Shown here: in pieces, positions 1 through 64,000 of the stretch
How positions within the stretch are numbered: the stretch's first letter is position 1
Layout: each line of letters opens with the position of its first letter
Source of the DNA: Brevundimonas naejangsanensis DSM 23858
Lineage (GTDB): Bacteria > Pseudomonadota > Alphaproteobacteria > Caulobacterales > Caulobacteraceae
Assembly: GCF_000421705.1 (NCBI RefSeq)
Contig: NZ_ATXN01000004.1
Coordinates: 131,501 to 195,500, forward strand
Reading direction: 5' to 3'
DNA: 64,000 nt
The notes under the pieces: model-generated
The model's database searches: none
Seen by the model: only the letters and a program-made list of their open reading frames with translations
Told to the model about the DNA's origin: nothing
Position numbers and translations under genes: made by a program

Positions 1-285
1 CCCCACGTCCGTCGCCTGGGCCGACAGGGCCACCGCGACCACCAACGTATAGGGATTGACGAAGTCCAGCTCGGTCTTCGGGTCCGGCATGACGCCCGAC
101 AGGCGGACAAAGATCTCCTCCACCCGATCCTCGTCCGGCGGCCAGCTGATGATCGCGCCGACCGGCGCCTTTTTCGGCTGACGCGAGCGCTTGCCCGGCG
201 GCGGGGTCAGGGCGGCCTTGGCGGTGCGGGACGCGGCGCGCGGGCGGGCGGCGGGCGCAGATAGGGTCGATTTTCGGCCAGTCAT
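1..285 (-). CDS. nth: Endonuclease III, N-terminal part (gene runs off the left edge)
   Basis: The 95 visible residues begin with a Lys/Arg/Pro-rich tail of about 45 residues and continue into the start of the helix-hairpin-helix glycosylase fold. The segment NPYTLVVAVALSAQATDVG closely matches the conserved NPFELLIAVLLSAQATD region of endonuclease III. The enzyme is a DNA glycosylase/AP lyase that removes oxidised pyrimidines in base-excision repair. The catalytic Lys/Asp and the FeS-cluster cysteines would lie beyond base 1 and cannot be checked. The ATG is at 285-283. The basic N-terminal extension is longer than in the E. coli enzyme. Confidence 0.88.
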   Translation of the reverse strand, partial: MTGRKSTLSAPAARPRAASRTAKAALTPPPGKRSRQPKKAPVGAIISWPPDEDRVEEIFVRLSGVMPDPKTELDFVNPYTLVVAVALSAQATDVG

Positions 286-391
286 GCGTCTGGCTTCGCC
301 TTCCACGGACGCCTCGTCAACGGGGGTGGGCCGCTTGACGCCCGCAGCGCCTTCCCCCAAGCCGCAACAGGGACAAGGGGAAAAGACGGTC

Positions 392-1735
392 ATGATCCAT
401 TTATCGCGCGCGCTGACGACAGCGGCCTTTTTGGCGTTGGCCGTGTCGGCGTCCGCCCAGACCCCCGCCGCCGACACGCCCGTCATCGCTTATCACGGCG
501 CGGTCCTGATCGACGGCACAGGCGCCGCGCCGCGCCGCGGAACCACAATCCTTGTTCAGGGCGAACGCATCCTGGCGATCCAGCCTGACGCCGACGCCAT
601 GCCGTCAAGCGCCGAACGGGTCGATGTCTCCGGCCTTCATGTCCTGCCCGGCCTGATCGACAGCCATGTGCATATCGCCACTCCGCCGAACGCCGACAGG
701 GCGCATGTCCACATGCAGCGCTGGCTCTACTCGGGCGTCACCGCCGTTCGCGGCATGGCCGACGACCTGCGCTCCGTCGGCGAACTGGCGCGTCAGGCGC
801 GGGTAGGAGAGGTTCCGTCGCCCGACATCTATTACGCCGCCCTCATGGCGGGCGAGGGCTTCTTCGACGACCCCCGCACGAGGGCCGTGACCGCAGGCGA
901 GATTCCGGGCCGAACGCCCTGGATGCAGGCGATCACCCCCGAAACGGACCTGCCCCTGGCCGTCGCCATGGCGCGCGGAACCTCCGCCTCCGGAATCAAG
1001 ATCTACGCCGACCTGCCGGCGGAGCGCATCGCCGCCGTCACGGCCGAGGCCCATCGCCAGGGATTCCCAGTCTGGACCCACGCCATGGTCTATCCGGCGA
1101 CGCCGCAGGAGGTGATCGACGCCGGTCCCGACGTCATGTCCCACGCCTGCATCCTGGCCCACCAGGCCCAGACGCCCGCCGATCGCCCCCAGAGCTACGC
1201 CAGCCGCACGCCGATCGACCGCGCCCCCTTCCTCAATGGCGACAATCCGGTGGTGCAGGGCCTGCTGAACCAGATGCGCGACAAGGGGATCGTCCTGGAC
1301 GCCACCGTCTGGGTCTACGCCGATCAGGAACGCGCCGTCTCCGACCGGCCGGGCGCCCGCCAGCCGATCTGTTCGGGGCCGATGGTCTTCGCCCTGACCC
1401 GTCAGGCCTATCGCACCGGGGTCGCCATCGCCGCCGGCACCGACGGAGAGACGCCGGAGGCCGATCCCTGGCCCGCCCTGCTGGAAGAGATGGAGCTGCT
1501 GCAGAACGCTGTCGGCATGACGCCGGGCGACGTCATCGTCGCCGCCACAGCCACCGCCGCCCGCGCCCTGAATCAGGAAGCCGATATGGGGACGCTGGCG
1601 GCGGGCAAACTGGCGAACATGATCTTCGTGGCGGGCGATCCGTCCGCCGACGTGGCCAATCTGCGCCGTCTGGTCTTCACCGTGAAACGGGGACAGCGTT
1701 TCGAGCGCCGCGATTTCGCGCCGGCGCGGGACTAA
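392..1735 (+). CDS. Exported amidohydrolase-family enzyme
   Basis: The protein has 447 residues from the ATG at 392, chosen because it gives a clean Sec signal peptide (MIHLSRALTTAAFLALAVSASAQ). An upstream in-frame extension lacks one. An amidohydrolase TIM barrel follows, with the metal-binding HxH of strand 1 in GLIDSHVHI (His92, His94). Further likely ligands are the Lys in SGIKIYADLP, the His residues in VWTHAM and MSHACILAHQ, and the Asp in AAGTDGE. The family hydrolyses amide or ester bonds with one or two metal ions; imidazolonepropionase-like and peptidase-like members look like this. The substrate cannot be told. It is probably periplasmic and transcribed alone. Confidence 0.85.
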   Translation: MIHLSRALTTAAFLALAVSASAQTPAADTPVIAYHGAVLIDGTGAAPRRGTTILVQGERILAIQPDADAMPSSAERVDVSGLHVLPGLIDSHVHIATPPNADRAHVHMQRWLYSGVTAVRGMADDLRSVGELARQARVGEVPSPDIYYAALMAGEGFFDDPRTRAVTAGEIPGRTPWMQAITPETDLPLAVAMARGTSASGIKIYADLPAERIAAVTAEAHRQGFPVWTHAMVYPATPQEVIDAGPDVMSHACILAHQAQTPADRPQSYASRTPIDRAPFLNGDNPVVQGLLNQMRDKGIVLDATVWVYADQERAVSDRPGARQPICSGPMVFALTRQAYRTGVAIAAGTDGETPEADPWPALLEEMELLQNAVGMTPGDVIVAATATAARALNQEADMGTLAAGKLANMIFVAGDPSADVANLRRLVFTVKRGQRFERRDFAPARD

Positions 1736-1830
1736 CTGCGCCCTCTGCGACATTTTTACGCAGCTCGCCCTTGTATTCTGGACGCCGCCGTCCATTTTAC
1801 GCGCGAAATTCCAAGCGAGCTGTCTCCCCC

Positions 1831-2922
1831 ATGGCCCTCCCCGCCCCGCTCAAGAAGCGTCTGCCCCTGATCGTCGCCGGCGTCGTCGGCCTTGGCCTCA
1901 TCGTCGGAGGCGTCGTCTGGTGGCAGGGCAAGCAGCGCTGGGAAGGCACCGACAACGCCTTCGTCCAGGCCGACACCGTGGCTGTCAGTCCCCGCATCGG
2001 CGGCGAGGTGGTCGAGGTCCTGGTCAAGGACAACCAGCGCGTCGAGGCCGGTCAGATTCTGGTCCGGCTGGATGATGCGGACGCCCGCGCCGCCCTGGCT
2101 CAGGCCCAGGCCAATCTGGCGGCTCTGGACGCCGCCGTAGCCAATGTCGACGCCCGCGCCGAACAGGAACAGGCCAACATCGCCGCCCGCGCCGCCGCCG
2201 TGACCCAGGCCCAGGCCCAGTCCAATCTCGCCCGCGCCGAGGTCGACCGCTACGGCAAGCTGGCCGATCAGGGCTGGGTGTCGCAGCAGCGTATCGAGAC
2301 CCAGCGCGCCTCGGCCGAGACCGCCAGCGCCTCGGTCGCCCAGGCCCAGGCCGCCCTGACCGCCCAGCAGCGCACCGCCGCCGTGCTGGGCTCGTCGCGC
2401 CAGCAGAGCGTGGCCGCCGTGGAGCAGGCGCGCGCCCTGGTCGAGCAGGCGCAGCTGACGCTGGAGCGCACGGTGATCCGCGCCCCGGTGGCGGGCGTCG
2501 TCGGCGCGCGCGGCGTGCGCGTGGGTCAGGTCGTTCAGGCGGGCGGCCAGCTGATGTCCCTGGTGCCGCTGACGGATGCCTATGTGGTCGCCAACTTCAA
2601 GGAGACGCAGGTCGGACGGATGCGGCTGGGCCAATCGGTCGAGATCAAGGCCGACGCCTTCCCCGGCCGGTCGCTGCAAGGGCGTATCGACAGCTTCGCC
2701 CCGGCCACCGGCTCCGAGTTCGCCCTGATCCCGGTCGAGAACGCCACCGGCAACTTCACCAAGATCACCCAGCGCGTGCCGGTCCGCATCGCGGTCGAGC
2801 GCGACGACAGGGGCCAGCCGATCATCCTGCGCCCCGGCCTGTCGGTCGAGGTCAAGGTCGATCTGAAGAGCCAGGGCGGCGCCGCCTTCGCCGAAGCCGC
2901 CAATACGAGTCCCGCCCCGTGA
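1831..2922 (+). CDS. emrA: EmrA/HlyD-type membrane fusion protein of an efflux pump
   Basis: The protein has 363 residues: a short cytoplasmic tail, one membrane segment (about residues 11-32, LPLIVAGVVGLGLIVGGVVWW), a split lipoyl/barrel-sandwich domain starting at GTDNAFVQADTVAVSPRIGG, a long Ala/Gln-rich coiled coil (about 95-210) and a beta-barrel domain. This is the periplasmic adaptor linking an inner-membrane pump to an outer-membrane channel. Its stop codon overlaps the start of the next gene (EmrB type), and a TetR gene follows, so it is the first gene of a drug-efflux operon. An in-frame ATG at 1771 is possible, but the 1831 start fits the family better. Confidence 0.9.
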   Translation: MALPAPLKKRLPLIVAGVVGLGLIVGGVVWWQGKQRWEGTDNAFVQADTVAVSPRIGGEVVEVLVKDNQRVEAGQILVRLDDADARAALAQAQANLAALDAAVANVDARAEQEQANIAARAAAVTQAQAQSNLARAEVDRYGKLADQGWVSQQRIETQRASAETASASVAQAQAALTAQQRTAAVLGSSRQQSVAAVEQARALVEQAQLTLERTVIRAPVAGVVGARGVRVGQVVQAGGQLMSLVPLTDAYVVANFKETQVGRMRLGQSVEIKADAFPGRSLQGRIDSFAPATGSEFALIPVENATGNFTKITQRVPVRIAVERDDRGQPIILRPGLSVEVKVDLKSQGGAAFAEAANTSPAP

Positions 2923-4520
2923 CCGACGCGGCCGCGTCATCGGCCCCGGCGCCGTCAACGACCGCACCGGGCGCCCAGCCCGAGATCAACTGGACGGCCC
3001 TGCTGCTCGGCTTCGCGGGCATGGTGATCGGCCAGTTCATGGCCATTCTCGACATTCAGATCGTCGCCGCCTCCCTGCCGCAGATTCAGGCGGGGGTCGG
3101 CGCCTCGGCCGATGAGATCAGCTGGATCCAGACCGCCTATCTGATCCCCGAGGTCGTGATGATCCCCCTGTCGGGCTATCTGTCGCGGCTATGGGGCACG
3201 CGGATCGTCTTTCTGGCCTCCTGCACAGGCTTCCTGATCATGAGCGTCATGGTCGGCCTGTCGTCGTCCATCGAGATGATGATCCTGTTCCGCGCGCTGC
3301 AGGGGTTTGTCGGCGGGGCCATGATCCCCACCGTCTTCGCCGTAGCCTTCACCGCCTTCCCGCCCGAACGTCGCGTGACCGCCAGCGTCATCATGGGGCT
3401 GATCGTCACCCTGGCCCCGACCGTCGGCCCGACCCTTGGCGGCCATCTGACCGAGCAGTTGAGCTGGCACTGGCTGTTCTTCATCAACGTCTTCCCCGGC
3501 GTGATCGTCCTGTTCCTGGTCGGGCGCTACGCCCATTTCGACAAGGGCGACCCCAGCCTGGCCAAGGGGTTCGACTGGTGGGGCCTGGGCCTGATGGCCG
3601 CCTTCCTGATGAGCCTGCAGTTCGTGCTGGAGGAAGGCGCCAAGGAGGACTGGTTCGCGGACGACAACATCCTGCTGCTCAGCATCATCGCGGGAATCTG
3701 CGGCCCGGCCTTCATCTGGCGCTCGCTGACCTACCGCAATCCGATCGTCGAGCTGCGCGCCTTCGGCAACCGCAACTTCGTGGTGGGGGTGCTGATGACC
3801 TTCATCGTCGGCGCGGCCCTGTTCGGCGGCACCTTCCTGTTGCCGCTGTTTTTGGGTCGGGTGCGCGAGTATTCGGCGGCCGAGGTCGGCACCACCATGA
3901 TCGTGTCTGGTCTGGCCATGTTCGCCACCGCCCCCTTCGCCGGGCGGCTGGTGCGCAAGGTCGACGCGCGCATCCTGATGTTCGTCGGTTTCATGCTGGC
4001 CGCCTGGGGCATGTGGGACGCCCGCATCGTCACGGACCAGTGGGGCTTCTGGGAGTTCGCCGGGGTCCAGGCCATGCGCGGCGCCGGCGTCATGCTGGCC
4101 ATGATCGCCTCGCAGCAGGTGACGATGGCCACCCTGCCCCCGCATATGGTCAAGAACGCCTCGGGCCTGGTGAACCTGGCGCGCAACGTCGGCGGCGCCT
4201 TCGGCCTGGCCATCCTCAACACCTCCCTGACCCAGAACACCGCCCTGCACATGGCCGAACTGACCAGCGCCATCGACCAGACCCATCAGGGAGTCCGCGA
4301 CATGATCGCCGGCATGGCCGTGCGTTTCTCGGGCTCCATCGACCCGCAGGCCTCGGCAATGAAGGCGATCTATGGGATGTTGCAGAAACAGGCGACGACC
4401 CTGGCTTTTGGCGACGCCTTCGCCCTGCTGGCCGTCGGCTGCGCCTGCGCCGGATTCCTGACGCTTCTGTCCAAACCGGCCAAGCCCAATCCCGCCGCCG
4501 CTTCCTCGGACGTTCACTGA
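2919..4520 (+). CDS. emrB: DHA2-family MFS multidrug efflux permease (EmrB type)
   Basis: The protein has 533 residues and starts at a GTG that overlaps the emrA stop by four bases, which implies translational coupling. It has about 14 hydrophobic segments, the number expected for the DHA2 branch. The first helix carries the usual MAILDIQIVAASLPQIQ motif. Members are proton/drug antiporters that work with an EmrA adaptor. The C-terminal end (PAKPNPAAASSDVH) is short and polar. The stop codon overlaps the ATG of the TetR gene by one base. Confidence 0.92.
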   Translation: MTDAAASSAPAPSTTAPGAQPEINWTALLLGFAGMVIGQFMAILDIQIVAASLPQIQAGVGASADEISWIQTAYLIPEVVMIPLSGYLSRLWGTRIVFLASCTGFLIMSVMVGLSSSIEMMILFRALQGFVGGAMIPTVFAVAFTAFPPERRVTASVIMGLIVTLAPTVGPTLGGHLTEQLSWHWLFFINVFPGVIVLFLVGRYAHFDKGDPSLAKGFDWWGLGLMAAFLMSLQFVLEEGAKEDWFADDNILLLSIIAGICGPAFIWRSLTYRNPIVELRAFGNRNFVVGVLMTFIVGAALFGGTFLLPLFLGRVREYSAAEVGTTMIVSGLAMFATAPFAGRLVRKVDARILMFVGFMLAAWGMWDARIVTDQWGFWEFAGVQAMRGAGVMLAMIASQQVTMATLPPHMVKNASGLVNLARNVGGAFGLAILNTSLTQNTALHMAELTSAIDQTHQGVRDMIAGMAVRFSGSIDPQASAMKAIYGMLQKQATTLAFGDAFALLAVGCACAGFLTLLSKPAKPNPAAASSDVH

Positions 4521-5119
4521 TGCCCCGCGCCCGCGGCCAGATCGACGAACAGAAGAGCCAGGCCATACTGGAGGCTGCTTCAGGCCTGTTCGTCGAAAAG
4601 GGCGCCAAGGCCTCGATGAGCGAGATCGCCCGGCGCGCGGGCGTCTCGAAACAGACCCTCTACAATCGCTTTGCGACCAAGACCGAGATCGGTCGGGCGC
4701 TGGCGGCCCAGCGCTCGGACGCCGTCACCGCCCCCCTGACCTCAGGCGCCGAGCCCGAAGCGGTGCTGGCCGCCATCGCCGAGACCCTGATCGGCAAGAT
4801 CTGCACGGGCGGCAAGGGCGCCTCCCTGCGCGGCGTGGCCCTGGTCTCGCCCGAAGCGCCGGAGCTGGCGCGCGCCATCTATGACGCCGGTCCGGGCGAG
4901 AGCGTCCGGCGCATCGCCGCCTGGCTGAAGGCGCAGGACGAGGCGGGGCGGCTGGCGGTCCCCGACGCCCTGGCCGCCGCCGAAATGTTCACCGGCATGG
5001 CGCTGGGCCACGGCCATCTGCGCTCGGTGCTGGGCCTGCCCCATCCCGACATCGCCGACCTGCCCGCCAGGGCGCGCGAGGTCGCGCGCCGTTTCGTCCG
5101 CGCCTTCGCGCCGGAATAG
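4520..5119 (+). CDS. TetR-family transcriptional regulator, probably of the emrAB operon
   Basis: The protein has 199 residues. The N-terminal helix-turn-helix (about residues 12-58, ILEAASGLFVEKGAKASMSE then RAGVSKQTLYNRF) is typical of TetR repressors. The rest is an all-helical ligand-binding domain. The ATG overlaps the emrB TGA (ATGA-type junction), so it is the third gene of the efflux operon and probably autoregulated. The upstream DNA at 1736-1830 has two near-identical boxes, but no classic palindromic operator is obvious. Confidence 0.88.
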   Translation: MPRARGQIDEQKSQAILEAASGLFVEKGAKASMSEIARRAGVSKQTLYNRFATKTEIGRALAAQRSDAVTAPLTSGAEPEAVLAAIAETLIGKICTGGKGASLRGVALVSPEAPELARAIYDAGPGESVRRIAAWLKAQDEAGRLAVPDALAAAEMFTGMALGHGHLRSVLGLPHPDIADLPARAREVARRFVRAFAPE

Positions 5120-5133
5120 ACGGCCGCGCCTGA

Positions 5134-5157
5134 TTGGCCCTGAAGTTGGCCCTGAAG
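5134..5157. repeat. Perfect 12-bp tandem duplication
   Basis: TTGGCCCTGAAG occurs twice with no spacer (5134-5145 and 5146-5157) in the 97-bp gap between the tetR gene and the creatininase-family gene. It is a small, probably recent, slippage duplication. Confidence 0.8.
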
Positions 5158-5216
5158 GCGGATCAGCGTAAAGCCGCCCTCAATCCTTTCCCTTGCGCCC
5201 GCCGGAGCCGTTTCCC

Positions 5217-5996
5217 ATGCTGATCCACCTGTCGTCCTGGCCCGAGATCGACGAGCGCCTGAAGTCCGGCGCCCTGCTGTCCAAGACGGTGATCGTGCCG
5301 ATCGGCTCCAATGAGCAGCACGGCCCGACGGGCCTTCTCGGCACCGACTGGCTGTGCCCCGAGATCATCGCCCACGCGGCCGAAAAGGGCGACGACAGGC
5401 TGGTCGTCACCCCCACCTTCAACATCGGCATGGCCCAGCACCACCTGGCCTTTCCCGGGACCATCACCCTGCGCCCGTCGACCTTCATGGCGGCGATCGC
5501 CGACTGGGTGTCGTCGCTGACGCGCCACGGCTTCGAGCGCATCTATTTCCTGAACGGCCACGGCGGCAACGTCGCCACCATCGAGGCCGCCTTCGCCGAA
5601 ATCTACGCCGACTGGTCCTTCACGCCCGAGCCCTGGGCCGAGCGCCCGCCCTTCGTGCTGAAGCTGCGCAACTGGTGGGACCTGCCGGGCGTGCAGAAGC
5701 TATGCGAGGACATCTTCCCGACGGGCCACGGCAGCCACGCCACGCCGTCCGAGATCGCCGTGACCCAGGCGGGCTATCCCGACCGGATCAAGACCGCCGC
5801 CTATGAGCCGAAGATCGCCCCGTTCGGCCCGATCCGCGACGCCAACGACTATCGCGCCCGCTTCCCCGACGGCCGCATCGGCTCGGACCCGGCGCAGGCG
5901 ACCCCGGAAAAGGGCCAGCGCATCATCGACGCCGCCGTCCCGGCCCTGATCCGCGATCTGACCGACTTCGCACAGGAAGTCTTGCCGGTCGCCTGA
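5217..5996 (+). CDS. Creatininase-family amidohydrolase
   Basis: The protein has 259 residues. Family motifs are all present: the metal-binding PIGSNEQHGP near residue 26, TDWLCPEIIAHAA, NGHGGN at about 115, and GHGSHATPSEIAVTQ. Creatininase-fold enzymes are metal-dependent hydrolases of cyclic amides. Relatives include creatinine amidohydrolase, MftE and an enzyme of riboflavin/F420 chemistry. No adjacent creatine or mycofactocin genes are seen, so the substrate is open. The ATG at 5217 gives the usual family N terminus. Confidence 0.88.
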   Translation: MLIHLSSWPEIDERLKSGALLSKTVIVPIGSNEQHGPTGLLGTDWLCPEIIAHAAEKGDDRLVVTPTFNIGMAQHHLAFPGTITLRPSTFMAAIADWVSSLTRHGFERIYFLNGHGGNVATIEAAFAEIYADWSFTPEPWAERPPFVLKLRNWWDLPGVQKLCEDIFPTGHGSHATPSEIAVTQAGYPDRIKTAAYEPKIAPFGPIRDANDYRARFPDGRIGSDPAQATPEKGQRIIDAAVPALIRDLTDFAQEVLPVA

Positions 5997-6016
5997 AACA
6001 GGCTCAGGGTCGCTGC

Positions 6017-6490
6017 ATGAGCCCCATGCAGAAGACCGCCCGCAACGCCCTGCGCAACGCCCAGGCCGGTCAGGAACTGGCCGAGGCCTCGGCCGCCGTC
6101 ATCACGCGGCGGCTGGGCATCATGGGCGAGGCGATGGCCAATCCGCTGCGCGCCGACCACGCCGAACTGGGCCGCATGGGAACCGAGAAGGTCGAGGCCA
6201 TGGCGGCCTCGGCCGGGGCCGCCTATGCCGGAGCGATGGATCTGGCCGAACGGGCGGGCCGCGTGGCCGCGCGCGAGGGGGCGGAGGCCGCCGACTGCAT
6301 GGCCAAACTGGCGCGCGCCGACACCCCCTTCGCCTTCGCCGCCGCCCAGACCGACTGGGCGATGGGCGCGTGGAGCCGGGCGATGAGCGACGGCTGGGCC
6401 TTCTACGGCGCGGCGCTGAAGGCGCAGGGACAGGCCCTGGCGCCCGTCCACGCCAAGGCCACGGCTAACGCGCGGCGCCTGAAACGCTAG
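6017..6490 (+). CDS. Phasin-like protein
   Basis: The protein has 157 residues, is rich in Ala and almost certainly all-helical, without membrane segments. The pattern (NAQAGQELAEASAAVITRRL, then repeated Ala-rich amphipathic stretches) resembles phasin-family proteins that coat polyhydroxyalkanoate granules. No catalytic motif is present. It stands 20 bp after the creatininase gene and may be co-transcribed with it. No polyhydroxyalkanoate synthesis gene is in the window, so the function rests on composition and helical pattern only. Confidence 0.6.
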   Translation: MSPMQKTARNALRNAQAGQELAEASAAVITRRLGIMGEAMANPLRADHAELGRMGTEKVEAMAASAGAAYAGAMDLAERAGRVAAREGAEAADCMAKLARADTPFAFAAAQTDWAMGAWSRAMSDGWAFYGAALKAQGQALAPVHAKATANARRLKR

Positions 6491-6518
6491 GCATCTCCCA
6501 GCTCGCGCGGGCGTGATG

Positions 6519-6536
6519 GAACGCCCTGCTCCATCC
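6519..6536 (+). terminator. Hairpin after the phasin-like gene
   Basis: GGGCGT and ACGCCC form a perfect 6-bp stem with a 6-base loop, 28 bases after the stop codon. There is no clear T-run, so the terminator role is tentative. Confidence 0.4.
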
Positions 6537-6572
6537 CCGGATTGCTTTTGCAGCCATGCAAAGGAGATCACG

Positions 6573-6731
6573 ATGGCCGAGAAAGACCCCAAGGACCCTC
6601 ACCCCGGCATGATGGGCGACGGCACCGAGGAACAGAACCTCAACCAGCCGGGCGATCCGTCCAAGCGGATCACCGAGGACGAGGTCGACGACGCCTTCAC
6701 CAAGGACCCCAAGCTGGTGCCGAAGGAATAG
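6573..6731 (+). CDS. Small acidic hydrophilic protein, unknown function
   Basis: The protein has 52 residues, is highly charged and has no hydrophobic segment. A strong ribosome binding site (AAGGAGA, 6561-6567) precedes the ATG at the right distance, which is the best support that it is real. The run GDPSKRITEDEVDDAF is reminiscent of small stress-type proteins of alphaproteobacteria, but I do not recognise a family. It converges with the Rieske gene, seven bases away. Confidence 0.7.
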   Translation: MAEKDPKDPHPGMMGDGTEEQNLNQPGDPSKRITEDEVDDAFTKDPKLVPKE

Positions 6732-6738
6732 GCCGCGC

Positions 6739-7128
6739 TTACGCGGTCCGAATAACCCCATCCCGGGCCTCGACCGGCCAGGGCGCCAGCTTGCCGCCCG
6801 CGCAGGGCCCGGCGACGCAGGCGCCCGACAGCGGCTCGAACGCCGCCCCGTGCCAGCCGCACAGGATCAGCGACCCGTCCGGCGTCAGATAACGATCCAG
6901 CTCCACCGCAATGGGAAAGCCTGCGTGCGGGCAGCGATCCACCCAGCCCGCGACCCGACCGTCCTTCCTCACCACGAAGCCGTGAAAGAAGGCCTCGCCG
7001 ATCTGCAGCACGAAGCCGCGCGAGCCGGGATCGGCGATGTCCGCCTCCAGACACAGGGCCACGTTCGGCGGCGTCTTCCAGACCCGCTTGCGCTCCTGCG
7101 TCTCCGGCGCCGGAACCTCTTCGGTCAC
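6739..7128 (-). CDS. Rieske-type [2Fe-2S] domain protein
   Basis: The protein has 129 residues and is a single Rieske domain. The cluster ligands are visible: Cys66 and His68 in DRCPHAG, Cys90 and His93 in CGWHGAAF. Such small stand-alone proteins are ferredoxin-like electron carriers or dioxygenase ferredoxin subunits, and no oxygenase is nearby. The GTG start shares one base with the TAG stop of gpsA, so the two genes are translationally coupled and in one operon. Confidence 0.88.
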   Translation of the reverse strand: MTEEVPAPETQERKRVWKTPPNVALCLEADIADPGSRGFVLQIGEAFFHGFVVRKDGRVAGWVDRCPHAGFPIAVELDRYLTPDGSLILCGWHGAAFEPLSGACVAGPCAGGKLAPWPVEARDGVIRTA

Positions 7129-8126
7129 TATTCGCGCTCGGGCTTCAGCGGGCGGGTCAGCAGGCTCTCGATCGCCTGATCCACCGTCAGCTCTCCCGCC
7201 AGCACCGCCGCCGTCGCCTCGCAGATGGGCGTGTCGACGCCCAGCTTGCGGGTCAGCTCGCGCACGGCGGGCGCGCTCTCATAGCCCTCGGCTACCGAGC
7301 GTTTGCCGGCCAGCGCCTGCTCAACGCTCAAACCCTGCCCCAGCGCCAGGCCCAGGCTCATGTTGCGCGACTGGGGGCTGGAGCAGGTCAGCACCAGATC
7401 GCCGACGCCACATAGCCCCGCCACCGTCTCGGCCTTCCCGCCTAGCGCCGTCGCCACGCGCACGATCTCGGCATAGCCGCGAGTAATGACGGCGGCGTGG
7501 GCGCTGCGGCCCAGTTCGCGCCCCTCGACGATGCCGCAGGCGATAGCCAGGACGTTCTTCAACGCCCCGCCGGTCTCGGCTCCGATCAGGTCGTCGGCGT
7601 AATAGGGGCGGAAGACCGGCCCCGACAGGGCGCCCGCCAGGGCCTCGGCCATCGCCGCATCGGCGCAGGCCAGGGTCACGGCGCTGGGCAGGCCGCGCGC
7701 CACCTCGGCAGCGAAGCTCGGCCCCGACAGCACAGCGGCCGTGGCTGACGGGATCGTCTCGGCCAGCACATCCGTCATCAGCTTCAGCGAGCCGCGCTCA
7801 ATGCCCTTGGAGCACAGGATGATGGGCAGGCCCGGCCGGGCATAAGGCGCGAAGGCCTGCAACGTCGCCCGCATATGCTGGGCGGGCGGCACGGCCAGAA
7901 TCAGGTCGCAGTCGGCCAGATCCGCCAGATCGGAAGTCACGTTGATGGCCGAATCCAGTTCGACCCCCGGCAGGAAGGCCTCGTTGACCCGGCGCGTGCG
8001 GATACTCTCGATCACCTCGGGCTCGCGCGCCTGCAACACCACGGCCAGCCCCGCCGCCGCCGCGCTCTGCGCCAGGGCCGTGCCCCAGGCGCCGCCGCCA
8101 ATTACGCCTGCCGTATGAAATTCCAT
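7128..8126 (-). CDS. gpsA: NAD(P)-dependent glycerol-3-phosphate dehydrogenase
   Basis: The protein has 332 residues. The Rossmann motif [15 protein letters not shown] stands at residues 6-20, CSKGIE and [16 protein letters not shown] follow, and the catalytic-domain motif [11 protein letters not shown] carries the active Lys. The enzyme makes sn-glycerol 3-phosphate for membrane phospholipids. The ATG at 8126 gives the conserved N terminus; longer in-frame starts are not supported. It lies 43 bp downstream of tsaD on the same strand, a common alphaproteobacterial order. Confidence 0.96.
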
Positions 8127-8169
8127 GTCTTCTCCGGTCCCCCGACCCCCCGCCGGGAGCCAAGCCGCT

Positions 8170-9408
8170 TTAAGCCTTGGCGCCCTTGCGGCCCGTTTTC
8201 TTGTGCACAGGATCAACGCTGGCGCGCGTCTCGTCCAGAGGCCATCGGGGCCGGGCGGCGACATCGATGTCCGACGTCAGCCCTTTTTCCAGCCGCTCGG
8301 CCCCCGCCAGGGCGATCATCGCCGCATTGTCGGTGCAATAGGCCATCGGCGGCGCCAGAAAGGCGAAGCCGTATTTCGTCGCCAGATCCTCCAGCGTCCG
8401 CCGGATCGTCTTGTTCGCCGCGACCCCGCCAGCCACCACGAATAGCTTGCGCCCTGCCGCCTCGCGCGCGGCGCTCGGCTGCTTGAGGGCGTCTTGGTCA
8501 AGCCCTACCGCCTCGCGCGCGGCGCTCGGCTGCTTGAGGGCGTCTTGGTCAAGCCCTACCGCCTCGCGCGCGGCGCTCGGCTGCTTGAGGGCGCCGTCAG
8601 CGAGTTCCGGATGCGCTTCGGCATAGGCCTTCATCGCCCGCTCGGTCCGCTCCGCCAGTTGGCGCGCGATGGCCTTCTGCACCGCATCGGCCAGATCGGC
8701 CCGATCCTGATCCGTCTCGCAGGTCTGGGCCAGACGCGACGCCGCCGTCTTCAGCCCCGAGAAGGAGAAGTCGCAGTCCTTGCGCCCCAGCAGCGCCCTG
8801 GGCAGCTCGAAGCGCGAGCCATCGCCTGACGCCGCCAGCCTCTCCAGCGCCGGTCCGCCCGGATAGCCCAGCCCCATGGCCTTGGCGATCTTGTCGAAGG
8901 CCTCGCCCGCCGCGTCGTCGATGGTCGTGCCCAGACGGCTCATGTCGCCGATGCCGCGCACCTCCAGCAGCTGACAGTGCCCGCCGGACACCAGCAGCAG
9001 CAGGAAGGGATAGGTCGTCTCCGCACCCAGCCGCGCCGACACCGCATGGCCTTCCAGATGGTTGACCGCGATCAGCGGCAGCCCGCGCGCCAGCGCCGCC
9101 GCCTTGCCGTACGACAGGCCCACCATGACCCCGCCGACCAGCCCCGGCCCCGCCGTCGCCGCCACGCCGTCCAGCGCGCTCCAGTCCAGCCCGGCCTCGG
9201 CCATGGCCCGGCGCGTCACGCCGTCGATCATCTCCACATGGCTGCGAGCGGCGATTTCCGGCACCACGCCGCCATAGGCCGCATGGTCGTCGATCTGGCT
9301 GTGGATGACGCTGGACAGCACCTCGGCGCCCGCCGCCGACAGGCGCACCACCGAGGCGGCGGTCTCGTCGCAGCTGGTCTCGAGCCCCAGCACGGTCAAT
9401 CCGTCCAT
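8170..9408 (-). CDS. tsaD: tRNA N6-threonylcarbamoyladenosine synthase subunit TsaD, with a repeat-derived insertion
   Basis: The protein has 412 residues; the family usually has about 340-365. It starts with the conserved [14 protein letters not shown], and the metal-binding [11 protein letters not shown] is present. So are the ASKH-fold nucleotide motifs [26 protein letters not shown] and the C-terminal [10 protein letters not shown]. TsaD transfers the threonylcarbamoyl group to A37 of ANN-reading tRNAs and is essential in most bacteria. Just before the strand [11 protein letters not shown] there is an extra stretch of roughly 50 residues in which [11 protein letters not shown] occurs three times. 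It is encoded by three copies of a palindromic DNA element also found between genes elsewhere in the window. The frame is intact throughout, so the gene appears functional. Confidence 0.95.
8451..8593 (+). repeat. Three palindromic elements in tandem (51-bp period) inside tsaD
   Basis: Three 41-bp copies (8451-8491, 8502-8542, 8553-8593) are separated by the identical 10-base spacer TCTTGGTCAA. Each has the outer stem GCCCT/AGGGC (first copy starts GCCCTG rather than GCCCTA), an inner imperfect hairpin around CGCGCG, and the conserved GCTGCTTGAG box. The same box and architecture occur in intergenic copies at 32492, 39717, 41465 and 60709, and reversed at 21751, 21799, 41508 and 60804. The period of 51 bases is 17 codons, so the reading frame of tsaD is kept. 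Confidence 0.92.
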
Positions 9409-9521
9409 GACGCCCCCTTGGCCCCGTTCGGTTGCCCCGTCCGTCGCCCTGCTATAGTCCGCGTCCATCTTCATTGGGCGGAGTTAGCGACCCGCCCCCT
9501 CTTTCGCAACGGCGACCCGAC

Positions 9522-10466
9522 TTGACTGAACCCCTTCTGCGCATCGGCACCCGGCGTTCGCGCCTGGCTCTGGCCCAGTCCGGCATGATGCAGCGCGCCA
9601 TCGGCCGGGCGCTCGGCGTGCCCGATCCCGAGATCGAAGCTCTTGTCCCCCTGGTCGAGATCGTCACCACCGGCGACCGCATCCAGGATCGCCGCCTGCT
9701 GGAAGTCGGCGGCAAGGCCCTGTTCACCAAGGAGATCGAAGAGGCCCTGCTGGACGGCCGCGTCGACGTCGCCGTCCACTCGATGAAGGACGTCCCCGCC
9801 GAACAGCCTCCCGGTCTGGCCATCGCCGCCGTGCCAGAGCGCGAAGACCCCCGCGACGCCTTCATCAGCGACCATTACGCGACCTTCGCCGACCTGCCGC
9901 AGGGCGCCCGTTTCGGCACCGCTTCACTGCGTCGTCAGGCGCAGGCCCTGGCCCTGCGCCCCGACCTGAACATCGAGATGCTGCGCGGCAACGTCGACAC
10001 CCGACTGAAGCGCCTGCGCGACGGCGACTTCGACGCCATCCTGCTGGCCTGTTCGGGCCTCAATCGCCTCGGCCTCGGCGAGGTCATCCGCCAGCGCCTG
10101 CCGCTGGACGCCTTCCTGCCCGCGCCGGGTCAGGGCGCACTGGCTCTTCAGACGCGCGAGGGCGACGTGAACGCCGCCTGGACCCGCGCCCTCAACCACG
10201 CCCCCACCGCCCTCGCTGTCGCCGCCGAGCGCGGGGCCATGGCCGCGCTGGAAGGCTCGTGCCGCACCGCCATCGGCGCCTACGCCCACATTACGGACGG
10301 CCGCCTGCACCTCAGCACTGAAATGCTCAGCCCCGATGGTTCGGGCCGCTGGACCCGCTCAGGCGACATTGCCGCGGGCGTTGATCACGCCGCCGCCCGC
10401 GCCCTCGGCCTCGACCTCGGCGGCCAGATTCAGGCCGTCGCCGGCGACCAGAAGATCGCGCTTTAG
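9522..10466 (+). CDS. hemC: Porphobilinogen deaminase (hydroxymethylbilane synthase)
   Basis: The protein has 314 residues from a TTG at 9522, chosen because LTEPLLRIGTRRSRLALAQS is where the family begins. An ATG at 9432 would add 30 non-conserved residues. The motif VDVAVHSMKDVP is present, as is GSCRTAIGAYA, whose Cys carries the dipyrromethane cofactor. The enzyme joins four porphobilinogens into hydroxymethylbilane in the cytoplasm. hemD follows after four bases, so the pair does successive steps of tetrapyrrole synthesis. It is divergent from tsaD across about 110 bp. Confidence 0.95.
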   Translation: MTEPLLRIGTRRSRLALAQSGMMQRAIGRALGVPDPEIEALVPLVEIVTTGDRIQDRRLLEVGGKALFTKEIEEALLDGRVDVAVHSMKDVPAEQPPGLAIAAVPEREDPRDAFISDHYATFADLPQGARFGTASLRRQAQALALRPDLNIEMLRGNVDTRLKRLRDGDFDAILLACSGLNRLGLGEVIRQRLPLDAFLPAPGQGALALQTREGDVNAAWTRALNHAPTALAVAAERGAMAALEGSCRTAIGAYAHITDGRLHLSTEMLSPDGSGRWTRSGDIAAGVDHAAARALGLDLGGQIQAVAGDQKIAL

Positions 10467-10470
10467 AGCG

Positions 10471-11178
10471 ATGACGCCGATCCGCCGCGTCTGGGTCACG
10501 CGCGCCGAACCGGGCGCCGCCCGCACAGCGGACCGTCTGACAGCCCTCGGCTTCACCCCGCTCGTCGTCCCCCTGCTGACCTTGGCGCCCCTGCCCGGCG
10601 CCCTCGACGCCGCGCCTGACCCGGCCGCCGTCGCCGTTCTCGCCCTGACCAGCCCCAACGGCGTCGAGGCCTTCGCCCCGTTGGCCCCGCGCTTTAGCCG
10701 CCATCCCGTCTTCGCGGTCGGCGACGCCACCGCCGAAGCGGCCCGCGCCGCAGGCTTCGCCGACGTCCGCTCAGCCTCCGGCGATATCCACGCCCTCGCC
10801 CGCCTGATCGCGGCCGAAGCCCCGCCCGGTCCCCTGCTGGCCCCCGGCGCGCGCGAACCAGCGGGCGACCTGCCCACCCTGCTGCCCGACCGCCCGGTCC
10901 AGCGCCTGCCCGTCTACGCCGCCTTCGAGACCCACGCCCCGGCGCCCGCAACCTTCGACGCTGTGATGCTCCACTCCCCCCGCGCCGCCCGCGCGCTTGC
11001 TACAATCCTGGCGGCCAATCTGCCGCGCGCCGCCTCTTCCGGCCGCGTCGCCATCTGCATTTCCCAAGCCGCCGCTGCGCCCCTGCGCGCCTTCAATTTC
11101 ACGGAAATCCGCATCGCCGCCGCCCCGGATGAGCCGGCGATGCTATCGGCTCTTGGCAAGCCTGCCGCTCCCGTATAA
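10471..11178 (+). CDS. hemD: Uroporphyrinogen-III synthase
   Basis: The protein has 235 residues and two HemD-type half-domains. The N-terminal RRVWVTRAEPGAARTADRL resembles the usual VTRP...A start, and the middle part has VMLHSPRAARAL, matching the family's FTSPNAV-like motif. HemD closes hydroxymethylbilane with ring-D inversion. The family is poorly conserved, so position right after hemC (4-bp gap, same strand) is important support. The ATG is at 10471. Confidence 0.9.
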   Translation: MTPIRRVWVTRAEPGAARTADRLTALGFTPLVVPLLTLAPLPGALDAAPDPAAVAVLALTSPNGVEAFAPLAPRFSRHPVFAVGDATAEAARAAGFADVRSASGDIHALARLIAAEAPPGPLLAPGAREPAGDLPTLLPDRPVQRLPVYAAFETHAPAPATFDAVMLHSPRAARALATILAANLPRAASSGRVAICISQAAAAPLRAFNFTEIRIAAAPDEPAMLSALGKPAAPV

Positions 11179-11226
11179 AGAGCCCTCCTCGCTCGCCCGC
11201 GCCTCCATGACGCGGGCGACGCCGGG

Positions 11227-11302
11227 GCCGCTTTAGCTCAGCTGGTAGAGCACCTCATTCGTAATGAGGGGGTCAGGTGTTCGAGTCACCTAAGCGGCAC
11301 CA
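11227..11302 (+). tRNA. tRNA-Thr (anticodon CGT)
   Basis: This is a 76-base cloverleaf. The acceptor stem GCCGCTT pairs with AAGCGGC, the D arm is GCTC...GAGC, and the anticodon stem CCTCA/TGAGG holds the loop TTCGTAA (anticodon CGT). The T arm is CAGGT/ACCTA-like with TTCGAGT, and the discriminator A is followed by an encoded CCA. It reads ACG codons. Its 3' end is also the left copy of a direct repeat that is found again at 15293. Confidence 0.97.
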
Positions 11303-11309
11303 CCTTTCC
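11290..11309 (+). repeat. Left attachment-site-like repeat (tRNA-Thr 3' end)
   Basis: CTAAGCGGCACCACCTTTCC covers the last 13 bases of the tRNA gene and seven bases beyond. It matches 15293-15312 at 18 of 20 positions in the same orientation. A short direct repeat of a tRNA 3' end flanking a lower-GC gene block is the classic mark of site-specific integration. Confidence 0.7.
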
Positions 11310-11544
11310 AGAGCACCGCTAGCTTTGACGCCCGGCCAGGATAAGCCGAAAGGCGCTTCCGCTTGGGAGCTGCGTGGGCGTCCTCATGCCATCATGCAGG
11401 TGTCGACGCTGCTGTCCTGTAGTCGTTTCGGTATCTGGAGCGCGTCTAGGGCAGGACGGTCATATTCCACGGATAGCGGGTTGCGGCCTCATTTGCCGGG
11501 GCCTGGCCTGTTAGGGTCTCCGGGCACATGAGAGGCCAAGAACG

Positions 11545-11658
11545 ATGAAAGAATCCAAAGGAAAGCCGAAGAAGGCCAAACCTAAGACCAATGTTTCCAA
11601 TCCAAGCGTGAAGAACTTGGTCGACAAGGCAGCCGTCGGATCAAAGCAGTCAAAATAA
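11545..11658 (+). CDS. Small lysine-rich protein, 37 residues
   Basis: The sequence MKESKGKPKKAKPKTNVSNP is followed by SVKNLVDKAAVGSKQSK; about a third of the residues are Lys. There is no hydrophobic segment. A hairpin follows immediately after the stop, which supports a real transcription unit. It may bind nucleic acid, judging only by charge. It is the first gene of the tRNA-adjacent block, and the preceding 240 bases (11303-11544) show nothing else I can identify. Confidence 0.55.
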   Translation: MKESKGKPKKAKPKTNVSNPSVKNLVDKAAVGSKQSK

Positions 11659-11663
11659 TTCGA

Positions 11664-11686
11664 GGCCCGCTGGTCAACGGCGGGCC
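11664..11686 (+). terminator. Hairpin after the lysine-rich small gene
   Basis: GGCCCGC and GCGGGCC form a 7-bp stem with a 9-base loop, five bases after the stop codon. The following bases are CTCATCG rather than a T-run, so it may be a weak terminator. Confidence 0.5.
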
Positions 11687-11886
11687 CTCATCGTGAGCCT
11701 GTTTCGATTATTATCGTCCCGACCTTGCGTTGATGGTGATCCATCCCCACATCAAACATGTCGATCTTCTTGCGTAACGCTGCTGCCCTTTTCTGCACGA
11801 CGCATAGAGGTTCAAAAGCCGATCCCATCCAGACCCGACAGGCTTCAGAGGCTTTCTCTGCCGCCAACGCTATAGGAGGTCTGAAA

Positions 11887-12099
11887 ATGGCTACCGGCAC
11901 AGTAAAATGGTATAATTCAACCAAGGGTTACGGCTTTATCGCGCCTGACGATGGAGGCAAGGACGTCTTCGTGCACGCTTCCGCGGTAGAAGCCTCCGAG
12001 TTTTCCTCTCTCAATGAGGGGCAGAAGCTCGACTTCGAGGTCGAACTGGACTCCCGCAGCGGTAAGGAATCCGCAGCCCGCCTTGTGGTGGCGGCCTAG
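11887..12099 (+). CDS. Cold-shock domain protein (CspA family)
   Basis: The protein has 70 residues and is a complete single cold-shock domain: [20 protein letters not shown] contains RNP1 (KGYGFI), and VFVHASAV is RNP2. Such proteins bind single-stranded RNA or DNA and melt RNA structure. A strong Shine-Dalgarno (TAGGAGGT, 11874-11881) precedes the ATG. The 228-base upstream region is long enough for a structured cold-shock leader, though I see no clear switch. It is the first gene of a tightly packed five-gene run ending in a NYN-LOTUS protein. Confidence 0.95.
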
Positions 12100-12361
12100 A
12101 GGCGACATCGTCACTTTTCGTGATGGCCGGATCGCCTTCGACGGGGTCGTGACTGGCCTGCTTCCGCTGGGAGCGCGTCGGGTCCGGTTGGAGAACGGCC
12201 ATACCATCACCGTTCTTCCCAGCCTTAATCGACCGCTAAAGACCAGTGTCCTGGGGGATGAAGTCAGAGTCGAGATCGGCTTCAACCAGTTGAAGGGGTG
12301 GCGCTTGACGCGTCGCCCCGAGCCTCTGGCGGAAGGAGGCGCCTGTGTCGCCTCTGGCTGA
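12083..12361 (+). CDS. IF-1-like OB-fold (S1/IF1 type) protein
   Basis: The stretch [20 protein letters not shown], then [20 protein letters not shown] and [21 protein letters not shown], follows translation initiation factor IF-1 almost position by position. The E. coli counterparts are [20 protein letters not shown], then GDKVTVEL and PYDLTRGRI. It is therefore an IF-1 paralogue with a C-terminal tail. The start is uncertain: I use a TTG at 12083, which overlaps the cold-shock gene by 17 bases; an in-frame ATG at 12014 would overlap it deeply. Known IF-1 is encoded elsewhere in such genomes, so this is likely a specialised RNA-binding copy. Confidence 0.7.
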
Positions 12362-12617
12362 GAAACTTCCCTTAATGAGCGATACGGATCTGTCGGCTCT
12401 GCGCGTCAATGCGCAACGGTTGGTTCTGCATGGTCTGCCGCCCCAGATCGCGGCTGCATCCGACATTCTTCCGCTTATTGACGCCGAGGCCGCCAGGCGC
12501 GCCGCTGGTCCCAAACCGGCTGCGGTGAAGACAGCCCGCGCGCCCAGAAGAAAGGCGACCTCGCCTGTGTCAGGACACCAGACGGCCTTGCCGTCGTTTT
12601 CGAAAGACCCTGGATGA
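12345..12617 (+). CDS. Unknown protein, 90 residues
   Basis: This gene has a GTG start at 12345 with a strong ribosome binding site GGAAGGAGG (12331-12339), and it overlaps the IF-1-like gene by 17 bases. A short helical N-terminal half (LPLMSDTDLSALRVNAQRLV, then ASDILPLIDAEAARRAA) is followed by a basic, probably disordered tail (KTARAPRRKATSPVSG). No family is recognised. It overlaps the next gene by four bases (ATGA). Confidence 0.65.
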   Translation: MSPLAEKLPLMSDTDLSALRVNAQRLVLHGLPPQIAAASDILPLIDAEAARRAAGPKPAAVKTARAPRRKATSPVSGHQTALPSFSKDPG

Positions 12618-13012
12618 TCGAAGAGAGTTTCGTGCGCCTGTACGCGCAGGACTTTGTCCAGATGGCCGTGAGATCGGGTCTGGGCCAGGATGTTGACGCT
12701 GCTTTGCAACGACGACTGACCGAGGCCCGGATCCATGCAGTCGTCATGGATGACCGCAAAAGCAAAGGGCATCTCGCCGCCCTGGTCCGTCGGGTTCGAG
12801 ACGAGGCGGGCCGTGTCGACGGCCGCGCGATGCGTTATGGGGACGATCCAGCGCTGGCGGCCCAACGGCGGCTCCGTTTCCTCTCAGGCGTCGCCGAGGC
12901 TTTGAACGCGCCTCCGCCGTCGCGTTCGCCAGATCGCCTCTCCGCCCGACGGGCGGCAGACGACGCGAAGCCGCGCTCCAAGGCAGAGACGGATACCCCC
13001 CATGGCGATTGA
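12614..13012 (+). CDS. Unknown protein, 132 residues
   Basis: The ATG at 12614 overlaps the previous stop (ATGA). The product is helical and charged (SFVRLYAQDFVQMAVRSGLG, then DVDAALQRRLTEARIHAVVM) with an Arg-rich C-terminal tail. There are no membrane segments and no recognised family. It overlaps the NYN-LOTUS gene by 11 bases, which suggests coupled translation. Confidence 0.65.
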   Translation: MIEESFVRLYAQDFVQMAVRSGLGQDVDAALQRRLTEARIHAVVMDDRKSKGHLAALVRRVRDEAGRVDGRAMRYGDDPALAAQRRLRFLSGVAEALNAPPPSRSPDRLSARRAADDAKPRSKAETDTPHGD

Positions 13013-13736
13013 AGGCCGGGCCCCCCGGCTGGCTGTGCTGATCGACGCTGAAAACGCCTCTCCGAAAATCGCCGAAGCCCTATTCACCGAGATCGCCGCT
13101 TTAGGCGAAGCATCGGCGCGACGCATCTACGGCGATTTCGCCAGTCCTCAGATTGCTGGCTGGACGAAGGTGCTCGCGCGGTTCGCCATCCAGCCCCAGC
13201 AGAATTTCGCCAACACCAAGGGCAAGAACTCGGGCGACATCGCCCTGGTCATCGACGCCATGGATCTCCTGCATTCCGGCCGGTTCGACGGTTTTTGCCT
13301 GGTCTCGTCGGACGCTGATTTCACCCGCCTTGCATCGCGCATTCGCGAAGAGGGCGTCGACGTCTATGGATTCGGAGAGCAGAAGACTCCCGAGAGTTTC
13401 CGTCAGGCCTGCACTCGCTTCATTTATACTGAAAATCTGAGCCTTCCCGGCGACGGGGATGTCGATCCATCGAAAACCGTGCGCCGCTCCAGCGACAGCA
13501 GGCGGAGGCCGGCGGAAGCTGCGCGGCTGATCGCGACCGTGATCGCGGATATGGACGAGGATGGAGACGGGTGGGTCGCCGTGGGCGGTCTCGGCAACCG
13601 TCTCCGCAACGCCTACCCGGATTTCGACCAGCGAACATACGGCTACCCCAAACTGTCCGATCTCATTCGCGGAACCGGACGGTTTGAGGTCCAGACCAGC
13701 AGCAGCGGCGTCATGCGCATACGCGATCTGGCCTGA
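13002..13736 (+). CDS. NYN-domain putative RNase with C-terminal LOTUS/OST-HTH domain
   Basis: The protein has 244 residues. The N-terminal NYN (PIN-like) domain shows the acidic active-site residues at RLAVLIDAENASP (Asp15), NSGDIALVIDAMDLL and FCLVSSDADFTRLASRI. Residues from about 165 (RRPAEAARLIATVIADMDED to YPKLSDLIRGTGRFEV) form an OST-HTH/LOTUS domain, an RNA-binding winged helix. This pairing is known from bacterial NYN proteins and resembles eukaryotic MARF1-type RNases. It is cytoplasmic and metal-dependent. The acidic positions look intact, so nuclease activity is plausible; the RNA target is unknown. It is last in the run starting with the cold-shock gene. Confidence 0.88.
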   Translation: MAIEGRAPRLAVLIDAENASPKIAEALFTEIAALGEASARRIYGDFASPQIAGWTKVLARFAIQPQQNFANTKGKNSGDIALVIDAMDLLHSGRFDGFCLVSSDADFTRLASRIREEGVDVYGFGEQKTPESFRQACTRFIYTENLSLPGDGDVDPSKTVRRSSDSRRRPAEAARLIATVIADMDEDGDGWVAVGGLGNRLRNAYPDFDQRTYGYPKLSDLIRGTGRFEVQTSSSGVMRIRDLA

Positions 13737-13960
13737 TCGGAGCGACGGCGACGCGGCGACAGGTTCCGATCAATGTCCGCGCGCCGGTTGAGGGGGGCTG
13801 GGGCTGGGGCCGACATCCGTACAAGCGTCGCGGATGGAGCCCTTAGGAACAGAAGACCAGCTGCGAGATGCGCTTTGGGCGGCCTCTAGGGCCAACCGCT
13901 ATCCGTCAGGGGCTCAACCGGGGCGGGACTCAGGATTATTCTGGAAACCATGAGGCCGCC

Positions 13961-14080
13961 ATGTCCGCAAAAGCCCGTCACGCGCCCTCTATCTGGAGGC
14001 TGTCGCCCTTTGAGATCTTCCTCATCTTTCTGAGCGTGTCTTGCTTCGCAGGCGCCGCCTGGACCGTTCATCCATTCTAG
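13961..14080 (+). CDS. Small single-pass membrane protein, 39 residues
   Basis: The sequence starts MSAKARHAPSIWRLSPFEIF and continues LIFLSVSCFAGAAWTVHPF: a basic N-terminal tail followed by one membrane helix. The start at 13961 is the only in-frame ATG near the helix; the ribosome binding site is weak. Nothing else is visible in the 224 bases before it (13737-13960). Confidence 0.5.
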   Translation: MSAKARHAPSIWRLSPFEIFLIFLSVSCFAGAAWTVHPF

Positions 14081-14172
14081 AAAGACGTGAACGACGCTGC
14101 TGGCGGCGTTTCAGGTCGCAACCTACGCTAGATGAACGGCGCTCAGACTTCCCTCACAAGGGAGTTGTTTTC

Positions 14173-14439
14173 GTGCATAGGAAGCCGGTGATTGAGAGGG
14201 CGCTCGAACTTGCAGAAAGCGGAATCTTTCGCATTCCGAGTGAAGTTCGAAAGGCCCTCATTAGGGAAGGTTACACCCAATCCGAAATCTACGGACTGGA
14301 AGGCAAGGCGACCTGGCGGCAGTTACGCAAGAAGTTCGCGGAACACTGGTGCCCGCCCATCGACAATCCTTCTTTGCCGGCCGAAGACGCCGATCATCAG
14401 CATAACGCCCTTATCGAGTATTTCCTTATGGCAGGCTAG
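14173..14439 (+). CDS. Unknown protein, 88 residues
   Basis: A GTG start at 14173 is preceded by AAGGGAG at 14158-14164. The product is hydrophilic and helical (VHRKPVIERALELAESGIFR, then EVRKALIREGYTQSEIYGLEG) with a helix-turn-helix-like feel, but no family is recognised. GC content here is clearly below the flanking chromosome. The stop overlaps the end of the convergent DUF892 gene by four bases. Confidence 0.6.
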   Translation: MHRKPVIERALELAESGIFRIPSEVRKALIREGYTQSEIYGLEGKATWRQLRKKFAEHWCPPIDNPSLPAEDADHQHNALIEYFLMAG

Positions 14440-14936
14440 GGTGCAGGCTTCAGAGCTTCTGCGTTTACAGCTGCATCAGCAATAGAGGTCAGATCGACGT
14501 CGGTTTGGGACTCCTCCTGCAGCGTTTCATCGAGAAGCGCAGCGGCGTCCGCCAGCCCCAGAACGTTCGCCCAGCGCTTCAGCGTGCCGTATCGGGTGAT
14601 CTCATAGTGTTCAACCGCTTGAGCCGCTGCGAGCAGGCCGGCGTCCAGCGCGGGGCTGTCCTTGTACTCTTCCATGATCTCGTCGCCCTCGGCGAGGATG
14701 CCTTCGATCGCATCGCACGTTTTGCCTCGAGCTGACTTTCCAATGATCTCGAACACTTGCTGCAGGCGCTCGATTTGACCTTCGGTCTGGCCTTTGTGCT
14801 TCTCAAAGGCGGCCTTGAGCTCAGGAGCCTGAGCGGCGCGAGCCATTTTGGGCAGCGACTTCAGAATTTTCCGCTCGGCGTAGTAAATGTCTTTCAGGGT
14901 GTCGTGGAAAAGCGCGTCTAGAGTTTTCTCGGCCAT
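14436..14936 (-). CDS. Ferritin-like DUF892 (YciE/YciF family) protein
   Basis: The protein has 166 residues and is all-helical. The family N terminus TLDALFHDTLKDIYYAERKI is clear, followed by KHKGQTEGQIERLQQVFE, and AAQAVEHYEITRYGTLKRWA carries the second Glu/His set. YciE/YciF proteins form di-iron-like four-helix bundles and are linked to general stress, but their chemistry is not settled. It probably forms a unit with the small acidic gene upstream (14993-15142). Confidence 0.9.
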   Translation of the reverse strand: MAEKTLDALFHDTLKDIYYAERKILKSLPKMARAAQAPELKAAFEKHKGQTEGQIERLQQVFEIIGKSARGKTCDAIEGILAEGDEIMEEYKDSPALDAGLLAAAQAVEHYEITRYGTLKRWANVLGLADAAALLDETLQEESQTDVDLTSIADAAVNAEALKPAP

Positions 14937-14992
14937 CGGGTTCTCCTGGCGATGGGGCCTCGTGGCGAAAGACGAAGCCTGCGTTATCCGGA

Positions 14993-15142
14993 TCAGTCGT
15001 TATCCAACCCTTCAGCGATATCTGGCTCCGCATCAGGAGCATCACCCTGTTCATCCTCCTCCGGTCGGGCCGGCGCGGGTTGGTTGGCGGGGTTCTGGTC
15101 GTTGTCAGGATTTTGGTTAGGTTGCTGCTGAACGTCGGTCAT
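14993..15142 (-). CDS. Small acidic Asn/Gln/Pro-rich protein, 49 residues
   Basis: The sequence MTDVQQQPNQNPDNDQNPAN is followed by QPAPARPEEDEQGDAPDAEP and DIAEGLDND. It is probably disordered. A good ribosome binding site (GGGAGAAAG, minus strand, just before the ATG at 15142) supports it. It lies upstream of the DUF892 gene on the same strand. Unknown function. Confidence 0.6.
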   Translation of the reverse strand: MTDVQQQPNQNPDNDQNPANQPAPARPEEDEQGDAPDAEPDIAEGLDND

Positions 15143-15292
15143 GGCTTTCTCCCGTTGATCACACCAGAAGCAGCGGCTTTCGCGCTTGTTCCTAAGGCAG
15201 CGCTACACGAAAGAGTGCCTCCGACTGAGCTGCTCCCATGCAACCCTCGCGGCCAAAGGCTGTTCGCCTGCATAAGAGGGGAGGCAGAGCGT

Positions 15293-15312
15293 CTAAGCGG
15301 CGCCATCTTTCC
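15293..15312 (+). repeat. Right attachment-site-like repeat
   Basis: CTAAGCGGCGCCATCTTTCC matches the tRNA-Thr 3' end copy at 11290-11309 in 18 of 20 positions, same orientation, 4.0 kb away. The two differences (A to G, C to T) are transitions. It marks the likely right end of the tRNA-adjacent island. The stretch 15143-15363 has nothing else I can identify. Confidence 0.65.
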
Positions 15313-15363
15313 CGCTCCATCACAGTCGGACCCACGCTCACGGCGCAGGCGCATGCCTGCACA

Positions 15364-15588
15364 TCACGCTGCGAGGGTGCGGACGAGGCAAGCCGGGGCG
15401 AGGTCGCTGGGCGCGAAGCTGCGGACCTCGTGATTGCCGCGATAGAGGTCGATGCGTTCGAGGCGGGGCCAGTCGCGCGCAACCTCGGTCAGGCCGCGCA
15501 CGGCCTCGACCTCGGTGGCGCCGGGCAGCACGCACAGCTCGGGCGTGATCGCCTCCGGCGTGTGGATCAGGCAGTAGAAGACATCCAT
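15364..15588 (-). CDS. Unknown protein, 74 residues
   Basis: The sequence MDVFYCLIHTPEAITPELCV, then LPGATEVEAVRGLTEVARDW and PRLERIDLYRGNHEVRSFAP, looks like a compact alpha/beta protein. No family is recognised. It lies just outside the right island repeat and about 100 bp downstream of gdhA on the same strand; the ribosome binding site is weak. Coding is supported by the well-mixed amino-acid composition. Confidence 0.5.
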   Translation of the reverse strand: MDVFYCLIHTPEAITPELCVLPGATEVEAVRGLTEVARDWPRLERIDLYRGNHEVRSFAPSDLAPACLVRTLAA

Positions 15589-15693
15589 CGCGTGGCCCCA
15601 ACCATGGCTCGCCGCCCTCTTGCCGAAGGAAGATGACGGAGAAGCCGTTGGAAATGCGACGCTTTGGCGAAGTCTGAGGGTCGACGATACTAT

Positions 15694-16956
<1,263 letters not shown>

Positions 16957-17061
16957 GATTATTCCAAATGTATAGGCATAAACCCGGCCCCAAAGGCGGA
17001 ACAGGTCTACTTCTTAAGGAAGAGCGGATTTTGCTGCCACATGAAATGCTGCAGCGCAATA

Positions 17062-17077
17062 GCAAGCGTGCGCTTGC
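17062..17077. promoter_or_regulatory. Palindrome between gdhA and metK
   Basis: GCAAGCGTGCGCTTGC has 7-bp arms (GCAAGCG/CGCTTGC) around TG. It lies 106 bp before the gdhA start and 122 bp before the metK start. It may be an operator for either gene; no binding protein can be named. Confidence 0.45.
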
Positions 17078-17144
17078 GAAATCCCAGATCAGCCTCAGGA
17101 TGATTGGAACAGGCCGATCCGACAGGCTAAAGTCGCCTTGCAGG

Positions 17145-17162
17145 TATAAGCATATCTTTATA
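17145..17162. promoter_or_regulatory. AT-rich 18-bp palindrome upstream of metK
   Basis: TATAAGCATATCTTTATA is a near-perfect inverted repeat centred on ATAT, strikingly AT-rich in this genome and 37 bases before the metK start. Alphaproteobacteria often control metK with ArsR-type SAM/SAH-sensing repressors (SahR/SamR) that bind AT-rich palindromes, so an operator is the best guess. No SAM riboswitch fold is recognised. Confidence 0.55.
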
Positions 17163-17198
17163 TGTCTGGCGGACCTGCCCTCACCCCAGGAGCCTGCC

Positions 17199-18398
17199 TT
17201 GGCCCGTTCGTCGTTCCTCTTCACCTCCGAGAGCGTTTCGGAAGGCCACCCTGACAAGGTCGCCGATCAGATTTCGGACGCCATCGTCGACCTGTTTCTG
17301 TCCAAGGACCCCGAGGCGCGGGTGGCCTGTGAAACCCTGACGACGACCAATCTGGTGGTGCTGGCCGGCGAGATCCGCGGCGAAGGCATCATGGACACGG
17401 AGGGCAATTGGGCCCCCGGCGTCGAACAGGAAATCGAAGATACGGTGCGCGGCGTCGTGCGCGACATCGGCTATGAGCAGGACGGCTTCCACTGGGAGAC
17501 GCTGGAATTCCAGAACCACCTGCACCCGCAATCGGCCCACATCGCCCAGGGCGTCGACGCCGGCGAGGACAAGGACGAGGGCGCGGGCGACCAGGGCATC
17601 ATGTTCGGCTACGCCTCGAACGAGACGCCTGAGCTGATGCCGGCCACCCTGGCCTACAGCCACAACATCCTGAAGGCCCTCGCCGAGGCCCGCCACTCGG
17701 GCAAGGAGCCGGGCCTGGAGCCCGACGCCAAGAGCCAGGTGACCCTGCACTACGAAAACGGCCGTCCGGTGCGCGCGGCCTCCATCGTCGTCTCGACCCA
17801 GCACAAGGCGAACCTGAGCCAGGATCAGGTCGCAGCCATCGTGAAGCCCTATGTCGAACAGGTGCTGCCGCAGGGCTTCATCACCACCGAGACCGAATGG
17901 CACATCAACCCGACCGGCACCTTCGTCATCGGCGGGCCGGACGGCGACGCGGGCCTGACCGGGCGCAAGATCATCGTCGACACCTACGGCGGGGCGGCCC
18001 CCCACGGCGGCGGCGCCTTCTCGGGCAAGGACCCGACCAAGGTGGACCGCTCGGCCGCCTATGCCTGCCGCTACCTGGCCAAGAACGTCGTCGCGGCGGG
18101 TCTGGCCGACCGCTGCACCATCCAGATCAGCTACGCCATCGGCGTGTCCAAGCCCCTGTCGGTCCACGTCGACCTGCACGGCACGGGCAGGATCGACGAG
18201 GCGGTGCTGGAGCGCGAACTGCCCAAGCTGATCGGCGGCGCCTCGCCGCGCGCCATCCGCGAGCATCTGGGCCTGAACAAGCCCATCTATCGCCGCAGCG
18301 CCGCCTATGGCCACTTCGGCCGGACTCCGGACGCCGACGGCGGCTTCTCGTGGGAAAAGACCGACCTAGTGGACGCGCTCAAAGCCCTGGCCGCCTGA
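17199..18398 (+). CDS. metK: S-adenosylmethionine synthetase
   Basis: The protein has 399 residues from a TTG at 17199, preceded by AGGAG at 17188-17192. The family begins exactly at [20 protein letters not shown], so the long in-frame upstream extension is rejected. The signature motifs [30 protein letters not shown] and the C-terminal YGHFGR are intact. The enzyme makes SAM from methionine and ATP in the cytoplasm. A hairpin after the stop suggests a single-gene unit, probably controlled by the palindrome at 17145. Confidence 0.97.
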
Positions 18399-18431
18399 AC
18401 TTGCTAAACGGCTGAAAAAACTGCCTGAAAT

Positions 18432-18463
18432 AAGGGCGTTGCGGGCTGGCTCGCGGCGCCCTT
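18432..18463 (+). terminator. Probable metK terminator
   Basis: AAGGGCG and CGCCCTT form a 7-bp stem with an 18-base GC-rich loop, followed by TCTGCTT. It starts 34 bases after the metK stop codon. Confidence 0.55.
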
Positions 18464-18585
18464 TCTGCTTAGAGCGGCGGTTCGAGGCGCGACGCCGCAA
18501 TCATGCCCTTGCATCGCGGCGCGTCTGGTCCTTTAAGCGCGCCGAATGCGCCGATACGCATCCTGTTGAAAGGAATTCCCGACCG

Positions 18586-19815
18586 ATGAGCAAGCCCGCC
18601 CCCAAGAAAGTCGTCCTCGCCTATTCGGGCGGGCTGGACACGTCGATCATCCTGAAGTGGCTGCAGACGGAATATAACGCCGAGGTGGTGACCTTTACCG
18701 CCGATCTGGGGCAGGGCGAGGAGCTCGCCCCCGCCAAGGAAAAGGCGCTGAAGCTGGGCATCAAGCCCGAGAACATCTTCATCGACGACCTGCGCGAAGA
18801 GTTCGTGCGCGACTTCGTCTTCCCGATGTTCCGCGCCAACACCGTCTATGAAGGCCAGTATCTGCTGGGCACCTCGATCGCCCGTCCGCTGATCTCAAAG
18901 CGCCAGATCGAGATCGCCCGCATGGTCGGCGCCGACGCCGTCTGTCACGGGGCCACCGGCAAGGGCAACGATCAGGTCCGCTTCGAGCTGGGCTATTATG
19001 CGCTGGAGCCCGACATCCGCGTCGTCGCCCCGTGGCGCGAATGGGACTTCAAGTCCCGCGAGGCCCTGCTGGACTTCGCCGAGAAGCACCAGATCCCGAT
19101 CTCCAAGGACAAGCGCGGCGAGGCCCCCTTCTCGGTGGACGCCAACCTTCTGCACTCCTCGTCCGAGGGCAAGGTGCTGGAAGACCCGGCTGTCGAAGCG
19201 CCCGAGTTCGTGCACCAGCGCACCATCGCGCCGGAAGACGCGCCGGATGCCCCGACCATCATCACCGTCGCCTATGAAAAGGGCGATCCGGTCGCCATCG
19301 ACGGCGAGGCTCTGTCGCCCGCCGCCCTGCTGACCAAGCTGAACCAGCTGGGCCACGACAACGGCGTCGGCCGTCTGGACATGGTCGAGAACCGCTTCAT
19401 CGGCATGAAGTCGCGCGGCGTCTATGAGACCCCGGGCGGGACCATCCTGCTGGCCGCCCACCGCGGCATGGAGTCGATCACGCTGGATCGCGGCGCCATG
19501 CACCTGAAGGACGAGCTGATGCCGAAATACGCCTCGCTCATCTACAACGGCTTCTGGTTCAGCCCCGAGCGCGAGATGCTGCAGGCCGCCATCGACTACA
19601 GCCAGCAGAAGGTCTCGGGCACGGTCCGCGTGAAGCTCTACAAGGGCAACATCACCATCATCGGCCGCGAAAGCCCCAACAGCCTGTACGATCAGGATCT
19701 GGTGACCTTCGAGGAAGGCGTTCAGGCCTATGACCACAAGGACGCGGAAGGGTTCATCAAGCTGAACGCCCTGCGCCTGCGCGTCCTGGCCAAGCGGGAC
19801 GGCCAGAAGGGCTGA
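18586..19815 (+). CDS. argG: Argininosuccinate synthase
   Basis: The protein has 409 residues. The PP-loop ATP-binding motif [17 protein letters not shown] stands at residues 11-27. [25 protein letters not shown] and [12 protein letters not shown] follow as in the family. The enzyme joins citrulline and aspartate in arginine synthesis. The ATG at 18586 is preceded by AAAGGAATT. It is transcribed alone; a strongly basic in-frame upstream extension is not conserved. Confidence 0.97.
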
Positions 19816-19837
19816 GCCGCTCTCTTAAAACCCAAGC

Positions 19838-21142
19838 CTACCGGGGCCGGGCGATTCTCAGGATCGCCCGGCTTCTGTCATCCGCGACCCAGATGGAGCC
19901 GTCCGGCGCCGTCGCCATCGTCACGGGAGAGCCGCGCGGGTGGCGGCCGGCGATCCTGTCCCAGCCCGGCGTCAGCACCTTGCCGTTCACGCTGGGCGCG
20001 CCGGCGGGGTAGGGCAGGGCGCCGCGCGGATAGATGGCGTAACGCCCGCCGATATCGATCAGGGGCCGCCCCGCCTCATCCGTCTCGACCGCCACGATAC
20101 GGCCCGCTGTCCGGCGAAAACCGTGCCAGGTCATCAGCAGCCGCCCCTGAAGCTCAGGGAACATCGCCCCCTCATAGTAGATCAGGTCCAGCGGGGCCGC
20201 GTGCGGGGGTAGCAGGGCGATCGGCTTCTCGCGCTCATTGCAGCGCGCCTGACGCGCAGGCCAGCCCGGCAGGGGCGTGACCAGATCGACGCAATAGGGC
20301 CAGCCGTAATGGCGCCCCTGCGTCAGGACGTTGATCTCGTCATAGGGATGGTCCGGCGTCTCCAGATCGACCGAATTCTCGGCCTGAAGCACCGTCCCCG
20401 ACGCATGACGCACAAGGGCGATGGAGTTCCTCAGTCCGCTGGCGAAGACGGTGCTGTCCTCGGCCCAGCGGCCGTTCCCCCGATAGGCGTGGCGCCGCAC
20501 CTGCGCCGTCGCTGCATCCTCTATGCAGGCCCCGCGCGCATCAACCTTAGGCTTGCCCGCCGCGTCGAGGCAGCGGTCGCTGGGCGCCCCGACATTGACC
20601 AGCAGGTCGCCGTTCCCGTCGAAGACGAAGCTCGACAGCGGATGGCGATTGTCGTGCAGCCGATTGTCCGGCAGGTCGCCGATGACGGTGCGGACGCTGG
20701 CCTGCGCGTCGACGGCGTCGGGGTCCAGCGTCAGGATGCGGTTCATCTCGGACACATAGATGCGCCCGTCCGGCCCGCGCTTGACCGTGTGCGGCATGGA
20801 CAGCCCGCCCGCCAGCCGTCGCCAGCGCGGCGCGGCGTCCGCCGCAAACGACACCCGCCACACTGCACCCTTGCCCGCCTCCCACGCGCCCAGATCGGTG
20901 ACCAGCCAGTCGCCGCCGTCCAGAGGCATCAGGCCGCGCGGCATCTGCGGCCCTGCAGCGCGCGCTGATCCTTGCCACACCAGCCCCAGACAATAGCCCG
21001 TCGCCATCCGCACCCCGGTCGCCGGCCGCCCGTCGCAGTCGCCCTCGACGGCATAGGTCCGCGCCGCCGTCTGCGCCCTAACGTCAGGCGCGAACGTCGC
21101 CAGCGACAACAGGACAGCGGCGGCGATCAGACGGATTTTCAT
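19838..21142 (-). CDS. Exported PQQ-dependent sugar dehydrogenase-type beta-propeller
   Basis: The protein has 434 residues. A Sec signal (MKIRLIAAAVLLSLATFAPDVRAQ) leads into a soluble-glucose-dehydrogenase/sorbosone-dehydrogenase-like propeller. Blades are marked by GLSMPHTVKRGPDGRIYVSE, LPDNRLHDNRHPLSSFVFDG, YDEINVLTQGRHYGWPYC and SPVTMATAPDGSIWVADD. Two Cys pairs suggest disulphides. It is likely a periplasmic dehydrogenase needing PQQ; the substrate is unknown and no PQQ-biosynthesis genes are present here. It lies five bases downstream of the universal stress gene on the same strand. Confidence 0.85.
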   Translation of the reverse strand: MKIRLIAAAVLLSLATFAPDVRAQTAARTYAVEGDCDGRPATGVRMATGYCLGLVWQGSARAAGPQMPRGLMPLDGGDWLVTDLGAWEAGKGAVWRVSFAADAAPRWRRLAGGLSMPHTVKRGPDGRIYVSEMNRILTLDPDAVDAQASVRTVIGDLPDNRLHDNRHPLSSFVFDGNGDLLVNVGAPSDRCLDAAGKPKVDARGACIEDAATAQVRRHAYRGNGRWAEDSTVFASGLRNSIALVRHASGTVLQAENSVDLETPDHPYDEINVLTQGRHYGWPYCVDLVTPLPGWPARQARCNEREKPIALLPPHAAPLDLIYYEGAMFPELQGRLLMTWHGFRRTAGRIVAVETDEAGRPLIDIGGRYAIYPRGALPYPAGAPSVNGKVLTPGWDRIAGRHPRGSPVTMATAPDGSIWVADDRSRAILRIARPR

Positions 21143-21147
21143 GACGG

Positions 21148-21615
21148 TCAGGCCAGATCCTGAATCTCTTCGTCGGTCAGTTCGCCGGGCACGATGGTGA
21201 CGGGCAGTTTGCGGCCAGTGAAGGCAGCGCCCTGCTTCAGCACAGCCGAAATCAGCGGACCCGGCCCACGACCATTGGCCCCGGCGGCCAGGATCAGGAT
21301 CTTGATGTCGGGGTCGTCGCCGACAGCCTTGCGGATGGCGGCCTGGGGATCGCCCTCCTCAATCAGATAGACGGGCGGGGCGCCCGAGGTTTCGGCCACC
21401 TTCTCGCCGAGCCGGGTCAGCAGGCTTTCCGCCTCTTCGCGCTGCTGACGGCGGATTTCATCACGGACGCCGGACCAGTGTTCGTCCGATCCGCCGGGCA
21501 GGGCGCGCAGCAGCACCACATGGCCCCCGGTCGAGCGCGCCCGCCGCGAGGCGTAGGCCAGGGCGGCGCCCAGCTCGGGACTGTCATCGACGACGACGAG
21601 GAACTTCCTGGGCAT
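21148..21615 (-). CDS. Universal stress protein (UspA family)
   Basis: The protein has 155 residues. It begins MPRKFLVVVDDSPELGAALA and ends with the ATP-binding-type loop AAGANGRGPGPLISAVLKQG before LPVTIVPGELT. This is a single cytoplasmic Usp domain. The family protects cells under starvation or stress, often by binding ATP. It lies just upstream of the PQQ-type dehydrogenase and may be co-transcribed with it. Confidence 0.88.
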   Translation of the reverse strand: MPRKFLVVVDDSPELGAALAYASRRARSTGGHVVLLRALPGGSDEHWSGVRDEIRRQQREEAESLLTRLGEKVAETSGAPPVYLIEEGDPQAAIRKAVGDDPDIKILILAAGANGRGPGPLISAVLKQGAAFTGRKLPVTIVPGELTDEEIQDLA

Positions 21616-21750
21616 GGGCCCTCCGGTTCACTGAACAGCAAGGGGCCACCTAAACCGACCCAGCCCCAAACGCCAAGGCCCGCCCGCCTCGCCAGACGAC
21701 GAAACGGACGGGCCCTGATTTTACCGAAGCCGCCAATAGCACTCCAAGAA

Positions 21751-21790
21751 GCGCTCAAGCAGCAAGCCGCCGCGCGGCGAGCGATAGCGC
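21751..21790 (-). repeat. Palindromic element, copy (reverse orientation)
   Basis: The outer stem is GCGCT/AGCGC, the inner hairpin GCCGC-CGC-GCGGC, and the conserved box reads CTCAAGCAGC on this strand (GCTGCTTGAG on the other). It is 40 bp long and lies in the gap between the universal stress gene and the giant glutamate dehydrogenase gene. Confidence 0.85.
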
Positions 21791-21798
21791 CTCAAAAA

Positions 21799-21837
21799 GC
21801 GCTCAAGCAGCGAGCGACCGCGTCGCGAGCGTAGCGC
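21799..21837 (-). repeat. Palindromic element, second copy (reverse orientation)
   Basis: The outer stem is GCGCT/AGCGC and the inner hairpin GCGAC-CGC-GTCGC, with the CTCAAGCAGC box. It lies eight bases after the previous copy and directly abuts a 12-bp-stem hairpin at 21838-21865. Confidence 0.85.
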
Positions 21838-21865
21838 GTGACGCCGGGCTCTCGCCCGGCGTCAC
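21838..21865 (-). terminator. Strong hairpin downstream of NAD-glutamate dehydrogenase
   Basis: GTGACGCCGGGC and GCCCGGCGTCAC form a perfect 12-bp stem with a 4-base loop, five bases after the stop codon of the dehydrogenase gene. There is no T-run on the minus strand, so it may stabilise the mRNA end or act with Rho rather than as a simple intrinsic terminator. Confidence 0.65.
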
Positions 21866-21870
21866 CTTGC

Positions 21871-24800
21871 TTAAGAAGCCGAAGCCAGCACTTCGCGGAT
21901 GGCCCCGTTGGCGATGGTCAGCTTGGCGAAGGTCCAGCCGGAGCCCGAGGTCTCGATCTCGTCGACCGAGCCGCGCAGGGCCTCCACCTGATCCATGCGA
22001 GCGCCGATCCAGGCGTCGACCGCCTGTTCCGCGCTGTCCTCGCCGGCGCCGGCTGCCTGGGCCGAGGCGGTGGCCACGGCGCGGGCCAGCTGCTGCTGCT
22101 CGGTCATCAGGTCCTGGATCAGGCGACGCACGGCCAGGCGATCGAAGTGATCGCCCGACGGCACGGACCCGGCCGCCACGCGCAGGCGGTCGAAGTCGAA
22201 GGCGGCGCCGACCTGGTGGTAGACGCGGGCCATCGCCGGAGCGTCCCAACCCAGTTCGCCGGCCAGGTCGCCGATGTCGGCCGTAGCCACCATCGGACGC
22301 AGCATGGCGATGTCGCGGGCCAGCTCTTCGGGCGCGCCCAGACCGATGAAGGTCTGGACCCGGCTTTCGTAGCGGGCGTGCTCGTAACGCGACAGCACGT
22401 CCGGACCGGCGGCGCGCAGGGCGTCGGCGGCGGGCTGATAGGCGGCGATCATGCCGCCCACCGTCGTCTCGGTGCGGGCCGCGCGGCGCGCCAGCCAGAA
22501 GGTCTGGCGACGCAGGACCAGGGCGATCTCCTGATACAGAGCCGTCTGGGCCTCCGCCGGGATCTTCAGGTCCAGGGCCTCGACCGCCTTCCAGGCCTCA
22601 TCGAGGCGGAAGACGTGACGCGCGGTCTCGAAGGCCGTGACCATGGCGGCGGTGTCGCATTCCGCCGCCGCGCGCAGGCGGTCGGGGAAGGTCGGCCCGG
22701 CCATGTTGACGATCTCGTTCGACAGCACGGTGGCGATGATGTCGCGACGCAGGCGGTGGCCCTTCATGTCCTCTTCGAACTGGGCCAGCGGGGTCGGGAA
22801 GTAGTCGACCAGCATGCGCTCGAAGAAGGCGTCGTCCGGCGCCGCCGAGGCGACGATCTCGTCGAACAGCTCCAGCTTGGAATAGGCGGTCAGGACCGCC
22901 AGCTCCGGCCGCGACAGGGCCTGGGCCTGCAGCTTCATCTCGGCCATGCGGGCGTCGTCGGGCAGGTATTCCACCGCCCGGTTCAGCTTACCGATCGAGA
23001 CCAGGTGCTGCATGAACGCCTGCTGGGCGTCCAGCGCTGCGGCGCCTTCGGCCTGTTGCAGGGTCAGGGCCAGGGTCTGGTCGTAGTTGTGGCGCAGGAC
23101 GTTGTCCGCCACCTCGTCGGTCATCGACTTCAGCAGGGCGTTGCGGTCTTCGGCCTTCAAGTGGCCCGAGGCGATGGCGCCGCCCAGCAGGATCTTGATG
23201 TTCACCTCCTGGTCGGAGGAGTCCACGCCGGCCGAGTTGTCGATGGCGTCGGTGTTCAGACGCACGCCCGCGCGCGCGGCCTCGATGCGGCCCAGCTGGG
23301 TCATGCCCAGGTTGGCCCCTTCGCCGATGATCTGGGCGCGGATGTCGCCGCCGTTGATCCGGATGGCGTCATTGGCCTTGTCGCCGACCTGCAGGTTGGT
23401 CTCGCCCGAACCCTTGATGTAGGTGCCGATGCCGCCGAAGTAGAGCAGCTCGGCGCGGGCCTTGAGGATGGCCTGCATCAGGGTGACCGGGTCCACCGTG
23501 TCGGCCTCGATGTCCAGCAGGTCCTTGATCTGCGGGGTCAGGGTGATCGACTTGGCCGAGCGCGAGAAGACGCCGCCGCCTTCCGAGATCAGGCTCTTGT
23601 CATAGTCCTGCCAGCTGGTGCGCGGGGTCTCGAACAGACGCATGCGCTCTTCCCACGACCTGGCCGGATCCGGGTTCGGGTCGATGAAGATGTCGCGGTG
23701 ATCGAAGGCGGCCACGACCTTGGTCGCCTTGGACAGCAGCATGCCGTTGCCGAAGACGTCGCCGGACATGTCGCCGACGCCGACCACGATGAAGGGCTCG
23801 GTCTGAATGTCCTTGCCGACTTCGCGGAAGTGGCGCTTGACCGCCTCCCAGGCGCCGCGCGCCGTGATGCCCATTTCCTTGTGGTCGTAACCGGCCGAGC
23901 CGCCCGAGGCGAAGGCGTCGTCCAGCCAGAAGCCATAGGACTGGCTCACGCTGTTGGCGATGTCCGAGAAGGTCGCCGTGCCCTTGTCGGCGGCCACGAC
24001 CAGATAGGGGTCGTCGCCTTCCCAGGCCACGACGTCAGCCGGGCGCACCGGGGCGGCGTCGCCGACGATGTTGTCGGTGATGTCCAGCATGCCCGACAGG
24101 AAGGTCTTATAGGCGCGAATGGCCTCGGCCTGCATTTCCTCGCGCGTGCCGCCGACCGGCAGCTGCTTGGGATAGAAGCCGCCCTTGGAGCCGACCGGCA
24201 CGATGACCGAATTCTTGACCTGCTGGGCCTTCACCAGACCCAGGACCTCGGTGCGGAAATCGTCGCGACGATCCGACCAGCGCAGACCGCCGCGCGCCAC
24301 CGGACCGAAACGCAGGTGAGAACCTTCGATGTGCGGCGCCCAGACGAAGATTTCGCGGAACGGCTTGGGCAGGGGCAGGTCGGCCAGTTCCTGACCGGCG
24401 ATCTTGATCGAGATGTGCGCCTTCGGGTGACCCTCGGCGTCGACCTGATAGAAGTTGGTGCGCTTGATCCCGTCGATCAGCCCGGCGATCCGGCGCAGGG
24501 CGCGGTCGTGATCCAGGCTCTTCACGTCCTGAAGCAGGGTCTCGATCTTGGCGTCCAGTTCGGCCACGGCCGCTTCACGCTCGGCGACCGAGCCGCCGTG
24601 GGCCGGATCGAACTTGGCCTTGAACAGCGACAGGATGGCGCGCGCCACGTCGGGATATTCGCGCAGGGCCGCTTCCTGCACCGCCTGCGACGGGTCCAGA
24701 CCGGTCTGCTGACGATAGCGGGCCAGGGTGCGGATCAGGGCCGCTTCGCGCCAGTCGACGCCCAGCTCCAGCACCAGACGGTTGAAGCCGTCGCTCTCGG

Positions 24801-26733
24801 TGCGGCCGTTCCAGACGGCCTTGAAGGCCTCTTCGAACGGGGTCTTGAGGTCGGCGAAGACCAGGTCGGCGCCGTGCGGGTCTTCCAGCAGGAAGTCGTG
24901 GATATAGATCGGCTCCTGGCCGATCGCGCGCACCACGTGGTCGGATTCCTCCAGCGTCTTCAGGCCCATGTCGGCCAGGATCGGCAGGACGTCCGACAGC
25001 GGCACGGCCGAGCCGCGACGATACAGTTTGAAGCGGAACTGCAGCTTGGTCTCGTCCGCCGTGCGGAAGGCGCGCACCGCCACCGGCTCGGCATGGACGC
25101 CATCGGCCGCCGAGCCGTCGTTCAGACGGTCGAACTGCTCCAGATCGGCCACGGCCTCGGCCGCGTCATAGCGGTCGCGGAAGGCGACGCCGAAGCCCTC
25201 GGCCCAGCGGGCGCTGGTCGGGCCGACGGCGGCTTCGTCCACCCCGGCCTGGCGCAGGGCGCGCTCGAAGCGGTCGATCCAACTGCGGCCGGCCTCGGCC
25301 ACCTCGGCCTCCAGCGCCTTGAGGTCCGGCACCGGATGCTCGCCCGGCGTCACGCCGATGATGTAGTGGACGCGGGTCAGCGGCTGGTCCGACATCTGCG
25401 GATAGGCGGCCGACACCCGGCCGCCCCAGGCCTGGGCCAGGATGGCGCCGATACGCTGGCGCAGACCGGCGTCGTAGCGTTCGCGCGGCACGAAGCACAG
25501 CACCGAGACGAACCGGTCGAACGGATCACGGCGCGTGAACAGGCGGATGCGCGGGCGGTCATACAGATGCAGGATGCCCAGCGCCGTATCCAGCAGCTCG
25601 TCCTCGCCGATCTGGAACAGCTCGTCGCGCGGATAGTTTTCCAGGATGGTGCGCAGGCGCTTGTGGTTGTGGCTGCCCGGCGCCTTGTCGGCGCGCGCCA
25701 GGGCGTTCTCGACCTTGCGGCGCAGCAGCGGCACCTCATGCGCCATGACGTCATAGGCTTCATGGGTGAACAGGCCGACGAAACGGGTCTCGCCCACGGC
25801 CCGGCCCTGATCGTCGAAACGCTTGACGCCGATGTAGTCCATATAGGCGCGGCGGTGCACGCGAGAGCGCATATTGCCCTTGGCCACCGTGACCGGCTCG
25901 CTCTCGTTCAACTGGGCCTGCATGGCGGGGGTCAGCACGGCCGGCTCATTGGCGCGGCGCAGGACACGGCGTTCGGGGTCGCTGAGGACGCCCAGACCGT
26001 CGGTCGACTGGCTCAGGGGCGCCTCGGCCTCATAGGCGCCGTCGGCGCGGCGCGGATAGTCGTACTGACGCGCGCCCAGGAAGACGAAATGATCGTCCTT
26101 GACCCAGCGCAGGAAGGCCAGGTTTTCGGCCAGGACCTCGCTCGCCACGCCGACCGGCGGATGGGCTTCCAGGCGAGCGATCTCGGCGCCCATCGCCTCC
26201 AGCATGGAGGCGTGGTCGCGCACGGCGACGCGGACATCGGCCAGGGCGGCCGCCAGCCCTTCGCCCAGGGCGTCGCGGCGCTCCTGCGGCAGGGGGTCGA
26301 TGACGGCGATGATCAGGGAGTCGCGGCGTCCGGCCTCGACCTCGACGATCGGGTGGAACAGGGCGCGCACGGTGACGCCCGCCTCAGCCAGTTCGCCCAG
26401 CACGCTGTCGACCAGGAAGGGACCGTCGTCCTGCAGGATCAGGACCTGATCATAGCCCGTGTTGACGCCGTGTTCGTCGACCAGAGGACCGACGGTGATG
26501 CGGGCAGGCTCGCCCGCCTTGCGGGCCTGGGCGCCGCGCCAGGCGCCGGCCAGCAGGATCGCCAGATCGTCGCCGCCCAGTTCGGGCGTCTCATCGGCGG
26601 CGTAGTCGTCGAAGGCCTGGGCCAGCAGCGCCTTTTCGGGCGCTCCCGGCGGCGCTGCAATCCGCGCATAGGCCGCTTCCAGCGCTCCCAGGTCAGCGGG
26701 AACGGCGGGAACGATGCGCGAAGCAGCGGACAT
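21871..26733 (-). CDS. gdhB: NAD-specific glutamate dehydrogenase, large (GDH-180) family
   Basis: The protein has 1620 residues, the normal size for the giant bacterial enzymes. A long regulatory N-terminal region (ACT-like and helical segments; EYLEFLRW-like ENLAFLRWVKDDHFVFLGAR near residue 205) precedes the catalytic core. In the core, VPVGSKGGFYPKQL carries the active Lys and GVGDMSGDVFGNGMLLS is conserved, and a helical C-terminal domain follows. It deaminates glutamate to 2-oxoglutarate with NAD, normally in the catabolic direction. It is in addition to gdhA at 15.7 kb. The gene name varies between species. The ATG is at 26733. Confidence 0.95.
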   Translation of the reverse strand: MSAASRIVPAVPADLGALEAAYARIAAPPGAPEKALLAQAFDDYAADETPELGGDDLAILLAGAWRGAQARKAGEPARITVGPLVDEHGVNTGYDQVLILQDDGPFLVDSVLGELAEAGVTVRALFHPIVEVEAGRRDSLIIAVIDPLPQERRDALGEGLAAALADVRVAVRDHASMLEAMGAEIARLEAHPPVGVASEVLAENLAFLRWVKDDHFVFLGARQYDYPRRADGAYEAEAPLSQSTDGLGVLSDPERRVLRRANEPAVLTPAMQAQLNESEPVTVAKGNMRSRVHRRAYMDYIGVKRFDDQGRAVGETRFVGLFTHEAYDVMAHEVPLLRRKVENALARADKAPGSHNHKRLRTILENYPRDELFQIGEDELLDTALGILHLYDRPRIRLFTRRDPFDRFVSVLCFVPRERYDAGLRQRIGAILAQAWGGRVSAAYPQMSDQPLTRVHYIIGVTPGEHPVPDLKALEAEVAEAGRSWIDRFERALRQAGVDEAAVGPTSARWAEGFGVAFRDRYDAAEAVADLEQFDRLNDGSAADGVHAEPVAVRAFRTADETKLQFRFKLYRRGSAVPLSDVLPILADMGLKTLEESDHVVRAIGQEPIYIHDFLLEDPHGADLVFADLKTPFEEAFKAVWNGRTESDGFNRLVLELGVDWREAALIRTLARYRQQTGLDPSQAVQEAALREYPDVARAILSLFKAKFDPAHGGSVAEREAAVAELDAKIETLLQDVKSLDHDRALRRIAGLIDGIKRTNFYQVDAEGHPKAHISIKIAGQELADLPLPKPFREIFVWAPHIEGSHLRFGPVARGGLRWSDRRDDFRTEVLGLVKAQQVKNSVIVPVGSKGGFYPKQLPVGGTREEMQAEAIRAYKTFLSGMLDITDNIVGDAAPVRPADVVAWEGDDPYLVVAADKGTATFSDIANSVSQSYGFWLDDAFASGGSAGYDHKEMGITARGAWEAVKRHFREVGKDIQTEPFIVVGVGDMSGDVFGNGMLLSKATKVVAAFDHRDIFIDPNPDPARSWEERMRLFETPRTSWQDYDKSLISEGGGVFSRSAKSITLTPQIKDLLDIEADTVDPVTLMQAILKARAELLYFGGIGTYIKGSGETNLQVGDKANDAIRINGGDIRAQIIGEGANLGMTQLGRIEAARAGVRLNTDAIDNSAGVDSSDQEVNIKILLGGAIASGHLKAEDRNALLKSMTDEVADNVLRHNYDQTLALTLQQAEGAAALDAQQAFMQHLVSIGKLNRAVEYLPDDARMAEMKLQAQALSRPELAVLTAYSKLELFDEIVASAAPDDAFFERMLVDYFPTPLAQFEEDMKGHRLRRDIIATVLSNEIVNMAGPTFPDRLRAAAECDTAAMVTAFETARHVFRLDEAWKAVEALDLKIPAEAQTALYQEIALVLRRQTFWLARRAARTETTVGGMIAAYQPAADALRAAGPDVLSRYEHARYESRVQTFIGLGAPEELARDIAMLRPMVATADIGDLAGELGWDAPAMARVYHQVGAAFDFDRLRVAAGSVPSGDHFDRLAVRRLIQDLMTEQQQLARAVATASAQAAGAGEDSAEQAVDAWIGARMDQVEALRGSVDEIETSGSGWTFAKLTIANGAIREVLASAS

Positions 26734-26985
26734 GACGACAGTCTCAAACGGCGCGGTGGAAAACCGCTGGGGAAAACTGCGGCACCTTAGCGCGCCCGGC
26801 GAGAACGGCTAGGCCGCTTGAGCCCCGAAATGCATGGATTTTCAGTGTGCAGCGCACCATGTGGCGCTAGAGGCCCAGTTGTGGACGGTTTTCCGCGTCA
26901 GCCCCGCGCATCGCAGCAGCAAAAGCCCCATTTCCGCCGTCTTCTGACAGAAACCGGCCCGGCGACAGACTGTCAGACTGGCCCC

Positions 26986-27109
26986 AAAAACGAACAAGGC
27001 CGTCGAACGATGTCCGACGGCCTGCTCGGTCCGGCGCTCAGGAGGGGGAGGGGAAGCGCCGGCCTCAGACGCCGCGGCCCGGGAGGGGGAGGGGAGGGCC
27101 GCGTCGTGT
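26986..27109 (-). ncRNA. Predicted trans-acting sRNA with two anti-Shine-Dalgarno hairpin loops
   Basis: Read on the minus strand, three hairpins follow one another. Hairpin 1 has stem CGCGGCCC/GGGCCGCG (27103-27096 with 27080-27073) and loop TCCCCTCCCCCTCCC. Hairpin 2 has stem CCGGCGCT/AGCGCCGG (27062-27055 with 27038-27031) and loop TCCCCTCCCCCTCCTG. Hairpin 3 has stem AGGCCGTCG/CGACGGCCT (27023-26997), followed by TGTTCGTTTTT, a good intrinsic terminator. A sigma-70-like promoter lies just upstream. Loops rich in CCUCC are the hallmark of several alphaproteobacterial sRNAs (for example the CCUCCUCCC-motif CcsR/cuckoo type and ar14 type) that pair with ribosome binding sites. The exact 5' end is estimated. 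The rest of the 424-base gap (26734-26985) shows only a CTGACAG/CTGTCAG inverted repeat. Confidence 0.72.
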
Positions 27110-27115
27110 GAGGAT

Positions 27116-27143
27116 GAGATAGGCGTCGATTGCGGCCTTTCAA
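27116..27143 (-). promoter_or_regulatory. Sigma-70-like promoter for the predicted sRNA
   Basis: On the minus strand TTGAAA (27143-27138) and TATCTC (27121-27116) are separated by 16 bases. Transcription would start about 27109, just before the first CCUCC hairpin. Confidence 0.5.
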
Positions 27144-27157
27144 GGACAATTGAAGGA

Positions 27158-28315
27158 TTATTTCAGGCTTCCATCCTGCGGCGGGACGTCGCGGCCCAAA
27201 ATCCGTCCGAGCCAGGAAGAACCGCCCTTTGGTTTCGGCGCCTTGTCCGGCTTGCGGGCATAGGGCTCGCCATCGCCCGACAGCAGGACGGCGATCCACC
27301 GCGAGCCCTTGAACTCGGCCAGGATCGCCATGGCCATCACGGCCAGAGGCGTCGACAGGAACATCCCCGCCACGCCCCACAGCTTGCCCCAAAAGGCCAG
27401 GGCCAGCAGCACGACGATGGGGTCGATATTCTGATTGTCGCCCTGCATCCGCGGCTGCACCAGATTGCCGACCAGGAACAGCAGCACCTGAAGCCCGACG
27501 AACAGGACCGCCGCCGGCCAGTAGCTCTCGAACTGCACCAGGGCGAACAGGGGCGGGGCGCAGCCTGCGACCGCCCCGCCGAGCACCGGGATAAAGCCGA
27601 CAATGAAGATGACGAAGGTCCAGAACTCGGCGTTCTGGAGCCCCACAGCCCGCATCAGCACCCAGGCGACTGCGCAGATCATCGCCCCGGTCACAGCCTG
27701 GACCCACAGATAGCCCTCGACCCCGCCGCGCACGCGCTCAAACACCTCCAGCGCCTCCTGACGCGGGCCGCGCTCGGGGAACATGCCGACCATCTTCTTG
27801 CGGAAGCCCGCCTGAGAGGCCAGCAGGAAGCCCAGGTAGATCATGACGAAGAAGGCGCCGGTCGCCGCTCCCTGCACCTGGAAGGCGGCGCTGGTCAGCC
27901 AGCCGCGCACGTCGATGCCGGCGATCATGTCGTGAAAGGTCGGCGGATCGCTGACCCCGACCAGACCCGATACGTCGCGGCTGATCTGGTCGATGCGCGG
28001 GCCGATGCTGCCCGCCACGCCCGAAGCGTCGGTGAAGAAGCCCGCCGCCCCGTCGACGATGATCCAGATCGACAACAGGAAGCCCAGCACCACGACGATC
28101 AGGGCCGCAGCGCCGGCGAAACGCGGCGGGATGGGCGTGCGGCGCTCGATGGCCCGCTTCACCCCGTCGATCATGATCATCAGGAACATGGCCATGGCCA
28201 GGGGGGTCAGGATGTCCCTGAGCCAATAAAGGGCCGCTCCTGCCGCCACGACAGCGATCAACACCACCGCATTGGAGGCTGGCGAAGAATGATTGACGGT
28301 GATCGGAAGCTTCAT
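27158..28315 (-). CDS. AI-2E family transporter (PerM/UPF0118)
   Basis: The protein has 385 residues with about eight membrane segments in the family pattern. Two appear at the N terminus (SNAVVLIAVVAAGAALYWLR, then DILTPLAMAMFLMIMIDGVK), then a periplasmic stretch, then a block of helices ending in LLALAFWGKLWGVAGMFLST. Members export small molecules or ions (TqsA, PerM and Na+/H+-type examples), so the cargo is open. The start at 28315 gives the family N terminus; a longer in-frame start at 28405 is less likely. It is divergent from the HerA-like gene. Confidence 0.88.
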   Translation of the reverse strand: MKLPITVNHSSPASNAVVLIAVVAAGAALYWLRDILTPLAMAMFLMIMIDGVKRAIERRTPIPPRFAGAAALIVVVLGFLLSIWIIVDGAAGFFTDASGVAGSIGPRIDQISRDVSGLVGVSDPPTFHDMIAGIDVRGWLTSAAFQVQGAATGAFFVMIYLGFLLASQAGFRKKMVGMFPERGPRQEALEVFERVRGGVEGYLWVQAVTGAMICAVAWVLMRAVGLQNAEFWTFVIFIVGFIPVLGGAVAGCAPPLFALVQFESYWPAAVLFVGLQVLLFLVGNLVQPRMQGDNQNIDPIVVLLALAFWGKLWGVAGMFLSTPLAVMAMAILAEFKGSRWIAVLLSGDGEPYARKPDKAPKPKGGSSWLGRILGRDVPPQDGSLK

Positions 28316-28431
28316 GGCGGGACTGTCGTCGTGGCTTGAACCCGCGTCAATCGCTGTAAACCGCCGAGGTTCCGCCTTGCAGCCGCGGCGCGGTCGATTA
28401 AGCATGGCTTGTCACGCAGGAGACCCGCTTC

Positions 28432-29946
28432 ATGACCGACGCCCCCGCCCTGTTTCTCGGCCAGTCCTTTGAAGGCGCGCCTGAACGGCTGCTGCTGAAC
28501 CGGGCCAATCGCCACGGCGTCGTGGCGGGCGCCACCGGCACCGGCAAGACCGTAACCCTGCAGATCATGGCCCAGGGCTTTTCCGAGGCGGGCGTGCCGG
28601 TCTTCTGCGCCGATGTGAAGGGCGACCTGTCCGGCATCAGCCAGGACGGCGGGCTTGAGAAGTTCGCCGAGCGCGCGGGCAAGATGGGGCTGACGCTGAA
28701 CGGCAAGGCGGCGCCCGTCGTCTTCTGGGACCTGTACGGCCAGAAGGGCCATCCGATCCGCGCCACCATTTCCGACGTCGGCCCGACCCTGCTGGCCCGG
28801 ATGCTGGAGCTGAACGACGTGCAGGAGGGGGTGCTGACTGTCGCCTTCCACGTCGCCGACAAGGAAGGTCTGCTGCTGCTGGACCTGGAGGACCTGCGCG
28901 CCCTGCTGGCCTATGTCGGCGAGAACGCCCAGACCATCGGCCGAGAGGTCGGCAACGTCTCGCCAACCTCCATCGCCGCCATCCAGCGGGCCCTGCTTCA
29001 GCTTGAGCAGCAGGGGGGCAAGGCCTTCTTCGGCGAACCGGCTCTGCGGCTTGAGGACATGATGCGCACCGCCCTGGACGGCCGTGGCCAGGTGAACGTG
29101 CTGGACGCCACGCGGCTGATGAACAGCCCGCGCCTGTACGCCGCCTTCCTGCTGTGGCTGCTGAGCGAGCTGTTCGAGCAGCTGCCCGAGATCGGCGACC
29201 CGGAGAAGCCGCGCCTGGTCTTCTTCTTCGACGAGGCGCACCTGTTGTTCAACGACGCGCCCAAAGGCCTGCTGGAGAAAGTCGAGCAGGTCGTCCGCCT
29301 GATCCGCTCCAAGGGCGTCGGCGTCTATTTCGTCACCCAGAACCCGGCCGACATTCCCGACAGCGTCCTGGCCCAGCTGGGCAACCGGGTGCAGCACGCC
29401 CTGCGCGCCTATACCCCCGCCGAACAGAAAGGTCTGCGCGCCGCCGCCCAGAGTTTCCGCGCCAATCCCGCCTTCGACACGGCTGAGGCCATTCAGGCGC
29501 TGGGCGTGGGCGAAGCGCTCGTTTCAACTCTGGATGAGAAGGGCGCCCCCACCGTGGTGGCCCAGACCAAGATCCGTCCGCCCGACTCCCGCCTCGGCCC
29601 GGCGACCGAAACCGAGCGCGCCGCGACCATGGCCGCCAGCCCCGTGCGCGGGGTCTATGACACCGCCGTCAACCGCGAGTCCGCCGAAGAGGTGCTGAAG
29701 GCGCGCCGCGCCCAGGCCGACCGCCTCGAAGCCGAAACTGCCGCCGCCGCGGCAGAGGCCAAGGCGGCCGAAAAGGCCGCGCGTTCGGCGCCCGCTCCGC
29801 GCGCCCCGGCCGCGCCCCGCCCCCGCGCGCCATCCAACCGGCAGACCCCGGTCGAAGCCCTCACCAAGTCCGTGCTGCGCACCGCCGGATCGACCATCAC
29901 CCGCGAACTGCTGCGCGGCGTGCTGGGCAGTCTGAAGAAGCGATAG
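28432..29946 (+). CDS. HerA-like ATPase (DUF853 family)
   Basis: The protein has 504 residues. The P-loop [20 protein letters not shown] stands at about residue 32, Walker [21 protein letters not shown] at about 262, and [20 protein letters not shown] matches the sensor region. This is the YjgR/DUF853 branch of HerA/FtsK-type hexameric ATPases, probably DNA or protein translocases of unknown role. The C-terminal part (about 395-470) is a low-complexity Ala/Lys/Pro linker with a short conserved tail. AGGAG precedes the ATG. Confidence 0.9.
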
Positions 29947-29952
29947 ACGTCC

Positions 29953-31086
29953 TCAGCCGCGCGGGATCAGGCGCCACATCCGCAAGGGGTGGCGCACCGC
30001 GCCCGCCTCATGCCCCGCCGCGTCGCCCCGCCCGATATAGAGGTCCGCGCGCACCGGGCCGCGAATGGCCGAGCCGGTGTCCAGCGTCATGACCAGGCCG
30101 CGATAGCTGGCGCGGGCGCCGCGCAGATTGCCGCCGTCCGCCTCGATCCAGGCCGCCTCGCCGTAGGTCCAGCGCGAGGGGTCCACCGCGACCGAGCGTC
30201 GGGCAGGCAGGGGGACGCCCGCGGCGCCCGTCGCCTCATCACCGTCATCGGGCCTGGTGGTGAAGAAGATATAGCGCGGGTTCAGCGCCATCACGCGGCG
30301 CGCCTCAGCCCCGCGATGGGCGGCCAGCCAGGCGCGGATGGCCTCGCCCGACGTGCCGTCGCGCGGCAGCAGGCCCTCGTCGGCCATGGGGCGGGCGATG
30401 CCCACGAACTTCGCCCCGTTGTCGGCGGCGTAGGCGGCGCGCAGGCGGGCGCCGTCGGGGAAGGTCAGGGTTCCGGAGCCCTGAATCTGCAGGAAGAACA
30501 GATCCTCCGCCTTCATCCAGGCCAGAACCGACGACTGAGCGGATCCGGCCTCGATGGCGGCGCGATCGCCGACGCTGGACAGATTGGCCGGGCGGCTGAG
30601 CACAGGCGCATCGAACTCGGCGTCGGGCGTGCGGCGAGCCGGATATTCAGGCGCGAAATAGGCCGTCAGCAGCCCCCGATCGCCATCGTCGGTCTGGACC
30701 TCGGTCGCGGCGAAGCGGCTTTCGAGGAAGGCGCGGGCGTCGCTGGGATTGGCGCGCGAGGCAAGGGCGTTGGCGTCGCGACAGGTCTGGATCGCGATGC
30801 GGGACGGACCGCAACCGGCGGCATAGGCGCGCAGGGCCGCCAGATGGTCTTCCTCGGCCCAGCCGGGCAGGGCCGCCAGGTTGAGCTCGCCCGCAACCGG
30901 CGGGGGCGTCGGCCTGTCCACGGGCGGCGTAGGGCCGGGGGGCGGGCCGGGGGTCGGAATCGGACGGGGCGTGGAGACGCAGGCCGCCGCCAGCAGGGTC
31001 AGGGCTGCGACGCCCATCCAGGAAAGCGGAGCCGTAAGAGGACGGGCCGCGCCCGTCTGATCGAGGGACGCGGACCGGGCGATCAT
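29953..31086 (-). CDS. mltA: Membrane-bound lytic murein transglycosylase A
   Basis: The protein has 377 residues. It is a lipoprotein with the lipobox LAAAC near residue 35, a Pro-rich linker, then the MltA barrel and 3D domain (GLLTAYFAPEYPARRTPDAE, FLQIQGSGTLTFPDGARLRA, and the C-terminal VMTLDTGSAIRGPVRADLYI with the catalytic-type Asp). It cleaves peptidoglycan to 1,6-anhydro products at the outer membrane. The start shares one base with the stop of the Tim44-domain gene, so they form an operon. This Tim44-mltA pair next to secB is typical of Caulobacterales. Confidence 0.94.
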   Translation of the reverse strand: MIARSASLDQTGAARPLTAPLSWMGVAALTLLAAACVSTPRPIPTPGPPPGPTPPVDRPTPPPVAGELNLAALPGWAEEDHLAALRAYAAGCGPSRIAIQTCRDANALASRANPSDARAFLESRFAATEVQTDDGDRGLLTAYFAPEYPARRTPDAEFDAPVLSRPANLSSVGDRAAIEAGSAQSSVLAWMKAEDLFFLQIQGSGTLTFPDGARLRAAYAADNGAKFVGIARPMADEGLLPRDGTSGEAIRAWLAAHRGAEARRVMALNPRYIFFTTRPDDGDEATGAAGVPLPARRSVAVDPSRWTYGEAAWIEADGGNLRGARASYRGLVMTLDTGSAIRGPVRADLYIGRGDAAGHEAGAVRHPLRMWRLIPRG

Positions 31087-31709
31087 CAGGCGGTCGCCGG
31101 CTCGACGCGGGCCAGGGCCCAGTTGGGGTCGGACGTTCCCAGTCGCCGCTCAAAGGTCCAGATTTCGGCGGTGCGGCGCTCCTCGGTCACGGTCTCGCCG
31201 CCAGAGGGGGTCAGGGAGCCGCGCACCTCGGCCAGGAAGCGCACCTTGGCCAGGGCGCGGTCGCCCTCGGCCGTGGCCAGCTCCAGATCGGCGCGCGGGG
31301 CGTGGACCAGTTCGGCGCTCTCGGCGTCGCCGCGCGCCTCACGGGCGGCGATGCCCGCCTCGAACGAGCCCATGACCTTGTCGGTCAACAGGGGACGCAG
31401 GGCCTCACGGTCGCCCTTGGCGTAGGCGCCCACAATGGTCTCATAGGCCTGACGCGCGCCCTCCAGAAAGCGGTGGGGGTCGAAGTTCGGATCACGCGCC
31501 TTCAGCCCCGCGATCGCCGCAGTCAGAGCCGGATCGGCGACAGGCCCCTTGGGCGCCTCGGCCGCGCCGCCCAGCGCCGCCGGAACCGCAATCGGTTTCG
31601 GATTGTCCTCGGGCTGACGGCCGACCTTCTTGCCCAGCACATTATAGAGCTGGAACAACAGAACCGCCGCGATAACGGCGAAAATCACGATCTGAAAGGT
31701 CACCGGCAC
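31086..31709 (-). CDS. Tim44/TimA-domain membrane protein
   Basis: The protein has 207 residues and a GTG start. One N-terminal membrane helix (MPVTFQIVIFAVIAAVLLFQ) is followed by a linker and a Tim44-like NTF2-fold domain (PNFDPHRFLEGARQAYETIV to the C terminus). Bacterial TimA proteins are membrane-anchored relatives of mitochondrial Tim44; in Caulobacter they are studied as inner-membrane proteins of unclear role. It is coupled to mltA and divergent from secB. Confidence 0.9.
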   Translation of the reverse strand: MPVTFQIVIFAVIAAVLLFQLYNVLGKKVGRQPEDNPKPIAVPAALGGAAEAPKGPVADPALTAAIAGLKARDPNFDPHRFLEGARQAYETIVGAYAKGDREALRPLLTDKVMGSFEAGIAAREARGDAESAELVHAPRADLELATAEGDRALAKVRFLAEVRGSLTPSGGETVTEERRTAEIWTFERRLGTSDPNWALARVEPATA

Positions 31710-31957
31710 GGTGGGTTCCTCGATTTTAGTCAGGCCGCCTGTCGCACGTCAGAAGACGCCCGGCGGGCTCTCCCCCAAGCGAAAAGGCTGGGCGTACAAT
31801 GTGATTAGGGGTCGATCCGGGCGGGCGCAAGGCGAAGCAGGGGGCGAACGCCGGTCTCGACGTTGCGACACAGGGTCTCGCCATGCTACCGCCGCCCCTC
31901 ATGCCTGCTCGACGAACGAGCGGGACGCCTCATTTCTGCAAGACGGTTTCCATACCC

Positions 31958-32485
31958 ATGACCGACGCCACGCCGCCCGCCGACGCCAACGGCCAGACGC
32001 CCGACCAAGCCCAACCGCAGGACGGCCAGCCGCAAGGCCCCGGCTTCCGCATCCTGGCCCAGTACGTCCGCGACCTGTCGTTCGAGAACCCCAAGGCGCC
32101 GGACAGTCTGCGCATCGACGGCAAGCCCGCCATCGACATGGGCGTCGAGATGAACGCCCAGGGCCGCCCCGACGGCCTGTTCGAGGTCGACCTGAAGCTG
32201 TCGATCAAGGCCACGGCCGACGACAAGTCGCCGGTGTTTCACGTGGAACTGCTCTACGGCGGCCTGTTCGCCCTGCAGAGCGTCCAGCCCCAGGACATCG
32301 AGCCCCTGCTGCTGATCGAATGCCCGCGCTACCTCTTCCCCTTCGCGCGCCAGATCATCGCCCAGGCGACGGCCGACGGGGGCTTCTACCCGCCCTTCAT
32401 GGTCGACCCGATCGACTTCGCCGCCATCTACATCGCCCGCCAGCAACAGATCGCCGGCGCCCCGGCCGAAACCGGCCAGGCTTGA
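31958..32485 (+). CDS. secB: Protein-export chaperone SecB
   Basis: The protein has 175 residues. A low-complexity Pro/Gln N-terminal tail of about 25 residues precedes the SecB core: [18 protein letters not shown], then [34 protein letters not shown] and [14 protein letters not shown]. SecB holds preproteins unfolded and passes them to SecA. The ATG at 31958 is followed directly by the acidic tail; a longer start at 31883 is less likely. A near-consensus parS sequence lies inside the gene. Confidence 0.95.
32235..32250 (+). other. Candidate parS-like site inside secB
   Basis: TGTTTCACGTGGAACT differs by one base (last position) from TGTTTCACGTGGAACA, the reverse complement of the canonical parS. 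It codes for VFHVEL in secB, so chance is possible. It lies on the opposite side of the origin from the parAB cluster. Confidence 0.5.
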
Positions 32486-32491
32486 TAAGAG

Positions 32492-32533
32492 GTCGCTAAC
32501 GCGAGGCGCGCGGCGCCTCGCTGCTTGAGCGAC
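32492..32533 (+). repeat. Palindromic element after secB, copy 1
   Basis: The outer stem is GTCGCT/AGCGAC, the inner hairpin GAGGCGC-GCG-GCGCCTC (perfect), then GCTGCTTGAG. It begins seven bases after the secB stop. Confidence 0.9.
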
Positions 32534-32540
32534 AAGATGG

Positions 32541-32582
32541 GTCACTATCGCAGGACGCGCGGCGTCCTGCTGCTTGAGCGAC
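32541..32582 (+). repeat. Palindromic element after secB, copy 2
   Basis: The outer stem is GTCACT/AGCGAC (one mismatch), the inner hairpin AGGACGC-GCG-GCGTCCT (perfect), then GCTGCTTGAG. The inner stem has a different sequence from copy 1 but keeps full pairing. Confidence 0.9.
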
Positions 32583-32595
32583 ATTTTATGTGGAG

Positions 32596-32625
32596 GGGGC
32601 GTCCTAAGGGGCGCCCCTTTCTTTT
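32596..32625 (+). terminator. Intrinsic terminator downstream of secB
   Basis: GGGGCG and CGCCCC form a 6-bp stem with a 10-base loop, followed by TTTCTTTT. It closes the secB unit after the two palindromic elements. Confidence 0.7.
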
Positions 32626-32638
32626 CAGGGATGGGTTG

Positions 32639-32980
32639 ATGCTCAAGGTCATCGCCGAGGACTTCATCAAGCCTGAACATATCGAGACGGTGCGGCCTCT
32701 CTACGCCGAATTGGTGCGGCTGACGCGGCGGGAGCCGCTGTGCCTGGCCTATGATCTGTTCGAGGATCACAACCAGCCGGGACACTTCATTTTCATCGAG
32801 GAATGGCCCGATCAGGCCGCGCTCGACGCCCATTGCGCCAGCGAACATTTCCGCCGCCTGGTTCCCCAGATCGACGCCCGCCAGACCAGGCCCGGAACCT
32901 ATATTCTGATGAAGCCCGTCCTAGCGGAATCCGCTGATCAAGCGGCTTCTTCAGCCTCGGCCTCGACCGTCACGCCATAG
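32639..32980 (+). CDS. Antibiotic-biosynthesis-monooxygenase-type (ABM/YgiN-like) protein
   Basis: The protein has 113 residues. The ABM dimeric ferredoxin-like fold is shown by MLKVIAEDFIKPEHIETVRP, RREPLCLAYDLFEDHNQPGH and FIFIEEWPDQAALDAHCASE. Members include quinol monooxygenase YgiN and heme-degrading enzymes, so the substrate is open. The ATG at 32639 follows the secB terminator. The last 43 bases overlap the end of dnaQ on the other strand, so the C-terminal Ala/Ser-rich tail (DQAASSASASTVTP) is encoded antisense to dnaQ. Confidence 0.8.
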   Translation: MLKVIAEDFIKPEHIETVRPLYAELVRLTRREPLCLAYDLFEDHNQPGHFIFIEEWPDQAALDAHCASEHFRRLVPQIDARQTRPGTYILMKPVLAESADQAASSASASTVTP

Positions 32981-33663
32981 GCCGCCCACAGGCTGAAATC
33001 CTTGATCGTCGCCTTGAGGAAGGCCAGGTGGGCCGCCTCTTCCTCGGCCGTGACGAAGGAGGGCAGGGGGCGCGGCCGGGCGCCATAGGCGGCGCGCACC
33101 GCAGTCTCCGCAGGACCGCCGCGCGTCGAGGTCAGGTCCAGCGCCCGCTCCTTGCCGCCGCGGAGCTCCAGATAGACCTCGGCCAGCAGGCGGGCGTCGA
33201 TCAGGGCGCCGTGCAGGGTGCGCTCGACCAGGCTGATCTTGTAGCGCTTGCACAGGGCGTCCAGCGAGTTGGCCATGCCCGGAAACCGCTTCTGGGCCAG
33301 GGCCAGGGTGTCGATCCAACGGTCCTGCGGCGGCGGCTTGCGGCCGATGCGGCCGATCTCGAAGTCGATGAAGTTGCGGTCGAAGTTGGCGTTGTGCGCG
33401 ATCAGGGGCGCATCGCCCAGGAACTCCATCAGGTCATCGACGACCTCATGAAATTTGGGCGCGTCCTTCACCTTGTCGTCGGTGATGCCGTGCACCTTGA
33501 TGGCGTCCGGCGGGATCAACCGTTCGGGGTTGATGAAGCGGTGAAAGGTCCGGCCCGTCGGCAGCAGATCCTCGATCTCGATACAGCCCACCTCGATCAG
33601 CCGGTCGCCGGTCTTGGGATCAAAGCCGGTGGTTTCAGTATCAAGGACGATTTCGCGGGCCAT
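32938..33663 (-). CDS. dnaQ: DNA polymerase III epsilon subunit (proofreading exonuclease)
   Basis: The protein has 241 residues. The DEDDh exonuclease motifs are intact: IVLDTETTGFDPKTGDRLIE (Exo I), LIAHNANFDRNFIDFEIG (Exo II) and LHGALIDARLLAEVYLEL (Exo III with His). A C-terminal tail binds the alpha subunit in the family. The start at 33663 gives the normal MAREIVLDTETTG N terminus. It is the distal gene of the ppsR-maf-aroE-coaE-dnaQ run beside the origin. Confidence 0.96.
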   Translation of the reverse strand: MAREIVLDTETTGFDPKTGDRLIEVGCIEIEDLLPTGRTFHRFINPERLIPPDAIKVHGITDDKVKDAPKFHEVVDDLMEFLGDAPLIAHNANFDRNFIDFEIGRIGRKPPPQDRWIDTLALAQKRFPGMANSLDALCKRYKISLVERTLHGALIDARLLAEVYLELRGGKERALDLTSTRGGPAETAVRAAYGARPRPLPSFVTAEEEAAHLAFLKATIKDFSLWAAYGVTVEAEAEEAA

Positions 33664-33668
33664 GTCCC

Positions 33669-34310
33669 TTAATGCCGGGGTTCGCTCCTGAACGAAAGAG
33701 CGCCGCGCGGCGGCGTCCACGACGGCGACAGCACTGTCCCCACGATCCGGCGCACCTGATCGCGCGCCGCTTCCAGCCCTTGCCCCGTGTCGATGAGAAA
33801 GTCGGCGCGCGCGCGTTTTTCGGCGTCCGGAGTCTGGCGCGACAGAATGGCGTCGAAGCGCTCGCGCGTCATGCCGGGGCGGGCCAGGACGCGCCGGGCC
33901 TGCACCTCGGGTTCGGCGGTGACCACCACCACGGCGTCGACAGCGGCGTCGCCGCCCGTCTCGAACAGCAAGGGAATGTCCACGACCGCCAACGACGAGC
34001 CCTGAGCCTCCGCCGCCTTCAGCGCCTGTGCGCGATCCATCGCGACCAGGGGATGGACGATGGCCTCCAGTCGCTGAAACGCGGTCTCGTCGCGCCCCAG
34101 AACCTCAGCCAGCCGAGCTCGATCTACGGCGCCGTCCACGATCACGCCGGGAAAGCTCTGTTCCAGCGGCGCCACGGCCGCTCCGCCCGTTCCATAGAGC
34201 CGGTGAACGGCGGCGTCGGCGTCCCAGACCACCGCGCCTTCCTCAGCGAACATCTTCGCCGTCGTGGATTTTCCCATGCCTATGGAGCCGGTCAGCCCCA
34301 GAACGATCAT
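33669..34310 (-). CDS. coaE: Dephospho-CoA kinase
   Basis: The protein has 213 residues. The P-loop [20 protein letters not shown] opens the protein, and [11 protein letters not shown] and [20 protein letters not shown] fit the family. It performs the last step of coenzyme A synthesis. The start overlaps the aroE stop by four bases, and dnaQ begins five bases after the coaE stop. Confidence 0.95.
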
Positions 34311-35179
34311 GCGGCGGCGTCCATGTCCGTCGCGCTCGCCAAATGGGCCATAGCCACGGCGCGCAGATCCAGCGGGGGGGGCGGGACGCCGAAAATAGCC
34401 TCAAACGACGGTCCCGCCTGACCGATCAGCATGGCCAGGCCGTCGACGGTGATCAGCCCTCGCGCCTGAGCCGCAGCCAAAAAGGGCGTGAGCACCGGCT
34501 TATAGGTCATATCCATGACGACCGCGTCGGCTTTCAGGACACCGAGGTCTATGCTCGGCGGCGCGCTCAGGGCGTTGATGACCAGGTCGGCGTCGGCCAG
34601 GGCGCCCTCGTCCTCAGCCACCGCCACCCCGGCGCCCAGGTCGGCGGCCAGAGCCTCGGCGCGGCTGCGCGTGCGGTTCAGGATGGACAGGCGCGCCCCG
34701 GCCTCGACCAGGGCGCCCGCGACCGCGCGGGCGGCGCCGCCCGCGCCCAGCATGACGACATGGGCGCCCTTCAGCTCAAGAGACGGCGCCTGTTCCGCCA
34801 GGGCGTAGAGCACGCCCGCCCCATCGGCGCTGTCGGCCCGAACCCGGCCGTTATCAAACACCAGGATATTGGCTGAACCGGTCGCCTTGGCCGCCGGGGC
34901 GATGTCGTCAGCCAGAGCGAAGGCCTGCTCCTTGAACGGCGCCGTGACGTTGAGTCCGTGGATCAGGCCCGCCCGCCCGGCGGCGACCAGGGTGCGGAAA
35001 CCATTGGGGTCCTTCGGCTGAAAGGCGACATAGGAGCCGTCGACCGCTCCCGCTTCCAGCCAGGCGTTATGCAGCACCGGACTCAGGGAATGACCGATCG
35101 GATTGCCCACGACCCCGCCCAGACGGACCCGCCCCGTGATGCGCGCCGGACGAGCCGCCGGTTCCGTTTCTATCTTCAT
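34307..35179 (-). CDS. aroE: Shikimate dehydrogenase
   Basis: The protein has 290 residues. Substrate-site motif [20 protein letters not shown], catalytic Lys in [12 protein letters not shown], and NADP-site [20 protein letters not shown] with [12 protein letters not shown] are present. It reduces 3-dehydroshikimate in aromatic amino-acid synthesis. The first about 18 residues ([18 protein letters not shown]) are an extension beyond the family core; the ATG at 35179 overlaps the maf stop by four bases. Confidence 0.95.
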
Positions 35180-35775
35180 GACGCAATAACCCCCGCACGC
35201 CTCAACTCTGTGAGGACGGGCCATAACGGCAATCCGAGAACAGTGAAATAGTCGCCGTGCACGGCGTTGAAAAGTTGCGCCCCCATCCCCTCAAGCCGGT
35301 AGGAGCCGACGCAGGCCAGCAGGCCTTCGCCCTCCACCGCCAGATAGGCGTCCAGAAAGGCGTCGGAGAAAGCGCGGACCTTCATTTCGGCTGTATCCAG
35401 CCCGCTCCACACAACCTGGCCCTTGTGCGCCAGAGCCGCGCCTGAATGCAGCTGATGCGAGCGGCCCCGCATGGCCGCCAGGCGCGCGCGCGCCGCACCC
35501 AAGGTCGGCGCCTTGGACACCAGCCCGCCGTCAAAAGCCAAAGTCTGGTCCGCCCCCAGCACCCAGGCCTCAGGATCATGACGCGACACCGCCAGCGCCT
35601 TGGCCCGGGCCAGTTCCACCGCCAGCTCAGCCGGATCGACGCCCGGCGTCTTCAGCGCGTCTTCGTCCACATCAGCGACCTGGACGACGAAGGGCACGCC
35701 AGCGTTTTCCAGCATGGCGCGTCGGGCGGCGCTCTTGGAGGCCAGGATCAACCGTTCGTTAGGGGCCTCGGTCAC
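35176..35775 (-). CDS. maf: Maf-family nucleoside triphosphate pyrophosphatase
   Basis: The protein has 199 residues. The family start RLILASKSAARRAMLENAGV is clear, and WVLGADQTLAFDGGLVSKAP and GQVVWSGLDTAEMKVRAFSD follow. Maf proteins hydrolyse non-standard or modified nucleotides and affect cell division in some bacteria. The GTG start at 35775 overlaps the ppsR stop by four bases. Confidence 0.94.
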   Translation of the reverse strand: MTEAPNERLILASKSAARRAMLENAGVPFVVQVADVDEDALKTPGVDPAELAVELARAKALAVSRHDPEAWVLGADQTLAFDGGLVSKAPTLGAARARLAAMRGRSHQLHSGAALAHKGQVVWSGLDTAEMKVRAFSDAFLDAYLAVEGEGLLACVGSYRLEGMGAQLFNAVHGDYFTVLGLPLWPVLTELRRAGVIAS

Positions 35776-36641
35776 ATCGGCGCTCCCAGCCTGCGGCTGC
35801 GCCGCTCGCTCAACAGGTTGATGATGGCGGCGGCCGTCTCCTCGACCGAACGCCGGGTCACGTCGATGGTCGGCCACCCGCGCCGTTCAAAGGCGCGACG
35901 CGCCTTGATGGTCTCTTCACGAACGGAGTCATGGTCGACATAGGCCGAGGCGTGGCCTGCGTTCAGCCCGTCCAGGCGATTGCGGCGGATCTGCACCAGA
36001 CGGTCCGGCGAGACGGTCAGGCCGACCACCAGCGGGTTCTTCAGCGCCGTCAGCCGCTCCCCGTCTTCCTGACCCGGAACCAGCGGCACATTGGCCGCCC
36101 GGATGCCCCGGTGAGCCAGATAGATGCAGGTCGGCGTCTTGGACGTCCGGCTGACGCCGCACAGGACGACATCGGCCTGTTCCAGCTGCTCCAGCGTTCC
36201 TTGTCCGTCATCGTGGGCGATGGCGTAGTCCAGCGCGCTCATCCGGTTGAAATAGCCGGTATCCAGGGCGTGCTGGGCGCCCACCCGCGCCGAAACATCC
36301 GCCCCCAGATAGCGCGACAGGGCGCCGACCAGCGGGTCCAGCGCCCCGATCTGCGGCATCTGCAGCTGACGGCAGCCTTCCTCCAGTTGCTCGCGCAGTT
36401 CCCGATCGACCAGCGTATGCAGAACCACGCCGGGCGCCGCTGCAATTTCTTCCAGCACCCGCTCCATCTGCTTGTTGGACCGCACCAGGGCGTAGATGTG
36501 CTCGATGGGAATGACGCCGTCGAACCGGGCGATCACCGCCTTGGCCATCGCGTTCAACGTCTCGCCCGTCGAATCCGAGACGAGATGAACATGAAAATAG
36601 GTGGCCAGACGCGAAGCGCCGGGAGGACGGGCAGGGCTCAT
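35772..36641 (-). CDS. ppsR: Pyruvate, phosphate dikinase / PEP synthase regulatory protein (DUF299)
   Basis: The protein has 289 residues. It has the DUF299 start YFHVHLVSDSTGETLNAMAK and the nucleotide-binding motif CGVSRTSKTPTCIYLAHRGI. Members are combined kinase/phosphotransferases that switch pyruvate phosphate dikinase or PEP synthase on and off. In Caulobacter the homologous gene (RP001) borders the chromosomal origin, and here too the start faces a large non-coding stretch and hemE. Confidence 0.93.
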   Translation of the reverse strand: MSPARPPGASRLATYFHVHLVSDSTGETLNAMAKAVIARFDGVIPIEHIYALVRSNKQMERVLEEIAAAPGVVLHTLVDRELREQLEEGCRQLQMPQIGALDPLVGALSRYLGADVSARVGAQHALDTGYFNRMSALDYAIAHDDGQGTLEQLEQADVVLCGVSRTSKTPTCIYLAHRGIRAANVPLVPGQEDGERLTALKNPLVVGLTVSPDRLVQIRRNRLDGLNAGHASAYVDHDSVREETIKARRAFERRGWPTIDVTRRSVEETAAAIINLLSERRSRRLGAPM

Positions 36642-36929
36642 GAGGACGGCGTCTCCTTCTGGGCGACGGTCGGATCATCCCCGCGCCCTGTTGAAAAGCC
36701 GGGGCGCCGTTCGTGAAAGACCGGGCGCCGAATCCTGTAGCAAGCCCCGTCGTCGGTCGCGAGCGGGGATCGCGGGCGCCGTTGCCATGATCGGCGCCGG
36801 AGTCGTCCGCCTGGGCGCCGAGGTTTCATCCCATGCTGTGGGCAGGAGCGCCTGTCCAAATTCGGCGCCCATGGATTCACCCACAACGGCGCCCAGAGGC
36901 AAACCCGAGTCCCGCGGGTGTTTCACGGC

Positions 36930-36938
36930 TTATCCCCA
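36930..36938 (+). promoter_or_regulatory. DnaA-box-like site in oriC
   Basis: TTATCCCCA has one difference from the consensus TTATCCACA. Confidence 0.65.
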
Positions 36939-37022
36939 TGACTCACACCCCCGCTGGCGACTGCGCGGATTCGTTCGCCGCGAAACGGGGACAAGAGGGA
37001 GTCCGACCGGGACGGGCCAGGG

Positions 37023-37031
37023 TTATCCCCG
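37023..37031 (+). promoter_or_regulatory. DnaA-box-like site in oriC
   Basis: TTATCCCCG has two differences from the consensus TTATCCACA, in the same orientation as the site at 36930 and 93 bases away. Confidence 0.6.
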
Positions 37032-37055
37032 CGCTCCCCGGCCCTGCTTCCAACC

Positions 37056-37090
37056 TCTAATTCTTTCAATTCTTAAATCTGAATAGGGAT
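37056..37090. other. AT-rich element, probable DNA-unwinding region of oriC
   Basis: This is the only markedly AT-rich run in the origin region. It contains the direct repeat AATTCTTTCAATTCTTAA (AATTCTT twice, nine bases apart). It lies 25 bases after the second DnaA box, the usual place for strand opening. Confidence 0.6.
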
Positions 37091-37125
37091 TGAGGCTTGG
37101 GGGTGTGCATCCTAAAGCCCAAGAC

Positions 37126-38160
37126 ATGAGCACGCCCCTTCTGATCCAGGCTCTCCAGGGCCAAACCCTTTCCCGCCCGCCCGTGTGGTTCATGCGTCAA
37201 GCCGGGCGCTACCTGCCGGAGTACCGGGCCTTGCGGGCCCAGGCGCCGGACTTCATCGCCTTCTGCCTGAACCCGGAGATGGCGGCGGAGGCGACCCTGC
37301 AGCCGATGCGCCGTTTCGGCTTCGACGCCGCCATCGTCTTCGCCGACATCCTGCTGATCCCCGGCGCCCTGGGGCAGAAGGTGTGGTTCGAGGCGGGGGA
37401 GGGGCCGCGTCTGGGCGCCCTGCCGTCGGTGCAGTCGATGGCCGACAAGGCTCAGCAGGCTGGAGAAGCCCTCAAGGCCGTGGGCCAGACGCTCAGCCTG
37501 GTGCGCGCGGAACTGGAGCCTGAACGCGCCCTGATCGGCTTTGCGGGCGCGCCCTGGACCGTGGCGACCTATATGCTGGACGGCGAGCACCGGACGATGG
37601 GCAAGGGCGAGCGCGGTCTGGCGCGGACCTACGCCTATACCCAGCCCGAGATCGTCTACGGCCTTCTGGACGTGCTGGTGGAGTCCACCGCCCACTATCT
37701 GAAGATGCAGCAGGACGCAGGCGCCCAGGTGCTGAAGATCTTCGAGAGCTGGGCCGAGGGCCTGCCCGACGATCTGTTCGAAAGCCTGGTGCTGAAGCCG
37801 CATCAGAAGCTGGTGACCCGCGCCCGCGAACTGGGCGTCACCGTGCCCCTGATCGGCTTCCCGAGAGGCTCGGCGGCCCTGGCTGAACGCTATGCGCGCG
37901 AATGCGAGGTGCAGGGCGTGGCGCTGGACACCGCCTGTCCGCTGGAAGTCGGCCAGCGCGTGCAGAAGATCAAACCCATCCAGGGCGCGCTGGACCCTCT
38001 GCTGCTGCGCGCAGGCGGCGAGGCGCTGGACCGCCGCGTCGATCAGCTGATGGAGGCCTGGGGCCAGGGGCCGTGGATCTTCAACCTGGGCCACGGCATC
38101 CTGCCGGACGTGCCGATCGCCCATGTCGAGCAGGTTCTAAAGCGGATCGGCGCCCAATGA
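37126..38160 (+). CDS. hemE: Uroporphyrinogen decarboxylase
   Basis: The protein has 344 residues. The signatures PPVWFMRQAGRYLPEYRALR, FADILLIPGALGQKVWFEAG, GFAGAPWTVATYMLDG and FNLGHGILPDVP are all present. It decarboxylates uroporphyrinogen III to coproporphyrinogen III. The ATG at 37126 is the family start. hemH overlaps the stop (ATGA) and hemJ follows, so three heme genes form one unit that starts at the origin, as in Caulobacter. Confidence 0.96.
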   Translation: MSTPLLIQALQGQTLSRPPVWFMRQAGRYLPEYRALRAQAPDFIAFCLNPEMAAEATLQPMRRFGFDAAIVFADILLIPGALGQKVWFEAGEGPRLGALPSVQSMADKAQQAGEALKAVGQTLSLVRAELEPERALIGFAGAPWTVATYMLDGEHRTMGKGERGLARTYAYTQPEIVYGLLDVLVESTAHYLKMQQDAGAQVLKIFESWAEGLPDDLFESLVLKPHQKLVTRARELGVTVPLIGFPRGSAALAERYARECEVQGVALDTACPLEVGQRVQKIKPIQGALDPLLLRAGGEALDRRVDQLMEAWGQGPWIFNLGHGILPDVPIAHVEQVLKRIGAQ

Positions 38161-39236
38161 CCGGGACCGCCACGAACGACGAGGGACGACCCAACCGGCG
38201 CGTGGCGGTCGTCCTGACAAATCTGGGCGGTCCTGATCGTCCGGAAGCGGTCAAACCCTTCCTGTTCAACCTCTTCAACGATCCGGCCATCATCGGCCTG
38301 CCGGGGATCGTGCGTACGCCGCTGGCCAAGCTGATCTCCAGCCGTCGCGAAGCCTCGGCCCAGGCCAACTACGCCCTGATGGGCGGCGGCTCGCCCCTGC
38401 TGCCCGAGACGCAGAAACAGGCCGAGGCCCTGTCGCGCGCCCTGGCGGACGCTTCGCCGGGCGACGACAGCCGGGTCTTCATCGCCATGCGATACTGGCA
38501 TCCCCTGACGGAAGAGACGGCGGCGGCGGTCAAGGCCTTCCAGCCCGACCAGATCATCCTTCTGCCCCTCTATCCGCAGTTCTCGACCACTACGACGGCC
38601 TCGTCGCTGAAGAAGTGGACCGAGTGCTACGACGGCCCCGGCGAGATCCACGTCGTCTGCTGCTACCCGGACGCCGACGGCCTGATCGAGGCCCAGGTCC
38701 GCCTGATCCAGCAGACGTTGGACAAGGCTGAAGGCAAGCCGGTGCGGGTGCTGTTCTCGGCCCACGGCATCCCCGAGAAACTGGTCGCGGCCGGCGATCC
38801 CTATCAGGCCCAGGTCGAGGCGACCGTGGCCGCCGTGGTCGAGCGCATGGGCCTGACCGATTGGGCCATCTGCTATCAGAGCCGGGTCGGTCCGCTGAAA
38901 TGGCTGGGCCCCGCCACCCCTGACGCCATCGAACAGGCGGCCAGAGATGGCGTGGGCGCGCTGGTGGTGCCGATCGCCTTCGTCTCAGAACACATCGAGA
39001 CCCTGGTCGAACTGGACATGGAATACGGCGAACTGGCCCACAAGGTCGGTTGCGCCCCTTATCTGCGCGCGCCGACGGTCAGCGCCGACCCGGTTTTCAT
39101 CACCGCCCTGGCCGATGCGGTCGGGCGGGCGCTGGAGACGTCGGGGACGGCGCCGCAGGGCGCTTCTCTGGGTGGACCATGCGCCCACTTGAAAGCCTGC
39201 CCGTCCGGCTGTTCAAAGGGCTCTAGGGCGGCCTGA
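38157..39236 (+). CDS. hemH: Ferrochelatase
   Basis: The protein has 359 residues. VAVVLTNLGGPDRPEAVKPF starts the fold, and the metal-site His lies in VRVLFSAHGIPEKLVAAGDP. YQSRVGPLKWLGPATPDAIE and VPIAFVSEHIETLVELDMEY are conserved. It inserts Fe(II) into protoporphyrin IX at the inner membrane. The C terminus has three closely placed Cys (CAHLKACPSGCSKGSRAA), which fits the [2Fe-2S]-containing ferrochelatases known from Caulobacter. It is coupled to hemE by a four-base overlap. Confidence 0.95.
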   Translation: MTGTATNDEGRPNRRVAVVLTNLGGPDRPEAVKPFLFNLFNDPAIIGLPGIVRTPLAKLISSRREASAQANYALMGGGSPLLPETQKQAEALSRALADASPGDDSRVFIAMRYWHPLTEETAAAVKAFQPDQIILLPLYPQFSTTTTASSLKKWTECYDGPGEIHVVCCYPDADGLIEAQVRLIQQTLDKAEGKPVRVLFSAHGIPEKLVAAGDPYQAQVEATVAAVVERMGLTDWAICYQSRVGPLKWLGPATPDAIEQAARDGVGALVVPIAFVSEHIETLVELDMEYGELAHKVGCAPYLRAPTVSADPVFITALADAVGRALETSGTAPQGASLGGPCAHLKACPSGCSKGSRAA

Positions 39237-39246
39237 GGGGATCGAC

Positions 39247-39714
39247 ATGGACTATTACAACCTGGCCCGCGGGCTTCACATTCTGGCGGTGATCGCCTGG
39301 ATGGCCGGAATGCTCTTCCTGCCGCGTCTGTTCGCCTATGACGCCGAGCAGAACGCCAAGTCTGAACCCCTGCGCAGCGAGATGCAGGCGCTGTTGCGCG
39401 TTTGGCAAACGCGGCTGCTGCGCATCATCATCAACCCGGCGATGATCCTGGCCTTCATCTTCGGCGGCTGGCTGCTGTGGCTGCGCAGCGGCGACGGCGC
39501 CGACTGGTCCTTCGCCCATCAGCCGTGGATGATGACCAAGCTGATCGGCGTCTTCCTGCTGGCCGGTTGGCACGGCTTTCTGGCGGGGCAGCGCAAGAAG
39601 ATCGCGGCGGGTACTTCCAAATACTCCGGTCGTTTCTGGCGCATGACCAATGAGATTCCCTTCGTTCTGGCCATCATCATGGTGCTGTCGGTGACGATGG
39701 AGTGGAGTTTCTGA
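39247..39714 (+). CDS. hemJ: Protoporphyrinogen IX oxidase HemJ
   Basis: The protein has 155 residues with four membrane helices. The family motif YYNLARGLHILAVIAWMAGM (with the essential His) opens the protein, and FLLAGWHGFLAGQRKK is the second conserved loop. HemJ is the cofactor-light, membrane-bound oxidase that replaces HemG/HemY in many alphaproteobacteria. It begins 10 bases after hemH, so the operon runs decarboxylase, ferrochelatase, oxidase. Confidence 0.94.
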   Translation: MDYYNLARGLHILAVIAWMAGMLFLPRLFAYDAEQNAKSEPLRSEMQALLRVWQTRLLRIIINPAMILAFIFGGWLLWLRSGDGADWSFAHQPWMMTKLIGVFLLAGWHGFLAGQRKKIAAGTSKYSGRFWRMTNEIPFVLAIIMVLSVTMEWSF

Positions 39715-39716
39715 GA

Positions 39717-39756
39717 GCCCTGACGCGAGCGAGGCGGTCGCGCGTTGCTTGAGGGC
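39717..39756 (+). repeat. Palindromic element after hemJ
   Basis: The outer stem is GCCCT/AGGGC, the inner stem imperfect (ACGC-GA-GCGA with TCGC-GCGT), then TTGCTTGAG. It begins three bases after the hemJ stop codon. Confidence 0.82.
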
Positions 39757-39964
39757 CTTGACCCGCATGGGTCTTTCGTGGTTCCGCTTCGGTGAACCGT
39801 GCGGCCGATCCGTGCAGCGCGGTCCCTCTCTTTTCGCGACGCCTGCCGGTTTGAACCTGCGGGAGCCCGTCGCCCTCCCTCCCAGCCCCTGCGGCTGAAG
39901 CCATTACGACCTTTCTGCTCCTGGCCGCCTTGCTGCGTCCGGGCGCGCGAACGAGCACGCCATC
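39757..39964 (+). promoter_or_regulatory. rho upstream region, C-rich leader
   Basis: These 208 bases lie between the element and rho. The second half is pyrimidine-rich and poor in G (for example CGCCCTCCCTCCCAGCCCC), like a rut site. rho is usually autoregulated through Rho binding in its own leader, so this fits. A GGTTC/GAACC hairpin lies near 39780-39797. Confidence 0.45.
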
Positions 39965-41461
39965 ATGACCGATACGCCTGACACGCCGGAAACCGAAGTC
40001 GCTGAAAACGCAGTGGAAACGCCTGTGGAGCGGCCGCGTCGCACTCTGAGCCTGGGCGGCAGCCGCACGGCGGCGCCGGTCGAGGAGGCCGAGCCTGAAG
40101 TCGCCGTTCACCCCGTCTCCGACGATGACGATCACGGCGTCGACACCACGGCGGAAGATGACGATGAGGACGACGACGGCGAGCCCATCGTTCCCAACGG
40201 CCGCATCACGCTTCAGGAACTGAACGAGAAGACGCCGGAAGACCTGGTCGCTTTCGCCGAGGGTCTGGACATCGAGAACGCCGGCAATCTGCGCAAGCAG
40301 GACCTGCTGTTCGCCATCCTGAAGACCCTGGCCGACGAAGAGGTCGAGATCATCGCTTCGGGCGTGCTGGAGATCCTGCCGGACGGTTTCGGCTTCCTGC
40401 GCAGCCCCGACGCCAACTACCTGCCGGGTCCGGACGACGTCTATGTCTCGCCGTCGCAGATCCGCCGCTTCGGCCTGCGTTCGGGCGACACGGTGCACGG
40501 CGCCGTGCGCGGCCCCCGCGAAGGCGAGCGCTACTTCGCCCTGCTCAAGGTCGACACGATCAACTTCGAAGATCCGGAGATGGTCAAGACCAAGGTCCTG
40601 TTCGACAACCTGACGCCGCTCTATCCCGAAGAGCGCCTGCACATGGAAATCCAGGATCCGACGCTGAAGGACCGCTCGGGCCGTGTCATCGACATCGTCG
40701 CCCCGCTGGGCAAGGGCCAGCGCTGCCTGATCGTCGCCCCGCCGCGTGTCGGTAAGACGGTGATGCTGCAGAACATCGCCAAGTCGATCGAGCGCAACCA
40801 TCCGGAAGTCTTCCTGATCGTCCTGCTGATCGATGAACGCCCCGAAGAAGTCACCGACATGCAGCGCACCGTGAAGGGCGAGGTCGTCGCCTCGACCTTT
40901 GACGAGCCCGCCTCGCGCCACGTCGCCGTGGCCGAAATGGTGATTGAAAAGGCCAAACGCCTGGTCGAGCACAAGAAGGACGTGGTGATCCTGCTGGACT
41001 CCATCACCCGTCTGGGCCGCGCCTACAACGCCACCGTCCCGTCGTCGGGCAAGGTGCTGACCGGCGGCGTCGACGCCAACGCCCTGCAGCGGCCCAAGCG
41101 CTTCTTCGGCGCCGCGCGCAACGTGGAGCAGGGCGGCTCGCTGACCATCATCGCCACGGCCCTGATCGACACGGGCAGCCGCATGGACGAGGTGATCTTC
41201 GAAGAGTTCAAGGGCACCGGCAACTCGGAAATCGTCCTGGACCGCAAGGTCGCGGACAAGCGCATCTTCCCGGCCATCGACGTGCTCAAGTCCGGCACCC
41301 GCAAGGAAGACCTCATCACGCCGAAGGACCAACTGGCCAAGACCTATGTCCTGCGCCGCATCCTCAACCCAATGGGGCCGCAGGACGCGATCGAGTTCCT
41401 GCTCGACAAGCTCCGCCAGTCCAAGAACAACGGCGACTTCTTCCAGTCGATGAACACATAA
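39965..41461 (+). CDS. rho: Transcription termination factor Rho
   Basis: The protein has 498 residues; E. coli Rho has 419. An acidic, low-complexity N-terminal extension of about 80 residues (with DDDEDDDGE) precedes the RNA-binding domain ([20 protein letters not shown]). The hexameric ATPase follows with Walker [21 protein letters not shown], the Q-loop/secondary RNA site [20 protein letters not shown] and [11 protein letters not shown]. It terminates untranslated transcripts. Rho next to mnmE near the origin is the Caulobacter order. Confidence 0.97.
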
Positions 41462-41464
41462 TGG

Positions 41465-41508
41465 CGTCCCTATCGCCTCGCACGCGGTGCGAGGCTGCTT
41501 GAGGGACG
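41465..41508 (+). repeat. Palindromic element after rho, forward copy
   Basis: The outer stem is CGTCCCT/AGGGACG (7 bp, perfect), the inner hairpin GCCTCGCAC-GCG-GTGCGAGGC (9 bp, perfect), then TGCTTGAG. This is the best-paired copy in the window and starts three bases after the rho stop codon. It could act as the rho terminator. Confidence 0.93.
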
Positions 41509-41551
41509 TTCTCTGAAGCAGCCCCACGCCGCGCGTGCGGCGGTAGAGAAC
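41508..41551 (-). repeat. Palindromic element after rho, reverse copy
   Basis: The outer stem is GTTCTCT/AGAGAAC (perfect), the inner hairpin CGCCGC-GCGT-GCGGCG, with the box CTGAAGCAGC (reverse of GCTGCTTCAG). It abuts the forward copy head to head, sharing one base. Confidence 0.85.
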
Positions 41552-41558
41552 AAGAATG

Positions 41559-41574
41559 TGTTTCACGTGAAACA
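41559..41574. other. parS: parS centromere site 1
   Basis: TGTTTCACGTGAAACA is a perfect 16-bp palindrome and matches known parS sequences. It lies just upstream of the DUF6489 gene. Confidence 0.92.
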
Positions 41575-41586
41575 GGAGCGTGGGTC

Positions 41587-41826
41587 ATGAAGCTGAACAT
41601 CGAGATCGACTGCACCCCCGCCGAGGCTCGCGCCTTTCTGGGTCTGCCGGACGTGACGCCGCTCAACGATCATCTGGTGGCCGAGATGCAGAAGCGTATG
41701 GACGCCAACATGGCCGCCATGCAGACCGACGAACTGATGAAGACCTGGACCAGCTTCGGCGTTCAGGCCCAGGACCAGTTCCGCCGCCTGATGGAAGCCG
41801 CCGTCACGGGCGCGGCCAAGCCCTGA
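41587..41826 (+). CDS. DUF6489-type small protein
   Basis: The protein has 79 residues. MKLNIEIDCTPAEARAFLGL, then PDVTPLNDHLVAEMQKRMDA is a conserved small protein found before mnmE in Caulobacterales and sphingomonads. It is probably a short beta-hairpin plus helices without membrane segments; function unknown. A GGAG lies just before the ATG and the parS site right before that. Confidence 0.8.
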   Translation: MKLNIEIDCTPAEARAFLGLPDVTPLNDHLVAEMQKRMDANMAAMQTDELMKTWTSFGVQAQDQFRRLMEAAVTGAAKP

Positions 41827-41850
41827 ATCTGACGACGTGGGCCTGACGAC

Positions 41851-43164
41851 GTGAGCGACACCATTTTCGCCCTCGCCACCCCGCCGGGGCGGGGCGCCAT
41901 CGCGGTGCTTCGACTGTCAGGACCGGCCACGGAGACGGCTTTGACGGCGCTGGGGGCAGGGGGGCTTGCCCCGCGCCTGGCCTCGGTGCGCAGCCTGCGC
42001 CACGACGGCTGCTTGATTGACGAAGCCCTGGTGTTGCGCTTCATCGCCCCGCGTTCCTACACGGGCGAGGACTCGGCCGAGCTGCACCTGCACGCCGGCC
42101 GCGCCGTGGTCGAGGCGGCCAGCACCGCCCTGATCGCCCTCGGCTTGCGTCCGGCGGACCCGGGCGAATTCACCCGCCGCGCCTTCCAGAACGGGCGCAT
42201 GGATCTGGCGCAGGCCGAGGCCGTCGCCGACCTCATCGACGCTGAAACCGAAGCCCAGAAATCTCAGGCCCTGGGCCAACTCGACGGCGCCCTGTCCGCC
42301 GCCTACGCCGGATTTCGCCGCGACCTGTTGAAGGCTCTGTCGCTGGTCGAGGCTGAGATTGACTTCCCCGACGAGGAAGTGCCTGACAATCTGGCGCGTA
42401 TGGCCGGGCCGGTGCTCGACGCCCTGGCCGCCGATCTGCGCACGGCCTTGGCGGATTCCGAGCGCGGCCGCCGGGTGCGCGAGGGCTATCGCATCGTTCT
42501 GATCGGCGAGACCAACGCGGGCAAGTCGTCGCTGTTCAACGCTCTTGTCGCGCGGGAGGCGGCCATCGTGACGCCGATCGCTGGAACGACGCGCGACGTG
42601 CTGGATGCAGACATCATGATCGGCGGTTACGCCGTCACCCTGTCAGACACGGCCGGTCTGCGCGACAGCGAGGATCCGGTCGAGGCCGAGGGCATCCGCC
42701 GCGCCCGTGTCCGCGCCGAGGGCGCTGACCTGCGTCTGTGGGTGCGTTCGCCCTCTACCGAGGGCGATACGAATCCGGCTTTCGGCTTCATTCGTTCCTC
42801 TGACCTTCAGGTGTTGAACAAGTCCGACCTGGGCGCAGTGGCGGCGGCGCCGGATCTCGAAGCCTTGAGCGTCAGCACGATGACGGGACAGGGGCTGTCT
42901 GAACTGCATGACTGGATCGCGGCCCGCCTGGCCCGCGACCTGTCCGGCGCCGACTTCCCCACCGTGACCCGCGAACGCCATCGTCGTCGCCTGGCGGAAG
43001 CTCTGGCTGGGGTTGAAGCGGGGCGTCGTGCGCTAGATCTGGGGCCGGAGATGGCGGGCGATGATCTACGCCGCGCTGCCGACGCCTTGGCCCGCGTCAC
43101 CGGCGCCATCGGTGTCGAGGATATCCTGGGCGAGGTCTTCTCTTCCTTCTGTATCGGCAAATAG
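41851..43164 (+). CDS. mnmE: tRNA modification GTPase MnmE
   Basis: The protein has 437 residues from a GTG at 41851. The N-terminal folate-binding domain (IFALATPPGRGAIAVLRLSG), a helical domain and a G domain (IVLIGETNAGKSSLFNALVA, DTAGLRDSEDPVE, NKSD) are present, and the protein ends with the catalytic CIGK tail. With MnmG it makes the cmnm5 modification on wobble uridines. mnmG follows after a parS site, so the two partners are adjacent. Confidence 0.96.
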   Translation: MSDTIFALATPPGRGAIAVLRLSGPATETALTALGAGGLAPRLASVRSLRHDGCLIDEALVLRFIAPRSYTGEDSAELHLHAGRAVVEAASTALIALGLRPADPGEFTRRAFQNGRMDLAQAEAVADLIDAETEAQKSQALGQLDGALSAAYAGFRRDLLKALSLVEAEIDFPDEEVPDNLARMAGPVLDALAADLRTALADSERGRRVREGYRIVLIGETNAGKSSLFNALVAREAAIVTPIAGTTRDVLDADIMIGGYAVTLSDTAGLRDSEDPVEAEGIRRARVRAEGADLRLWVRSPSTEGDTNPAFGFIRSSDLQVLNKSDLGAVAAAPDLEALSVSTMTGQGLSELHDWIAARLARDLSGADFPTVTRERHRRRLAEALAGVEAGRRALDLGPEMAGDDLRRAADALARVTGAIGVEDILGEVFSSFCIGK

Positions 43165-43178
43165 GCCGGGCTTTCACC

Positions 43179-43194
43179 TGTTTCACGTGAAACA
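43179..43194. other. parS: parS centromere site 2
   Basis: TGTTTCACGTGAAACA is a perfect palindrome in the 81-base gap between mnmE and mnmG. Confidence 0.92.
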
Positions 43195-43245
43195 ACCGTT
43201 CTCGAGCCGGTGGCGATTCCGGCCCGGATGGACTATGTGGACGCC

Positions 43246-45141
43246 ATGAGTTCGATCCCCGATCATACCTTTGATGTCGTCGTCATTGGCGGCGGCCACG
43301 CCGGTTGCGAGGCCGCGACGGCCGCCGCGCGCGCCGGCGCCCGCACCCTGCTTCTGACCCAGAAGCTGGAGACCATCGGCGAGATGAGCTGCAACCCGGC
43401 CATCGGCGGCCTGGGCAAAGGCCATCTGGTGCGCGAGATCGACGCCCTGGACGGCGTCATGGGCCGTCTGGCCGATGTCTCGGGCATCCAGTTCCGCATG
43501 CTGAATCGCTCCAAGGGCGCCGCCGTGCGCGGCCCGCGCAGCCAGATCGACCGCCGCCTGTATCGCGAGGCCATGCAGGCCGAATTGGCGGACTATTCAA
43601 ACCTGATCCTGATGGCGGGCACGGCTGAGGGCCTGATACTGAACGGCGATCGCGTCGTCGGCGTGAAGACCGGGGCAGGGGAAGCGATCCGCGCCGGGGC
43701 AGTCGTGTTGACGACCGGCACCTTCCTCAACGGCGTCATCCATCGTGGCGATCTGCGCATCCCGGCCGGGCGCTATGGCGAGGATCCATCGACGGGCCTG
43801 GCCGGCGACCTGCATGCCGCGGAGCTAATGATGGGTCGGCTGAAAACCGGCACGCCCGCGCGCCTGGACGGCCGCACCATCGCCTGGGACCGGCTGGAGA
43901 TGCAGGCGGCGGACGACCAGCCCGTGCCTTTCAGCTTCATGACGGGCCGTATCGAGGTGCCGCAGATCGCCTGCGGCGTCACCCATACGACCGAAGAGAC
44001 GCATCGCATCATCGCCGACAACCTCGGCGAAAGCGCCGTATATGGCGGGCGGCTTTCGGGTCGTGGCCCGCGCTACTGCCCCTCGATCGAGGACAAGGTT
44101 GTGCGGTTCGCCGACAAGACCAGCCATCAGGTCTTCCTGGAGCCGGAAGGTCTGGATGATCCCAGCGTCTATCCGAACGGGATTTCGACCTCGGTGTCCG
44201 ATGCGACGCAGCTGGCCTTCCTTCACACCATGCCGGGTCTGGAGAAGGTCGAGGTTTTCCGTTTCGGCTACGCCATCGAATACGACTATGTCGATCCGCG
44301 TGAGCTGACACCAGCGCTGGAGGTCAAGAAGCGACCCGGCCTGTATCTTGCGGGCCAGATCAACGGTACGACCGGCTATGAGGAGGCGGGCGCGCAAGGG
44401 CTGATCGCCGGCCTGAACGCCGCCCGCGCAGCCGCCGGTTCTGATCCGCTGATCCTCGGCCGCGATCAGGCCTATATCGGCGTGATGATCGACGACCTGG
44501 TGACGCGCGGCGTTACCGAGCCCTATCGCATGTTCACCAGCCGTGCCGAGTATCGTCTGACCCTGCGCGCCGACAACGCTGATCAGCGGCTGACGCCGAT
44601 CGGAATTGAAGCGGGTATCGTCGGCGCAGAGCGGGCGAAGATCTGGCTGGAGAAGGCGGACCTTCTGGGCGCGGCCAATCGTGTTTCACGTGAAACGCTG
44701 TTCACGCCCAAGGAGGCGGGGGCGCTGGGCATCACGGTCAACGCCGATGGTCAGCGTCGCTCGATCCGCGACCTGCTGGCCTTCCCGAACGTGACGCTGG
44801 ATCAGTTCATTGCGATTCGCCCTGTAATCGCAGACTGGTCCGCCGCGGTGCGGGAACAGGTCGAGATCGACGCCGTCTACGCCGGCTATCTGGACCGTCA
44901 GGCCCAGGACGCTGAGGCGCTGCGACGGGAGGAGGGACTGTCGCTGCCAGCCGACGTCGATTACGCGGCCATCGGCGCTCTGTCGAACGAAGTGCGCGAG
45001 AAGCTGTCCATGATCCGTCCCCTGACGCTGGGGCAGGCTGGTCGTATTGAAGGCATGACGCCGGGCGCCCTGACCGCGCTTTTGGCTCATGTGAAGAAGG
45101 TGAAGGGCGTGGAAGCAGATCTCGCGGCGGTCGTCGCCTGA
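43246..45141 (+). CDS. mnmG: tRNA uridine-5-carboxymethylaminomethyl synthesis enzyme MnmG (GidA)
   Basis: The protein has 631 residues. The FAD-binding motif [57 protein letters not shown] and [20 protein letters not shown] are typical. It works with MnmE on tRNA wobble uridines. I use the ATG at 43246 because the family starts a few residues before FDVVVIGG; in-frame starts at 43228 and 43210 are possible. A parS core lies inside the gene. Confidence 0.96.
44682..44697. other. parS: parS centromere site 3 (inside mnmG)
   Basis: TGTTTCACGTGAAACG keeps the full 14-bp core GTTTCACGTGAAAC; only the last base differs from the palindrome. It encodes the residues RVSRET of MnmG. Confidence 0.88.
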
Positions 45142-45761
45142 TGTCGGACGCCATCGACGCCTTCCGCGTCCAGACCGGAGCCAGCGACGCCGACATCGCC
45201 GACCTGACGACTTTTCTGGCCATGCTAACCGAGGCCAATGAGGTGATGAACCTGGTCGGGCCGGACACCATTCCCGATTTCTGGAACCGCCACGCCTGGG
45301 ACAGCGCCCAGCTTCTGGACCTGGCGCCGGAGGCGGAGACCTGGGCCGACCTGGGCGCGGGGGCCGGCTTTCCCGGCGTTGTTCTGGCCATCCTTTTGAA
45401 GGGACGGCCCGGGGCCCATGTTTGGCTGGTGGACAGCCTTGGCAAGCGCTGCCGCTTCCTTCAGACGATTGTCGATGCGCTCGACCTGCCCGCGACCGTG
45501 GTCAACGGGCGGGCCGAGGAACAGTCGATCACGGTCGACGTCGTCACAGCACGAGCGGTGGCGGCGATGGAGAAACTACTGGGTTATGCACAGCCCTACT
45601 TCCAGCGCGGTGCAAAAGGCCTGTTCCTCAAGGGAGAGAAGGCCGAGGCTGAGTTGAAAGAGGCCCGTCGGGTCTGGCAGTTTGAAGCTGAGCTTACCGT
45701 CTCGCGCAGCGATCCGCGCGGCCGCATCGTTTCACTGGGGGGCCTTCGCCGTGTCCGTTGA
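45141..45761 (+). CDS. rsmG: 16S rRNA (guanine-527-N7) methyltransferase RsmG (GidB)
   Basis: The protein has 206 residues. The SAM-binding motif TWADLGAGAGFPGVVLAILL, then VWLVDSLGKRCRFLQTIVDA and the TARAVAAMEKLLGY region match the family. It methylates G527 of 16S rRNA. Its ATG overlaps the mnmG stop, and its end overlaps the parA start by 11 bases, so it is coupled to both. Confidence 0.95.
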   Translation: MSDAIDAFRVQTGASDADIADLTTFLAMLTEANEVMNLVGPDTIPDFWNRHAWDSAQLLDLAPEAETWADLGAGAGFPGVVLAILLKGRPGAHVWLVDSLGKRCRFLQTIVDALDLPATVVNGRAEEQSITVDVVTARAVAAMEKLLGYAQPYFQRGAKGLFLKGEKAEAELKEARRVWQFEAELTVSRSDPRGRIVSLGGLRRVR

Positions 45762-46587
45762 GTCCGTAAAGCCGTCTGCTTCTCGTGACACCCGAGTTCT
45801 GGCGGTCTCAAACCAGAAGGGCGGAGTGGGCAAGACCACGACCGCCATCAACCTCGGCACGGCTCTGGCTGCAATCGGCGAAAAAGTGCTGATCGTGGAC
45901 ATGGACCCGCAGGGCAATGCCTCCACCGGACTGGGTGTTCCACGTGAAACACGACGGGTGACCATCTATGACGTCATCGTCGACGGACGGCCGGTCGACG
46001 AGGCTGCGATCGAAACCGCCGTGCCCGGCCTGTTCATCGTCACCGCCGACCCAGACATGTCGGGCGTCGAGATCGAGCTGAGCCAGTCGGATCGGCGCTC
46101 CTATCGTCTGCGCGACGCCCTGGCGAAGCAGGGGGGCAATGGTCATTCCCGGTATGACTATGTCCTGATCGACTGCCCGCCGTCCCTGAACCTGCTGACG
46201 CTGAATGCGATGGCCGCGGCCGACGCCGTTCTCGTGCCGCTGCAGTGCGAATTCTTCGCTTTGGAAGGCCTGACCCAGCTGATGCGGACCATCGACATGG
46301 TGCGTCAGAGCCTGAACCCGGCGCTGGAGATTCAGGGTCTGGTCCTGACTATGTATGACCGCCGTAACGCCCTGTCGGGCCAGGTGGCGGCCGATGTGCG
46401 CGCCCACTTCGGCGACAAGGTCTATGACAGCGTCATTCCCCGGAATGTGCGGGTGTCCGAGGCGCCGTCGTTCGGCAAGCCGGCCCTGATCTATGATCTG
46501 AAGTGCGCGGGCAGTCAGGCCTATCTGAAGCTGGCGCGTGAACTGGTGGCGCGCGAGCGCCAACGTCGTCAGGCCCTCGCGGCCTGA
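45751..46587 (+). CDS. parA: Chromosome partitioning ATPase ParA
   Basis: The protein has 278 residues from a GTG at 45751, preceded by a GGGGGG run. The deviant Walker A motif NQKGGVGKTTTAINLG stands at residues 21-36, and VDMDPQGNAST and IDCPPSLNLLTLNAM follow. ParA forms the DNA-bound gradient that pulls ParB-parS complexes to the new pole. A canonical parS lies inside the coding sequence. parB follows after 30 bases. Confidence 0.97.
   Translation: MSVESVKPSASRDTRVLAVSNQKGGVGKTTTAINLGTALAAIGEKVLIVDMDPQGNASTGLGVPRETRRVTIYDVIVDGRPVDEAAIETAVPGLFIVTADPDMSGVEIELSQSDRRSYRLRDALAKQGGNGHSRYDYVLIDCPPSLNLLTLNAMAAADAVLVPLQCEFFALEGLTQLMRTIDMVRQSLNPALEIQGLVLTMYDRRNALSGQVAADVRAHFGDKVYDSVIPRNVRVSEAPSFGKPALIYDLKCAGSQAYLKLARELVARERQRRQALAA
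45936..45951. other. parS: parS centromere site 4 (inside parA)
   Basis: TGTTCCACGTGAAACA is identical to the canonical parS consensus first defined in Bacillus. It encodes VPRET of ParA. Confidence 0.93.
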
Positions 46588-46617
46588 TTAACCTGATAAG
46601 TAAACGGAAACAGCATC

Positions 46618-47505
46618 TTGTCCGAACGTCAGCGTGGTCTGGGCCGGGGTCTCTCGGCGCTCTTGGGTGAAAACGCGCAGGAAGCGGTCGCCGTCGATGC
46701 GGCCGGTCCGGCCCCCGCGGGCGTGCAACGCGCCCCGATCGAGGCGCTGAAACCCAACCCGGATCAGCCGCGCAAGATCTTCGCCAAAACCGATCTGGAC
46801 GAGCTGACGGCGTCGATCCGCGGCAAGGGCGTCCTGCAACCGATCCTCGTGCGGTCGCAGCCGGGGGAAGCGGGCGTGTGGCAGATCATCGCCGGCGAAC
46901 GCCGCTGGCGCGCCGCCCAGGCCGCCCGCCTTACTCAGGTGCCGATCGTCGTGCGCGAGATGGACGACATCGAGGTGCTGGAAGTCGGCGTCATCGAGAA
47001 CGTCCAGCGCGCCGATCTGAACCCGATGGAAGAGGCCAACGCCTACGCCGTCCTGATGGAGCGTTTCGGCCGTACTCAGGACGCCTTGGCCGGGGTCGTG
47101 GGCAAGAGCCGCAGCCACGTGGCCAACACCCTGCGCCTGCTGCAACTGCCCGAGGCGGTGCGCGACCATGTGGTGCGCGGCGAACTGTCGGCGGGGCACG
47201 CGCGCGCCCTGATCACGGCGCCGAACGCCGAACAACTGGCGGCAGAGGTCATCGCCAAGGGCCTGAACGTTCGCCAGACCGAGGCGCTGGCCCGTCGTTC
47301 GGCCGAGGGACCGAAAACGCCCAAGGCCCGGCCCATGCCGAACGGGGAGGGCGCGGCCGACATCGCCGCCCTGGAGCAGGATCTGTCTGACGCTCTGGGT
47401 CTGAAGGTGTCGCTGGCCGACAAGGGCGGCAAGGGCGAGATCACCGTCAAATACGGCACTCTGGAGCAACTCGACGACCTGTGCCGGCGTCTGATGCGCG
47501 GTTGA
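46618..47505 (+). CDS. parB: Chromosome partitioning protein ParB
   Basis: The protein has 295 residues from a TTG at 46618. The conserved N-terminal ParA-contact stretch RGLGRGLSALLGE is followed by the CTP-binding domain with GERRWRAAQAA (residues 93-103) and ENVQRADLNPMEEANAY. The helix-turn-helix (VVGKSRSHVANTLRLLQLPE) binds parS, and a C-terminal dimer domain ends the protein. ParB loads at parS as a CTP-dependent clamp. It is the last gene of the mnmE-to-parB run. Confidence 0.96.
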   Translation: MSERQRGLGRGLSALLGENAQEAVAVDAAGPAPAGVQRAPIEALKPNPDQPRKIFAKTDLDELTASIRGKGVLQPILVRSQPGEAGVWQIIAGERRWRAAQAARLTQVPIVVREMDDIEVLEVGVIENVQRADLNPMEEANAYAVLMERFGRTQDALAGVVGKSRSHVANTLRLLQLPEAVRDHVVRGELSAGHARALITAPNAEQLAAEVIAKGLNVRQTEALARRSAEGPKTPKARPMPNGEGAADIAALEQDLSDALGLKVSLADKGGKGEITVKYGTLEQLDDLCRRLMRG

Positions 47506-47516
47506 GCAACTGAGCG

Positions 47517-47636
47517 AAAAAAGCCCGTCCAGGGCTGAGCCGGGACGGGCAAGTCGGGGATGAGAGCGGGGCCGACACGCCAGCAGGTGGGAGCGCGCCG
47601 GATGATCCGATCAATGATCGAGGACCGATCCTCCCT
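47517..47636 (-). ncRNA. Possible sRNA or holA 3' UTR ending in a strong terminator
   Basis: On the minus strand the stem GCCCGTCC/GGACGGGC (47550-47543 with 47530-47523) is followed directly by six T (47522-47517), a textbook intrinsic terminator. A perfect TTGACA lies at 47666-47661, about 110-140 bases upstream, but the -10 (TCCTAT at 18-base spacing) is poor. The nearest minus-strand gene, holA, ends 250 bases upstream. Either holA has a long 3' UTR or an independent small RNA is made. On the plus strand the same hairpin may end parB transcripts. An AGGAAACG/CGTTCCT inverted repeat lies at 47638-47660. Confidence 0.4.
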
Positions 47637-47798
47637 ATAGGAAACGCTTATATACGTTCCTGTCAATACTGCGTGTCTGACGTGATCGGTAGCCCCTAAG
47701 GGTCCTAGGGAGGACCGGCTGATGCATGGACTGAGGCCTCTTTCTGGCCTCACGATAGGGGGACGCTCATGACTCAGAAATGTGAGAGAGCCAGCGCG

Positions 47799-48851
47799 TC
47801 ACAGCCCCATGCGTTTGGCGCGGGCGGCGATCTCCAGCAGCAGGCGTTCGGCGATCAGGGCCTCGGGCATGCCTGTGGTTTTGGTCATGACGTCGGCGGT
47901 GTTGACGCTGTCCTGCACCTCGTCGAGCAGTTCGAGCCGCCAGCCGCGCGCCTGGCGCAGAATTTCCGCCTCCTGTTTCCAGAAGACGCCTGCGGCCTTG
48001 GCGGCTTCCTTGGCGCCGGCGCCATTGGCCTGCAGAATATTGATCCGGCGCAGCTTTCCGAGATGAAGCGAGGTCATGCGCACAGCCATGACGGCGCTTT
48101 CGCCCTCGGCCAGGGCGCGGCGCAGTCCCGCCTGGGCGGGGCCGGGACGGCCGCCGAAGGCCTGTAAGGCGGCGTCGGACAGGGAGGCGTCGGGTTCGAC
48201 CCCGAGGTGGGCGTCCAGCTCCTCCACGTCGATAGTGCGGCCCGAGCCGGGGCCGATGTAGAGGATCAGCCGTTCGATCTCCTGACGCATCAGGCCGCGC
48301 TCGCGGGGCAGTCGGGCGACGAAGCGGTCCAGGGCGTCCGAGGTCAGACCCACCTTATCGGCGCCGAGGGCCTCGCGCGTCATGCGGGCGACGTCGCCGA
48401 CCTCGTCCTCATAACAGGCGATGGCCACCGCGCCCTGGGCCTTTTCGGCGGCCTTGCGCAGGGCCGATTCGCGACCCAGCGCTCCGGCCTCGATCACCAG
48501 CATGGCGTCGGGGTTGTAGGCGCCCTCGGCGTGGGCGCTCAGGGCGGCGGCAACGGCCTTGTCGACGCCGCCCCTGGCGTCGCCCATGCGCACCCGCACC
48601 AGACGCCGCCCGCCGATCATGCTCAGGGCCGTCAGGGCCTCTTCCAGCCGGACCGGATCGCTGTCGATGTCGGCTTCGGTCAGCAGGGTGACGTTGAAGG
48701 GGTCGTTCAGATCCGGCGTGATCGTCCTGCACAGCGTCAGGGCGCGTTCGGTCACGCCCGAGCGGTCCTTGCCGTGAATGACGGCGGCGCGGACGCCGGC
48801 GTCCGGCGCCTTGAGGAAGCGGTCGACGTCGGGCCGCCGGGACAGGATCAT
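47799..48851 (-). CDS. holA: DNA polymerase III delta subunit
   Basis: The protein has 350 residues. It has the HolA AAA+-like fold: FLKAPDAGVRAAVIHGKDRS, DPFNVTLLTEADIDSDPVRL, RRLVRVRMGDARGG and LPRERGLMRQEIERLILYIG are characteristic. Delta opens the beta clamp in the clamp-loader complex. It is transcribed after leuS and lptE on the same strand, with a 10-base gap from lptE. Confidence 0.93.
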   Translation of the reverse strand: MILSRRPDVDRFLKAPDAGVRAAVIHGKDRSGVTERALTLCRTITPDLNDPFNVTLLTEADIDSDPVRLEEALTALSMIGGRRLVRVRMGDARGGVDKAVAAALSAHAEGAYNPDAMLVIEAGALGRESALRKAAEKAQGAVAIACYEDEVGDVARMTREALGADKVGLTSDALDRFVARLPRERGLMRQEIERLILYIGPGSGRTIDVEELDAHLGVEPDASLSDAALQAFGGRPGPAQAGLRRALAEGESAVMAVRMTSLHLGKLRRINILQANGAGAKEAAKAAGVFWKQEAEILRQARGWRLELLDEVQDSVNTADVMTKTTGMPEALIAERLLLEIAARAKRMGL

Positions 48852-48861
48852 GCGGCGGCCT

Positions 48862-49350
48862 TCAACGCCCCGCCAGGACGCGCATCATGTCCAGGCGGAT
48901 CAGGCGCGCCAGATCGGCGGCGGCGCGGTCCTCGCCGTCCTGCTGGGCGGCGATGGCGGCGTAGGGCTGGTCGGCGGCGGCGTAGGTGATGGTGGTGGTC
49001 TGCACGCCCTTGAGGGTTTCGCCGCCCGCTACGGGGGTCAGGGACCAGGCGGCCCTGACCGTCAGTTCATAGCGGCTGGCCGTGTCGTCGATGCGGCGGC
49101 CCAGCGGGCGGCGTTTGTGCTCGACCTCGGTCGCCAGACGGTACAGCGGCGCCTGGGCGCCGTCGCGGCCGAAAGCGTCCTCCAGCTGTTCGCGCAGCCG
49201 ATAGCCCAGCCGGTCGTCGGGCGTCGTTACGGCGATGCGCGACAGGGCGCCGCTGACCCCTGCATCGCCATACAGGGGCGTGAAGCCGCAGCCGGACAGC
49301 AGTGCCGCGCCGACCAGCGCCAGCAGGAGACGACGCCCGCCGGGCATCAT
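48862..49350 (-). CDS. lptE: LPS-assembly lipoprotein LptE
   Basis: The protein has 162 residues. The lipobox [11 protein letters not shown] near residue 21 and the short beta/alpha LptE domain are typical of alphaproteobacterial members. LptE plugs the LptD barrel that inserts LPS in the outer membrane. leuS-lptE-holA is a widely conserved order, and the ATG overlaps the leuS stop by four bases. Confidence 0.88.
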
Positions 49351-51926
49351 CCGGCCACCAGATTGACGATACGATCGGGCACGACGACCACCTTGCGGAT
49401 GCTGAGGTTGTTGGCTGCAAGGTAGGCCTGAACCGTCGGATTGGCGAGAGCGGCGGCCTCGACCGTCGCATTATCCGAACCGCGCGGCAGGATGACCTCG
49501 CCACGACGCTTGCCGCCGATCTGGACGGGCAAGGTGACTTGATCGTCGGCGGCCAGGGCCGGGTCATAGACGGGCCAGAGCGCGTCCAGAACCATTCCGG
49601 CCTCGCCCAGTTGGGTCCAGCATTCCTCGGCCAGGTGCGGGGTGAAGGGCGCCATCAGCCGCGCCAGGGCGGACAGGGCGGTCTTCTTCGCCTCGGCGCC
49701 CGCCTTGTCGTGTTGTCGGATGGTCGCCAGGAAGGCGTAGAGCTTGGCCACGGCCGAGTTGAAGCGGAAGTGTTCGACGCCTTCGCTGACGGCCTTGATG
49801 GCCTTGTGCGTCTCGCGGACAAGGTGGGCGTCGACCCCGGCGTTGGCGGGCGCGGCGGCGTCGAACGAGGCGTATTCGCCCCAGACGCGCTGGACGAACC
49901 GGGCGGCGCCCTCGACACCCCCCGTCGACCACTGGATATCACGCTCGGGCGGGCTGTCCGACAGGATGAACAGGCGGCCGGCGTCGACGCCATATGCGGC
50001 GATGATGTCCTGCGGCGCGACCACATTCTTCTTGGACTTGGACATCTTTTCGATGTCGCCGATCGTCACTGCGGCGCCGGTGGACAGGCGGGTGGCGACT
50101 CTCTTGCCGTCCACGGTTTCGATGCGCACGTCCGACGGCTCGACCCAGCGCGGCTTGCCGCTGTCTTCATGGCCGTCGAAATAGGTCTCGTGGACCACCA
50201 TCCCTTGGGTGAAGAGGCCAGCGAACGGCTCCTTCACGTCCATCAGGCCGGCGTCCGACAGGGCGCGGGTGATGAAACGGGCATAGAGCAGGTGCAGGAC
50301 GGCGTGCTCGACGCCGCCGATGTACTGATCGACGGGCAGCCATTTGGCGGCGGCGGCCTTGTTGATCGGCTCGGCCGCCTTGGGATCGGCGAAGCGCGCG
50401 AAATACCAGCTGGAATCGACGAAGGTGTCGAGCGTGTCCGTCTCGCGTCGGGCGCCGCCGCCGCACGACGGACAGTTGACGTGTTTCCACGTCGGGTGAC
50501 GGTCCAGCGGATTGCCCGGTACGTCGAAGGTGACGTCCTTGGGCAGTTCGACCGGCAACTGGTCGGCCGGAACCGGCACGACGCCGCAGGCCTCGCAGTG
50601 GATGACCGGGATGGGGCAGCCCCAGTAGCGCTGGCGGCTGACGCCCCAGTCGCGCAGGCGATAGATGGTCGCGCCCTGGCCCGTTCCGGCGGCCTCGATG
50701 CGGCGGATGGCCTCGGCCTTGGCGGTCTCGATGTCCAGACCGTTCAGAAAGTCGGAATGGAAGATGGCGCCGGGGCCGGTATAGGCCTCGTCGGCCACGG
50801 CGAAGTCGTCGCCCGCGCCTTCGGGGCGGACGACCGGGATCACCGGCAGATCGTATTTGCGGGCGAAGTCCAGATCGCGCTGGTCATGCGCCGGGCAGGC
50901 GAAAATGGCGCCCGTTCCGTAGTCGGACAGAATGAAGTTGGCGATCCACACCGAAACCTCGGCGCCGGTGAAGGGGTGGACGACCTTCAGCCCCGTATCC
51001 CAGCCGATCTTCTCGGCCTGTTCGATGTCGGCCTGGCTGGCGCCGCCCTTGCGGCATTCGGCGACGAAGGCGGCGACCTTGGGGTCGGCCTCGGCCAGTT
51101 GCTTCGAGATCGGATGATCCGGGGCCAGGCCCATGAAGCTGGCGCCGAACAATGTGTCCGGGCGGGTGGTGTAGATCTCCAGTCCGTCATCGAAACCAGC
51201 CGGGGCGGTGCCAGCCCAGGCCCATTTCATCTGCAGGCCCTTGGACCGGCCGATCCAGTTTTCCTGCATCAGGCGGACCTTTTCGGGCCAGCGGCCTTCA
51301 AGCTCGGCCAGGCCGTCGATCAGATCATCCGCATACTGAGTAATGCGCAGGAACCACTGGTTCAGCTTGCGTTTTTCGACCACGGCGCCCGAGCGCCAGC
51401 CGCGCCCGTCAATGACCTGCTCATTGGCCAGGACGGTGTTGTCGACCGGGTCCCAGTTGACCACGCCGTCCTTGCGATAGACCAGGCCCCGCTTGAACAG
51501 TTCGAGGAACCATTCCTGCTGTTTGCCATAGTATTCGGGGTCGCAGGTGGCGAACTCGCGGCTCCAGTCCAATGACAGGCCCAGCAGCTTCAGCTGGTCG
51601 CGCATCGTCGCGATGTTGGACCAGGTCCAGTCGCCGGGGTGGACGCCGCGCTCCATCGCCGCGTTCTCGGCGGGCATTCCGAAGGCGTCCCAGCCCATCG
51701 GGTGCAGCACGTCATAGCCGCTGGCCCGCTTCCAGCGCGCCACCACATCGCCCATCACATAGTTGCGGGCGTGGCCCATGTGGATGTTGCCCGACGGATA
51801 GGGGAACATCTCCAGGACGTAGTATTTCGGGCGGCCGGTGTCGGCGTTGGACACCGAAAAGGCGTCGGCCTCGGCCCATCGGGCCTGTTGGCGGGGTTCG
51901 GCGGTCTTAGGCTCGTAACGGGCCAC
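49347..51926 (-). CDS. leuS: Leucyl-tRNA synthetase
   Basis: The protein has 859 residues from a GTG at 51926. The class I signature [20 protein letters not shown] (HIGH motif) and [11 protein letters not shown] (KMSKS motif) are intact. The editing domain (CP1, with [20 protein letters not shown]) and a zinc-type Cys cluster ([18 protein letters not shown]) are present. It charges tRNA-Leu. The ribosome binding site AGGA lies inside one of two mutually exclusive hairpins just upstream. Confidence 0.97.
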
Positions 51927-51977
51927 GGCGTATCCTGAGGCGGCGCCTCAGGCGCAAAGCTTGAGGCGGGCCTGAGG
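51927..51977 (-). promoter_or_regulatory. leuS leader with two mutually exclusive hairpins
   Basis: Read on the minus strand, segment A is CCTCAGGC (51977-51970), segment B is GCCTGAGGC (51953-51945) and segment C is GCCTCAGG (51941-51934). B can pair fully (8 bp) with A or with C, but not both. C contains most of the AGGA ribosome binding site (51936-51933), six bases before the GTG start. This is the layout of a translational on/off switch. What would flip it is not visible; no T-box specifier loop was recognised. Confidence 0.6.
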
Positions 51978-52013
51978 ACGCATTTGAGACGAAAGGTGAG
52001 GCGCGGCCGGTCC

Positions 52014-52469
52014 TTAGCGACGGGCCGCGTTGGCGAGGTTGAGCTGGCGCGCCTTGGTCAGGATGGCGTTCTCCAGATCGGTTTCGGTCTGGGCCGCGAC
52101 CGGAGCCGAGACCCAGGCGCCCGAGGCGTCCTTGACTTCCTTGGTCACGGCGACGTTGAGGGCGTCGGCGCGCAGGCGGCGATCCAGGATGAAGACGGTC
52201 GCCTTGAAACGCTCGTTCGGCGTCTGCGGATTGACGTACCAGTCATAGTTCACCACGCCGCCCCAGGGGTCGGCGCTGGCCAGAGGCATGAAGGACAGGG
52301 TGTCCAGGGTGGCGCGCCACAGATAGGCGTTCACGCCGATGCCCAGCTGGGCTTCCATGCTGGGCGCCTTGGCCTTGGAGCCGCCGCCGACGAAGGGCAG
52401 GCTGGAGCAGCCGCCGAGCAGCAGTCCCGAGGCGATCAGGGCGACCGCAGCGCCGCGAACAAGAGCCAT
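52014..52469 (-). CDS. DUF3576 lipoprotein
   Basis: The protein has 151 residues. The lipobox LLLGGCSS near residue 20 is followed by the DUF3576 domain (GIGVNAYLWRATLDTLSFMP, GGVVNYDWYVNPQTPNERFK, TETDLENAILTKARQLNLA). It is a conserved outer-membrane or periplasmic lipoprotein of alphaproteobacteria of unknown function, normally beside leuS. An 87-base gap with the switch-like hairpins separates it from leuS. Confidence 0.9.
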   Translation of the reverse strand: MALVRGAAVALIASGLLLGGCSSLPFVGGGSKAKAPSMEAQLGIGVNAYLWRATLDTLSFMPLASADPWGGVVNYDWYVNPQTPNERFKATVFILDRRLRADALNVAVTKEVKDASGAWVSAPVAAQTETDLENAILTKARQLNLANAARR

Positions 52470-52722
52470 TCCATAGTCTCCGTAAAGGGGTGGACGACGT
52501 ACGCCGGGCGCTTCCGAGGGCCCCCCGAGGGGCGATCATCGAAAGAGACCGCGCGCGCACGCGCCGCAGCGACGCTCTATAACACGCTGAAAAGGGGCTA
52601 TGACAAGGCGAACCGGCGTTCCTCGCCGCCAATATCGACGGCAAAAGGTCGGAACGGCGTGACGCAGGCGCCACAGGGGCCGCCGGAGTCGCCTCTAACC
52701 GTGATCGCTTGGCTTCCATGCG

Positions 52723-52750
52723 TTGACCGCGAGGCTCGAGTCCATATCTT
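52723..52750 (+). promoter_or_regulatory. Sigma-70-like promoter upstream of the ntrZ-like gene
   Basis: TTGACC (52723-52728) and TATCTT (52745-52750) are spaced by 16 bases, about 70 bases before the ATG. The remainder of the 353-base gap 52470-52822 shows a GGGCCCCCC-rich stretch but no gene or RNA I can identify. Confidence 0.45.
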
Positions 52751-52822
52751 ATCCCCAGGTCGGATGGTTCCGGCTCGTCAATAACGGATCGGCGGCTCAA
52801 GTCGGTCTTTTGGGTAGGTGGA

Positions 52823-53227
52823 ATGCGTTTCGTCGCCGTCATCGCTGGATGCGTGGGCGCCCTGGCCTTGGCCGGGATGACGAACGACGCCTCGGCTCAG
52901 ACGCGAGCCCGCACCCCCTCCGTCAATCTCAGCGATATCGCCGCCCAGTCCTCGACCACGCCTGCGACCCCGGCCCAGCGTCGCGGCCTGCGCTGGAACG
53001 AGAACGGTCGCTGGGGTCTGAACTTCAACCTGAACCAGCCGGTCGGCCGCGAAGCCGACTGGGGCGATGTCGAGGCCGGGGCCTATTACCGTCTCAGCCC
53101 GCGCCTGCGCGTCGGCGCCGCCGCGAACCTGGCCTCGCCTGAAGTCGACCCGGCCCGGGCGCCCGAAAGCGCCGCCGACCGCCGCGCCGCGCCGCGCGTA
53201 CGGCTTGAGACCATCTTCAAGTTTTAA
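52823..53227 (+). CDS. ntrZ: NtrZ-family periplasmic regulatory protein
   Basis: The protein has 134 residues. A Sec signal peptide (MRFVAVIAGCVGALALAGMTNDASA) leads a mature part with RGLRWNENGRWGLNFNLNQP and ADWGDVEAGAYYRLSPRLRV, ending in an Arg-rich tail with IFKF. This matches the Caulobacter NtrZ type: a periplasmic protein thought to inhibit the phosphatase activity of the sensor kinase NtrY, so keeping NtrX phosphorylated. Its place between the DUF3576 gene and the YggS/CenR genes supports this. The name rests on recall of family and order. Confidence 0.75.
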   Translation: MRFVAVIAGCVGALALAGMTNDASAQTRARTPSVNLSDIAAQSSTTPATPAQRRGLRWNENGRWGLNFNLNQPVGREADWGDVEAGAYYRLSPRLRVGAAANLASPEVDPARAPESAADRRAAPRVRLETIFKF

Positions 53228-53230
53228 GTC

Positions 53231-53875
53231 CTAGCCGGCGAAGGCCGTCTGGATCGCCTCCACGCCCGCTAGCCCGCTCGCGCCTGTTGACGGCAGCCGG
53301 GAGGCGTTGGCCGCCGTGATTCCGCCCAGAGCGTAGACCGGGCAGGGGGCCAGGGCCGCCAGAGCCGAAAATCCTTCTACCCCCAACGCTGGCTTGACCC
53401 CAGAAGCGCCGCCCGCGGGGAAGACCGGCGACAGCACAAGGGCGTGCAGATCCCGCGCCGTCCGCACTGCTTTCGTGGAATGGGCCGCCCCGGTCAGCAA
53501 CCAGTCCGGCCGTCGTCCTGACAAGGCATAGGCGGCCGAAAGCGCCCGTTCGGGCAGGTGCACGCCGTCCGCCCCGATCTGCTCGGCCAATTCGGCGTCC
53601 AGCCCCACCAGCAGCCGAACCCCGGCCCTGTGCGTCGCCTCGCGCAGGCGCTGTCCGGTCTCCACTCGATCCGCGGCGCCGAAGTGACGGAAGACCACGC
53701 CTGCTCCGGCAGGCAGTCGGGCGGCTGTCTCCCACGGACGGGGCGTACGCGCCGGGTCGGTGAAGAAAAGCAGGGGAGGCAGGGCGCGACCGCCATGCGG
53801 CGCCGTGAGCGCCAGGGCGCGGGCGGCGTCCCACAGACTTTGCGCTTCTTCGGACAGGGTGTCAGACAGGGGCAT
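53231..53875 (-). CDS. Thiamine-phosphate-synthase-like (ThiE/TenI) protein
   Basis: The protein has 214 residues and is a TIM barrel of the ThiE/TenI type: LLVGLDAELAEQIGADGVHL, LTGAAHSTKAVRTARDLHAL, LSPVFPAGGASGVKPALGVE and CPVYALGGITAANASRL line up with the family. It may be a true thiamine-phosphate synthase or a TenI-like relative, as some phosphate-site residues deviate. The start region overlaps that of the divergent yggS gene, so both promoters must lie inside the coding sequences. It converges with ntrZ, three bases away. Confidence 0.75.
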   Translation of the reverse strand: MPLSDTLSEEAQSLWDAARALALTAPHGGRALPPLLFFTDPARTPRPWETAARLPAGAGVVFRHFGAADRVETGQRLREATHRAGVRLLVGLDAELAEQIGADGVHLPERALSAAYALSGRRPDWLLTGAAHSTKAVRTARDLHALVLSPVFPAGGASGVKPALGVEGFSALAALAPCPVYALGGITAANASRLPSTGASGLAGVEAIQTAFAG

Positions 53876-53876
53876 C

Positions 53877-54587
53877 ATGACCGTCCCTAATCCCGCCGCC
53901 GCCGTTTCGTCCATCGCTGACCGCTTCGCCCAGGTGCGGGGCCGCATCGCCGAGGCGGCGAAGGCGGCGGGCCGCGACCCGGCTTCAGTGGTGCTGACCG
54001 CCGTGTCCAAGACGCAAGGGGCACAGGCGCTGCAGGCGGCGCTGGACGCCGGCCAGCGCGTGTTCGGCGAGAACCGTGTGCAGGAGGCGCAAGCCCACTG
54101 GGCCGCCCGTCGCGCGGCCTTGCCGGATCTGGAACTGCGCCTGATCGGCCCTTTGCAGACCAACAAGGCGCTGGAGGCGGTCGAACTGTTCGACGTCATC
54201 GAGACGCTGGACCGCGAACGGCTCGCCGCCGCCCTGGCGGCCGCCATGACGCGGACGGGGCGCCGCCCCAGCGTGCTGGTCCAGGTCAACACCGGCGCCG
54301 AGCCGCAGAAGGCGGGGGTTCTGCCCGGCGACGCCGACGCCCTGATCGCCGCCGCGCGCGACCGATACGGCCTCAAGGTCGAGGGCCTGATGTGCATTCC
54401 CCCCGCCGATGAAGACCCGGCCCCGCATTTCGCCCTGCTGGCCGCCATCGCCGCGCGCAACGAGCTCAGCGTCCTGTCGATGGGCATGAGCGGCGATTAT
54501 CCGGCGGCGATTGCGGCGGGCGCGACCCATGTTCGGGTCGGTTCGGCCCTGTTCGGGGAACGAAATACGGCGCCGGCGACCTCTTAG
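53877..54587 (+). CDS. yggS: YggS-family pyridoxal-phosphate homeostasis protein
   Basis: The protein has 236 residues. The PLP-binding Lys lies in VVLTAVSKTQ, and VFGENRVQEAQ, LRLIGPLQTNK, VNTGAEPQKAG and LSVLSMGMSGDYPAAIAAGA are family signatures. It is a monomeric TIM-barrel protein that buffers PLP and affects amino-acid pools. It starts two bases from the ThiE-like start on the opposite strand. Confidence 0.93.
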   Translation: MTVPNPAAAVSSIADRFAQVRGRIAEAAKAAGRDPASVVLTAVSKTQGAQALQAALDAGQRVFGENRVQEAQAHWAARRAALPDLELRLIGPLQTNKALEAVELFDVIETLDRERLAAALAAAMTRTGRRPSVLVQVNTGAEPQKAGVLPGDADALIAAARDRYGLKVEGLMCIPPADEDPAPHFALLAAIAARNELSVLSMGMSGDYPAAIAAGATHVRVGSALFGERNTAPATS

Positions 54588-54649
54588 AACGCAATATCCT
54601 GTCCGGCGCCCTTGGCGTTCGGCCCAAGCCTCGCCATTCTAAAGAGACC

Positions 54650-55336
54650 ATGCGCACGCCCAAGACCATTCTGATCATCGACGACGACGACGACCTGCGC
54701 GAGGCCTTGGCCGAGCAGCTGGCGCTTCACGAGGAATTCCGCCCGGCTCAGGCCGCGACGGCGACCGATGGAGTGCGTCAGGCCAAGGAGGCGCGCGCCG
54801 ACCTCATCCTGCTGGACGTCGACCTTCCAGACATGGACGGCCGCGAGGCCTGTCGCCTGATCCGCAAGGCCGGGATTTCGACCCCGGTCATCATGCTGAC
54901 GGCGCAGTCGTCGGACTCCGACGCCATTCTGGGCCTCGACTCCGGGGCCAATGACTATGTCACCAAGCCGTTCCGGTTCGCCGTCCTGCTGGCGCGCATC
55001 CGCGCCCACCTGCGCAGCCATGAACAGTCCGAGGACGCCGTCTTCCAGGTCGGCCCCTATGAGTTCCGCCCGGCCTCCAAGCTGATGGTCGACGACAAGG
55101 GCAAGAAGGTCCGGCTGACGGAAAAGGAAACCAACATCCTGAAGTACCTCTATCGCGCTGGGGCCAAGCCGGTGTCGCGCGAAGAGCTGCTGACGGAGGT
55201 CTGGGGCTACAACGCCGGGGTCACCACCCACACCCTGGAAACCCACATCTACCGCCTGCGTCAGAAGATCGAGGCCGAGCCGGGTCAGGCGCGGCTGCTG
55301 CTGACTGACGCCGGCGGCTACCGCCTCCAGCCTTGA
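54650..55336 (+). CDS. cenR: OmpR-type response regulator, CenR-like
   Basis: The protein has 228 residues. The receiver domain has the acidic pocket DDDDD near residue 11, phospho-acceptor Asp56 in LILLDVDLPDMDG and the Lys in DYVTKPFRF. The C-terminal winged-helix (about 130-228, LTEKETNILKYLYRAGAKPV, VTTHTLETHIYRLRQKIE) binds DNA. The position after the yggS gene fits CenR, the essential cell-envelope regulator of Caulobacter (partner kinase CenK, not in this window). The identification of CenR is by order and sequence feel, and the family assignment itself is firm. Confidence 0.78.
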   Translation: MRTPKTILIIDDDDDLREALAEQLALHEEFRPAQAATATDGVRQAKEARADLILLDVDLPDMDGREACRLIRKAGISTPVIMLTAQSSDSDAILGLDSGANDYVTKPFRFAVLLARIRAHLRSHEQSEDAVFQVGPYEFRPASKLMVDDKGKKVRLTEKETNILKYLYRAGAKPVSREELLTEVWGYNAGVTTHTLETHIYRLRQKIEAEPGQARLLLTDAGGYRLQP

Positions 55337-55343
55337 TCTGCCG

Positions 55344-56285
55344 ATGAGCGAACGCCGCCCGACCCCGCCGCTGGTGGCGCTTCGGGCGTTCGACGCGGCG
55401 GCCCGCCACGGCAGCTTCCGCGAGGCGGCCGAGGAACTGGGCGTCACCCCCGGCGCCGTCAGCCGCCATGTGAAGGCGCTGGAGATGCGCCTGGGCCTGC
55501 GCCTGTTCGACCGCTTCAACCGCTCGGTGCGGCTGACCGCCGATGGCGCCCGCCTGGCCCAGGGCGTCGCCGACGCCTTCGAGCGGCTGGAAAGCGCTCT
55601 GGACGCCGTGCGGCCCGGCCGCTCGCGTCAGTTGCGGATCAGCGCCTTGCCGTCCCTGGCCAGCAAATGGCTGTCCCCGCGCCTGCATCGGTTCAGCGAG
55701 GACAATCCCGACCTCGACCTGATCGTCTTCGCCGAGGACCGCATCGCCGACCTGTCGAACGGCGAGGCGGACGTGGCGCTGCGCTATGGCGAAGGCCCTT
55801 ATCCGGGCCAGGTGGCGCGGCGGCTGGTCAATGAGCGGCTGATCCCGGTCTGCGCCCCGTCCTTCGCCGCTGCGCGGCGGTTGAACCAGCCTTCCGATCT
55901 GCTGGACGTGGTGCTGATCCACGAGACCTGGCATGACATGCCCTATGCGAACCGACTGGGCTGGAAGGCCTGGTTCGAAAGCGCCGGAGTCGAGGATCCG
56001 CGCGTGAACCATCTGCGCGGCCCTCACTTCAGCCACAGCCATCTGGCGCTGGAAGCCGCCTTGTCGGGGCGGGGCGTGGCCCTGACCTCGGCGCCCCTGG
56101 CGGCTGAGGAGCTTCGCGAGGGGCGGCTGATCCAGCCGGTCGACCACGCCCTGACCAATGATCTGGCCTATTGGGCCGTGGTCCTGCCCGAACGGGCGGA
56201 CGAACCCAAGCTGCGCCGCTTCCTCAACTGGATCGTGGCGGAATCGCGGCCGGATCGGGACGCAGAAACGGATCAGGTGACTTAA
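55344..56285 (+). CDS. LysR-family transcriptional regulator (GcvA-like)
   Basis: The protein has 313 residues. The N-terminal helix-turn-helix (ALRAFDAAARHGSFREAAEE, LGVTPGAVSRHVKALEMRLG) and the substrate-binding domain with LRISALPSLASKWLSPRLHR are of the GcvA subtype. It starts seven bases after the response-regulator gene and so may share its transcript, unusual for a LysR gene, which normally faces its target. Confidence 0.9.
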   Translation: MSERRPTPPLVALRAFDAAARHGSFREAAEELGVTPGAVSRHVKALEMRLGLRLFDRFNRSVRLTADGARLAQGVADAFERLESALDAVRPGRSRQLRISALPSLASKWLSPRLHRFSEDNPDLDLIVFAEDRIADLSNGEADVALRYGEGPYPGQVARRLVNERLIPVCAPSFAAARRLNQPSDLLDVVLIHETWHDMPYANRLGWKAWFESAGVEDPRVNHLRGPHFSHSHLALEAALSGRGVALTSAPLAAEELREGRLIQPVDHALTNDLAYWAVVLPERADEPKLRRFLNWIVAESRPDRDAETDQVT

Positions 56286-56380
56286 ACTCACTCGATGCGG
56301 CCGAACCGTGGTTTGTCTTTCACGGTCGCGCTTCCTATCTTGAGGCTGTTCGGAACTCCCTCGCCGAAAGGAACTCAATC

Positions 56381-56503
56381 ATGAAACTCGTGCATCCCCG
56401 CGCTTCGGGCTTCTCGTTCGAAGGCGTCGTCGTCTTCACCGGCAGCGTCACCCTGATCCTGCTGGGCGTCCTGGCCGGCGCCGCCCTTCTGGGCGCTGCC
56501 TGA
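56381..56503 (+). CDS. Small single-pass membrane protein, 40 residues
   Basis: MKLVHPRASGFSFEGVVVFT, then GSVTLILLGVLAGAALLGAA: a short polar N terminus and one membrane helix rich in Gly/Ala/Leu. A good ribosome binding site (GAAAGGAA, about 56366-56373) precedes the ATG. It is similar in style to the 39-residue protein at 13961 but not in sequence. Unknown function. Confidence 0.65.
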   Translation: MKLVHPRASGFSFEGVVVFTGSVTLILLGVLAGAALLGAA

Positions 56504-56510
56504 CATCAGC

Positions 56511-57404
56511 TCAACGCGGGCGCCATTCGCTGAGAAGGGCGCCCGTGGCTCCATCCTCGAAGGCCAGCCGGTCCAGCCGCAGGGCGGCGACGCAGACCGG
56601 ACGGCTTTCGGCGTCCTTCTGGACGCAGTGGACGGCTTTTCCGTCCGCAAAGGCGGTCAACCGCCCCTCCAGACGCAGCGCATAGCCTCCCGGCGCCGGC
56701 GTCGGAGCGACGCCTCTGTCTCCTCGAATGACATGGACATAGGCCTGGCCCTGACGGCGGCCCAGGCGCGAGCCGCCCGTCTCGAACACGGCCGCCAGTC
56801 CTGAGGTCCGTTCGGTTTCAGATGGCGCTGGCGCGGCGGTCGACAAGACATCGCCGACCTCGGACCTGCCTTTCGTTTCGGTTTCTTCGGCGGTCTGGAC
56901 AGCCATCAGCGCAGGCTCGTCCGGGCGACAGGTTTCCAGCCCGCTCCAGGGACGGGCGATCCAGAATCCTTCGACCGCCTCCCAGGGACTGGGAGTCGCC
57001 GCGTCGTCAGCGCCCGCCGTGATCACGAGGCCGGACGCGGCGAGATCTTCAGGCAGAACTCTCAGCATCAGGCCGCCGTCGTCGCCGCGCGCCAGCGTCG
57101 GCAGGCCCGGCTGCGCCTGCTCGGTTGATCCTGCGCCTTCGCAACCGAAAGGCAGACGCACCGATACGGTCCGTCCGCTCAGAGCCGCGTCGCGCGGGCG
57201 GCCGTCGGCCGTGGCGGTTCTCGCTTCGGTCAGGGCGGCCAGCAGGGCGGCGCGGTTGAGGGTGGAGTCCAGCACGACCGTCGGCGGGGCGGGCGCCGGA
57301 GCTTCGGGCGCGGCGGGCTCGGACGGCTTCTGGCACGACGCCAGAAGGGGCAGGGCGGCCGCCAGGGCGATCGGCGCGGCGAGACGGGTCGTTGTGATCG
57401 ACAT
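56511..57404 (-). CDS. Lipoprotein of unknown function
   Basis: The protein has 297 residues. A signal peptide with lipobox LLASC (Cys24) is followed by a Pro/Ala linker and a soluble part with several Cys (FGCEG, ETCRPDE, AVHCVQK, RPVCVAALRL). No domain is recognised. The gene converges with the small membrane-protein gene, seven bases away, and is divergent from the SLC13 transporter. Confidence 0.75.
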   Translation of the reverse strand: MSITTTRLAAPIALAAALPLLASCQKPSEPAAPEAPAPAPPTVVLDSTLNRAALLAALTEARTATADGRPRDAALSGRTVSVRLPFGCEGAGSTEQAQPGLPTLARGDDGGLMLRVLPEDLAASGLVITAGADDAATPSPWEAVEGFWIARPWSGLETCRPDEPALMAVQTAEETETKGRSEVGDVLSTAAPAPSETERTSGLAAVFETGGSRLGRRQGQAYVHVIRGDRGVAPTPAPGGYALRLEGRLTAFADGKAVHCVQKDAESRPVCVAALRLDRLAFEDGATGALLSEWRPR

Positions 57405-57490
57405 GGAAGCAGCCTAACACGGGAATGACGGATTGGCGCCCCGGCCCGTGAACGGGTCCGGCGTCTGGCGGAACAGGGGCTCTTGCGCGG

Positions 57491-58885
57491 GTGACGCTGG
57501 ACCAGATTATCGCTCTCGTCGTCCTGATCGTCGTGGTCGGGGTGATGATCCATGGACGTCTGCGGTCCGATGTGGTGGCGCTCAGCGGCGCGGCGGCCCT
57601 GCTGCTGTTCGGCGTGGTGCGCCCGGTGGAGGTTCAGGGCGCCTTCGCCAGCCCGGCCATCATGGCCCTGGCGGGGCTGTTCGTCATCGCCTACGCGATG
57701 GAGCTATCGGGCCTGCTGGCCTGGCTGATCCGCAAGGCCAAGGGCATGACCCGGGTGTTCGGGCGACACGCCGTGTGGATCGTGATCGGCCTGTGCGGCG
57801 CGGTCGGCGGCTTTCTGAACAACACGCCGGTGGTGGTGCTGGCGGCGCCGGTGGTCCGCGACATGGCCCTGTCGCTGGGCCTGTCGCCCAAGCGGTTCCT
57901 GATGCCGCTCAGCTATGCGGTCATCATGGGCGGTCTGCTGACCCTGATAGGCACCTCGACCAATCTGCTGGTCAGCGACATGGCCCGCAATACGGGTCAG
58001 CCGGTCTTCTCTCTGTTTGAAATCACGGGCGTGGGTCTGTGCATCGCCACGGTCGGCGGCCTTTATCTGTATTTCATCGGCTCGCGGGTGCTGGAGAAGA
58101 CCGCCGCGCGCGATGAGGCCGAAATGGCGGCGCGTCGGGAAGCCGAGGAGGCCGGTAAGGGGGGCAAGCGCAGCCTGCTGTCGTCCTTCCGCCTGCCGTG
58201 GCTGATGGAACAGCGCGCCAGCCCTGGCGGGTCGGGCGATGCGGTGCTGGGCAATGTCGATCTGTATGAAAAAGGCGCCGAGCGGCCGCTGGAGCTGAAA
58301 CGCGCCCTGGCGTCTCTGGCCGTTTTCGTCGCCGTGGTCGTCGCCTCGGCCTTCGGCCTGGCGCCCATTGCGGCCTCGGCCTTCGCCGGGGCGGTGGCTC
58401 TCATACTGATGCGGGTGATCACCGCCGAGGAAGCCTACGCCGGGCTGAGGCCTGAAATCCTGCTGCTGGTGGCGGGGATGGTGGTTATCGGCTCGTCGCT
58501 GGAGGTGACGGGTCTGGCGCAGGCCGGCGCCGACGCCCTGATCGACGTGATCCGCCCCTATGGGCCCTGGGCGGCGCTGTTCGTGTTTTACGGCGTGACG
58601 TTGTTCGCGACGGACATCCTGTCGAACGCCACGGTGGCGGTGCTGTTTTCGCCGATAGCCGTGGCCATAGCGGCGGCGCTGGGGGTGGATGCGCGGCCGT
58701 TTCTGGTGGCGGTGATGATGGCGGCGTCGGCCGCCTTCGCCACGCCCTTCAGCTATCAGACGAATGTGCTGGTCTATCAGATGGGCAATTACAGCTACAT
58801 GGACTTCGTAAAGGTCGGCCTGCCGCTGAACCTGATCACCTGGGCCACCGGCATGGCGGCGATCCCGATCTTCTTCCCGTTCTGA
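57491..58885 (+). CDS. SLC13/DASS-type anion permease
   Basis: The protein has 464 residues from a GTG at 57491, with about 11 membrane segments. The first half-repeat has the substrate motif LLTLIGTSTNLLVSDMARN and the second ATPFSYQTNVLVYQMGNYSY, both matching the SNT/NT-containing hairpins of sodium-coupled dicarboxylate/sulfate transporters. The Asn-rich FLNNTPVVVLAAPVVRD is also typical. A hydrophilic loop (about 205-265) separates the halves. The substrate is unknown, and no TrkA-C domain is inserted. Confidence 0.85.
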   Translation: MTLDQIIALVVLIVVVGVMIHGRLRSDVVALSGAAALLLFGVVRPVEVQGAFASPAIMALAGLFVIAYAMELSGLLAWLIRKAKGMTRVFGRHAVWIVIGLCGAVGGFLNNTPVVVLAAPVVRDMALSLGLSPKRFLMPLSYAVIMGGLLTLIGTSTNLLVSDMARNTGQPVFSLFEITGVGLCIATVGGLYLYFIGSRVLEKTAARDEAEMAARREAEEAGKGGKRSLLSSFRLPWLMEQRASPGGSGDAVLGNVDLYEKGAERPLELKRALASLAVFVAVVVASAFGLAPIAASAFAGAVALILMRVITAEEAYAGLRPEILLLVAGMVVIGSSLEVTGLAQAGADALIDVIRPYGPWAALFVFYGVTLFATDILSNATVAVLFSPIAVAIAAALGVDARPFLVAVMMAASAAFATPFSYQTNVLVYQMGNYSYMDFVKVGLPLNLITWATGMAAIPIFFPF

Positions 58886-58892
58886 GGCGGGT

Positions 58893-59690
58893 TCAGACGT
58901 CCAGATCCATCACGACCGGGGCGTGGTCGCTGGGCCGCTCCCATTCGCGTACCGTGTCGAGGATGCGGGCGCTGCCCTTTACCACGGCGGGGGTCAGGCC
59001 GGGCGAGGTCCACAGGTGATCGAGGCGCAGGCCCCGGTTCGACTTGCGGAAATCCTTGGCGCGATAGCTCCACCAACTGGCCAGTTTGACCGGATCGGGA
59101 ATCTGGTCGCGCACCACATCGGCGAAGCCTCCGGCGTCCTGAAGCCGGTAGAGGGTCTCGACCTCGCCGGGGGTGTGGCTGACCACCTTGGACATGAAGC
59201 GGTGGTTCCAGACGTCGTTTTCGCCCGGCGCGATGTTGAAGTCGCCGGCCAGGACCAGAGGCCGCTGGCGGTCGCGGGTCTTCATCTCGGTGGTCAGCCG
59301 TTCATAGAAGTCCATCTTGTGATCGAACTTGGGGTTCAGCGCCCGATCCGGCAGATCCCCGCCCGCCGGAATGTAGAAGTTCTGCACCTCCACGCCTTCG
59401 ACCACGGCCGAGACGCAGCGGGCGTGACCCTCGCGGCAGACGTCCAGCCTGGGGCTGTCGAGGATGGGCAGGCGGCTGGCGATGGCCACCCCGTGCCACC
59501 CCTTCTGGCCGCCGATCCGCAGGTAGGGCAGGCCCATGTCGATGAAGGCCTGACGCGGGAACTGATCCTCGGTGCATTTGATCTCCTGCAGGCACAGGAC
59601 GTCCGGGGCGTTCTCGGCGACGAAACGGGCGACCTGATCAATGCGCAGGCGGACCGAGTTGATGTTCCAGGTGACGATGCGAAGGCTCAT
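58893..59690 (-). CDS. xthA: Exodeoxyribonuclease III
   Basis: The protein has 265 residues. The endonuclease/exonuclease/phosphatase fold is shown by RIVTWNINSVRLRIDQVARF, VLCLQEIKC, PLVLAGDFNIAPGENDVWNH, LRLDHLWTSP and PSDHAPVVMDLDV, with all catalytic Asn, Glu, Asp and His residues. It acts on abasic sites and 3' blocks in DNA repair. It converges with the SLC13 gene, seven bases away. Confidence 0.95.
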   Translation of the reverse strand: MSLRIVTWNINSVRLRIDQVARFVAENAPDVLCLQEIKCTEDQFPRQAFIDMGLPYLRIGGQKGWHGVAIASRLPILDSPRLDVCREGHARCVSAVVEGVEVQNFYIPAGGDLPDRALNPKFDHKMDFYERLTTEMKTRDRQRPLVLAGDFNIAPGENDVWNHRFMSKVVSHTPGEVETLYRLQDAGGFADVVRDQIPDPVKLASWWSYRAKDFRKSNRGLRLDHLWTSPGLTPAVVKGSARILDTVREWERPSDHAPVVMDLDV

Positions 59691-59758
59691 GCCACGGGCC
59701 TTAGCAGCTTGGCGGAGCAGGGTCTAAGCCGACGACGGGGCGGGGCCGTCGTCTGATT

Positions 59759-59788
59759 AAAAAGACGCCCGGAGCAAGGCTCCGGGCG
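59759..59788 (-). terminator. Intrinsic terminator downstream of lolA
   Basis: On the minus strand the stem CGCCCGGAGC/GCTCCGGGCG (10 bp, 3-base loop, 59788-59766) is followed by TCTTTTT. It lies 155 bases after the lolA stop and before the xthA start. Confidence 0.8.
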
Positions 59789-59942
59789 CTTGAAGTTCGT
59801 CTCTCTCGCCGCCAGGCGGGGATGAATCCGTGGCGGGCGGGACGGCCGCCGCCGTCCTGTGCCCAAAGTGTCACGGGCAACAAAAAAGGTCAAACTGTCA
59901 TCGTTGTAATTTATGTGTGCCGATCACGTCACGTTTGTGACG

Positions 59943-60584
59943 TCAGTTGCGGCGGTTGCGACGGGTCGGATCGCGCAGCTGGAACAGGCTGGCGGCCAGG
60001 CCGGGCGCAGGCTCCAGCGTGGTCAGCTGCACCCGGGTGCGCGAGCCTTGGGCATCGGTGATGGTCCACTCCTGAAGGCGGACAGGCGACCCGGCGAAGG
60101 CCAGGATGACAGAGCCCTCGTTCGGCCGTTTGGCGTCGCGGGCAGTGATGGCGAAGGCGCCCGAATCCATGCGCGTCACCCGGTCGATGGTCACGCCCTG
60201 ATCCAGCCGGACCTCGCGCGCCAGGAAGGTCGACAGCGGCGTCTGGCCCAGCGGCGCCTGACGGAAGACGTTCAGGCGCGGGTCCCAGCGGCTGACGTTG
60301 TTGCCGTCGGCCACGACCAGCAGGCCCTCCGGGTCGGTGTACTCGAACCGCATCTTGCCGGGGCGTTGCAGATAATAGCGGCCGGTGCGGCGCTGATTGT
60401 TCGGCCCGGTTTCGACGAAGGTTCCCTGCGCCGTCGTCATGCTGGTCAGATAGGTCTGGGCCTGACGCAGCACGGCCTGATCGTCGGCCGACAGCCCGGC
60501 CTGAGCCAGGACGGTGGCGGGGGCGGCGGCGAGCGCGACCAGGGCGGCGGAGCCGAGGCCGAAGGCGCGGCGGGAAATGCTCAT
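59943..60584 (-). CDS. lolA: Outer-membrane lipoprotein carrier protein LolA
   Basis: The protein has 213 residues. The signal peptide carries a twin-Arg-like start (MSISRRAFGLGSAALVALAA), then the LolA barrel: YLTSMTTAQGTFVETGPNNQ, RRTGRYYLQRPGKMRFEYTD and PEGLLVVADGNNVSRWDPRL. It ferries lipoproteins across the periplasm. The next gene upstream on this strand, ftsK, has lolA behind it in many alphaproteobacteria. The 297-base gap between them holds two palindromic elements. Confidence 0.93.
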   Translation of the reverse strand: MSISRRAFGLGSAALVALAAAPATVLAQAGLSADDQAVLRQAQTYLTSMTTAQGTFVETGPNNQRRTGRYYLQRPGKMRFEYTDPEGLLVVADGNNVSRWDPRLNVFRQAPLGQTPLSTFLAREVRLDQGVTIDRVTRMDSGAFAITARDAKRPNEGSVILAFAGSPVRLQEWTITDAQGSRTRVQLTTLEPAPGLAASLFQLRDPTRRNRRN

Positions 60585-60708
60585 GTCTTTTCTTCTCCCG
60601 TTCTGAACGGTTTTCGACCGGGTGAGGATGAGGACTTCATCCGGCAGGCTGATGACGCCAGCCTGACCATATTCCGGCGCTGGGATGAAGCGGCGTTCAT
60701 TGTTTAGT

Positions 60709-60748
60709 GTCCTAGCGCTCGCGACGCGGTCGCTCGCTGCTTGAGGAC
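60709..60748 (+). repeat. Palindromic element, ftsK-lolA gap, forward copy
   Basis: The outer stem is GTCCT/AGGAC, with the inner core GCTCGCGAC-GCG-GTCGCTCGC and the box GCTGCTTGAG. The inner part is the exact reverse complement of that in the copy at 60804. Confidence 0.87.
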
Positions 60749-60803
60749 GTGAGGCGTTTAAGCGTCGAGTGGAGCGCGGAGTTCCCGGCTTGCGTGCGCG
60801 ACG

Positions 60804-60847
60804 GGGCGCTGAAGCAGCGAGCGACCGCGTCGCGAGCGATAGCGCCC
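60804..60847 (-). repeat. Palindromic element, ftsK-lolA gap, reverse copy
   Basis: The outer stem is GGGCGCT/AGCGCCC (7 bp, perfect), the inner part GCGAGCGAC-CGC-GTCGCGAGC, the box CTGAAGCAGC. With the copy at 60709 it forms an inverted pair 55 bases apart. Confidence 0.9.
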
Positions 60848-60863
60848 GGCAGCGCAGCTGCCG
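60847..60863 (-). terminator. Hairpin downstream of ftsK
   Basis: CGGCAGC and CTGCCG-type arms (7-bp stem, 3-base loop) lie 19 bases after the ftsK stop on the minus strand. There is no T-run, so its role is tentative. Confidence 0.45.
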
Positions 60864-60881
60864 CCCTTGGCGTAGCCGAGG

Positions 60882-63359
60882 CTACATTGGAGGCGGCCCG
60901 GCCAGCACCTCGCGCTTGCCCGCATGATTCGCCGGGCTGACGACGCCTTCCTGCTCCATGCGTTCGATCAGGGTGGCGGCGCGGTTGTAGCCGATCTGCA
61001 GGCGGCGCTGGACGTAAGAAGTTGAGGCCTTGCGGTCGCGCGTGACCACAGCCACGGCGCGGTCATACAGGTCGTCCCCGGTGCCGCCGCCGTCTTCGCC
61101 CATGGCGCCGTCGCCGTCTCCGTCCGGTTCGTCGGTGATCAGGTCGAGGTATTCAGGCTCGGCCTGGGCGCGCAGGTGTTTACAGACTTCTTCAACTTCC
61201 TGATCGCCGACGAAGGGGCCGTGCAGGCGGGTGATGCGTCCGCCGCCCGCCATGTAGAGCATGTCGCCCTGACCCAGCAGCTGCTCGCCGCCCTGTTCAC
61301 CGAGGATGGTGCGGCTGTCGATCTTGGAGGTGACCTGGAAAGAAATCCGGGTCGGGAAGTTGGCCTTGATGGTGCCGGTGATGACGTCCACCGACGGGCG
61401 CTGCGTCGCCATGATCAGGTGGATGCCCGCCGCGCGCGCCATCTGGGCCAGACGCTGGACGGCGCCTTCCACATCCTTGCCCGCGACCAGCATCAGGTCG
61501 GCCATCTCGTCCATGACCACGACCAGATAGGGCATGGGCTCGGGGCGGATCTTCTCGCTCTCGTAGACGGGGCGGCCCTGTTCGTCGAAGCCGGTCTGGA
61601 CGGTGCGCTCGAAATGCTCGCCCTTTTCCTGGGCTTCGCGGGCGCGCTCGTTGTAGCTGGCGACGTTGCGCACGCCGAGCTTGGACATGCGGCGATAGCG
61701 GTCCTCCATCTCGCGCACGGTCCACTTCAGGGCCACGACCGCCTTCTTGGGATCGGTCACGACCGGCGCCAGCAGGTGCGGGATGCCGTCATAGACCGAC
61801 AGCTCCAGCATCTTGGGGTCGATCATGATGAAGCGGCACTCGGCGGGCGAGTGGCGATACAGGATCGACAGGATCATGGCGTTGACCCCGACCGACTTGC
61901 CCGAGCCGGTGGTGCCCGCGATCAGCAGGTGGGGCATTCGCGCCAGATCCGCCACATAGGGCTCGCCGCCGATGGTCTCGCCCAGCGCCAGCGGCAGCAG
62001 ATGGCTCTTCTTGTCGTATTCGCCCGACGCCAGCAGGTCGCGCAGGAAGACGGTCTCGCGCTTGGCGTTGGGCAGTTCGATGCCGATGGCGTTGCGGCCC
62101 TGAACCACGCTGATGCGGCAGGCGCGGGCTGACATGGAGCGGGCGATGTCGTCGGCCAGCGCCACGACGCGGCCGTGCTTCACGCCGGGCGCGGGCACCA
62201 GTTCATACAGGGTGACGACGGGGCCGGGGCGGATCTGATCGATCTGGCCGCGCACGCCGAATTCCTGAAGCACGCCCTCCAGCATCTTGGCGTTGGCCTT
62301 CAGCGATTCCTCGTCGACGGCGCCGCCGCGCTGGCCGGGCTTGGCCAGAATGCCCAGCGGCGGCAGTTCGAAGCCGCCCTCATTGGCGAAGTCGAAGGCC
62401 TGCTGGTCCGCGTCGCTGCGGACGGGCTTGGGCGCCTTGACCGCCGCCACCTTGGGTTCGGCCGGTCGGTTCGCGCGGGCCGAGGGCGGGGCGATGGGGG
62501 CGGGCGCCGCGTCCTCCCACGGCGGAGTATAGGCGTCGGCTTCGTCGGCTTCATCATAGGCGGCTGCAACCGAAGCCGAAGCAGCCGGGGCGGGTGCAGA
62601 CAGAGGACCGTCGGCCTCCATCTCGTCGGCGTCCGGCAGGCGATGGCGCGGCTTGCGGGCCGGGGCGGCGGCCTCGGCGGCAGCGCGCGGGGTCTTGCCC
62701 GGTTTGGCGGCCTTGGCAGGACGGGCGGCGCGGGCCTCGGCGCCCTTCTGGGCGGCCCAGCCTGCGGTGTCGGTGAAGTCGCGCAGGCGCAGGCCCACGG
62801 TATAGGCCAGGCTCCACAGCGCCAGCGCCAGGAACAGCAGGCCCAGGATGATGCGCGCGCCGGGGACCTTCAGCGCGCCCAGACCGTTGGCGGCCAGGCC
62901 GGTGACGGCGTCGCCCCACAGTCCGCCCATGCTCGCCGCCAGCGGCCATTTCGCGGGCGCCGCCGGGGCCGAAAGGGCGGCCGACAGCAGCAGTACGCCG
63001 GCGACGGCGCAGAAGATCTTGAACGGTGTCGGCTGCAGCCGGTGCTGCAGGGCGTCGCCGATCGCCACCGCCAGCCCGAAGGCGATCAGCAGCAGGACGG
63101 CCGGCCATGCGGCCAGCCCCAGCGACTGCATGATCAGATCGGCGAAGGTCGCGCCCGCGCCGCCCAGCCAGTTGGTCGGCGCCTGGGCGGATGCGGCGTT
63201 CCAGCTGGGATCGGCCGGGTTCCACGAGATCAGGGCCACCAGCAGCAGGGCGGCCAGCATGGCCTGCAGCACGCCCCTGAACCGCACGGTGAAAGGCGCC
63301 GCCCAGACGATGCGGACGGTGCTCCAGACGCGTTGACCGAGCGCGAGGGCGGCGGACAT
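60882..63359 (-). CDS. ftsK: DNA translocase FtsK
   Basis: The protein has 825 residues. Four membrane helices at the N terminus (to about residue 195) anchor it at the septum. A low-complexity Ala/Pro linker (about 200-340) follows. Then comes the motor: Walker [21 protein letters not shown], Walker [21 protein letters not shown] and [20 protein letters not shown]. The C-terminal gamma winged helix is [17 protein letters not shown]. It pumps chromosome DNA during division. The linker is moderate in length for the family. Confidence 0.95.
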
Positions 63360-63533
63360 GAAGGCGGACCCCCAGAAATGGGACAGACAGCGGGACTCCG
63401 ATCCCTAATGCCTCGCATAAGGTTAAAGCGGCATTTACCAGCCCGGTCTTTGCGGGCGGGATGAGCCCTTATGTCCCATTCGGCGGGCGGGCTTGAGGTG
63501 GCGTGACGCGCGATAGGGGCCTAGAACGAGATC

Positions 63534-64000
63534 ATGAGCGGATCGGACGACTACGACATCATCATCGCCGGCGCCGGGCTGGTCGGGGCGACCTTTGCGC
63601 TGGCGGCGGCGCAGGGCGGCCTGCGCCCTGTCATGGTGGACCCTCAGCCCTTTGACGCCCAGATGGCGCCGACTTTCGACGGGCGGGCGACGGCCATCTC
63701 CTACGCCAACTTCCGCATGCTGAAGGCTCTGGGCCTGGGCGAGGCGCTGGAGCCGCACGCCTGCCGCATGGACCGCATTCTGGTGACGGACGGCCGCCGC
63801 CCCGGCGCCGCCAGCCGCAAGCCTTCGGCCGCCTATATCCGTTTCGATGCGGACGAGATCGGCGACCGCAATGGCGGAGAGCCGCTGGGCTATATGGTCG
63901 AGAACCGCCGCCTGCGCGCCGCCCTGGCCGAGTTGGTGAACGCGCAGGGGCTGGAGGTCCGCGCTCCCGCCGCCGTGGCCGATGTGGCCGTTGGGCCCGG
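63534..64000 (+). CDS. UbiH/UbiF-type FAD monooxygenase, N-terminal part (runs off the right edge)
   Basis: The visible 155 residues show the FAD motif YDIIIAGAGLVGATFALAAA near residue 7 and the second motif FDGRATAISYANFRMLKALG. Next come KPSAAYIRFDADEIGD and YMVENRRLRAALAELV. These match ubiquinone-biosynthesis hydroxylases (UbiH, UbiF, UbiI group); which ring position it hydroxylates cannot be told from the part seen. It is divergent from ftsK across 174 bases. Confidence 0.85.
   Translation, partial: MSGSDDYDIIIAGAGLVGATFALAAAQGGLRPVMVDPQPFDAQMAPTFDGRATAISYANFRMLKALGLGEALEPHACRMDRILVTDGRRPGAASRKPSAAYIRFDADEIGDRNGGEPLGYMVENRRLRAALAELVNAQGLEVRAPAAVADVAVGP

What the first reader, a model, noticed from the sequence alone, without database searches (positions are those of the whole stretch)
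8451..8593. Palindromic mobile-like elements inserted three times, in frame, in the essential gene tsaD
The sequence shows three 41-bp copies with a 51-bp period and an identical 10-base spacer inside tsaD. Each adds 17 residues ([17 protein letters not shown]), so TsaD is about 50 residues longer than the family. The same element, with the GCTGCTTGAG box, lies between genes elsewhere in the window. In-frame invasion of genes by palindromic elements is known from Rickettsia; I know of no such report for this order. The insertion falls in the stretch just before [11 protein letters not shown], likely a surface loop tolerating extra residues.
Basis: partly seen in the sequence, partly recalled or inferred. 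Interest (0 to 1): 0.85.

Follow-up and report, generated by a model that had tools for sequence, protein, structure and literature searches.

The report
Hairpin repeats spliced into essential gene
A short hairpin-forming DNA repeat that is scattered through Brevundimonas genomes sits, three times in a row and without breaking the reading frame, inside an essential tRNA-modification gene, and related species differ in whether they carry it at that same spot.

Summary
In detail: three near-identical 51-bp units lie in frame in tsaD (window 8451-8593, minus strand), making the TsaD loop 52 residues longer than in most relatives. Each unit is a copy of a dispersed REP-like hairpin (variable outer stem, TCAAGCA/GNTA internal loop, 9-bp variable inner stem, A-rich 3' tail, about 48 bp). 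This genome has 36 exact-pattern copies; 87 of 101 Brevundimonas genomes have more than any control; in the family sample only one other genus has more than one match per genome. Stems covary. Of 81 TsaDs, 15 carry the element in the same loop, always in one orientation and frame; 57 have the common 21-residue loop. A loop-free gene tree needs 13 changes of state. TsaE, a partner of TsaD, carries the element in a second frame in 4 of 30 loci, this genome included. So it is not an old fixed loop. "Inserted three times" is less likely than one insertion followed by tandem unit gain. In-frame palindromic insertion is known beyond Rickettsia (Di Nocera 2013). New here: an untagged REP-like family without a recognisable RAYT, and repeated occupation of one site in an essential gene. 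Whether that is re-entry or old insertion with loss is open; the mover is unknown.

The parts
8173..9408 (-). tsaD (412 codons from the ATG of MDGLTVLG; an upstream start at 9474 would give 434 aa); the only full TsaD match in the genome
   Evidence: the second match in G000 is 35% identical over residues 50-129, in a 256-aa frame, TsaB-like
8553..8593 (-). element copy 1 in reading order (core CTCAAGCAG..GTAG at 8556-8589), codes [13 protein letters not shown]
8502..8542 (-). element copy 2 (core 8505-8538), codes [13 protein letters not shown]
8451..8491 (-). element copy 3 (core 8454-8487, GCAG instead of GTAG, so missed by the pattern), codes [13 protein letters not shown]
21754..21834 (+). 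two tandem intergenic copies (cores 21754-21787 and 21802-21834, 48 bp apart); relatives G067 and G031 have one unit here
32496..32578 (-). two tandem intergenic copies with different stems (cores 32496-32529, 32545-32578, 49 bp apart); relative G031 has one
41470..41503 (-). single intergenic copy, perfect inner stem
60712..60745 (-). single intergenic copy; its inner stem is different but fully paired in relatives G067 and G069, with the near flanks nearly unchanged
60809..60842 (+). diverged copy (CTGAAGCAG box), opposite orientation

Best explanation
The three units are copies of a genus-wide, non-autonomous, REP-like hairpin element of about 48 bp. A copy entered the loop between the helix [14 protein letters not shown] and the strand LFVVAGG of TsaD, in frame and in a stop-free reading; the array then grew from one to three units by slippage or unequal exchange of whole units (51 bp). 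Four of the six frames of the consensus element are free of stops (read by eye), and the site is a loop by homology, so the host tolerates it and the peptide is translated. Shown: identity with the dispersed family, stem covariation, presence/absence among relatives, unit number differences and stem changes at orthologous intergenic sites. Inferred: translation, neutrality of the peptide, one insertion before amplification, and movement by an unidentified single-strand DNA activity.
For: Dispersed family: 36 exact-pattern copies here, control 2; 99 of 101 genus genomes have at least one match and 87 have more than 4, the highest control count. Structure: 65 chosen of 119 distinct copies, 88.3% of cells paired, 194 cells changed on both sides and the covariation score each reached by 0 of 500 shuffles; the number of pairs with a double change (11 of 13) was reached by 17 of 500. 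The collecting pattern fixes CTCAAGCAG and CGNTAG, so those columns carry no information. tsaD inserts alone: 13 distinct, 152 of 169 cells paired, 12 double changes, 0 of 1000 shuffles reach either. Presence/absence: 15 of 81 TsaDs, 13 changes on the loop-free tree. Second gene: tsaE insert in 4 of 30 loci read, other frame. Unit number differences at orthologous sites. Group mates L093-L096 and L100 share the HPEL..ADG flank with one unit against three here.
Against: No transposase found: Y1_Tnp (PF01797) matches 0 in this genome and 3 of 101 in the genus; the exact box CTCAAGCAG is absent from those three fetched loci. The tsaD unit folds no better than shuffles as DNA (z -0.02), unlike L017, L183 and L018 (z -5.5, -3.2, -2.4). 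No target-site duplication or target motif could be defined. The 51-bp period is a multiple of three, but so are 16 of 29 short spacings in the catalogue, so this is no evidence of frame selection. The stem type of tsaD inserts is not that of most genomic copies.
Confidence: 0.8

Rival explanations
1. One ancient insertion in the Brevundimonas ancestor, later lost in many lineages (or replaced by recombination with empty alleles), with the element's stem rewritten in place.
For: Inserts of distant lineages share orientation, frame, and in 10 of 13 distinct inserts the GCC/GGC outer stem, which is found in 11 of 149 catalogue copies, two of these being tsaD's own. The CTCG stem type is in 6 of 9 representative tsaD inserts (L171 left out; L111 and L112 may be one event) but 2 of 135 catalogue cores. 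Stem changes in place exist.
Against: Needs 26 losses against 13 gains on a midpoint-rooted tree. 37 of 57 loops of 21 residues end in HR(L/M)FV, while 0 of 15 inserted alleles keep HR, so simple excision would not restore it. Among six inserted and 21 empty rows of one clade, divergence among inserted alleles is not lower near the site (ratio 1.03-1.09). L127 and L171 carry other stem types. The mean pairwise distance among tsaD inserts (6.4) is no smaller than that of random catalogue draws (6.2; 58% of draws as low).
Confidence: 0.3
2. Repeated, site-preferring insertion of the element at this one spot of tsaD (a hotspot).
For: 13 changes on the tree; nearly the same junction in the 15 inserts, with different 5' flanks and stems; TsaE is also hit at one turn with two different stems.
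Against: No shared target motif in the base profile around 138 copies beyond the element's own tail. Selection could simply remove insertions elsewhere in the gene. The shared stem type of tsaD inserts is unexplained.
Confidence: 0.4
3. The hairpin acts in the mRNA (processing, stability or translation of tsaD and the following gene), so selection keeps its pairing within the coding sequence.
For: Compensated pairs within tsaD inserts, e.g. C-G to T-A between L112 and L111, which share a 3' flank.
Against: 66 of 81 TsaDs lack it; the present copies have two unpaired positions in the inner stem and one of them folds no better than shuffles as DNA; conversion between copies explains the pairing equally well. 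RNA folding was not done.
Confidence: 0.12
4. An old protein loop with internal repeats, unrelated to a DNA element.
For: It is in frame and within a gene.
Against: The hairpin occurs at 127 of 149 catalogued places outside predicted genes, in another frame in TsaE, and 57 of 81 TsaDs have the short 21-residue loop.
Confidence: 0.02

Closest known systems
REP elements of the GTAG and CGTC superfamilies (Di Nocera 2013, PMC3733652; section 15 and passages read)
   Same: Short palindrome, dispersed, often near gene ends, dimers and arrays, heterogeneous paired stems, short tail, in-frame intragenic copies, a same-site case in recB of two Xanthomonas species
   Different: No GTAG or CGTC tag before the palindrome; a two-part stem with an asymmetric internal loop; head-to-tail neighbours dominate (29 same-strand pairs under 70 bp against 1 opposite) where the paper reports mainly HH dimers
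Rickettsia palindromic elements (RPE)
   Same: In-frame insertion into genes of probably functional proteins (as cited in PMC3733652)
   Different: No RPE sequence was compared here; RPE-1 is longer (PMC3733652 calls it a longer palindromic insertion). Here one site recurs across many species and an array of units lies in the gene
REPtron/RAYT-mobilised REPs (PMC8266576, passages read)
   Same: Imperfect hairpin with recurrent mismatches in the stem (here GA/GA in 96 of 135 cores; AA-GC bulge in E. coli REP)
   Different: No Y1 transposase found in this genome and no GTAG foot

Membership tests
REP (general) | short (20-50 nt) palindrome in many copies, mostly extragenic | tested here: met
   34-nt core in 135 of 149 copies, 36 exact-pattern copies in this genome, 127 of 149 outside predicted genes (crude gene finder, four genomes, part of their copies)
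REP, GTAG type | palindrome preceded by GTAG | tested here: not met
   the 5' side is CTCAAGCA; NTAG (G in 48 of 135) follows the palindrome and closes the outer stem
REP, CGTC type | terminal CGTC, 8-9 bp stem, 4-5 nt loop, CCA tail | tested here: not met
   no CGTC end in the consensus, loop 3 nt, A-rich tail; the 9-bp inner stem alone fits
RAYT-mobilised REP (REPtron) | a RAYT gene (Y1 transposase) in the genome, flanked by the repeat | tested here: not met
   0 matches in G000, 3 of 101 in genus; no exact CTCAAGCAG in those three loci. A very divergent RAYT could be missed
Rickettsia palindromic element | in-frame insertion into genes of functional proteins | tested here: met
   function of the proteins is inferred from gene essentiality (general knowledge) and intact reading frames
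Rickettsia palindromic element | sequence homology to an RPE family | not tested
   no RPE sequence was fetched
MITE | terminal inverted repeats with target-site duplication | tested here: inconclusive
   outer stem pairs, but I could read no duplication from filled/empty tsaD, tsaE or intergenic sites
known structured RNA family | Rfam match | tested here: not met
   at gathering scores only a tRNA in the window; two sub-threshold matches in 8 loci, neither over an element

The most novel reading that the evidence does not exclude
A mobile hairpin of Brevundimonas is targeted, by an undescribed mover, to fixed loops of the t6A-synthesis proteins TsaD and TsaE, re-entering the same sites in lineage after lineage, and its pairing is renewed inside coding sequence by conversion between genomic copies.
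Probability: 0.15. Interest if true: 0.8.

Novelty: new variant of a known kind. Interest (0 to 1): 0.52.

Why it matters
It adds a genus-wide REP-like family outside the two described tag superfamilies and gives a natural series of filled, empty and amplified alleles of one essential gene. That makes two old questions testable: how palindromic repeats without a RAYT move, and how often such repeats create new protein loops that persist.

Tried and rejected
Old protein loop: rejected. RAYT as mover: no support. Exchange of the inserted allele between species: no dip in divergence around the insert among six inserted rows against 21 empty rows of their clade; a short or old tract is not excluded. 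Mean pairwise distance of tsaD cores against random catalogue draws: no signal (58% of draws as low), although the stem-type counts of the same call do differ. Rfam: nothing over the element. One search used a pattern with wrong spacing and found 0 in all 101 genomes, this one included; ignored. Searches failed on input length; 55 was corrected, the RNA folding was not repeated. Site 41470 against G031 (L306): the flanks do not match, so L306 is taken as a different site. In one search rows L317, L319, L322 and L323 are empty over much of the region and L321 and L324 do not appear; the 32496 comparison failed there and was redone. Coupling of TsaD and TsaE inserts: not supported (G007 has only TsaD's, G036 only TsaE's, G000 and G003 both). 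In some searches the first search expressions missed rows; all 81 were recovered.

Full report
OBSERVATION. TRF reports 8451-8593, period 51, 98% match. It is read on the minus strand inside tsaD, whose product passes the curated TsaD cut-off but matches in two stretches. The loop between AIARQL and VAGGVAAN has 73 residues here. By sequence match the insert falls between residues about 253 and 258 of enterobacterial TsaD (PDB 3zet, 4ydu), just before the VMAGGVSAN stretch.

THE ELEMENT. A loose pattern gave 43 matches in this genome with 10 for the reversed control; a tighter one 36, control 2. Of 101 genomes of the genus (this one included) 99 have at least one match of the tighter pattern, the most 64; two have none. 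Control counts are 0-4 per genome, and 87 of 101 genomes exceed 4; low counts, such as the single match in G080, need not be elements. Of 119 genomes sampled from the family, 17 are of the genus; of the 102 others nine have a match, and only two, of one other genus (g25), have more than one: 7 and 22. I collected 149 distinct copies with flanks from this genome and three relatives, G086, G095 and G026 (47, 38, 31 and 33). For the relatives these are most but not all of the listed places. 135 have a 34-nt core. Outside it lie a pairing outer stem of 3-4 bp and, 3' of it, an A-rich tail (41-61% A at positions 7-10 after the core, 13-33% from position 12 on; 138 copies of 32-34 nt). Same-strand neighbours under 70 bp number 29, most often 48 bp apart (7 of 29), against one opposite-strand pair; 16 of 29 spacings are multiples of three. 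In 65 of 119 distinct copies that I chose for variety, 88.3% of pair cells are standard pairs and 11 of 13 pairs change on both sides; cells paired, double changes and covariation score were reached by 0 of 500 shuffles, the number of pairs with double change by 17 of 500. Two inner pairs are mostly GA/GA (96 of 135 cores). No Rfam family fits.

LOCATION. With a crude codon-usage gene finder, 127 of 149 copies lie outside predicted genes and 22 inside predicted ORFs. Several of the 22 are weak ORFs or N-terminal extensions of uncertain start. Of the 127, 70 lie between genes of one direction, 40 between convergent, 14 between divergent, 3 undetermined. Among those with a neighbour the nearest gene end is a 3' end in 77 and a 5' end in 50; the median distance is 23 bp.

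TSAD IN RELATIVES. The first look was at 30 loci of 59 genomes with a match among 61 (28 of the 30 aligned, all 30 read). The main set is 80 named loci (the best 80 of 203) plus this genome; the two sets overlap. Fifteen of 81 carry an element-derived insert: L031 (this genome, three units), L093-L096, L100, L108-L112, L127, L137, L147, L171. All 15 are in one orientation and in the LKQ frame (in L108, L110, L127 and L171 with changes). Three (L104, L106, L107) have a 15-residue extension without element sequence; 57 have 21 residues; six (L139, L149, L166, L168, L170, L172) differ by a few residues. On a tree built without the loop the insert label needs 13 changes. Gains only: 13; one gain at the root: 26 losses (midpoint root). 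Against many random insertions speaks the likeness of stem types among tsaD inserts, although the mean pairwise distance shows no such likeness. Against allele exchange speaks the flat divergence ratio around the insert. Against simple excision speaks that 37 of 57 short loops end in HR(L/M)FV while 0 of 15 inserted ones keep HR. I leave this open between recurrent entry and old insertion with loss. The 13 distinct tsaD inserts keep their pairing (152 of 169 cells) with 12 double changes. This may reflect fresh copies, conversion or selection.

TSAE AND OTHERS. In this genome a copy lies in frame in tsaE (L183/L273): SEPAPQAAALREGGDRGLSGRVATVSG, against SEQGDGRLATVSG and the like in empty relatives. 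Four of 30 TsaE loci read have it (L273-L276), one with a different, paired stem. Twenty-nine further genomes with a TsaE match (59 of 61 searched) were not read. The frame is QAA, not LKQ. Element-coded stretches also occur at the N-terminal side of TsaD (L196, two copies), ThiC (L221), ThiD (L265), HemW (L023, two copies), before FTLVELM-type pseudopilin motifs (L002, L255; label recalled, not searched) and, antisense, in an ORF that matches a phage terminase model far below its cut-off (L240, two copies). TsaD, ThiD and HemW pass their cut-offs; the truncated ThiC does not (581.6 of 650 bits). The true starts are unproven. The consensus element is stop-free in four of six frames (read by eye), and the 22 ORFs include all four; the antisense ones are poorly supported as genes.

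DYNAMICS. At the 21754 site this genome has two units, G067 and G031 one. At 32496 it has two units with different stems, G031 one. At 60712 the inner stem differs between relatives (CGAC/GTCG in this genome and G007, CCGC/GCGG in G067 and G069) with near flanks almost unchanged. So arrays differ by whole units, and stems change on both arms at one site. Conversion between copies or template switching would do this; which one is not shown.

MECHANISM. I favour a non-autonomous single-strand hairpin element copied by an unknown activity. No Y1 transposase was found here. One tsaD unit folds as DNA no better than shuffles (z -0.02), while three other copies, one of them the tsaE copy, do, so the tsaD units may no longer be active. 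RNA folding was not done (one search failed).

KNOWN WORK. PMC3733652 (section 15 read; passages) describes REPs within ORFs of many species, clusters coding 43-82 residues in Thauera and R. conorii, RPE-4 and RPE-6 as CGTC REPs, and same-site REPs in recB of two Xanthomonas species. Its main text does not name Brevundimonas or Caulobacter, but says CGTC REPs occur in all orders of alpha-Proteobacteria; its gene list (Additional file 3) was not seen. PMC8266576 (passages) describes the GTAG foot and the needed stem mismatch of E. coli REP. PMC12306157 (passages) does not name Caulobacter. Searches for Brevundimonas, Caulobacter, Caulobacterales or tsaD with palindrome or REP terms listed no report of this element (also 75 on intragenic REPs); only listings were seen, and except for (no paper; 2 of 2) these show part of the papers found. 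A 2003 paper on long intergenic repeats of Caulobacter is recalled and was not seen.

VERDICT. Real, in frame, element-derived and variable among relatives: a new variant of a known kind. The surprising part is the repeated occupation of one site in an essential gene and the second case in its partner tsaE.

Noticed in passing
L183/L273 (this genome, contig C7 116321-116821): tsaE of the same genome carries the same element in frame in another reading frame; also in G069, G003 and G036 (the last with a different paired stem).
   Followed up: yes
L196 223-1455 minus: In another Brevundimonas genome two element copies lie in frame at the N-terminal side of TsaD while its inner loop is short.
   Followed up: partly
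L240 781-2259 plus: Two antisense element copies in frame within an ORF that weakly matches a phage terminase, so the element may also enter phage-like genes.
   Followed up: partly
L002, L255: Element copies lie in frame just upstream of FTLVELM pseudopilin-type motifs in two genomes; they would lengthen only the cleaved leader.
   Followed up: no
L006, L022, L190, L191: A shorter hairpin variant with the same boxes (CTCAAGCAG, short stem and loop, CGNTAG) occurs in the same genome.
   Followed up: no
L093 (JAFKFS010000172.1): A contig titled Bordetella MAG carries a Brevundimonas-type tsaD with the insert; the record is probably mislabelled.
   Followed up: no
L104, L106, L107: The B. terrae group has a 15-residue loop extension at the same place (two start HPDL/HPEL) but no element sequence, possibly a decayed insert.
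   Followed up: partly
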